Assembly (NCBI GenBank): GCA_030691635.1
Contig: JAUYEF010000091.1
Location: 1-38,446 of the forward strand
Source of the DNA: Bacillota bacterium
GTDB lineage: Bacteria; Bacillota; Sulfobacillia; JAUYEF01
DNA length: 38,446 bases
Reading direction: 5' to 3'
Shown here: piece by piece, positions 1 through 38,446 of the stretch
Layout: the number at the start of each line of letters is the position of its first letter
Position numbering within the stretch: position 1 is the first letter of the stretch
The notes under the pieces: generated by a model
Database searches by the model: none
What the model saw: the letters and a program-made list of their open reading frames with translations, nothing else
What the model was told of the DNA's origin: nothing
Program-made: the position numbers and the translations under genes

Positions 1-1
1 A

Positions 2-76
2 GACTCTTCTGCTGTTGGACCGGCAGTGGAGGCAGTTCGACAGGAAGCGATGAAGGCGCTTGGGCTTGAGGCCTAG
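2..76 (+). CDS. C-terminal end of a CDS truncated by the window edge (...DSSAVGPAVEAVRQEAMKALGLEA*)
   Basis: Open frame from base 2 to TAG at 74-76; too short to assign a family. Confidence 0.45.
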   Translation, partial: DSSAVGPAVEAVRQEAMKALGLEA

Positions 77-86
77 TACGTTGCAG

Positions 87-435
87 ATAGTCTCGTCCCA
101 CAGACGAGTATGAGAATACTACCGTTGGCGCGGCGACCGGACTTCCCAACAGTCAGGTTTGCGCCGGATTGGTCTACTTGGCAGTCTCGTCCGGCCGACG
201 AGTATGAGAATACTACCGTTTGCCCGGTGATCGGACTTCCCAGCAGTCAGGTTTGTGCCGGATTGGTCTACTTGGCAGTCTCGTCCGGCCGACGAGTATG
301 ATAATACTACCGTTCGTCCGGCGATCGGACTTCCCAGCAGTCGGGTTTGTGCTGAAATGGTCTTCTCAGCAGTCTCGTCCGGCCGACAGGTACGAAGGGA
401 CTTCTGTTTGCCCGTCGACCGCCTTCCGCCCGCCG
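87..435. repeat. Tandem array A: about 3.7 copies of a 94-bp unit with a hairpin per unit
   Basis: GCAGTCTCGTCC(GGCC)GACGAGTATGA.. boundary recurs at 87, 181, 275 and 369 (spacing 94, 94, 94); CTCGTC-N5-GACGAG inverted repeat in copies 1-3; copy 4 degenerate. Confidence 0.93.
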
Positions 436-460
436 GAGCGGTTCCGTCCCGAAATCCCCA

Positions 461-488
461 AAAGAGCAGGGGCGTGGTCACGCCCCTG
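461..488 (-). terminator. Rho-independent terminator of the LVIVD gene/ABC operon
   Basis: CAGGGGCGTG/CACGCCCCTG inverted repeat; on the minus strand it is followed by CTCTTTT. Confidence 0.7.
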
Positions 489-534
489 ACTCGCTCTGAA
501 AGCCAGCCGACATGAAGTCCGATCTGACCAGAGA

Positions 535-1668
535 TCACTCCATCTGAAGAATGTGCAGGCCCCCGAACCGGTCTGTCAGCAATATCAGCCCGTCCTTGGT
601 CACCAGGACGTCGTTGCCTTCACAGGCTTCCTGCCCGGGCCCCGCAGGCTCAACATAATACGCGATCTCGCATGGCTTTACCGGGTCGGTGATATCGAGA
701 ACTCGCAGCCCGGCATTCGGGAACGTCGCGAAGATCACAGTCTCGCTCTGGTACGTGCCAGGCCGGTTTTCGTGCAGGTTGTGAGCTCCGACGCGACCTC
801 CACGAATCTCAAACACCGCCGGATCGGGACGCCACACCGACAGGACGCGCGGGGCGCGCTCATCCGCGATATCGACCACGCGGAAGCATTTGGGAGTCTG
901 GGGCTTGCCGGCCTGTCCCGACTCATCGGTCACAGCCAGGAGCTTCCGGCCCGGAAGCGGCAGAGCAGTATGAGTCTTCCCTCCCCCGCCCTTCTCCCAG
1001 GCAAGCCTGCTGATTTCCTGGGGCTTTTCGGGATTCGACACATCAAGGAAAAGAAGCCCCGCATCCCAGTGCCCGCAGTAAAGGTGACCGGCGTTGTAGA
1101 TTCCGTGATGGATCAGGGCATTTGGGAGATTCTTGTCAGGCTGCGGCTCATTGCCGCCTGCCCAGAGACCGGGGCTCCACCAGCGGCCAACCAGTTGCGG
1201 GCTGTCGGGTCGCTGGAGGTCGTAGATCTCAAGCATACGCTCGCGAAAACCTTGCGGACGGCCGAACACGTAGCAGTACCGTTCGCCCGCCCACCATATC
1301 CGGTGCACCCCGATGCCACCTGTATCGACAAAGGCAAGCTCACGGGGCTCTGCCGGTCTTGAGATGTCGAAGACAGCCCATCCGGACCGGCCGCCGGGGG
1401 CAGCGCCTCGTGGCTGTTCGTAGTTCACGAGCAACAGGTTATCGTTGGTCTGGCACTTGCTGTGCCTGGTTCGGGGATAGCACGGAAGCTCTCCGACCAC
1501 CTGCGGGTTACGAGGGTCCGATATGTCCACGATCAGCATTGGCAGGTCATCCTGCGACCGTCCAACGTAAGCGAAGTGGTCTTTGAGCATCACCTGCATC
1601 GTGGACCAGGTGCCGCCCATGTCTGAATGGCCGACAAACCGTATGCCTTGCCGCTCGGCGCTTTCCAT
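535..1668 (-). CDS. LVIVD-repeat (beta-propeller-like) protein
   Basis: Repeated L(x)IVDISDPxxPxxVG motifs (LIVDISDPRNPQVVGEL, LFLDVSNPEKPQEIS, LRVLDITDPVKPCEIA); AGGAGG upstream of ATG at 1668. Confidence 0.8.
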   Translation of the reverse strand: MESAERQGIRFVGHSDMGGTWSTMQVMLKDHFAYVGRSQDDLPMLIVDISDPRNPQVVGELPCYPRTRHSKCQTNDNLLLVNYEQPRGAAPGGRSGWAVFDISRPAEPRELAFVDTGGIGVHRIWWAGERYCYVFGRPQGFRERMLEIYDLQRPDSPQLVGRWWSPGLWAGGNEPQPDKNLPNALIHHGIYNAGHLYCGHWDAGLLFLDVSNPEKPQEISRLAWEKGGGGKTHTALPLPGRKLLAVTDESGQAGKPQTPKCFRVVDIADERAPRVLSVWRPDPAVFEIRGGRVGAHNLHENRPGTYQSETVIFATFPNAGLRVLDITDPVKPCEIAYYVEPAGPGQEACEGNDVLVTKDGLILLTDRFGGLHILQME

Positions 1669-1825
1669 GAGCATCCTCCTACTCCCAGATATTGATGTGG
1701 GCACCAGTTGTCCCGGCCGTAGTCCGCTTCGCTAGCGTTGGTGCCTCTGGCTGCAGTTCGCCTCGCCCGCGGCAGCCCGAAAGCCCTCCGCCGTGCTGCC
1801 GGCGCAACTACGGCCACCGCGACCG

Positions 1826-2722
1826 CTACCGGCCGCGGAGGCGCGGGTCCAGGGCGTCCCGCAGGCCGTCGCCCATCAGGTTAAACCCGAGCACGGTGAA
1901 CATAATTGCCAGGCCTGGAAGAATGGACATCCACGAATTCCGGTCAATATACTTCAAGCCGTCATTGATCATCAGTCCCCAGGCAGGCGTCGGCACCGAC
2001 AGGCCGAGGCCCAAGAAGCTCAAACTCGCTTCCACCAGGATCGCGGTGCCCATGCGCAGTGTCGCGAGGACCACGATCGGGCCGAGGATGTTGGGCAGGA
2101 TGTGCCTGAAGAACAAGCGCCCGGTGGGGACGCCGAGAGCGTTGGCGGCTTCGACCATAGCGCTCGTCTTGATGCCCAGGGTCTCCGCACGGGACATACG
2201 CACGACGCCCGGAAGCATGGAGACCGCCACCGCGGTGGCAATGATCATTATGGTGGGCCGCCCGATCAGCGACGCAACCAGTATGGCAAGCAGGTAGGTG
2301 GGGATCGCCATCATCACATCGACCAGTCGCATGATGACGTTGTCAACGGCGCCCCCTCGGAAGCCTGAGAAGATTCCGATCGGGACACCGACCCCGACGC
2401 CGATGACGACAGCGGTCAGGGATAGTGTCAACGATAGCCGTGCTCCGTAAGCCAGCCTGCTGAACAGGTCGCGGCCCATATGGTCCGTTCCCAGCCAGTT
2501 GACGCTGGACGGGCCCAGAAACCTGTTAAGCAGGTCTTGCTTAATTGGATCATGCTGGGCAACGACGGGACCCACGGCACCGAACAGGAGAAGCATTAGG
2601 ATGAGGGACATCCCCACAACCGCTGTCCTGGAGGCCAGAAATGACCCGGCTGCGGTGCGCCACGGGTTCTGTATGCCGGGTTCTTGGCCTGCCTGCTTAT
2701 CTTCTGTCATGGGAATCATCAC
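1826..2722 (-). CDS. ABC transporter permease, DppC/OppC family
   Basis: N-terminal OppC-like segment, DxxxRDLFSRLAYGARLSL, EAANALG, ILPNILGPIVV, EASLSFLGLGL. Confidence 0.9.
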   Translation of the reverse strand: MMIPMTEDKQAGQEPGIQNPWRTAAGSFLASRTAVVGMSLILMLLLFGAVGPVVAQHDPIKQDLLNRFLGPSSVNWLGTDHMGRDLFSRLAYGARLSLTLSLTAVVIGVGVGVPIGIFSGFRGGAVDNVIMRLVDVMMAIPTYLLAILVASLIGRPTIMIIATAVAVSMLPGVVRMSRAETLGIKTSAMVEAANALGVPTGRLFFRHILPNILGPIVVLATLRMGTAILVEASLSFLGLGLSVPTPAWGLMINDGLKYIDRNSWMSILPGLAIMFTVLGFNLMGDGLRDALDPRLRGR

Positions 2723-2725
2723 CTC

Positions 2726-3667
2726 TCAATCATACCGGATGCGCGGGTCTGCGATGCTGTAGGCGACATCAGCCAGAAAGTTTGCGATCAAGATCATGAT
2801 CATGAAAAAGATCATTGTCCCCTGGACCTGGGGATAATCCCTGGCAAGCACACCATCGACAAGGAGTTTGCCGACACCGGGGCGACTGAAGACCTTCTCT
2901 ATGATGGCTGTACCGCCCAGCATGTGGCCAAGATCGATGCCAATGATGGTGATCACAGGCAGCAGGGCGTTCCTGAAGGCGTGCCGGAATACGACCACGC
3001 GCTCGGTGAGGCCTTTGGCCCTGGCAGTCTGGACATAGTCCTGCCCAAGGCAATCGAGCAGAGCCGACCGGGTCAGCCGGGCGATCAGCGCAGCGGACCG
3101 CGTGCCGATGGCGATAGTAGGAAGCGCAAGGTATCTCAAGAAGTTTAGCGGGTCGTCAAGAGTCCCGCCGCCGATGGTGGGGAACCACCGGAGCCTCACT
3201 GAGAACAACATCATCAGGAGGATACCGAACCAGAAGCTCGGGGTGCTCACAGCGGTCAGGGCTAGCACCATGATTGCCTGGTCAGACCACCGGTTCCTCT
3301 GAGTAGCAGACACGACACCTGCAATGACACCTATGAGCGCGGCCAGTGAGAGTGCAGCCGTGGCCAGAGAAAAGGTGTATGGGAACTGAGCCAGGATATC
3401 CATCAACACATTCCGACCGGTCCTGAAGGAAGTGCCGAGGTTGCCCTTCAGAAGGTCTCCCAGATACCTTATGTAACGAATGTAGAGCGGTTGGTCTAGC
3501 CCCAGGCGTATCCTGATCGCGTCATAAGCGTCGCCTGAGAAGTAATTCTCAAGCATCATGGCGACAGGGTCGCCCGGAATCAGATTGACGGCGAGGAAGA
3601 TAAGCGTGACACCGCCAAACAGCGTGGGGATCGTTGTGAGCAACCGACGCGCAAAGTACTTCGACAT
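2726..3667 (-). CDS. ABC transporter permease, DppB/OppB family
   Basis: MSKYFARRLLTTIPTLFGGVTLIFL; FVQTARAKGL-type motif (YVQTARAKGLTERVVVFRHAFRNALLPVIT); RBS AGGAGG upstream of ATG 3667. Confidence 0.9.
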   Translation of the reverse strand: MSKYFARRLLTTIPTLFGGVTLIFLAVNLIPGDPVAMMLENYFSGDAYDAIRIRLGLDQPLYIRYIRYLGDLLKGNLGTSFRTGRNVLMDILAQFPYTFSLATAALSLAALIGVIAGVVSATQRNRWSDQAIMVLALTAVSTPSFWFGILLMMLFSVRLRWFPTIGGGTLDDPLNFLRYLALPTIAIGTRSAALIARLTRSALLDCLGQDYVQTARAKGLTERVVVFRHAFRNALLPVITIIGIDLGHMLGGTAIIEKVFSRPGVGKLLVDGVLARDYPQVQGTMIFFMIMILIANFLADVAYSIADPRIRYD

Positions 3668-3753
3668 CGCGGTCCTCCTAGCCCTAGCCCACACCACACA
3701 CCAGATGGGGCACGCCCCCATGTTACAGGGGCCGTGCCCCATCCTCTACTGCG

Positions 3754-5295
3754 TTACTGGCCGACCTTGATCAGCCACATGGGGTATCTCCACAGGACGA
3801 TTGGGAACGGCTGGATATCCTTCCGCATCGCCACCACGTTGACTGGGAATACGACCGGTATGATCGGAACGTCCTGACCCAGCTTATCCTGGATCTTTAC
3901 CCATGTCTGTGCGCGGGTCGCGACGTCGTTCTGCTTCGCCAGGTCTGCCACCAGGCTCTCAACTCCATCGTAATAGAGACGAACGTTATTGGCGTCGCCG
4001 GCCAGCGTTATCGTCGGCAGGAAGCCCTCAGGGTAGTCTCGGGACTGGCTGTACAGCATGATATCGTACTTCTTCTGGTCGCGACGCTCGAACATGATGG
4101 CTGACTCGAGCACCGTCAGCTGAACCTTGAGCCCGATGCCCTGCCACATGGACTGGATAGCGGTCGCCATGTCGCCTGTGTCGGTCCGTGTAATGAAATC
4201 GAGCTTGAAGTCGGCAGGAAGTTTGACCTGCTTGAGCAGTTCCTTCGCCCTAGCCGGATCGTACTTGAAGTACTCCTTGGCCGAGTAGCCGTAGCACTCC
4301 GGGTTGATCAGGGAATGGGCTGGTGCACCGAGACCGTCCATAAACTTGTCGACGAGCAGTTTCCTGTCGATCGAGATGGCCAGCGCCTCACGGAACTTCT
4401 GATCCTGGGTGGGCCTGTTCTTATTGCTGCTCATGGTCATGAAGACTGACCGACCCGCGGGTTTGACAATCGTGCTGACTTTACCCTTGCTGATTATGCT
4501 GCGCTGGACCTCAGGGACTGCGATGTAGGCCAGGTTCAGGTCGCCAGCCTCGATAGCCAGCTCCGCAACCTTATCGTCAACGATTCCTCTCGCGATGATC
4601 CGGTCCACATTGCCCTTATGAAGCCAGTTGTCCTTGTTCTTTACAAGAACGACCTTGTCGCCGGGCGTCCAGCTCTCGAAGATGTACGGGCCACTGCCGA
4701 CGGCGTCGGAAGTGTACTTCTGTCCTTTCTCTGCGATCGCCTTCTGGCACTGGACAAACCCCGACCGGTTCAGCACAAAGTGGGCGAACGTCGGGTCAGG
4801 CTTGATTAAGGTGATTTTGACGGTGTAGTTATCGACGGCCACGATCTCTTTGACGTTGGTCCATTCACCGCTGAAACCCGTACCGACCTTCGGGTCTTTG
4901 ATACGGTTGAAGGTCCAGACAACATCTTTGGCCGTGACCTCACCATAGCCCTTGTGGAACTTCGCGCCCTGGCGCAGGGTGAACGTGTACACTGAGGCGT
5001 CAGGAGAAATCTCCCATTTTGTTGCTAGGTCAGGCAGCAGTTTCTCTGGCGCATCGGGAAGCACATACACCAGCCGGCTGTAGATGAGAGGATAGATCAT
5101 GCCATCCTCGTGCCCACCGTGGAAAGGCACGTCCATGTTCAGGATGTCGTTCCGGCCCCGGATTACAAGGGATATCCCCACCGGTTTTGCCGGCTCAGCC
5201 GGTTTCTTGGGCTCAGCCGCTGGGGCGCACCCTGCGATAACAGCCGCAATCATCAGAACAGACACGAGCAGTGCCACAACTCGTCTCGTCAACAC
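3754..5295 (-). CDS. ABC transporter substrate-binding protein, family 5 (peptide/nickel type)
   Basis: Lipoprotein signal (..AAVIAGCAPAAEPK), WEISPDASVYTFTLRQGAKFHKG, DVVWTFNRIKDP, FREALAISIDRKLLVD. Confidence 0.92.
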   Translation of the reverse strand: MLTRRVVALLVSVLMIAAVIAGCAPAAEPKKPAEPAKPVGISLVIRGRNDILNMDVPFHGGHEDGMIYPLIYSRLVYVLPDAPEKLLPDLATKWEISPDASVYTFTLRQGAKFHKGYGEVTAKDVVWTFNRIKDPKVGTGFSGEWTNVKEIVAVDNYTVKITLIKPDPTFAHFVLNRSGFVQCQKAIAEKGQKYTSDAVGSGPYIFESWTPGDKVVLVKNKDNWLHKGNVDRIIARGIVDDKVAELAIEAGDLNLAYIAVPEVQRSIISKGKVSTIVKPAGRSVFMTMSSNKNRPTQDQKFREALAISIDRKLLVDKFMDGLGAPAHSLINPECYGYSAKEYFKYDPARAKELLKQVKLPADFKLDFITRTDTGDMATAIQSMWQGIGLKVQLTVLESAIMFERRDQKKYDIMLYSQSRDYPEGFLPTITLAGDANNVRLYYDGVESLVADLAKQNDVATRAQTWVKIQDKLGQDVPIIPVVFPVNVVAMRKDIQPFPIVLWRYPMWLIKVGQ

Positions 5296-5513
5296 TCTTC
5301 GATTCCTCCTAATTTGATTTGGTATGGGGAACGAAATCTCACGCCACGGAGGTTTAATCTGAGAACGAAAATTGACACGGCAGTGTCACGTTCAGGATCG
5401 AATTCGACACTGACAAAAACACTTCCTGTAAAGTGATAAAGACATCTTTATCCAAGCAGGCATTCCAGCTACCTAAGCGATAGCAAACGTGGCGGGGGCG
5501 TGCCGGTTGCGAG

Positions 5514-5543
5514 AGCACCGCCTGCGGGGGCGCAGGCGGTGCT
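5514..5543. terminator. Strong hairpin, probable terminator downstream of the dehydrogenase gene
   Basis: AGCACCGCCTGC...GCAGGCGGTGCT perfect 12-bp stem; weak T-tract. Confidence 0.6.
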
Positions 5544-5628
5544 TCTATAGGCCATTAGGCTGAACAATTCGCTCAACGGTCTCCGCCAGTCGCTTATCCG
5601 AACATACAGCCCGGACTTAGCGGGCGCT

Positions 5629-6684
5629 TCACTTCCGTATCGGCTGCGGCGGCGTCACGTTGTAGCGCCTAGCGCACTCAACGAGCTCCCCGTATACCGC
5701 GTCCGGAATGGGGCAGCCGTTAGCTTCCCGTTCATCTTCGAAATCGAATTCAATCTCGCCCGGCATGTATATCCTCTCCGTGCCGTACGCGAGTGGCTGC
5801 GCGTGAATGGCCTGGGTCATCTCGTCGATCTTCGCCTTGAACTCCTCGGGATCGCCGAATGCCCGTAGGTCGATCACGCCAAAGAAGTGACCTATGTTGG
5901 GTGCACGCACCATGTGATAGAAGTCAGCGATGTGATCGCCGAATGCGGCACCGGTCAACACTCCACAGAGTATGTCGACCGCCATAGCCAAGCCCGAGCC
6001 TTTGTAGGTACTCATGGGCATGAGCAAGCCGTTCAGAGCGACATTCGGATCCGTCGTCGGCCTACCCTGTGCATCCGCGCCCCAGGTGTCCGGGATGGGA
6101 AGCCCCTTCTTCTGGTGCAACGCGATCTTGCCCCTGGCGACAACGGTCGTCGCGCCGTCGTACACCACTGGGCGTTCTTTCTTGGCCGGGAAGGTGATGC
6201 AGATTGGGTTGGTGCCGAAATACGGTTTGATACCGCCCCAGGGGGCCATCATCGGGGAGGCGTTGGTGAACGATAAGCCGATCATGTCATACTTCAGAGG
6301 CATCATGCCGTAGTATGCAGCGATTCCGTAGTGGTTTGAACGGCGGACACCGCCCATGGCTACACCGGTTTTCTTAGCTTTTTCTATCAGTATGTTCAGG
6401 GTAAATGTGCCGGCGACCGAGCCCCAGCCATCATGGGCATCGACTAGAACTGAGCTTGGTGTCTCGTGGATGATCTCGCAGTTCGTCTTCTTTGTCACGT
6501 GGCCATGTTCCAGGTTACCCAGGTAGACAGGTAACCGCACGATACCGTGCGAGTCGACACCGCGCTTGTTGGCGGCAGTCAAGTTGTCCGCCACAATCGC
6601 TGCGTCCTCGGGCGCCACTCCCGCTGTGACCAGGAGTTCCCGCGTAAACCGAGCGATCTCAGATGGTCTGTAAAATGCTTCCAC
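5629..6684 (-). CDS. Malate/L-lactate/ureidoglycolate dehydrogenase family (Ldh2-type) oxidoreductase
   Basis: NNLTAANKRGVDSHGIVRLPVYL, RRSNHYGIAAYYGM, GTNPICITFP, YKGSGLAMAVDILCGVLTGAAFG. Confidence 0.92.
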   Translation of the reverse strand: MEAFYRPSEIARFTRELLVTAGVAPEDAAIVADNLTAANKRGVDSHGIVRLPVYLGNLEHGHVTKKTNCEIIHETPSSVLVDAHDGWGSVAGTFTLNILIEKAKKTGVAMGGVRRSNHYGIAAYYGMMPLKYDMIGLSFTNASPMMAPWGGIKPYFGTNPICITFPAKKERPVVYDGATTVVARGKIALHQKKGLPIPDTWGADAQGRPTTDPNVALNGLLMPMSTYKGSGLAMAVDILCGVLTGAAFGDHIADFYHMVRAPNIGHFFGVIDLRAFGDPEEFKAKIDEMTQAIHAQPLAYGTERIYMPGEIEFDFEDEREANGCPIPDAVYGELVECARRYNVTPPQPIRK

Positions 6685-6974
6685 TACTGATCCCTTCTTC
6701 CGTTGTGCTGGTTTGCCTGGCGGTCTCTAGCAGGTTTTCAACTGCGGCCACCGTCGTTCCTGCATTCTGTGGCATCATGCAACGGAACCCGAAGTGAAAG
6801 GACTTTGCTGAGAACGCCGTGAAAACCATCTCAGCCAGCGTTCGTCGTGCATGAACCCGGCACTGGGCCGCCCGCGCGGCGATCGGGGAGAAACGGTGGT
6901 GCGGAATGCAGAAAACCTCTGCCGGGTCCGGCGCAGAACTACGCGGGCGAACGGTGATCGTGCGAGGGAGGGCG

Positions 6975-7745
6975 ATGGCGGCCGTAGCCGTCCTGACCCG
7001 TGCCATCCTGACCGCCGCCTTCCTGTCTTCCGGGCTGCTTTCCGGCTGCGGCGCTCTGCAGCAAGTGCCGAAGTCGGTGTGGCTGCTGCAGGAAGGTGAG
7101 CCGCGGTTGTCCGTGAAATCACTTGAAGCTGAAGTCTCCGGCAGCAACCTGCAGCTGGTGTGGACTCTAGTGCCTGCATCCGGACAGGACCGTGCGACCT
7201 TTTCTCAGGGTAGGGCCGTGACGATAACCCTCATCGCGGCCGCGGATGGCAACCCGAACTGGAAGCCTTTCGAAGTCCGGGACGGCGACGCGCTGGTCAA
7301 TCACATAATCAGGCCTGAGGATGACTACCTGAAGACAGGCGGCTCTCTCGCACGGGAGGCGATAGATGTGGTCCGCCGGAAGCTTGGCACGGCCGGACGG
7401 CTGCATATTGTGACCCTCAAGTACCCGATCGACCTCGCGATCGCGCGAGAGCCCGGCGACCTCACGATCAAGCACCTGCTCGGCCCTCTTGAGACGACCA
7501 CGCTCACGAGGTCATTCCGTGCCGGCTACGACGTCCATGCTGGTTTCATTCCCAGCACCGGCTTCAGCCCGGGGGTCCCTGAGGTCAGGCTGGGCAGTGG
7601 CGTGACAATGCGCGGGGCGGGAATAGCGGTGCCCGGAGAGTATGTATTCGTTACGCAGCGATTTCACTGGATGAGCCGCCTGGCGACTGTGGCGGTCATC
7701 CTCCTGGTAATCCCCCTGGTCATGCGGCGAAGGCGAAAGACCTGA
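6975..7745 (+). CDS. Putative lipoprotein with C-terminal transmembrane helix and basic tail, unknown function
   Basis: N-terminal signal with LLSGC lipobox; C-terminal VAVILLVIPLVMRRRRKT; RBS GGGAGG before ATG at 6975. Confidence 0.65.
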   Translation: MAAVAVLTRAILTAAFLSSGLLSGCGALQQVPKSVWLLQEGEPRLSVKSLEAEVSGSNLQLVWTLVPASGQDRATFSQGRAVTITLIAAADGNPNWKPFEVRDGDALVNHIIRPEDDYLKTGGSLAREAIDVVRRKLGTAGRLHIVTLKYPIDLAIAREPGDLTIKHLLGPLETTTLTRSFRAGYDVHAGFIPSTGFSPGVPEVRLGSGVTMRGAGIAVPGEYVFVTQRFHWMSRLATVAVILLVIPLVMRRRRKT

Positions 7746-7783
7746 GACGACCAGACAGACGGTTGCCATCGGAGGCAATAGAC

Positions 7784-8458
7784 ATGTTCGACCTGGTAAG
7801 AAAGTTCACGGAGATACCCGGCCCGCTCGGCTTCGAAGGCGACGTCGCGAGTGCGTTCAAAGTCGAGTTGGCGGCACTGGGTTTCGAGACACAGACGGCA
7901 CCTGCAGAGGCAGAAGACAGATGTGGAGTGGACCGATGTCTTCGTGGACCTGGGCCTTTCGTCGAGGGAAGAAGTCGAGGCCCTCGGGATTCACCCGGGC
8001 TGCCCTGTCATATTCGACCAGAAGACTCACCGGATGGGCAATCTCATCCAGGGCAAAGCGATGGACACGCGTGCCTGCCTTGCACAGATGATGCGGAGTT
8101 CGACCTTGCGGTCTGTCTCGAGGTGGGGCTGGCAGCAGACATCCCGACGGTGGGCTTGAGCCAGATGCCTGTCTCGCTGGGGAAAGGCCCCATCCTGGTC
8201 CATAAGGATGTGGGCATACACTACGATGAGAGGGTCCTGGGCCTGCTCGAAGAGGCTGCATCCCGCGCGGGCGTTCCGGTGCAGCACGCGGTGTTCTACG
8301 GGTTCGGGAGCGACAGGTCAGCGTTCATGAAGAGAGGTATCCCGGCCGCGCTGTTCGCGTTCCCGGCCAGGTACACTCACACCGCCAACGAGACATGCTC
8401 GCTCGACGACCTTGAATCGATGGTCAGGGTGCTCAGGAGTCTCTGCGAGGAACGGTGA
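7784..8458 (+). pseudogene. Decayed M42-family aminopeptidase
   Basis: N-terminus MFDLVRKFTEIPGPLGFEGDVASAF and C-terminus (SFMKRGIPAALFAFPARYTHTANET-type) in one frame; the M42-like central block DVFVDLGLSSREEVEALGIHPGCPVIFD...GKAMDTRA lies in another frame; total length far below a normal M42 protein. Confidence 0.8.
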
Positions 8459-9710
8459 TCGATCCTTCAGGCATCACGAGCACTCTGGCGCCCGGCCCTG
8501 CCATCGCGAGCGCTGTGCTTATCGCGTCCTGGACGCTCGCTACATGACGAAACCCGAGTTCACGAGCGACATCCGGTTGTAGGCTCGATAGAAGCCAGAC
8601 TGTTGCTCTGGCGAGCAGTTTCCCGACCGCGTAAGCTTTGTGCCCTCCAAGGACGAAGTTCGCCCTGAGGGCATTTTCGAGCGCCGGAAGAGTCCTGTAC
8701 CGTTTGGCCCAGTCGTGGTAAGTATCCGATCCGACGCCATCACAGCATTCCGCGAGGAACACGATGTGCCCTCCCGGCCTTGTAGCCTGGGCGGCATTAT
8801 CCAGGGTCTTCTGAGCCTGGTACATGTTGATGTCCTTTGGGTACCCGCCACAGCTCGCTATGACAAGGTCCGCTTCCCAGGGTAGGCTCACGCCGTTCAT
8901 TCGCTCCACCATCCGGCAGCCTGCCACGTGGGCTTTCTCCATGTCTCCACAGAACACGCCCGCGAACTCGTGCTGCTCGTTGAGCACCATATTCACAAGG
9001 AAGCCGCCGCCGGTTATCCTGGCCGCCTCAAGCAGGTCGAGGTGCAGCGGGTTCCCGTCGAGTCTGCCGATCTCGGCGCCTTCGCAGAGCATCATCGCGT
9101 GATTTCTCTGGATCGTCTCATGGCCCGCGACGCCGGGCACGAGCGCTTTCCTGCCGCCTCCGAAACCGGCCATGAAGTGGTGGACGATGCTTCCAGTGAG
9201 GATCCGGAGTCCTGCCTCACTTACAGTCCTGTTCAGCCATACCGGTGTACCGCGCGTCGTCGTGCCGTGATAGACCAGCGATGCTTGGTCGCAAGCGACA
9301 TGGTTTATGCATCTAACCCGCTTCCGTGAAGACTCGCCGATCACCTGGTCCATTTCGCAGTCTGACAGTGGCCTGTGGCTCCCGCAGGCGAAAACCACCG
9401 TCACCTGGGCATCAGGCACGCCGGCTTCGTTCAGGTAGTCCAGGAGCAGGTGTATGAATCGCTCGGAGTTTGCGAGTCGCGTGGGGTCGTTGACGATGAT
9501 CACGACGGGCCTTGACCCGTTCTGCCGTGCAAGGTCCTTGAGGGGCGGGCTCGCGATGGGGTCGTCGAGTGCGTGGAGGAACTCCTGCCGGAAGTTCCTC
9601 ACCGGAGGCAGGTCGTTAGGCATCAAGAAAACTGTATTGACCGCATCCGGTATCGTGATGGAAACCGTGCCCTGCCCGTATCTCAAGTTCACTGAGCCCA
9701 CCAGTCTCAC
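8433..9710 (-). CDS. LarA/DUF2088 family (nickel-dependent lactate racemase-like)
   Basis: NDPTR, ACGSHRPLSDCE, VHHFMAGFGGGRKALVPGVAG, IQRNHAMML; GTG start overlaps upstream stop (GTGA). Confidence 0.87.
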   Translation of the reverse strand: MRLVGSVNLRYGQGTVSITIPDAVNTVFLMPNDLPPVRNFRQEFLHALDDPIASPPLKDLARQNGSRPVVIIVNDPTRLANSERFIHLLLDYLNEAGVPDAQVTVVFACGSHRPLSDCEMDQVIGESSRKRVRCINHVACDQASLVYHGTTTRGTPVWLNRTVSEAGLRILTGSIVHHFMAGFGGGRKALVPGVAGHETIQRNHAMMLCEGAEIGRLDGNPLHLDLLEAARITGGGFLVNMVLNEQHEFAGVFCGDMEKAHVAGCRMVERMNGVSLPWEADLVIASCGGYPKDINMYQAQKTLDNAAQATRPGGHIVFLAECCDGVGSDTYHDWAKRYRTLPALENALRANFVLGGHKAYAVGKLLARATVWLLSSLQPDVARELGFRHVASVQDAISTALAMAGPGARVLVMPEGSITVPRRDS

Positions 9711-10144
9711 CCCCGCGGGACCATCTGGAGTTTCTCTCTCATGGCGACGATGAATTCGCCAGGGTCGTCAAAACCCAGGCTAATCTGCTCTATGGGACAC
9801 ATGCCGTCACCGGTCCTGTTGATAATATACTCCACCAGGCGATTATACGTATGTCTGACCCCGGCCGCTTCCAGCACCTCTCTCCCGTGGGCGCTCATGA
9901 CGATTCCGTGCACGACCGCGGCGCCCGAGGCGCTGAGCAGCAGGGCTGCCGCGCGGCCCAGCACCTTATCCGCGACTGACGAGCCTCTCGACTCCTCTCC
10001 CACCTCATCGAGCGCCTCGATGAGCGGCCTGACAGTATGCCCTATCCGAGTCGTCAGCAGCCTGCCGCCCTTGGCTATAGCAACGCTGGCTCCTTCGCCG
10101 ACTGCGTGGATAGCTATTTCGAGATCTTGGGTCGTTTTCTGCAC
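9707..10144 (-). CDS. DUF1893 domain protein
   Basis: VADKVLGRAAALLLSASGA, YNRLVEYIINRTGDGMCPIEQISLGFDDP. Confidence 0.8.
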   Translation of the reverse strand: MQKTTQDLEIAIHAVGEGASVAIAKGGRLLTTRIGHTVRPLIEALDEVGEESRGSSVADKVLGRAAALLLSASGAAVVHGIVMSAHGREVLEAAGVRHTYNRLVEYIINRTGDGMCPIEQISLGFDDPGEFIVAMREKLQMVPRG

Positions 10145-10204
10145 GCCATGCCTCCTGCCAGCTCTGCGGGCCTCACAGCATCAGGGCCTGACCCGCGCGT
10201 GTGA

Positions 10205-10843
10205 TCACCAGTCGAACGTCGTCACGGCGGCCAGCTCCTTGAGCAGTTCTGCCGCTCTAGCTGGGTTGAAGACCCCGCACTCGCACGGCTTCGCGATGGT
10301 CTTCGCGGCCTGTGCGGGCGTGGCCCGGCCTCTCTTGATATCCAATATACCCTTTGAGACCAGGTTTGCCGACACCATACCGTGGCCGCACATAGTGGTG
10401 ACCTGGAGCATTCCGGGGGGCGCAAGCTTGGAAACCTTCCCTTTGATCCCCAGCGAATGCTCGACGGTGTGTGCCTCAAGGCCGGCGGCGCAAAGGCACT
10501 TTCCGACCTCATCGAACAGCCCGGACACGATGACAGAAACGCCGAGGTCTCGCTCCCGCAACAGAGACAGGACCTTTGCGACGGCGCCCGGATTGTCGAA
10601 GACGGCATGGACGATCGAAGTGTCCTGTACCCTTGAGATGATTTCCTCAGGAGAGACCTTCTGCATGTTGCCAGTCTTGATATCTCCCATGTTGACGGGG
10701 CCGCATGAAAGCGCGATGCGGAGAAACTCGGCCAGCTTGGGCGCCGAGCCCACGTGGTTTATTTCCTTGGCGGACATGGAGAACACGATGAAGTCACGCC
10801 CGAGGCTCTGCGCCGTCCCCCGCCTGTGCAGTGTGTGGGACAT
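10205..10843 (-). CDS. Uncharacterised Cys-containing protein of the CooS-like operon
   Basis: ATG immediately adjacent to upstream TAG; conserved-looking GKCLCAAG, TTMCGHGMV, KPCECGVFNPARAAELL motifs. Confidence 0.75.
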   Translation of the reverse strand: MSHTLHRRGTAQSLGRDFIVFSMSAKEINHVGSAPKLAEFLRIALSCGPVNMGDIKTGNMQKVSPEEIISRVQDTSIVHAVFDNPGAVAKVLSLLRERDLGVSVIVSGLFDEVGKCLCAAGLEAHTVEHSLGIKGKVSKLAPPGMLQVTTMCGHGMVSANLVSKGILDIKRGRATPAQAAKTIAKPCECGVFNPARAAELLKELAAVTTFDW

Positions 10844-11590
10844 CTACGAGCGCACCTCCCCCACCTTGTCGCCGTCAACTCGCGGCCTGCCGAGGCCGAC
10901 ATTCGTCTTGCCGTTGTGATAGGGGCTCTCGCCCATGTCGAACACTGTGTCGAGCACATTGCTTTCCGGCACGTTCCGGTATACAAGGTCCACTGAGATC
11001 ACGGTATCGACCTGTCCGGCCAGAGCCCGGATCGCTCCCAGCACCTCGGCGGTCCTTTCAGCCGGCAGCAGAAACTCGATGATCGCCGAGAGCACTTTCT
11101 CCCGTGCGACTTCTGGGAGGCAGTCGCCCGTCACAGGATCGAGCAACGTCGTCAGCGGGTTCTTGGGTTCCAGCGATATGCCCATCCGCTTCAGCGCCCT
11201 GCCCACAATGCCTGCGTCGGCGAGCCTTGCGCCCACGCCGGGCCTGCCGAGCTCGACGCTCATGCCGACGAACCCTGGCGGAAAACGCCCCGTGACCTCG
11301 TTTGTCTTCATCTCCTCAGTCCCGCGCCCCGGCACCTTCGTCTCCTTGTGCTCGATGAGCGGGTTTGAGAAGGTTCCCCTGACTGAACGAGGCCATGCTG
11401 CTTCGGGCGCATAGATGGCCTCGAGGCCGCACACCTTGGATCTTTCGCATACTCCGCAGTCGACACACTCATCTTCGTCGACCTGCGATACGACCTTGCC
11501 GCCCAGGAGGCGCACAAAGCCGGTGCACGACATGGTGCAGTATTCATGGCACCGGCCGCAGCCGGAGCATTTTGCCTCGTCGATCCTCAC
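10844..11590 (-). CDS. 4Fe-4S ferredoxin-domain protein with unknown C-terminal domain
   Basis: CSGCGRCHEYC and CVDCGVCERSKVC motifs at N-terminus; ATGA overlap with upstream gene. Confidence 0.82.
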   Translation of the reverse strand: MRIDEAKCSGCGRCHEYCTMSCTGFVRLLGGKVVSQVDEDECVDCGVCERSKVCGLEAIYAPEAAWPRSVRGTFSNPLIEHKETKVPGRGTEEMKTNEVTGRFPPGFVGMSVELGRPGVGARLADAGIVGRALKRMGISLEPKNPLTTLLDPVTGDCLPEVAREKVLSAIIEFLLPAERTAEVLGAIRALAGQVDTVISVDLVYRNVPESNVLDTVFDMGESPYHNGKTNVGLGRPRVDGDKVGEVRS

Positions 11591-12918
11591 TCTTTACGCC
11601 CTTTCACCATGACCTTGCCGGTGCCCGGGTCCGGCGCAAGCGCCTGCGGTGCAGTGATGACGCTGAACGGTCCCGGATATCCGGCCACTGAGAGGTCCAG
11701 GCCGGCTGCCGTTTCGCCGAGCCTTTCGATCAAGCCGCCAAGTCCCGAAGGCTCTGTCGCCTGGAAGTAGCCCGAGACACGATGACCACGGACGACGGCG
11801 TAGCGGTAATCGCCACCCGGCTCGCCGGATTCGAGCACCCTGTCCCCCTCGCGCGGGACTAGGTCCCCGAACGAGCACGCCACACGCGGCATGGCAGGCA
11901 CGGAATCCGCTGTACCGGCCATTCCTTCACACGAAACCGCAAATGTGTGCCACCCGGTGCTCGGGGGCGTCTCGGCCGGCACGCCGACCGCAACCAGGCC
12001 CGCGACCTTCCCCTGGACTGAAGCGTGATGCCAGAGTCCGGCGCTACGGCTCTCGCCGGAGGTGTGGGCGACTGCCGCGCAGTCGCCTGCAGCAAGAATG
12101 CTCGGGTCGCTCGTGCGCTGGCTTGTGTCGACCAGGATACCCCTGTCGCACACCCGGAGCCCGGCATCACGTGCGAGAGCGACGTCCGGGCTCATGCCCG
12201 TGCAGTCCAGGCAAAGGTCGAAGCCGGTGGTCTCCGGGGCGTGGCCGCGGACCTGTACAGAGACCTCCCAGGTATCCCCGGCCTTCCGGACCGAGTCTAT
12301 GAGCGCGGCGGTATGCACGGATGCTCCCCATTTCCTCATGCATGTCTCTAGAAAATCCGCAAACCTCGGCGGTGTTCGACCGGGTAAGATCTGCCTTTCG
12401 CGTTCGAAGACTGTGACCTTCATCCCGGCCCGGATGAGCGCGGTAGCCATGTGCAGGCCAAGAAAGCCGCCGCCGGTAACTGCCGCGGTCTTGCCCTCGG
12501 TCACAAGAGCTTTGACCCGGTCCGCGTCATCAAGGGTCCAGACCGGTTGTCCAAAACGGTGGGACGGTGTCGCGCCGACAGCCAGGATCAGCGCCTCATA
12601 GGGCACTTCCGCGCGCCCCGTGGGTCCGGTGGCCAGAACGGTGCGGGCCGCCCTGTCGATAGAGACCACAGTCGTGCCGAGGAGTTGCGTGAATTCCGGC
12701 CGGGCATCACCCGTGTCTGGCCGCGTCGCAGCGGGCCTGGCCAGGAATGCCTTCGCACGGTCTACCTGGCCGGAGATGTATTTTGGCAGAGCGACCTTGG
12801 AGTAGGGCTCGTCGCTCTCGCGAGATATCAAGGTGACGGTCGCACGCACCTCGCTCGAAAGAATTGCGTCATGCGCGGATGCGGCGGCAGCGCCTGAGCC
12901 TACGATAATGACCCTCAT
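11587..12918 (-). CDS. FAD-dependent pyridine nucleotide-disulfide oxidoreductase-type protein (FNOR-like)
   Basis: MRVIIVGSGAAAASAHDAI FAD motif, AVTGGGFLGLHMATALI second dinucleotide fold, ILAAGDCAAV; ATGA overlap with CooS-like stop. Confidence 0.88.
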   Translation of the reverse strand: MRVIIVGSGAAAASAHDAILSSEVRATVTLISRESDEPYSKVALPKYISGQVDRAKAFLARPAATRPDTGDARPEFTQLLGTTVVSIDRAARTVLATGPTGRAEVPYEALILAVGATPSHRFGQPVWTLDDADRVKALVTEGKTAAVTGGGFLGLHMATALIRAGMKVTVFERERQILPGRTPPRFADFLETCMRKWGASVHTAALIDSVRKAGDTWEVSVQVRGHAPETTGFDLCLDCTGMSPDVALARDAGLRVCDRGILVDTSQRTSDPSILAAGDCAAVAHTSGESRSAGLWHHASVQGKVAGLVAVGVPAETPPSTGWHTFAVSCEGMAGTADSVPAMPRVACSFGDLVPREGDRVLESGEPGGDYRYAVVRGHRVSGYFQATEPSGLGGLIERLGETAAGLDLSVAGYPGPFSVITAPQALAPDPGTGKVMVKGRKE

Positions 12919-14279
12919 TTCGGAGACCACGTCGTGGACGGCATGGAGACCAGCTTGTCCCAGATAATTTCCAGCGGCTCTTCAGAGGCGTAGTTGACCA
13001 GCGGGAGTCCTGAGCCCCCGTTCCAGCCGAGGACAGCAGCGAGTCCCGGTCCCCAGACCGGCAGCACGGTCCCGAGGTAGGTGGGAGCCCCGAGACTCGC
13101 GAACTCCAGCGCCAGGGCGATGTCCCTCGTCCTGGTGGCCTCGGGCAGGGCCACGAACACAGGACGGGTGAACGCCCTGTCCCTCAACAAAGCAAGCGCC
13201 CATCCGACTCCGGCGGGGTTGTCGGCGGGGACGCATCGTCCGCCCGACCCCATCAGCCCGACCTCTCCCAGCACCGAAGCGGAGTCACCCAGAGCCAGCA
13301 CAGTGAAGCCGGCCTTGAGAGCCATTTCGGTGATCCGTATCGTGCTTTCACCGCAAGTCCTCTTCACACCGAGGCCTCCGGTTACGATCAAGTAGCCGGC
13401 CGAGGGCTCTTCGAAACCATCCCACTCCACAACACGGCCTGTGAGAGGCACGGGTGGGTAGTCCGAGAAATGTCGCTTGGCCGCTCTTACCACATCGCCG
13501 GTACGGAAATTGGACGCGTAGAACACCGGAGCCTGGACATCGAGGTCTTCCTGCGCCATCACGCGGGCGTACGACCTGTCGCCTGTGATGACCGCGTCCA
13601 CCCCACCGGCCAGCACGACCGTTCCGGCCAGCGACGACGGGCATATGACAGGCAGGCCCACGGAGAAGCCGTCCCTCTCCCCGCCCGACAGCACGCACTC
13701 AAGGCCCGTGTCCGCAAGGCTTTCGGCCATGGACCGCGCCACCGTCCCTGAGAGCCCGTCGAGCAACACGGCGGGCCGCAAGGGGTTCCTCGCACCAAGA
13801 CCGCACCGTACTCGCCCTGTGCCCAGCGCGGGCTCAGCGTCTGCTTCGTTGCCCTCGGTAACCGCCGTGGCCAACGCGGCATCGCGCAGAGTCGCTCCGA
13901 GCGCTCCCATGTCCATCCTATAGCGTGAGACCATGGATATCAGGCTCAAGACCGGCGCCGGGACTGTATCCGTGCCCGGCAGCCTATCGTCGATACCGGC
14001 AAGACGCCTTATGAAACCGCGGGCGGCCGTCAGCGCGAGCCAGGCGCCCGCCATCTCCAGAGGGGTTCTCCCGCAGACACCGAACCTCGAACCCTTGCCG
14101 AGAGGGTCGCAGTGACATGGGCCGTCAAGACAGTCGTGGCAGAACAGGCCGCTCGACGCAAGCCTATTCTGCGGTACGATTCTCTCGTATCGCTCCCATG
14201 CCGTGTGCACACCAAGGGAAAACAGGCGCTCGAACAACGGCTGGTAGCCGTCCAGAGCGACCTTCATCCTCGTCTTCAT
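12915..14279 (-). CDS. Short CODH (CooS)-like protein lacking most C-cluster ligands
   Basis: N-terminal C47x2C50x4C55x13C69; GARNPLRPAVLLDGLS resembles the CooS HGHNP region; C-terminal PEATRTRDIALALEFASLGAPTYLGTVLPVWGPGLAAVL resembles CooS C-terminus; preceded by CooF-like gene. Confidence 0.8.
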   Translation of the reverse strand: MKTRMKVALDGYQPLFERLFSLGVHTAWERYERIVPQNRLASSGLFCHDCLDGPCHCDPLGKGSRFGVCGRTPLEMAGAWLALTAARGFIRRLAGIDDRLPGTDTVPAPVLSLISMVSRYRMDMGALGATLRDAALATAVTEGNEADAEPALGTGRVRCGLGARNPLRPAVLLDGLSGTVARSMAESLADTGLECVLSGGERDGFSVGLPVICPSSLAGTVVLAGGVDAVITGDRSYARVMAQEDLDVQAPVFYASNFRTGDVVRAAKRHFSDYPPVPLTGRVVEWDGFEEPSAGYLIVTGGLGVKRTCGESTIRITEMALKAGFTVLALGDSASVLGEVGLMGSGGRCVPADNPAGVGWALALLRDRAFTRPVFVALPEATRTRDIALALEFASLGAPTYLGTVLPVWGPGLAAVLGWNGGSGLPLVNYASEEPLEIIWDKLVSMPSTTWSPK

Positions 14280-14765
14280 CTATGAGTTACCTCCGCTGGA
14301 TCTGGAGCTTTCGGTCGCGTCGTCATATGTGATGGCGCCCGTCGGACACGCGTCCGCGCAGGCCGGTGTTTCGCGGTTGGGGCACATGTCGCACTTCAGC
14401 ACCCGGCTACGGTCGTTCGACTGCCAGCATGCGTTGTACGGGCAGGAAGCGACGCACATGAAGCACTGTATGCAGGCAGCATCGTCATATACGACCATGC
14501 CATAGCCATCACGGTGCATCGCACGCGTAGGGCATGCGATCACACATGCCGCAGGATCACAGTGCCGGCAATGCACCGGCATCGAGCCACCAGCATGCTC
14601 CGCAAGATACAGGCGGGGCAAGGGCTTCGGGTTTTCGTCCTGCGCGCCCAGCAGGTTTTTCGACAGGGAGTGCCTGTCAACCACGCATGCGAGCAGGCAG
14701 TTCCTGCATGCCACGCATAGATCCGGATCGACGACCAGCCTGCCCAAATGTGCACCCCTTCGCAA
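14280..14765 (-). CDS. CooF-like polyferredoxin (four 4Fe-4S clusters)
   Basis: CVACRNCLLAC, CRHCDPAACVIACPT, CIQCFMCVASCPY, CDMCPNRETPACADACPTGAI. Confidence 0.9.
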   Translation of the reverse strand: MRRGAHLGRLVVDPDLCVACRNCLLACVVDRHSLSKNLLGAQDENPKPLPRLYLAEHAGGSMPVHCRHCDPAACVIACPTRAMHRDGYGMVVYDDAACIQCFMCVASCPYNACWQSNDRSRVLKCDMCPNRETPACADACPTGAITYDDATESSRSSGGNS

Positions 14766-14901
14766 ATGTTGTCATCAACCAGAACGTGCCTGTCTTCGCG
14801 GCCTGCGCCGGTCTTTCCTCTGAAAGCGTCTTTATGCTATAAGTAGAAGACAGGAGTCCCCGAACGGGGGCTTGCTGCCTTCTTCCTGGGGAGGGGTTGT
14901 C

Positions 14902-15444
14902 TTGGTCATCGGACTCGACTGCGACGGCATACTTTCAGACCTGATGCCCTACTGGCTGTCCTTCTACAATTCGGAGTACGATGACAACCTCCAGGTCAGG
15001 GACTGCACTGTCTGGGAGACTCATAGCGTGGTCAAGCCCGAATGCGGAGTGAAGGTCTACGACTACCTGAAGATGCCTGGTTTCTGGCGCGACCTGCCGC
15101 TCATGCCCGGCGCCGCCGAAGGAGTGCGGAGGCTCGCTGCCATGGGGCACGAGCTCGTAGTGGTCACAGATACGCCTCCGCAAGGAGTCGCCGACCGGCT
15201 ATCGTGGCTGCAGGAGCATTTTCCGGTCATCCCGCGATCGAACCTGGTGGTCACGCGCAGGAAAGACCTCGTCCTGGTCGACCTGCTCGTGGACGACGCG
15301 CCCCACCATGTGAGACGCGCCAGGGGGCCGGCTGTGCTCTTCGATCACCCGTACAACCAGGACGTGCCAGGCCCCCGGGTCAAGAACTGGGATGAACTAC
15401 TGGCCTATGTGAGTGAGATGGACGCGCGTCAAAAAGCGGGCTGA
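14902..15444 (+). CDS. HAD-like 5'(3')-deoxyribonucleotidase family protein
   Basis: VIGLDCDGILSDLMPYWLSFYN, PGFWRDLPLMPGAAEGVRRL, VVVTDTPP, VDLLVDDAPHHV; TTG start with GAGGGG RBS. Confidence 0.78.
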   Translation: MVIGLDCDGILSDLMPYWLSFYNSEYDDNLQVRDCTVWETHSVVKPECGVKVYDYLKMPGFWRDLPLMPGAAEGVRRLAAMGHELVVVTDTPPQGVADRLSWLQEHFPVIPRSNLVVTRRKDLVLVDLLVDDAPHHVRRARGPAVLFDHPYNQDVPGPRVKNWDELLAYVSEMDARQKAG

Positions 15445-15455
15445 AATCCTGCGCG

Positions 15456-15482
15456 AAAAGGGGCTGTCCCACAGCCTGCCCC
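15456..15482. terminator. Hairpin between convergent genes (possible bidirectional terminator)
   Basis: GGCTGTcccACAGCC stem within GGGGC...GCCCC; no strong T-tract. Confidence 0.4.
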
Positions 15483-15507
15483 GGCCTTGCCTCGGCCCGC
15501 CCATCTT

Positions 15508-17790
15508 CTACCTTTCAACGGCTGCGACCGTCCGCGGGCCGGCCTCTTGGCCCTGGGTCATTCCCGCGATTCCCCTGTAAGGGTCAAACCTTCTCAGCCT
15601 GAGACTGTTTGTGACGACCGAGACCGAGCTGAACGCCATCGCGCCGCCGGCGATTATGGGCGACAGCAGTCCCACGGCAGCCAGCGGTATTCCCAGCGTA
15701 TTATAGATCAGCGCCCAGAACAGGTTCTGCTTGATCGTGCGCATGGTTGCCCTGCTGAGGTTGATGGCGGCGACCACTGCGCGCAGGTCGCCCCGCATCA
15801 GCGCTATATCCGCCGTCTCTATGGCCACGTCCGTGCCGGTTCCGATGGCGATGCCCACATCCGCCGTAGCGAGGGCAGGTGCGTCGTTGATCCCGTCGCC
15901 CACCATGGCGACCTTGAGACCCTCGCGCTGGAGTTTCGCGACCTCCTCCGCCTTGTTCTCAGGCAGCACCTCGGCGAATACCTCGTCTATGCCGACCTGC
16001 TTCGCTATCGCCTGCGCGGTCCTCCGGTTGTCCCCGGTTATCATCATGACTCTTAGCCCCATGTGCCTCAGCGCCGCGACCGCTTCCTTGGAGCCGTCCT
16101 TTATCGTGTCGGCCAGCGCCACCAGGCCGGCGGCCTTGCCGTCAATCGCTGCGTAGGTGACCGTCTTCCCTTCGCTCTCGAGCGCGGTCACGAGGGATTC
16201 AACGGGAGAGATGTCCACTCCGTTGGCCTTCAGGAATTTCCCCGTCCCTGCGAGCACTTTCATCCCGCCTGTGGTGGCCTGGATGCCGTTGCCGGGCACG
16301 GCGCTGAAGTCCAGCGCCTCATGCAGTGCAAGCCCTTTCTCACCTGCATGTGCAACTATCGCCTGCCCGAGCGGGTGCTCCGACGGCCGTTCCGCCGACG
16401 CCACAACCCGCAGGAGTTCCTCCTGGCTCATTCCCCCCACAGGGATGATATCCGTCACGCTGGGCTCGCCCTTGGTGATCGTGCCTGTCTTGTCGAGCAC
16501 CACCACCTTGATTTCGTGAGTCCTTTCGAGATGCTCCCCACCCTTTACCAGGATCCCGCTCTCGGCTCCCCGCCCGGTGCCGACCATGATCGCCGTCGGC
16601 GTAGCCAGGCCCAGGGCGCAGGGGCAGGCGATGACCAGCACTGCCGTCGAGTGGATGAGCGCCTTGGTGAAGTTGCCCGGGTCCACCAGCAGGTACCATG
16701 CGAAGAACGTCACCAGGGCCACGGCGACCACTGCGGTCACGAAATGCCTCGACACCACGTCGGCCAGCCTTTGGATGGGAGCCTTCGATCCCTGGGCCTC
16801 CTCGACGATCCGGACTATCTGGGCGAGCGTCGTATCACGTCCGACGCGGCTGGCTTCGAACTTGAAAGAGCCAAACCTGTTGACGGTGCCGCCGATCACT
16901 TCGTCCCCCGGTTTCTTGTCGACGGGGATGCTCTCGCCGGTGAGCATCGACTCATCGACAGTGGAGAAACCCTCTGTGACAGAGCCATCGACCGGTACGC
17001 GCTCGCCCGGCCTGACCAGCACAATGTCGCCCACGGCCACATCGTCAACGGGAATCTCGATTTCGTTCCCATCACGCACTATCGTCGCAGCACGGGGCTT
17101 GAGGCCGAGCAGCTTGCGGATGGCGTCAGAAGTGCGCCCCTTGGCTATGGCCTCAAGCATCCTTCCCATGATGATGAGCACTATGATTAACGCCGACGTC
17201 TCAAAGTACACCATGTGCCCGGTCGTGCCCGGGCCGCCGAACAGGGTTACCCAGGCGCTGTAGAAGTATGCCGCCGATGTGCCGAGCACGATCAGAACTG
17301 ACATGTTCGCGCTGCCGTGTGTCAGCACGTTGAACGAGTCCCGGTAAAACTGCCACCCCCCGATGAACTGGACGGGTGTCGCCAGCGCCATCTGGAAGTA
17401 CGGGTTGGCCAGTATCTTGGGATGCGGTATGGAAACCATCTCGGCAAGCATGAGCCACAGCAGCGGAAATGCGAGTATGCCGGTGAACACCAGCAGGTTG
17501 CGCTGCCGCCTGATCTCGGCGTCTCGCTCTTTTCGCTCCCGGTCTCTGTCGGACGCTTCCTCGGACGTCACCTCGGCCTCATATCCAGCCGCTTCCACCG
17601 CAGCGATCAGGTCGCTCGGCGTCGCCGTCCCGGAAGCATACTCCACTGAAGCTTTGTTGCTGGCCAGGTTCACCGTCGCCCGAACCACACCGTCAATCGA
17701 GGAAAGGCCTCTCTCAACCCGTGACGCGCATGCCGCACAGCTCATACCTTTTATCCTGAGAGTCAACGTGTCCTGACTCTTATCTGCCAT
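15508..17790 (-). CDS. copA: Copper-translocating P-type ATPase
   Basis: [73 protein letters not shown]. Confidence 0.96.
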
Positions 17791-17933
17791 CGCCCTTACC
17801 TCCAGCGTTGCTGCTTGAGAAGCATGCGGTACCGGTATATCGCGGGTGCCGTTTAGGGTTTCTTGCCATTGTTCTGCTCTTCTGTCGTTATGATTCCCGT
17901 GAGGCGGCCGGAAAGAGGCCTCCCTTATCGCAC

Positions 17934-17949
17934 ATACCCCTGGGGGTAT
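17934..17949. promoter_or_regulatory. CsoR-like copper operator upstream of copA
   Basis: Perfect inverted repeat ATACCCC-TG-GGGGTAT just downstream of the predicted -10 element. Confidence 0.78.
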
Positions 17950-17957
17950 CCAGCTAC

Positions 17958-17986
17958 AGTCTACGCCTCTCGCGACAAGCTGTCAA
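17958..17986 (-). promoter_or_regulatory. Sigma-A-type promoter for copA
   Basis: Minus strand TTGACA (17986-17981), 17-nt spacer, TAGACT (17963-17958). Confidence 0.72.
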
Positions 17987-18126
17987 TTCCGTACTGACAA
18001 GGTCTGCGACCGCTTTCCGAAGAATTCCATAACGATCAATAGTGTACTACGAAGCCCTGAGCAATGCTTTACCCTCGCCAGCGCAGGTAAAGAGCGTGAG
18101 ACAGGGGCGTGGAGGAGGTCTTCCGG

Positions 18127-19797
18127 GTGGAATGCTGGGCGCCAAACAGGCATACCGGTCCGGTCTTTTACTTCAACGCAAACGTGATCACCATGGACGC
18201 GCAGCGCCCGCGTGCGCGCAGCTTCGTGGTGCTGCAGGACCGGATCGTGGCCGTAGGTGATGGAGAAACGCGGGAGTGGGGCGACGCCCGGCGGGTCGAC
18301 CTGGGCGGCCTGACGGTCGTCCCGGGCTTCAACGACGCTCACAACCACATGCTGAACTTCGGTCTCACACTGGGCCACCTGGACGTCGGCTACCCGGCTG
18401 TCCAGAGCATCCAGGATGTGGTGCGGCTCGTCAGGGAGCGAGCGTCCGGAACTCCGACCGGAGAATGGATACTGGCCAGGAACTACGACGAGAACAAGCT
18501 TCTTGAGAAGCGGCCGCCCACCAGGCAAGACCTTGATTATGCGGCTCCGCGCCATCCGGTGCTCATCGCACAGAACTCGGGCCATATGTGCGTTCTAAAT
18601 ACCCTGGGCTTGCAGGCCAGCGGCATCACGGACGAGACTCCGGATCCCGAAGGCGGGCGGATTGTGCACGATGACGAGGGCCACCTGACCGGGCTGCTCC
18701 AGGAGCGGGCGCAAAGGTTGGTTGAGGTCCGTTCGGCTCGGCCACGGCTGGCAGAGATGAAGAGGGCCCTCGAGCGCGCCGGCAGCCACTACCTCAGCGA
18801 AGGTATCACATCCACACAGGAAGCAGGCGTCGGCGCGATCAGCCCGCATCAAATCCGGGCGTTCATGGAGGCCAGGCGCGAAGGCCTGCTCAATGTGCGC
18901 GTCTATATGATGATAAGCACCGAGGCATTCAGGCACATCCCCGGCCAGATGCCCGACCCGGCGCATTTCGGGCTCGACCTGGGCCTCGCGACAGGCTTCG
19001 GTGACGATTGGCTCAAGATAGGTCCGATGAAGTTGTTCGCCGACGGCTCCCTCATCGGCCGGACGTGCGCTATGTACGAGCCCTATGCGAACGAGCCTGA
19101 TAACACAGGCTTCTTCGCCGAAGACCCCGGGCATCTACAGCAGAAGATACTGGACGCCCACCGGTCTGGCTGGCAGGTGGCCGTCCACGCGATAGGCGAC
19201 CGGGCGATTTCCACGGTCCTCGACGCCTATGAGGAAGCGCTCACCAGTGCGCCTCGCTATGGATCAAGGCACAGGATAGAGCATTGTGGGGTGCTCAACG
19301 CCGGTCTCATCGAGCGCATCCGGCGCCTGGGAGTCGTTCCGGTGCCCCAGCAGCCGTTCATCTCGCAGCTTGGCGATGGGTTCAGACGTGTTCTCGGAGA
19401 AGAGAGGACACGGCTCTGCTACCCGATGAAGAGCCTAGTCCGGGCCGGGATCCCGGTTCCGGGCAGTTCGGACAGGCCTGTGGTCATGGGCGCGCCGATC
19501 CTGGGCATCCACGACGCCGTAAACCAGCTTACGGCATCCGGGCAGCCTTACGTGCCTGAGGAAGCGGTGAGCCCGGAGGAGGCGCTGCGGTTCTACACCG
19601 TCGGGTCGGCGTACGCGTCTTTTGAGGAACATCTCAAGGGTTCCTTGACGCCGGGAAGGCTTGCCGACTTTGTGGTGCTGGATAGGGATCCGACAAGGGT
19701 GGACAAGAGCGAGATCAAGGATACAAGGGTGCTGTGCACCGTCGTTGGTGGGAAGGCCAGGTACGCTGCTGCGGGGCACGAAGCGCTTCTGCTCTAG
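18127..19797 (+). CDS. Amidohydrolase family (YtcJ-like)
   Basis: FYFNANVITMDAQ, VVPGFNDAHNHML, LKIGPMKLFADGSLIGRTCAMYEPY, VAVHAIGDRAI, LTPGRLADFVVLDRDP; GGAGGAGG before GTG 18127. Confidence 0.9.
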   Translation: MECWAPNRHTGPVFYFNANVITMDAQRPRARSFVVLQDRIVAVGDGETREWGDARRVDLGGLTVVPGFNDAHNHMLNFGLTLGHLDVGYPAVQSIQDVVRLVRERASGTPTGEWILARNYDENKLLEKRPPTRQDLDYAAPRHPVLIAQNSGHMCVLNTLGLQASGITDETPDPEGGRIVHDDEGHLTGLLQERAQRLVEVRSARPRLAEMKRALERAGSHYLSEGITSTQEAGVGAISPHQIRAFMEARREGLLNVRVYMMISTEAFRHIPGQMPDPAHFGLDLGLATGFGDDWLKIGPMKLFADGSLIGRTCAMYEPYANEPDNTGFFAEDPGHLQQKILDAHRSGWQVAVHAIGDRAISTVLDAYEEALTSAPRYGSRHRIEHCGVLNAGLIERIRRLGVVPVPQQPFISQLGDGFRRVLGEERTRLCYPMKSLVRAGIPVPGSSDRPVVMGAPILGIHDAVNQLTASGQPYVPEEAVSPEEALRFYTVGSAYASFEEHLKGSLTPGRLADFVVLDRDPTRVDKSEIKDTRVLCTVVGGKARYAAAGHEALLL

Positions 19798-19823
19798 GCA
19801 GCCGGGCTGCATCGCGCATAGGG

Positions 19824-20432
19824 CTAACGGCGCTGCAACACGTTGCCGGTAGCGGGTTTCTCGTCTGTTTCTCGCCCAGTCTGCCTGCAAATGCGTAGGG
19901 TCAGTTCGTAGTGGCCACCGTCCGCCGACACGAATGCGGCCAGGTTCCTGAGAAGCTTCTCGGCGGCCGCCGCCTCAAGCACCTCAGAGACCTCGATCTG
20001 GACTTGGCCTTTCTTTTCCTCACCGGCCGGGGCGCCGGACGGGCATACCTCCACCTGCCGCCGGAGACCCCAGGCGCGCTTCCTGTTGTTGATAGTTCCC
20101 CTGGAGACACCGAAGAGTCGTGCAAGCTGTGAGGTGGACTTGCCCTGCCGTAGCAGTTCGACCATGGCATCGCGGGTCAACTCCGGGCGGGATTCGCCCG
20201 GTGATGCCACAGGCTGCGGCAACGGAGACGACTGTGCTGGTGCAGGCGGCTTCGGAACAGGCTGATCCTTCAGGGGCTTCGACAGCATGTAAGTCACCAC
20301 CGGACCACTGAGCTTCTGGCGCTCTTCTTCGGTCAGAAAGTCGCTGGGAGTGACAACCCCACGCGTCTGCAAGTGCCACAACCAGGGTGCGACTTGTCCA
20401 TCCCGGTATTGAGTCCCGTCTTTTCCTGCCAT
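19824..20432 (-). CDS. Helix-turn-helix protein with Pro-rich linker, unknown function
   Basis: LTRDAMVELLRQGKSTSQLARLFGVSRGTINNRKRAWGL HTH; PVPKPPAPAQSSPLPQP linker. Confidence 0.6.
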   Translation of the reverse strand: MAGKDGTQYRDGQVAPWLWHLQTRGVVTPSDFLTEEERQKLSGPVVTYMLSKPLKDQPVPKPPAPAQSSPLPQPVASPGESRPELTRDAMVELLRQGKSTSQLARLFGVSRGTINNRKRAWGLRRQVEVCPSGAPAGEEKKGQVQIEVSEVLEAAAAEKLLRNLAAFVSADGGHYELTLRICRQTGRETDEKPATGNVLQRR

Positions 20433-20512
20433 GCTCCCACCCAAGCGCTGCCGACTCGCCGAATAATTCCCCTTTTGTCCTTATACTCCTTCCATTGAGA
20501 TGACGTTTATGG

Positions 20513-22108
20513 CTAAACTGTGAAAACGTATCCCTCATGAGGTATGACGAGCCTGGTCGCAGAGCCGTGCCCTCCGTACTCCCGCTCGAAAAAACCGTGC
20601 GACTCCGTGTGTACCGGTATGAGCACCTCCGGCCTGACCGTCTCGACCAGTTCCATGATCCCGGGACCATGAATGTGTCCGCTCGCGTGAAACCCGCGCT
20701 CTCGGCCCAGGCCGTCGCGTGCGCCAGGATCGCCGACGAGCGTCATCCCAAAGTGCGCCACCCAGTGGCGGAGCCGGTCGAGGTCTATGTGCATCTCCTC
20801 ATTGAACGCCTCGCTGGAGGAGTAGATGTACGTACCCTGCGCGGGACGGATATCCACCATCTCGGTCAGGTCGTAGAAGGAGAAGCACAGTACGTACGAG
20901 CCCGGGTCCTCTCTCACCTCGCGGGCGGTGACCACCTTGCCGGGCACCTGTGCGAGCCTGGAGACGAGCGATGTCTCCCACTTCTGGCTTGTGGCCCTCT
21001 GCCTGGCGTACACCACAATCCGGGGGTCGTCATGCAGGTCCGGCACACCGTCTTCGCCGGCCGCCCTCAGCGCCCTCAACAGGTGGGCGTCCTTGGTCGT
21101 AATGGCGAGTCTTCGCCCGCAGGTGTGGCTTGCTTCAGCGAACGAGAGAAGCCGCTCGATATTCCTGGCACCGAAGTCCGCGATCACGAGTCCCTCCGCC
21201 CGTGCCATGACCTCCTCGGCCCGTTCCCTGACAGAAGCCTCTGTCACAGGCTCCCGGGTGCCGGGGTGTGTCCCCTCACAGAGGAGAACGACCGGGTGGA
21301 GTCGACTGATCTCTTCCATGAACGAGCGGGTGGATGAGCCGCGTGACCCGTGGAGCCTCAAGTCGCCTGTGTATGCCACCCAGCCAGCGGGAGTCTTGAC
21401 GGCGAATGCGCCGGAGCCGGGGATCGAGTGGTCGACCGGAAAGTATCTGACCGTCAGGTTACCCACGTTCGTATCCTCCTCCTCGCAGATGTGCGGGGGG
21501 ACCGGCTCGAGACCCCTCGTCGAATCGCATTCCGCCCAGAAGTCCTGGTCGGCCCGGGCGTTCTGGGGACAGTCCAGCAAGGCGAACTTCCGGTGGGAGT
21601 TTGGGGCGGCCCTGGGCGTTCTCAGGATGCCGTCCTTAGTCTCTCTGGAAGAGAAATAGCAGACCTCACGCTCCTGGCCGGAAGGATTTGTGTCCTGGAT
21701 GGCTTTGGTGAGAAACGCTGTGGACGTTCCCGTGAGCACGGGAATCGAGGGGTCAAGGAACGATATGTACCCGCTGTGGTCGATGTGCCCGTGGGACAGC
21801 AGCACTGCGTCCGGCCTGAACGCTCGGTGCTGAGGGCGGCTCCTGAACCTCTCCCAGATGCGCCGGTCGGGGACCTCGAGGTCCTTCCGGTAGGTGCCCT
21901 CAAGGGGCGGCAACAGCCCGAGTTCGATCAGGTCCTCCACGCCCGCCGTGGACCGCGGCTTCAGGAATTCGTCAAAGAAGAGGGCTTCCTTCTTGAAACT
22001 TGTGCCGAAATCAAGGAAGAGCGATGAATCTCCTGACTCCAACAGGAAACGGTTTCCGCCGATGGTGCCGGCTCCGTCGTAGAATGTGAGCCTGAGCTGG
22101 GACATCAC
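20513..22108 (-). CDS. MBL-fold/beta-CASP RNase J-like metallohydrolase
   Basis: LLSHGHIDHSGYI, RYFPVDHSIPGSGAF, AYTGDLRLHG, HASGHIHGPGIMELVETVRPEVLIPVHTE. Confidence 0.86.
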   Translation of the reverse strand: MMSQLRLTFYDGAGTIGGNRFLLESGDSSLFLDFGTSFKKEALFFDEFLKPRSTAGVEDLIELGLLPPLEGTYRKDLEVPDRRIWERFRSRPQHRAFRPDAVLLSHGHIDHSGYISFLDPSIPVLTGTSTAFLTKAIQDTNPSGQEREVCYFSSRETKDGILRTPRAAPNSHRKFALLDCPQNARADQDFWAECDSTRGLEPVPPHICEEEDTNVGNLTVRYFPVDHSIPGSGAFAVKTPAGWVAYTGDLRLHGSRGSSTRSFMEEISRLHPVVLLCEGTHPGTREPVTEASVRERAEEVMARAEGLVIADFGARNIERLLSFAEASHTCGRRLAITTKDAHLLRALRAAGEDGVPDLHDDPRIVVYARQRATSQKWETSLVSRLAQVPGKVVTAREVREDPGSYVLCFSFYDLTEMVDIRPAQGTYIYSSSEAFNEEMHIDLDRLRHWVAHFGMTLVGDPGARDGLGRERGFHASGHIHGPGIMELVETVRPEVLIPVHTESHGFFEREYGGHGSATRLVIPHEGYVFTV

Positions 22109-22175
22109 GAACCCCCCCCCGCCGTTGGACCGGTCAGGAAGGGATTAGAGTTTCAGCAAGGATTCTCCTCGGTGA

Positions 22176-23420
22176 TCATCTGCTGATTTTAGGTGCGGTC
22201 TGAGGTCTCGCAGGCGCTGGCACCAGGCTCTTGCTCCTGGTCGTGCGGGCCACCATCAGTATCACGACGGTGCTGAGAAACATGTTCACGTAGAAGGCGG
22301 CGAAGGGCAGCATCTGGTTTACGCTGTATAGCCTTCCGACCACCGCGCTCGCAGCGGCGTACGACACGCCAAAAAGCGCCCCGAACAGCCCTATGAAGCT
22401 GGCCCGTACCTCTTCCGGCACAGACTCCACGACGAGCGCCTGCAACCCCGGCGAAGCAGCGTTCCCGACCAGACAACTGAGAAAAAAGATCAAGTAGATC
22501 TGCGAGACGGATGTCGCAAAAGCCATTGGAAGCATGGGAATGCTCCCCATCACGATCAGAGTGGCACCGATGCGCCCTTTGCCGTACCTGTCCGCGAGGC
22601 GACCACCAAGTATGGACGTGGCCATCGTCCCGAGAGAGGACGCAGTGCTCAGCGCGCTCACGCCTGTATAGGCGACTCCGAACCGGTCTTGAACGAAAAG
22701 CGGTATGACCAGGTTAAGGATCGCGTTGTGGATTCCGTTGAATAACATGAACAGCAGCATGAGCCGCGCGACTCCGCCTGCGGGACCGCGCAGGGCGTCT
22801 ACCACAGGCACACGAGCGGCCCGTGGCCGGCGTACCTTCTTCTCCGGCTCCGGGAATGTGCTTATCAGGTAGGCCGCGATCAGGATGAGGGGGATGGCCG
22901 AAGCGAACGCCACCCGGGGCCCGAAACGGTCGGCTATCGCCCCTCCCGCAATGGGCGCCAGGACGCCTGTCGCGGACTGGACCATGGCCAGCACGCCAAA
23001 GACCGTTGCACGGTTGGAATCACTCGCAAGGCTACCCGCCATGGCCATGGAAGGCGCCATCATCAGGTCCACCATCCCGCGGACCACGGCGCTGAGGATG
23101 AACAGCTTCCAGTCGCGGCTGACGGCGAAGAAAAGCGCCTGGAGCGCCCAAAGCGCGCGGCCGAAAGTCATGATCTTTTTGTGGCCGAGCCTGTCTCCAA
23201 GCAGCCCGCCGGCGAACGACGCAACCACGGACACAAGTGAGAAGACTGTGAAGTATAGCCCGATGGTGGATGGCCCAAGCCCGAGCGAACGTCCGAATGG
23301 GGTTACCAGCCCGGCATAGAGGGAGACTCCCGTACCTGCCACAAGGCTGTAGATGATGTATATCCTGAGGCCTTTAGGCATCGAGCGGAGTCGCTGGAAC
23401 CAGTGCTTCACGTGGGCCAC
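22176..23420 (-). CDS. Major facilitator superfamily transporter
   Basis: Twelve-TM-like hydrophobic pattern; FAGGLLGDRLGHKKIMTFGRALWAL and GGRLADRYGKGRIG loop motifs. Confidence 0.88.
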   Translation of the reverse strand: MAHVKHWFQRLRSMPKGLRIYIIYSLVAGTGVSLYAGLVTPFGRSLGLGPSTIGLYFTVFSLVSVVASFAGGLLGDRLGHKKIMTFGRALWALQALFFAVSRDWKLFILSAVVRGMVDLMMAPSMAMAGSLASDSNRATVFGVLAMVQSATGVLAPIAGGAIADRFGPRVAFASAIPLILIAAYLISTFPEPEKKVRRPRAARVPVVDALRGPAGGVARLMLLFMLFNGIHNAILNLVIPLFVQDRFGVAYTGVSALSTASSLGTMATSILGGRLADRYGKGRIGATLIVMGSIPMLPMAFATSVSQIYLIFFLSCLVGNAASPGLQALVVESVPEEVRASFIGLFGALFGVSYAAASAVVGRLYSVNQMLPFAAFYVNMFLSTVVILMVARTTRSKSLVPAPARPQTAPKISR

Positions 23421-23510
23421 TCTCCCCTGTACGTTGATATACTATATCGCTGACTCAATAATATCAATGTACCGCTTAAGGTTATTGAGGGCCTGCCTTG
23501 AGCAAAGAAA

Positions 23511-23532
23511 GGGGTGGGCTTGTGCCCACCCC
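23511..23532 (-). terminator. Rho-independent terminator
   Basis: GGGGTGGGC-N4-GCCCACCCC; minus strand continues with TTTCTTTGC. Confidence 0.7.
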
Positions 23533-23606
23533 TCACGTTGTTGAAGAGCCCCTCACGATTTCGCTAGCATAGGCCACAGGGCGCCTGGCAACCGGTTAGT
23601 ACGGAT

Positions 23607-23794
23607 GTGACTTCCGGAGAGGTACTTCTTCTGAAGAACTATCTGCCAGGAATCTAGATCTCCGGGTGATCTATACCTCTGGAAGACAGTCGGAGTGAAT
23701 GTGACTTCCCGGCAGCTAGATCCGCCGAACATCTAGCTGCCAGGAATCTGGTTTTCCCGGCGATCTGTATCTCCGGGAGACGGTTGGGCCGTGA
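23607..23794. repeat. Tandem array B: two copies of a 94-bp unit with strong hairpins
   Basis: GTGACTTCC at 23607 and 23701; CTGCCAGGAATCT at 23643 and 23737 (both spacing 94); perfect GGCAGCTAGAT-N9-ATCTAGCTGCC in copy 2. Confidence 0.85.
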
Positions 23795-23824
23795 AGAGGT
23801 CCCAGCCAGCGTCCTGCCGGGCTT

Positions 23825-25822
23825 TCACTTCCTGAGATACTTCTCGAACTCCCTTTCGATCTTCGGGAAGGCGTCCGCCCAGGTCGTCCGCCACCTGAAC
23901 ATGTGCACTTCCTTCGGATAGTAGTAGGCTTCGTAGGTCTTCCCGAGCCTCACGCAATCGAGCACAATGCGATCGAGTTGCTCGAAGTCCACATTCGCGT
24001 CTGCCGTGCCCATCACGTTGATAAGCGGGTTCTTGAGGTTCTCGGCATACGTAAATGGAGACCCGATCTTGTAGAGTTCCGGCGATTCTTCCGGGAACCC
24101 GCCGAAGTAAGTGACGAACAGACCGCCCTGCGAGCCGCGCCTCGACTGGATCCAGCGCGTCCACTGCGTGAAGTCCCAGATGCCCGCCACGTTGATGCCC
24201 ATGGCGAAGACGTCAGGGTACTGGGTCATCGCGTGGAGCGTCATGTAGCCGCCGTAGCTGAGGCCCCAGACCGCGACTCTATCCGCGTCCACGAAAGGCA
24301 TGGACTTGAGATGCATGCCGGCGTTCACAACGTCTGTGACATCATCCACGCCCATCTTCCTGTAGAGGCCGGTCCGGAAAGTTCGCCCGTACCCGATGCC
24401 TCCGCGGAAGTTGATGGAGAGGCTCACGTAGCCCTTCTGGGCCAGGTACTGGTGGAATGCATGGAACACGGCGTAGCTGTGAAGCGGGTGGAACCCCTGC
24501 CTCATCTGCCGTACCGGGCCCCCGTGTACCCAGACCAGCGCCGGGTATTTCTTGGAAGGATCGAAACCGGCGGGTCTCGTGAGGAAGCCGTGTATCTCCC
24601 AGTCCTGGGCGCCCTTGTAGGTCACATGCTCGGGGACGGAGATGTTCGCCGGTGTCCAGTTCGCAGGCATCGAGTGCGTGATCTGCCGCGGGTCGCCGGA
24701 CGAAGCTGCGTCCATCACCCAGAGATCCAGGTTCTTGTACACGTCGGAATGCGCGAACAGGATCTTGCCACCGTCCGGAGACCACTTCGGCTGGCCGTTC
24801 GTCCCCGGCAGGCTGTCCTTCTTCGACATCGCGCCTGTCATGGCGTCAATGATCCAGATATGACGTTCATGCAGGTCTCCATTGCTCGACGAAAAGGCCG
24901 CGCGCCGGCTGTCGGGAGCCCAGCTGGGCTCATCCCCCGCGTATGCGAAGTCTTCGTGCCCGCCGCCGACCAGCTGCCTCATCTCGCCCGTCGCCCGGTA
25001 GTAGGCGTAAAGGTGCGCCCAACCATCATTCTCGAGCAGGAAGAGCACCGTCTTGCCATCAGGAGAACCGTACGCCGTGGTCGAGAAAACGTTGCCCTGC
25101 CCGTCACCTGGAATGCTGTAGAACACCCTGGGTGTGCCTGCCTTGATGCGGCCGCCTTCCACGCTGAACTCGACCGTGCAGAGATCCGCCGCCGTGCCCC
25201 TGTCCTTCAGGACCACGTAGTACAGGGTATTGGCGTCGAACCATTTGGGAGAGCCCGCAGGATTGGCCCCGATCGTCCTGTAGACCAGGTTACCCTCAAG
25301 GTCGCACACTCCGACGAACCTGTCCTTTTTCTCATCAGCGAAAGTGAAGGCAAACATCCGCCCATCAGGCGCCCAGGCCAGGGGCTTACCGTCCGGCCCA
25401 CCGGTACCGGCTCGGCCCGGCACTTTGAACTCCTTCAACAGGTTCTTGCCGGCGTCGAGGAGCGCCAGCTTGCCCTCGCGGAGCATGGCAAGGTTTATGC
25501 CATCCGGAGACCAGGAAACCAGGGACACACTTTCATTGAACTTGAACCAGGGGTAAGGTGCGCTCTGGCCTTTCAACATGGAATAGACGGCCCCATCCTG
25601 CACGAACGTAAGGCGGCCGTCCACCGGGTTGAAGTCGAAATCGGCCACGTCTTCCTTTGCGCATGATATCTTACGCGGAGCACCGCCTTCGGAGCTTTGG
25701 AGGTACAGATCGAAAACGCCACCGTCGTCCCAGATGAATGCGATGTCCGGACCACTCGGAGACCACTCGAACTTGCCGAGGTACTTGATGTTGAGAACAT
25801 CCTCAAGGGTTAGTGCGCCCAT
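23825..25822 (-). CDS. S9 family (prolyl oligopeptidase/acylaminoacyl-type) peptidase
   Basis: N-terminal propeller repeats (WSPDG...), C-terminal VWVHGGP, VAVWGLSYGGYMTLHAMTQYP; AAGGAG before ATG 25822. Confidence 0.92.
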   Translation of the reverse strand: MGALTLEDVLNIKYLGKFEWSPSGPDIAFIWDDGGVFDLYLQSSEGGAPRKISCAKEDVADFDFNPVDGRLTFVQDGAVYSMLKGQSAPYPWFKFNESVSLVSWSPDGINLAMLREGKLALLDAGKNLLKEFKVPGRAGTGGPDGKPLAWAPDGRMFAFTFADEKKDRFVGVCDLEGNLVYRTIGANPAGSPKWFDANTLYYVVLKDRGTAADLCTVEFSVEGGRIKAGTPRVFYSIPGDGQGNVFSTTAYGSPDGKTVLFLLENDGWAHLYAYYRATGEMRQLVGGGHEDFAYAGDEPSWAPDSRRAAFSSSNGDLHERHIWIIDAMTGAMSKKDSLPGTNGQPKWSPDGGKILFAHSDVYKNLDLWVMDAASSGDPRQITHSMPANWTPANISVPEHVTYKGAQDWEIHGFLTRPAGFDPSKKYPALVWVHGGPVRQMRQGFHPLHSYAVFHAFHQYLAQKGYVSLSINFRGGIGYGRTFRTGLYRKMGVDDVTDVVNAGMHLKSMPFVDADRVAVWGLSYGGYMTLHAMTQYPDVFAMGINVAGIWDFTQWTRWIQSRRGSQGGLFVTYFGGFPEESPELYKIGSPFTYAENLKNPLINVMGTADANVDFEQLDRIVLDCVRLGKTYEAYYYPKEVHMFRWRTTWADAFPKIEREFEKYLRK

Positions 25823-26042
25823 GACCACAGTCTCCTTTCTCCCTGTCCTACCCGTGCATTTCGACTGGCAGTCCCAATCCCCTTTCATTGTGCCGTATGC
25901 ACCTCAAGGCTATGACCGCGGTCCTGAAGAGTCTCCCAACCGGACGGACCCGGGCCGAGCCGTGCCGGAGGAACCCGGGCAGCGCCGCCAGAATATACTC
26001 GGTGAAGAATCGCAGTCTGGAGCACCGGAGGAGCGGTCTGGG

Positions 26043-26975
26043 TTGGCTTCTTCATACATCGACGAGGTTTTCTGCAAGTCGTGCGAGCGGATGGACGACC
26101 TGCCGGACGGTTCTGTCGCGCTGACGGTCACTTCCCCACCCTACTGGAACGCGGTGGACTACGACAGGCATGCGGACGACCCAGGGGCGGAATACCGGAC
26201 CCGCCGGTATTCCCTCGGGTTCGAAGCGTATCATGAGTACCTGGAGTGGTTTCTTCGGATATCGCGGGAGGTCTTCCGAGCCACCAAGCCGGGTGGCTTC
26301 TACACCTTGGTGGTCGGCACCGTTCTGCTCGACGGTGCGCACTACCCTGTGCCGTTTCACATAACCAGCCGGCTCGGCGGCCTGGGCTGGGAGTTCCACC
26401 AGGATATCGTGTGGCACAAGGTCACCGGCGGAGTCAAGAGAGCCGGAGTCTTCATACAGAAGCCCTACCCTGGCTATTACTATCCCAACGTGATGACGGA
26501 GTATATTCTCGTCTTCAGGAAGCCGGGCCCACCGATCTATTCGGCCAGGCCCGAGGCCGACCTCCAGGGCGCAAGGACTCCGACGCTCCGGTTATACACC
26601 AACGAAATCGCGAATAACGTGTGGCATATCCCGCCCATCCCGCCCGGGCACCTGAGCCATCCCTGCCCGTTCCCCGAGGAGATTCCGTTGCGGCTCATAA
26701 CGCTCTACTCGTACCCCGGCGATCTGGTGCTGGACCCCTTCTGCGGGTCCGGGCAGACGTTGAAGGTTGCGGCCGCTCTGGGCAGGCACTTTGTAGGCTA
26801 TGAGATAAACGAGAAGTACGTTAGATATGCGAAGTCGCGACTTGCCGAGCCACTGTCGATTAGGGCACAACAGCTGATCGCCGTCTTCGAGAAGATCCCT
26901 CACGACGCGCCACGATTGGACAAGGGCCGCAAGACCAGATACCCCAGACCCCGGAGCGCCCCACGCAAGAAATGA
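26043..26975 (+). CDS. DNA (cytosine-N4/adenine-N6) methyltransferase, orphan
   Basis: VALTVTSPPYWNAVDY catalytic motif, DPFCGSGQTLKVAAALGRHFVGYEINEKY SAM motif; TTG start with GGAGGA RBS. Confidence 0.85.
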   Translation: MASSYIDEVFCKSCERMDDLPDGSVALTVTSPPYWNAVDYDRHADDPGAEYRTRRYSLGFEAYHEYLEWFLRISREVFRATKPGGFYTLVVGTVLLDGAHYPVPFHITSRLGGLGWEFHQDIVWHKVTGGVKRAGVFIQKPYPGYYYPNVMTEYILVFRKPGPPIYSARPEADLQGARTPTLRLYTNEIANNVWHIPPIPPGHLSHPCPFPEEIPLRLITLYSYPGDLVLDPFCGSGQTLKVAAALGRHFVGYEINEKYVRYAKSRLAEPLSIRAQQLIAVFEKIPHDAPRLDKGRKTRYPRPRSAPRKK

Positions 26976-26999
26976 AGAGCAGCCCCGAAACCGGGGCTG
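26976..26999. terminator. Hairpin between convergent genes
   Basis: GCAGCCCCG-aaac-CGGGGCTGC perfect 9-bp stem. Confidence 0.6.
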
Positions 27000-27662
27000 C
27001 CTGTTGAGGAAGCGTAGATGTCATATATCCAGGGGAGAGCGAAACTCGCCGAAAGGATAAAGGTCGGGGTGTATGACCGGGCGGTTGCGCCAGATCTCTG
27101 GCACGCCTTTGTGCCTTGACGGCTCATCGTATATGTCGTACCGGCCATCCTGTACAAACCCAGAGACCGTGTCCAGCCGGCTGCGGACCAGCTCACGGAC
27201 TGCCGCGTCGCCCCCATAGCCTGCCGCCGCAAGGAGCGATGCGACCAAAGCCCGTTCGAATACGTCAAACACATTGCCGGTCGGGCGAAAGACCTGTGAG
27301 GCGAGCCACACTCTATAGGGTCGTACACGGGAGTCCAGCATCTCCATCCCCGCGGTGAGACCGAGCGTGACGAGCTTACCCACCGCGTTCTCGAAGCACG
27401 TGTCGAAGCTCCCGTGAAGCGTCCCCAGCCTGATTCCCTGCTACGGGCCAAGGTTCTCGAGCCAACGAGCGACTTCCGGGAGGCCGGCCACCTCGGCCAA
27501 GAGCGCCGCCCGCGCAACGGGCTCCAGCCCAGTCTCCGCCAGCCCGGTCTTGACACGCCACCGCACGATCGGACCGCCTTGCTCAAGGAGCCATGACGCT
27601 GGGTCATGCTCCACAGTACAACCCTCCCCCACCGCCTGCCACGACAGGCAGGGTTCGGACAT
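27000..27662 (-). pseudogene. Decayed cyclase/prenyltransferase-like (alpha-toroid) protein
   Basis: Two ORFs (27662-27441, 27383-27021) in the same frame separated by an in-frame TAG; the homologous-looking continuation LPWIYDIYAS lies in another frame after EFR. Confidence 0.72.
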
Positions 27663-27780
27663 GTGCCTGTGTAAGAGTTCAACGTGTAACCTTCCTAGCC
27701 TTTGACGCCTGGCTGGGCGCCATACGCGCCGTCCGGCCGGAAAATACGCTGTTAGCGAACAGACACTGGAGGTGCATCCG

Positions 27781-29106
27781 TTGGGAGACAGCAGGTGGGC
27801 CGAGTTCGAGGCCTACGTCAGAGAGCTCATGCAGAAGACACACATAGTCGGGGCGGCCGTTGCGGTTTCGCGGGAAGGGGAAGTCCTGTACCAGAACGGA
27901 TTCGGTGTGCGCAACCTGGCCACGGGAGATCCGGTCACGCCGGATACCATATTCGGCATCGGGTCTGTCAGCAAGTCATTCACAGGTCTGGCGATGATGA
28001 AGCTGCAGGATGAGGGAAAACTCGACACAGAGGACCCGGTCATCCGGCATCTTCCCGGCCTGCGGATCAGGAACATGCCCGATATGGGGGCAATCAGGAT
28101 CAGGCACATCCTCTCCCACACCACGGGCCTGTCGCCGGTCAAGCGGCGGGAAGAGGTGTCCACTTTCAGCGAGCATATGGACTACCTGGGATCGTTTGAC
28201 TGCAAGATCCTCGGCAGACCAGGCGACTACTTCAGCTACTGCAACGACACCTTCCTGTTGAACGGAGCGATCATAGAGCGAATCACCGGGCAGAAGTACA
28301 GGTCCTACATGACCGAGAACTTCGTGAAGGACACCGGCCTGCCCCGCACCACGTACGACATCACCGAGCTTCCCGGGTTCGACAACGTGACGGTCCCCTA
28401 TGTGTTCAACAAAGACACAAAGCAGCACGAGCAGAAGCCATACCCCAGTTTGGGCACCTACGAAGTGGGCGGCGGCGTCCGCTCATGCGTCACGGCCCTG
28501 TTGCGCTGCGGCGAGATCTACGTCAACGGCGGGATGCTTGATGGGAAGCGGTTGCTCACAGAAGCGGCGCTGCGCCAGATGCGGCGTCCGGTCCACCAGA
28601 TCTCGAGAAAGGCCTACTACTGCTTCGCGCTCGAAACTGTGCCGGACTATGAGGGCAACACGCTCGTCTTCCACGGCGGGTCGCAGCCAGGCGTTTCGGC
28701 TCACTTCGGGTTCGTCCCGGAGAAACGGCTCGTCGCTGCAGTCCTCACCAACGTCACAGGTGTGCCGGCCAAGGCCATCTGGCTGGCAGCTATGAACGTG
28801 GCCCTCGGACTGCCGATCAGGCAGCAGGTTGAGATCGAGCCCCAGTACTCGGCGACCGTCGAGGAACTCGAGCGCCTCGCTGGCTCATATGGGAACGACG
28901 AGGGCGGCAAGTTCCGTGTCGCGCTCGAAGCAGACATCCCCGTCATCGAAGCCGAAGGCGAGCGGCACGTGGCGCGCGCAAGCGACGAGCAGACTCTCGT
29001 GTATGAGCTGAACGGCTTCGAGTCTCCGGTCCGGTTCTTCTTCGATGACCAAGGTGAAGTGTGGGCTGCGCGGCTGGGAGTCAGGATGCACTGGAAGGAA
29101 CGATAG
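27781..29106 (+). CDS. Serine hydrolase / beta-lactamase-family (class C-like) protein
   Basis: GIGSVSKSFTGLAMMKL (SxxK), YFSYCNDTF (YxN), FHGGSQPG; GGAGGT before TTG 27781. Confidence 0.9.
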   Translation: MGDSRWAEFEAYVRELMQKTHIVGAAVAVSREGEVLYQNGFGVRNLATGDPVTPDTIFGIGSVSKSFTGLAMMKLQDEGKLDTEDPVIRHLPGLRIRNMPDMGAIRIRHILSHTTGLSPVKRREEVSTFSEHMDYLGSFDCKILGRPGDYFSYCNDTFLLNGAIIERITGQKYRSYMTENFVKDTGLPRTTYDITELPGFDNVTVPYVFNKDTKQHEQKPYPSLGTYEVGGGVRSCVTALLRCGEIYVNGGMLDGKRLLTEAALRQMRRPVHQISRKAYYCFALETVPDYEGNTLVFHGGSQPGVSAHFGFVPEKRLVAAVLTNVTGVPAKAIWLAAMNVALGLPIRQQVEIEPQYSATVEELERLAGSYGNDEGGKFRVALEADIPVIEAEGERHVARASDEQTLVYELNGFESPVRFFFDDQGEVWAARLGVRMHWKER

Positions 29107-29186
29107 AACGCCGGTTGGCGGGCTGCCTGGCTACGCCTGGCGGTAAGCGCCTTTTAAGCCACCCGTACGCAGCCGAATTCACCAGT

Positions 29187-29939
29187 TCACCAGATGCTGG
29201 CACCTCCATCTATGAAGATGCTGGCGCCTGTTATCATGCCGGCGTCGTCGGAAGCCAGGAACGCGACTGCCCCAGCAAGATCGTCGGGCTGTCCGATCCG
29301 GTGCAGCGGTATCCGGGCCAGCCGCGGCTCACGGAACTCCGGCTTCGCGATGTCATTGCGGTTGAGATCCGTCTCGGTCAGCCCGGGATTGATCTCATTC
29401 ACCCTTATCCCATACTGGGCAAGCTCTATGGCCATCTGCCTGGTCAACATGCTGACGGCGGCCTTTGACACCGCATACGCGGTCGCGCCGGGAGAGGCGT
29501 TCCTCGAGAACACAGAGGCGACGTTGACTATGGTTCCAGCCCCCTGGTCTCTCATGACCTTCGCCACGCGCTGGCTTACGATAAACACCCCGCGGACGTT
29601 GGTCCCGATAGTCCAGTCCCAATCCGACAGCGCGATGTCGAAAAACGCCTGGCGCCTCAACACGCCCGCGTTATTCACCAGGATGTCTATGCGGCCAAAC
29701 TCGTGCCTCACTGCCTGGACCATGCTGTCCACGCTCGCCGCGTCAGACACGTCGCCTCGCACAGCAATGGCCCTTCTCCCCATGTGCCGGATCTCCCGGG
29801 CCACATCTTCCGCGGCGTCCTTGCTCTTGCTGTAGTTGACCGCCACATCCGAGCCTTCCCTGCCGAGCCGGAGGGCGATCGCCCTTCCAATCCCTCTTCC
29901 TGCTCCGGTGACCAGTGCCACCCTGCCTTGAAGCTTCAT
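29187..29939 (-). CDS. Short-chain dehydrogenase/reductase (FabG-like)
   Basis: VALVTGAGRGIGRAIALRLG, DILVNNAGV, YAVSKAAVSMLTRQMAIELAQYGIRVNEINPG. Confidence 0.94.
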   Translation of the reverse strand: MKLQGRVALVTGAGRGIGRAIALRLGREGSDVAVNYSKSKDAAEDVAREIRHMGRRAIAVRGDVSDAASVDSMVQAVRHEFGRIDILVNNAGVLRRQAFFDIALSDWDWTIGTNVRGVFIVSQRVAKVMRDQGAGTIVNVASVFSRNASPGATAYAVSKAAVSMLTRQMAIELAQYGIRVNEINPGLTETDLNRNDIAKPEFREPRLARIPLHRIGQPDDLAGAVAFLASDDAGMITGASIFIDGGASIW

Positions 29940-30265
29940 GTGCTACGCCTCTTTTCCTGTGATGTCCGTAATAGGCCCGAATAGCCCGTCCCGATTCAGT
30001 GTTGGAAATGGGCTACAGGGATATCATCTTTCCCACCCGTTCGTGTATTCTCCTCTTGAGCGGCCCTTTGGTGCCGTGATGCTGTATCGTCTCACCACAA
30101 GCAGGGCTTTAGCGGGAATGCGCAGGTAGACATCAATTGTCCCAAGACCTCCACCGTGAAGAGGGACCTTATGGGGATGAGAAGCAGCCGTACTGCCCGG
30201 TTCTCAACGCGAGGCGTCCAAACGCGACGGACCGAGCCTCTCTACCATAGTGACATCTGATGACA

Positions 30266-30308
30266 CACAAAAGGACCGCCATCACTCAGACGTGGGGCAG
30301 TCCTGCCT
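30266..30308 (-). terminator. Rho-independent terminator downstream of the 70-aa ORF
   Basis: Minus strand AGGACTGCC...GGCGGTCCT followed by TTTTGTG. Confidence 0.65.
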
Positions 30309-30321
30309 TCTGGATACTCTG

Positions 30322-30534
30322 CTAGCCAACGTTCTCTCTGGGTGGAACACGACTACGTCCAAGAACGACTTTGGATCCCGGAGGAATCTCGCATCCATTC
30401 CTGATTGCGGTGGAACTCGAGGTCACTAATGTCCTTCGCGCTCCCTCAACTGCCTCGATGCGTATCTGAAGATCACCGACGAATCTATAGAGGCCTTTCT
30501 TGCCAGGCACTTCGACCCATGTCCCGTCTGGCAA
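30322..30534 (-). CDS. Small hypothetical protein (70 aa)
   Basis: TTG start preceded by AAGGAGG at 8-nt spacing; terminator immediately downstream. Confidence 0.6.
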   Translation of the reverse strand: MPDGTWVEVPGKKGLYRFVGDLQIRIEAVEGARRTLVTSSSTAIRNGCEIPPGSKVVLGRSRVPPRENVG

Positions 30535-30827
30535 TCACAACCCCTCCTTACCTATTTTAATGGCGGCGGCTGAGGCGATGGTAAGAACCCGAAATCCGAC
30601 GGGCCACTGGAACTGGCCTCCCGCTGCAACCAATAAGAGTAGCAGTGCATGCAGGCCACCGGCAAGAGTAGTAAAGCGTTGGCCGTGTGGTCGGTACTGA
30701 ATGGGCGATCACCCCCCTGAGTCAACAGGGGTGCGGCAGCTCGTGTGAGGTCACCTCTGTGACGTAACTGAATTCGGCAGTCTTAGTTGAACTCCTACTA
30801 CCATCTGACATCCTCTCATGATGAAGG

Positions 30828-30844
30828 AGCCGCCCCTGGCGGCT
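30828..30844 (-). terminator. Hairpin downstream of rodA
   Basis: AGCCGCC-N3-GGCGGCT, weak T-tract on the minus strand. Confidence 0.45.
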
Positions 30845-30913
30845 ATCTGTTCTCGACCTGTGATTGAACCCACAACCACCCGGCCATCGGAAGCCAAACG
30901 CAAGGACCTACCC

Positions 30914-32035
30914 CTAGAACATTATCTTCTGCCTGCGCATGGCTATGCTCTCGAGCAGGCCGATGCCGACCGCGTTCGTGAGCAGCGAGTTCCCGCCGAA
31001 GCTCACGAAGGGGAGCGGGATCCCGGTGATCGGCATCACGCCCAGCGTCATGCCGACGTTGACAAGCACATGGAAGGACATCATGGAGAACACGCCGGCG
31101 GCGAGCAGGCACCCGAAGTGGTCTCGCGATACCTGCATGATCTTGATGACGCGCCAAAGCAGCAGGAAGTAGAGCGCCAGTATGAACACGCAGCCGGCGA
31201 ACCCGAGCTCCTCCCCTATCACCGAGAAGATGAAGTCCGTGTGCTGCTCTGGCAGGAAGTTGAGCCGGTTCTGGGTCCCGGCGAACAGCCCTTTTCCCCA
31301 GATTCCACCCGACCCGACCGCTATCTGCGATTGGATGACATGGTAGCCTGAGTCCAGCGGGTCTATCTTGGGGTTTATGAAGACGATGAGCCTCTTGATC
31401 TGGTACTCTTTCAGAGGCAGGCGCAGGCCCCGGTTCACATGCAGCCAAAGCGCCGCCGCGACGGCGCCGAGCCCCGAGCCCACGATCCCCAGGATGTGCT
31501 TCGCCGGCGCCCCCGCCATGAACAGCGTCCCGAAGGTGATGGCGAGGAAGACAAGCGATGTGCCCAGGTCGGGCTGCCGGAGGATGAGCGCCATCGGTAT
31601 CGCGACGTGCGCCAGCACCGGCAGGAAATCCCCCAGACGGGTGATGGGCTTATTGCGCTCGACCAGGAAAGTCGCCAGGGTAATGATGATGCTTATCTTG
31701 GCTATCTCAGACGGCTGCAGCGGTCCAAGCCACCGCTGGGCGCCCAGCGCGCTCCTCCCCATCACGAGGACGGCGACAAGCAAAACGGTATTGACCACAT
31801 AGATGATCCGGGAGTAGCGGGCCCAGTCTGAGTACTCTGTGGCGGCCACTATCAGGAATACCACCACTCCGATGCCCAGCGACAGCGCCTGCCGCTTGAC
31901 GTACATCAGGGAGTCACCGCCCGCAGGGACGACCGACAGCGAAGCTGAGGAAAGAATGACCAGGCTCGCCAGCGACAAAGCCAGCGCGCTGAAAGCGAGA
32001 GGGATGTCGAAGTTCCTCAGAAGCCTTCTGTTCAA
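30914..32035 (-). CDS. rodA: Rod shape-determining protein RodA (SEDS glycosyltransferase)
   Basis: LGAQRWLGPLQPSEIAKI, GSGGIWGKGLFAGTQNRLNFLPEQHTDFIFSVIGEELGFAG, GIPLPFVSFGGNSLL. Confidence 0.95.
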   Translation of the reverse strand: MNRRLLRNFDIPLAFSALALSLASLVILSSASLSVVPAGGDSLMYVKRQALSLGIGVVVFLIVAATEYSDWARYSRIIYVVNTVLLVAVLVMGRSALGAQRWLGPLQPSEIAKISIIITLATFLVERNKPITRLGDFLPVLAHVAIPMALILRQPDLGTSLVFLAITFGTLFMAGAPAKHILGIVGSGLGAVAAALWLHVNRGLRLPLKEYQIKRLIVFINPKIDPLDSGYHVIQSQIAVGSGGIWGKGLFAGTQNRLNFLPEQHTDFIFSVIGEELGFAGCVFILALYFLLLWRVIKIMQVSRDHFGCLLAAGVFSMMSFHVLVNVGMTLGVMPITGIPLPFVSFGGNSLLTNAVGIGLLESIAMRRQKIMF

Positions 32036-32044
32036 ACTATGTGC

Positions 32045-32479
32045 TCACCGGCCCCTACGCCTGTTCGAATTGGTGACATTCCGCCTGTTCGTATTGCCCG
32101 CGTCTCGCCTGTTCGCATTGCTGACGTCCCTGCCGGGCGCCTCCTCTCTCACCGCGAAGCGCTTCAGGCGGATGACCGGGACGCTTGCCACCAGGGCGAC
32201 AGAGTCATCGCTCCGAGAGAGGTCTATCTCTATCGCAGACTGGTCGATATCCATGTACTTCGTCACCGCCATGATGATGTCGTCCTTGAGCAGCGACATC
32301 ACCTCAGGGGCGATTGAAGACCTGTCGTGCACGAGGAGTATCTTGAGCCTGTCTCTGGCCATGCTGCCGCTGGAAGGCTCCCTCTGCCTGTCCGAGAGCC
32401 TGTCTGTGGGCCTTTCCGTAGGCCTCTCCGCGCGACTGCTCAGGCGCTCTCCGAAGATGCGCTTTATCAGGTCGAACAA
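32045..32479 (-). CDS. minE: Cell division topological specificity factor MinE with extra low-complexity segments
   Basis: MFDLIKRIFG, ARDRLKILLVHDRSSIAPEVMSLLKDDIIMAVTKYMDID; located after minD. Confidence 0.92.
   Translation of the reverse strand: MFDLIKRIFGERLSSRAERPTERPTDRLSDRQREPSSGSMARDRLKILLVHDRSSIAPEVMSLLKDDIIMAVTKYMDIDQSAIEIDLSRSDDSVALVASVPVIRLKRFAVREEAPGRDVSNANRRDAGNTNRRNVTNSNRRRGR
32058..32129. repeat. Three 24-bp tandem repeats within minE (8-aa NxNRRxxx units)
   Basis: CGCCTGTTCG at 32058, 32082, 32106. Confidence 0.85.
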
Positions 32480-32491
32480 CTCAATACCCCC

Positions 32492-33292
32492 TTAGCGCGA
32501 GCCGAATGCCCGCCGCAGGCGAGCGAAGAAACCGTCGTCTTCTTCAAGCTTTATGAAAGGCACCTTCTGCCCCCGCATCCTCTGAGAGATATTCTGGAAA
32601 GCCATCCCGGCCCGAGACACTTTTCGCAGAGTGAGCGGCTCGCCCTTGTTGGTCGAGACGATGATTTGTTCGTCTTCGGGCACGACTCCGAGCAGCTCTA
32701 TCGAAAGGATCTCAGTTATGTCCATAACGGCCATCATATCGCCCCGCTGCACCATCCTGGCCCTGACACGGTTCACCACCAGCTGCGGGCTCTGCTTCCC
32801 GGAGGCCTCAAGGAGGCCGATCACCCGGTCCGCATCTCGGACAGACGCTATGTCTGGCGTAGTAATGATGATCGCCCTGTCCGCGCCCGCGACGGCGTTC
32901 CGGAAGCCCTGCTCGATGCCCGCAGGGCAATCCACAAGTATATAGTCGAACTCGTCCTTCATCTCCTCAATCAGGTCGGCCATCTGTTTCGGAGTAACGG
33001 CGGTCTTGTCACGGGTCTGGGCGGCCGGCAAGAGGTAGAGCGTGTCCACGCGTTTGTCCTTTATGAGCGCCTGTCTGAGCTTGCAGTAACCTTCCACCAC
33101 GTCGACGAGGTCGTAGACGACCCGGTTTTCGAGACCCATGGCCACATCCAAATTCCTCAATCCAATATCTGCATCGACAAGCGCCACTTTGAGTCCAGCA
33201 ACGGCGAGAGCGCAGCCAAGGTTGGCGACCGCTGTGGTCTTGCCCACCCCGCCCTTCCCCGATGTTATGACGTATGCTAGCGGTTCTGGCAC
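32492..33292 (-). CDS. minD: Septum site-determining protein MinD
   Basis: ITSGKGGVGKTTAVANLGCALA, VDADIGLRNLDVAMGLENRVVYDLVDV, ILVDCPAGIEQGF. Confidence 0.97.
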   Translation of the reverse strand: MPEPLAYVITSGKGGVGKTTAVANLGCALAVAGLKVALVDADIGLRNLDVAMGLENRVVYDLVDVVEGYCKLRQALIKDKRVDTLYLLPAAQTRDKTAVTPKQMADLIEEMKDEFDYILVDCPAGIEQGFRNAVAGADRAIIITTPDIASVRDADRVIGLLEASGKQSPQLVVNRVRARMVQRGDMMAVMDITEILSIELLGVVPEDEQIIVSTNKGEPLTLRKVSRAGMAFQNISQRMRGQKVPFIKLEEDDGFFARLRRAFGSR

Positions 33293-34200
33293 TACGCCCC
33301 TCCCCCTTCCGAGACGGTGGGAAAGTACCTCTCCAAACGCGTGATGATCACAGCTCCATCCACTATCCGCGCCATCTCCGGACCTCTCGGCCTGGCGCTT
33401 TCGCCATCGGGCGGCCTGGCGACCAGGTCCGCGAGCCTCAACTGGGTCGGCTCAAGCCTCATAGCGGTGATCGTGGCCTCACGGTTGCCACGGGAACCCG
33501 CGTGCGCCACGCCCCTGAGCGTTCCCACCACGACCACATCGCCGGAGGCTATCACCTCGCCGCCACCGTTCACATCCCCCAGCACCACGACATCTCCGTC
33601 GAAGAGCGCGGTCTGACCGGACCTCATGGTGGCCTTTATAAGGTACGCGTTGGGCTTTGATGGGACCTGGTCCTTGTACAGCGAAAGAGCAGGAGTGTCG
33701 TCCACCTGCTCGCCGCCGTGCCGGAAAGCGCGCTGCCAGGAAACCTCCCTGTACTCAGGCTCTCCCCCGGCCTCGGCCTTCGCCTCCGAAGTCTCTTCGG
33801 GCCCTGATGGCGCTTCCTCCTGCCGTTCTCGCACGACATATTCGGGGGGTAAAGCCTCATGGCCTTCGTCGGCTTCAACAAGGATACCGTCCTCGGTCTC
33901 CTCCTCGAGGGCCCACTTGGGCCACCAGGAAGGCTTGCTGGCCATGTCTATCGAGTCGACCACTTTCGTGAGCCTGAGATGCAGGTCCTCCTGCACGGTC
34001 TTCTGGAGCGCCAGGAACTCTTCCTCAGTCAGGACGCGCTTCCCGATGTCGACCATCACATCGGACCTGCTACCGATTTCCGTGTGGTCCCGGATCTTTG
34101 ACCTCAGCCTGGACAGTGTCGCCTGGAAGTCAGGCTCTTCGCCCAGGAAGACCAGTACCTTATCCTTTGCCGTCCGGAGCGTGACATCAAGATGGCCCAT
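33292..34200 (-). CDS. minC: Septum site-determining protein MinC
   Basis: C-terminal VRSGQ-like TMRSGQTALFDGDVVVLGDVNGGGEVIASGDVVVVGTLRGVAHAGSRGN; adjacent to minD. Confidence 0.94.
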   Translation of the reverse strand: MGHLDVTLRTAKDKVLVFLGEEPDFQATLSRLRSKIRDHTEIGSRSDVMVDIGKRVLTEEEFLALQKTVQEDLHLRLTKVVDSIDMASKPSWWPKWALEEETEDGILVEADEGHEALPPEYVVRERQEEAPSGPEETSEAKAEAGGEPEYREVSWQRAFRHGGEQVDDTPALSLYKDQVPSKPNAYLIKATMRSGQTALFDGDVVVLGDVNGGGEVIASGDVVVVGTLRGVAHAGSRGNREATITAMRLEPTQLRLADLVARPPDGESARPRGPEMARIVDGAVIITRLERYFPTVSEGGGA

Positions 34201-34327
34201 TCGCCCGTCCCCCCGGTGCTTAGTCCGGTGTGCCCCGTCCAAAGGCACATCTGCCCAGGGTGTTTTCGCCGGGCGTCTCCCATTTCCTTCCAATCCTGAA
34301 CTAATTCCGCCGTTCGGTGATGTCTCG

Positions 34328-36199
34328 CTACGGAGTCGTGTGACCACCGGTCTCACCGGGCTTTTCCACGGGTTCGAGTCCGAAGTAGTGCTCAAGCACT
34401 TTCCTGGCGACGGGAGCGGCGCCTGTGCCTCCATGGCCTCCCTGCTCTATCAAGACGGCGAAGGCGACTTCCGGGTTACGGTACGGGGCGTACCCGACAA
34501 ACCACGCGTGGTCATCGCCCTGCGGGTTTTCCGCGGTACCGGTCTTGCCGCACACCTCGACCGGGAAACCGAGGAACTGCAGGCCAGCCGTACCACCGGG
34601 CTGGCACACCGAAGCCATCGCGCGCCTGATGATCTCGAGTGTCGATTGGGACGCACCCAGCTCTTCGGCAACGACCGGCTTGTTCTCCTGAACGGCCTGC
34701 GTCTTGCTGTCTTGAGTCTCCTTCAGGAAATGAGGCTGGTAACGCTTACCACCATTCGCTATCGTGGCCACGTAGTTCGCCATCTGCAAGGGCGTATAGC
34801 CGTGATAGCCCTGGCCCATGCCGGACATCATGTCCTCGGCCAGCAAGAACTCCGGTTCCCTTATCCAGGGCGGGTTCCTTTTCTCATATGCTTCGCGTTT
34901 CCACTGAGTGGTGGGCATGAGCCCCTGGCTCTCCCCGCTGATGTCTATGCCGGGCCTGACCCCCAGCCCGAGACGGTTGCCCCATTTGGCCATCCGGTCT
35001 ATCCCCAGCCGCCTGCCCATCTCGTAGAAGTAGACGTTGCAGGATACCCTGATGGCTGTCTCGAGATTGACCGCCCCGTGCCCGCCCTTGGCATGGCATG
35101 CAAGGCTCGGCACCACAGGGTGATATCCTGGGTCGGAGAACAACTCATATGGAGAGACCTTGCCTTCCTCCAGGGCCGCGATCGCCGTGACCATCTTGAA
35201 AGTCGAGCCTGGGGCGTAGACGCCGGATATCGAGCGGTTGTTGAACGGCCGCAGCGGGTTCTTCAGGAGTTCGGCGAAGCGCTTCACGCTCATGCCCTTG
35301 ACGAATTCATTGGAGTCATAGGCAGGCAGGCTGGCCATCGCCAGCACTTCGCCTGTCCGGGGGTCCAGCATGACCATGGAAGCGGCTTTGGCGTTCGGGA
35401 AGCCGTTCGCCTGAAGGTAGAGGAGCTGGTCTGCCAGGGCCTTCTCGACAGCCTGCTGCAGATCGATGTCAAGCGACAGCACTATGTCGTTCCCCGGCTC
35501 GGGTCCTATCATGCCGAGGTCGCGGGGTGTGGGCCGCCCTTTGTGATCCACCTCAACCTGCTTTCCGCCATCTTTGCCCCGGATCATGCTGTCGTATTGC
35601 GCCTCAATGCCTGCCTGGCCGATGATGTCGCCCATCTTGTAGCCGGCGTACTTTGGTTCGGCAAGCTGGCTGTCCCGTATTTCGCCTGTGTAGCCAACCA
35701 CATGCGAAGCGGTTGAGCCGTAGAGGTACTCGCGGACAGGCTCAACGCTCACCACGATGCCCGGGAGGTCGGCCTTCGCCTCTTCTATCAGCGTATGGAT
35801 CTCAGGTGATATATCGGAGGCGATCCTGATTGGCTCGTACAGGCGGCCGGCGTTCTTGTCTATCCGGGAGAGCACTTCTTGAGGATCCAGGCCCAGCATC
35901 TCGGCCACCTTCGCGGCGCTCTTCCTCGCTGCCTGCCTGTCCATGACCACCAGCGACACAGAATAGGCCGGCCTGGCGGTGACCACCGGCTTCCCGTTCC
36001 TATCGTAAATCACGCCTCTGGGGGCGGGGAGCGGGATCAGCCTGATGCGGTTGCCCTCGGAGAGTTTGCTGTAGGTTCCGCCCTGGGCGATCTGCAGGTA
36101 CGCCAGTCTCCCTCCGAGAAACGTGAAAACAAGGGCCAGGCAGATCACCAATGCCATGACCCTTCTTTGAAGTTCGGCCTCTGGAAGTTTCTCTCCCAT
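34328..36199 (-). CDS. mrdA: Penicillin-binding protein 2
   Basis: APGSTFKMVTA (SxxK), RVSCNVYFYEMG (SxN), GKTGTAE (KTG); PBP dimerisation domain. Confidence 0.95.
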   Translation of the reverse strand: MGEKLPEAELQRRVMALVICLALVFTFLGGRLAYLQIAQGGTYSKLSEGNRIRLIPLPAPRGVIYDRNGKPVVTARPAYSVSLVVMDRQAARKSAAKVAEMLGLDPQEVLSRIDKNAGRLYEPIRIASDISPEIHTLIEEAKADLPGIVVSVEPVREYLYGSTASHVVGYTGEIRDSQLAEPKYAGYKMGDIIGQAGIEAQYDSMIRGKDGGKQVEVDHKGRPTPRDLGMIGPEPGNDIVLSLDIDLQQAVEKALADQLLYLQANGFPNAKAASMVMLDPRTGEVLAMASLPAYDSNEFVKGMSVKRFAELLKNPLRPFNNRSISGVYAPGSTFKMVTAIAALEEGKVSPYELFSDPGYHPVVPSLACHAKGGHGAVNLETAIRVSCNVYFYEMGRRLGIDRMAKWGNRLGLGVRPGIDISGESQGLMPTTQWKREAYEKRNPPWIREPEFLLAEDMMSGMGQGYHGYTPLQMANYVATIANGGKRYQPHFLKETQDSKTQAVQENKPVVAEELGASQSTLEIIRRAMASVCQPGGTAGLQFLGFPVEVCGKTGTAENPQGDDHAWFVGYAPYRNPEVAFAVLIEQGGHGGTGAAPVARKVLEHYFGLEPVEKPGETGGHTTP

Positions 36200-36242
36200 T
36201 CCTGTTACCCTTGGCCCTTCCGGCTGCGCGACGCCACGGAGA

Positions 36243-36758
36243 CTACTCCACGATCACCTGGCTCTGGCTCGAATCGACGCGGACCTTGGCTCTCCAGATC
36301 ATGTAGAACACGACGGGCGTCAGGACCAGGCTGCACAGGGCGGCGATGCCTGCGACGCTCAGGGAAGCGGTCACATCGAAGCCCACACCATTCCACGAAA
36401 TGAGCACAGCTCCGACCAGTTCGACCCCTATCGTCGCGAAAAACCCAATCGCGCCGGTCATGAGGAGGTTTTCCTTGAAGACCTTGCCGGTCGCCAACCC
36501 GCCTGCCAGCCCCATGAGCGCGCGCGTGAGCGCGTAGAGCCCGATGAACCTGCTATTGATGAGGTCGATGCACAGCCCGCCCAAGAACCCACCGGATGCC
36601 CCGGCCAGCGGCCCCATCAAAAGGCCCAGCGCAACTGCGACCGCGCCGGTGGCATCCGGCTTGGCCCCATATATGCGGATGCGAGGGGCTATCGCCGTCT
36701 GGAACAGGACCCCTCCCACCACGGATGACACGAAGTGCCAGAGATACTCGCGTCTCAT
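36243..36758 (-). CDS. mreD: Rod shape-determining protein MreD
   Basis: Hydrophobic protein of MreD size between mreC and mrdA. Confidence 0.88.
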   Translation of the reverse strand: MRREYLWHFVSSVVGGVLFQTAIAPRIRIYGAKPDATGAVAVALGLLMGPLAGASGGFLGGLCIDLINSRFIGLYALTRALMGLAGGLATGKVFKENLLMTGAIGFFATIGVELVGAVLISWNGVGFDVTASLSVAGIAALCSLVLTPVVFYMIWRAKVRVDSSQSQVIVE

Positions 36759-37598
36759 TCAAAAGCCCTCCGTCACTGGCTCAGAGGGTTTTAGCACAAG
36801 CACCTCTTCAAGCCTGTCGAAGTTGACGAACGGCTGTATGTCCGCGACCTTCACGAGCCCGTATTCACCTTTGGACACCGAGACCACCTTACCGATGGGC
36901 AGGCCTTTCGGAAAGAAGCTCCCGAGCCCTGACGTTATGATGACGTCGCCGGCCTTGACGTCAGGATCCCGCGGGAAGAGCTTCATGCTTACAGTCTGAC
37001 CGCCGCCGGCGACTCCGACCACAACGCCGGCGTCGCGGCTGCGCTGGACAAGCCCCCCCACCCCACTGTCGGGGTCCAGCATGAGCATGACGGTTGCCGT
37101 ATTGCGAGTCACTTTGGTGACCCGTCCGACCAGCCCCAGCGACGTTACGACAGAATCATTCACACTCACGCCGTCGGCGAAGCCCTTGTTGATGATGGCT
37201 GTGTTGAGCCAGTTGTCCGGGTTCCGGCCCACGACCTCTGCCGGTATGTAAACGTACTTGAGTGTCCCGGCGAACTTCAAGAGATCACGGAGACGCTGGC
37301 TCTCCTTGAGGGCTTCCTGCAGGTCGGCTTCGAGCCAGGGAGTCTTCAGGACGGTGTCGCGCATCATCAAGTTCTCGTCTCTCATGGTGCGCAACCGGGC
37401 TATTTCCTGGGAAATCCTGACAAACGGCCGGCCGGCCCATGCCACCACGCGTTGCCAGCGTCCTGCCAGTTCCGACAAGAGCCCCTCGACCGGCGTCATG
37501 GAGAGCCTGACGTGAGCTGTCTTGCTGATCACCACAAGCACCGCGAGAATCACCAGGGCCGCGGCAAGAAGCCTACGGCCCCTGTGTGAACCGTACAA
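36759..37598 (-). CDS. mreC: Rod shape-determining protein MreC
   Basis: VVGRNPDNWLNTAIINKGFADGVSVNDSVVTSLGLVGRV, DPDVKAGDVIITSGLGSFFPKGLPIGKV. Confidence 0.95.
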   Translation of the reverse strand: MYGSHRGRRLLAAALVILAVLVVISKTAHVRLSMTPVEGLLSELAGRWQRVVAWAGRPFVRISQEIARLRTMRDENLMMRDTVLKTPWLEADLQEALKESQRLRDLLKFAGTLKYVYIPAEVVGRNPDNWLNTAIINKGFADGVSVNDSVVTSLGLVGRVTKVTRNTATVMLMLDPDSGVGGLVQRSRDAGVVVGVAGGGQTVSMKLFPRDPDVKAGDVIITSGLGSFFPKGLPIGKVVSVSKGEYGLVKVADIQPFVNFDRLEEVLVLKPSEPVTEGF

Positions 37599-37665
37599 TC
37601 ACTTCACGCCTTTCAGGTGCTGCGAACAAGCCACAACTGCGCGCCGGAAAGGCCCGCAGCGATGG

Positions 37666-38446
37666 TCACAGGACTTTCTTGGACGCGACGAGGATCTTCC
37701 TCAGCGTCCCAAGCTCCTCAAGCGCTTTTCCCGTGCCCCTGACGACGCCGAGCAAGGGCTCTTCGGTTATCGTGACAGGCATGCCCGTCTGCTCGGACAC
37801 GAGCCTGTCGATCCCCCGGAGCAGCGAGCCGCCGCCGGTCATGACTATCCCCTTGTCCATGATGTCGGCCGCCAGCTCGGGCGGCGTCTTCTCCAGGGTC
37901 ACCCTGATGGCGTCAATAATGGCGGCCACAGGCTCGGAGAGAGCTTTCCTGACCTCTTCCGCGGTGATGGTGATCGTCTTCGGTAGGCCGGTGACGAGGT
38001 CACGCCCCTTCACGTCCATCGTTTCACCGTCATTCAGCGCGTACGCGGACCCGACCTGGATCTTGATGTCCTCGGAAGTCCTTTCGCCTATCATCAGGTT
38101 GTAGGACCGTTTCACATAGTTGACTATCGCTTCGTCCATTTCGTCTCCGGCGATCCGGATGGACTTGGACGTGACGATCCCGCCGAGAGAGATCACCGCC
38201 ACCTCGGTGGTCCCTCCCCCTATGTCCACGATCATGTTGCCGGTCGGCTCGTGAACGGGCATGCCGGCCCCGATCGCCGCCGCCATGGGCTCTTCTATCA
38301 GGTAGGCCTCTCTCGCACCCGCTTGAAGCGTGGCGTCGATGACCGCGCGCCTCTCCACTTCTGTCACGCCGCTCGGCACCGCCACCAGCACCCTGGGCTT
38401 GAAAAGCGTTCTCCGGTGGGCTCTGAGGATGAAGTGCCGGAGCATG
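37666..38446 (-). CDS. mreB: Rod shape-determining protein MreB (5' part beyond window)
   Basis: [59 protein letters not shown]-terminus cut by window edge. Confidence 0.95.

Follow-up and report, generated by a model that had tools for sequence, protein, structure and literature searches.

In Porphyromonas gingivalis, the BrickBuilt element is a MITE that ‘has trapped a 23 nt direct repeat’; one strain has it at 19 intergenic places, and part of the copies lack the leader and tail ends (PMC4596501). The BOX elements of pneumococci have a boxA-boxB(n)-boxC organisation (PMC3049150), and in Mycobacterium tuberculosis the MIRU-VNTR loci are minisatellites dispersed over a single genome (PMC3635867). 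Here we describe a family of tandem repeats from a genome of the Bacillota class Sulfobacillia (assembly GCA_030691635.1), starting from contig JAUYEF010000091.1 (C206), whose full 38,446 nucleotides are called the window below. A sequence-only reading of the window had drawn attention to a 94-bp array near its left end and offered three interpretations: structured RNA units, a protein-binding array or a dispersed repeat. The last of these is strongly supported by our results, with about 40 loci, subfamilies with shared ends and one transposition signature, whereas the RNA interpretation fares badly. We consider it likely that the window array belongs to a genome-specific, dispersed family of non-coding palindromic minisatellites, which transposition has helped to spread and which are amplified locally.

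The window array and the anatomy of its unit

The array occupies positions 88-420 (plus strand in canonical orientation), at the extreme left end of the contig, and comprises about 3.5 copies of the 94-bp unit in a convergent intergenic region, as delimited by TRF, unit-model matches and alignment. The earlier reading had placed such an array at 87-435 and its existence is readily confirmed. TRF reports a period of 94 with 3.2 copies, 90% matches and no indels over 89-387, and at lag 94 the best 94-base stretch is 94.7% identical, against 49% for the best value over lags 60-140 in 60 dinucleotide Markov resampled sequences. In terms of the three palindromes defined below (P1, Q and P2), alignment places a partial P1 with Q and P2 at 88-168; two complete units follow, at about 169-262 and 263-356, and then a decaying P1-Q at 357-420, all on the plus strand.

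Copies 1-3 are nearly identical, and the motif CTCGTC-N5-GACGAG-TATGA is found without mismatch at 92, 186 and 280. At 374 it has three mismatches: the fourth copy (369-420) is degenerate, matching only over its first 20 bp or so, and its second hairpin is gone. The claim that every unit carries both hairpins is thus true of copies 1-3 but not of copy 4. The loop difference that had been noted for copy 1 is real, CTCGTC-CCACA-GACGAG (92-108) keeping the stem of the CGGCC-loop versions at 186-202 and 280-296. The second hairpin, AGTAT-GAGA-ATACT, lies at 107-120 in copy 1 and recurs at +94 and +188; like the first, it is a dyad to which no strand is assigned. Both had been described as conserved. 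This holds for AGTAT/ATACT, which is the central palindrome Q, the local form of a dyad common to the whole family, but CTCGTC/GACGAG is a spacer-centred dyad that is strengthened at the window locus only.

The convergent setting had been read correctly. On the left, the 3' end of an upstream gene, read directly (2-76, plus strand, 25 codons, cut by the contig start), closes with a plausible TAG stop at 74-76. On the right, and convergent with it, is the gene of an LVIVD-repeat protein (535-1704, minus strand), whose intrinsic-terminator-like hairpin at 467-488 of the same strand lies outside the repeat. The array had also been taken to be non-coding, and no predicted gene overlaps any array of the family, which speaks against a coding repeat; a minus-strand open frame at 119-538 does span the window array and was not picked by the codon-usage gene finder. 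A CRISPR array is ruled out, since what repeats is the full period of 94 bp, with its spacers. Elsewhere in the window, oligopeptide-type ABC transporter genes at 1826-9701, for two permeases and for a binding protein of family 5, adjoin Ldh_2 and lactate-racemase-like genes, and a 24-bp repeat at 32058-32130, with three copies, 73% matches and a length divisible by three, probably lies inside coding sequence.

An alignment of 62 distinct units shows their anatomy. P1, Q and P2 are imperfect palindromes, each about 25 bp long, that lie some 31 bp apart with dyad centres at unit positions 12, 42 and 74 and are separated by spacers of 6-7 bp, so that the 94-bp unit may be viewed as a higher-order repeat. 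Half-sites alternate in orientation about every 15-16 bp along the unit, and weaker dyads, centred at 27 and 58, sit on the spacers because neighbouring palindrome arms are related. Within loci, the palindrome arms change by 10% and the centres and spacers by 21-23%, in counts that are purely descriptive, related pairs being among them. The slower change of the arms, together with a length held at 94 bp over loci that are only some 60% alike, hints at a structural constraint beyond pure drift.

Copies across the genome and beyond

A search of the host genome for further copies had been proposed and proved productive. The genome (3.84 Mb in 451 contigs) contains about 40 related repeat clusters, all of them intergenic, assembled into a family by pattern, DNA and sequence-model searches; the analysis covered the matches from these searches and the sequence surrounding them. 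With the window array as query, a DNA search reaches one other genomic place, at 66% identity; the palindrome GGACTnCCnGGCAGTC is common to that locus and to a second array in the window. This array, at 23584-23791 (minus strand in canonical orientation), has two units of the B flavour between two minus-strand genes, and its 94-bp spacing led to recognition of the family. The family pattern has 58 matches and the same pattern run backwards as a control has none, while the unit-model search of the genome yields 88 unit matches at E<=1e-3 in about 40 loci. These copy numbers are a lower bound, since repeats break the assembly: about every second array locus is found no more than a few hundred bases from where a contig stops (C51, C134, C204, C220, C277, C421, C422 and C438 are examples), and arrays at contig ends account for part of the fragmentation of the assembly.

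With homologous tandem arrays at about 40 intergenic loci of one genome, the family is a dispersed minisatellite. Loci hold about 1 to 4 units, a variation seen among loci of the one genome. Of 33 distances from one unit start to the next, 31 are 92-95 bp, and autocorrelation over independent loci gives the same period of 92-95 bp, with sub-lags at 32 and 62. There are two broad flavours of unit, A and B, homologous to each other, and the window array forms a separate sequence cluster apart from both. Mean unit identity is 85% within a locus and 62% between loci, as might be expected if local turnover of units kept each locus alike while the loci diverged.

The arrays are not distributed evenly with respect to genes. 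Convergent gaps hold 8 of 20 arrays but only 5 of 55 control gaps (Fisher p=0.004), and divergent gaps 2 of 20 arrays as against 20 of 55 controls (Fisher p=0.04). These small numbers refer to arrays with both neighbours known, which excludes the window array since its left gene is a stub at the contig start; the controls are the remaining gaps in those stretches that measure 100 bp or more, and genes were called by a simple purpose-written codon-usage finder. The same bias towards gene ends is seen for pneumococcal BOX, RUP, SPRITE and IS copies, where it has been read as tolerance of parasitic mobile DNA (PMC3049150), and a similar gene-context bias has been reported for REPs (PMC3733652). 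Arrays may persist mainly downstream of genes, where insertion would be least harmful.

Beyond this genome, a search of relatives had also been suggested and came back empty: the DNA search finds no match to the family unit in 60 relatives. Nor is there any in another 153 genomes of the class, the closest genomes compared sharing only the class, in a phylum sample of a further 397 genomes searched under stricter filters, or in collections of viral contigs, plasmids and phages. The one exact pattern match among GTDB contigs, in Halorhodospira (L132), has no array and agrees with about chance expectation. The most economical account is that the family is species- or lineage-specific.

Subfamily ends and mobility

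In several subfamilies the flanking sequence is shared past the array borders. The clearest information comes from sub1, whose arrays lie between IS ends about 50 bp long in inverted orientation, TGTGAACGCACAGCGATAAAGTCA... on the left (C51, C103 and C220) and ...GGCTGTTCATTGACA on the right (C134, C204, C277, C421, C422 and C450). The end sequence is TGTGAACGCACAGCGATAAAGTCATAGCTAAGTGAACAGCGAAAATGTCACC, of which the right side carries a related version in inverted orientation; the one on C422 departs from the others before its terminal part is reached. On C51 the left end is immediately adjoined by 16 bp, CGGCTTTCTGGGGGCA, that recur perfectly and in direct orientation next to the right end on C204, with no gap in either case. 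A second direct repeat, AGTGAATAGACAAG, 14 bp long, is found at C220 and C277, where 3 bp separate it from the right end. The evidence for target-site duplication thus comes from two insertions, and in both the two sides lie on different contigs. Sub1 therefore has inverted ends matching an IS, no transposase inside and a target-site duplication, which are the marks of a MITE. From the IS-type ends and the 16-bp duplication, it follows that the sub1 array moved as MITE cargo, in the place of the transposase gene.

The same type of end occurs without arrays on C53, C240 and C73. Matches to the ISNCY-family transposase, all below the curated cut-off of the model and several of them fragments, were obtained on C145, C320, C428, C50 and C240; such genes or fragments occur near sub1-type ends and, on C50 and C428, beside arrays. 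Short IS remnants have no match in Pfam. Target duplications of 16-28 bp characterise one IS1202 group, and its family has TGT/ACA ends (PMC10132070). Judged by these sequence resemblances, the carrier of sub1 would be an IS1202/ISNCY-like insertion sequence. On C53, the region 11400-13771 (L150) contains a candidate phosphoenolpyruvate-carboxykinase-like gene between sub1-type IS ends at 475-535 and 2273-2325.

Other subfamilies have other borders. Sub2 (C279, C310 and C318) has GGGGCTGTCCCAA-type ends, a second MITE-like end type. For sub3 (C101, C112, C295 and C333, with C301 on the right), inspection by eye shows precise ends, with no inverted repeats or duplications at them, and several B copies, also by eye, resemble whole numbers of units with clean ends. 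To the right of the arrays at L119 (C295) and L127 (C398) there is a common stretch containing CTTCTCACGGAACCGTGCGTACGGGCC, which we take to resemble the 3' end of a group II intron placed after a terminator hairpin. The flanks of the window array (88-420), the left of which is only 87 bp long, contain no inverted repeat, target duplication, IS sequence or known end motif.

These features can be combined into a simple scheme. New intergenic sites would be reached, at least in part, by units travelling as passengers of non-autonomous transposons, and after arrival the number of units would change locally, presumably by recombination or slippage. The window copy, we infer, would have reached its site in this fashion too. 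A function for the host seems unnecessary to explain the family.

Alternatives and known systems

The hairpins that first made the array conspicuous lend no support to a structured RNA. Single units fold no better than shuffled sequences (z -0.1 to -1.6). The whole window array together with the terminator, on the minus strand, folds somewhat better than shuffles (z -3.2), in a stretch that includes the strong terminator hairpin, and RNAalifold on 18 units gives a weak consensus of -4.6 kcal/mol. Watson-Crick pairing lies above column shuffles at centres 12, 74, 27 and 58. Covariation, which had been proposed as a check, exceeds column shuffles at several dyads (z 2.4-6.7) but is weak, and we do not count it as proof of selection because related sequences inflate z. 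After the column-shuffle control, G-T cells in the stems show no preference over A-C cells, therefore nothing points to one RNA strand. A structured non-coding RNA family is accordingly not supported, the window having no match in Rfam and the stems no G-U tolerance on one strand.

The same observations bear on a broader possibility, that the arrays are BIME- or REP-like elements used by the host, whether as RNA hairpins at 3' ends (terminator backup or mRNA protection) or as topoisomerase or nucleoid sites between convergent genes. Enrichment in convergent and depletion in divergent gaps are as described for REPs, and arms that change more slowly than spacers would fit too, but the gene-end bias is shared with pneumococcal elements regarded as parasitic, the folding, G-U and Rfam results just given count against it, and loci so divergent, in a family found in one genome only, make host use unlikely. 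The phasing of the dyads could instead reflect an array of sites for a protein, a putative dimeric binder being aligned on one face of the DNA to build a filament or cluster. Half-sites every 15-16 bp would then combine into the dyads at 12, 42 and 74, whose spacing of about 31 bp is about three helical turns, the period has been held at 92-95 bp despite sequence drift, and the inner half-site is partly conserved around CCnGG and AGTY. However, the half-site itself is not the same from one flavour to another, the window array with its changed P1 and Q being the clearest example, and common descent also explains a common length, so that we regard this reading as quite improbable. Simple slippage of a unique sequence at the window locus, of no wider meaning, has in its favour the near-identity of copies 1-3, which indicates that recent local amplification did occur; the homologous units of equal length and architecture at about 40 other loci refute it as a full account and leave it scarcely credible.

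A dispersed minisatellite spread partly by transposition therefore remains the reading we prefer, and it leaves room for a more ambitious version. This would see a length-locked, higher-order 94-bp palindromic satellite as the recurrent cargo of unrelated mobile elements, with a putative DNA-binding or replication/recombination protein acting on the phased dyads. We think this rather unlikely, but if true the family would be a bacterial satellite with a selected period (3 x ~31 bp). That the period has stayed fixed at 94 bp while the copies diverged so strongly is in any case a testable puzzle, and whether the period is selected is the most interesting question that the family raises. There is also a caution here, that hairpin arrays seen at one locus should not be read as functional RNAs.

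Among known systems, MIRU-VNTRs share with the present family the dispersal of minisatellite loci over one genome, but lack an equivalent of its palindromic three-part units and transposon-borne copies. REPs and BIMEs (PMC3733652) are also extragenic palindromes in alternating orientation, found between convergent and unidirectional genes; the fixed 94-bp higher-order unit distinguishes the arrays described here. A RAYT/REP origin is ruled out, since a search of the genome for a RAYT found no Y1 transposases other than an IS605-type tnpA, which has a TnpB-like gene next to it, and a fragment. This IS605-type pair lies at a contig start (L063, C444) and the fragment, of the same tnpA, on C30 (L064). 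Nor is a GTAG/CGTC tag conserved at the palindrome end, where the columns vary among the 62 units (ACGTC, ATGTC, ACATC, AGATC). Compared by organisation only, BOX is closer, being a dispersed intergenic mosaic with a tandemly variable inner module, hairpin-forming and enriched between convergent genes, but the present unit is 94 bp long and no fixed pair of boxA/boxC-like ends is found in all copies.

The nearest documented kind is BrickBuilt, likewise a tandem repeat in a MITE-like element, intergenic and with unit numbers that vary between loci. The differences lie in the unit, 23 nt there and 94 bp with three palindromes here, and in the carriers, with at least two unrelated end types and many copies without ends in the present case; BrickBuilt ends resemble the IS5 family, those of sub1 an IS1202/ISNCY-like element. 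The family is set apart by a 94-bp unit of three palindromes, by a length that stays constant although the copies have diverged, and by the use of more than one carrier. In eukaryotes, satellites hitch-hike inside transposons. On our preferred reading, the family would be a clear example, in a bacterium, of transposons dispersing a satellite-like higher-order repeat, parallel both to BrickBuilt and to these eukaryotic satellites.
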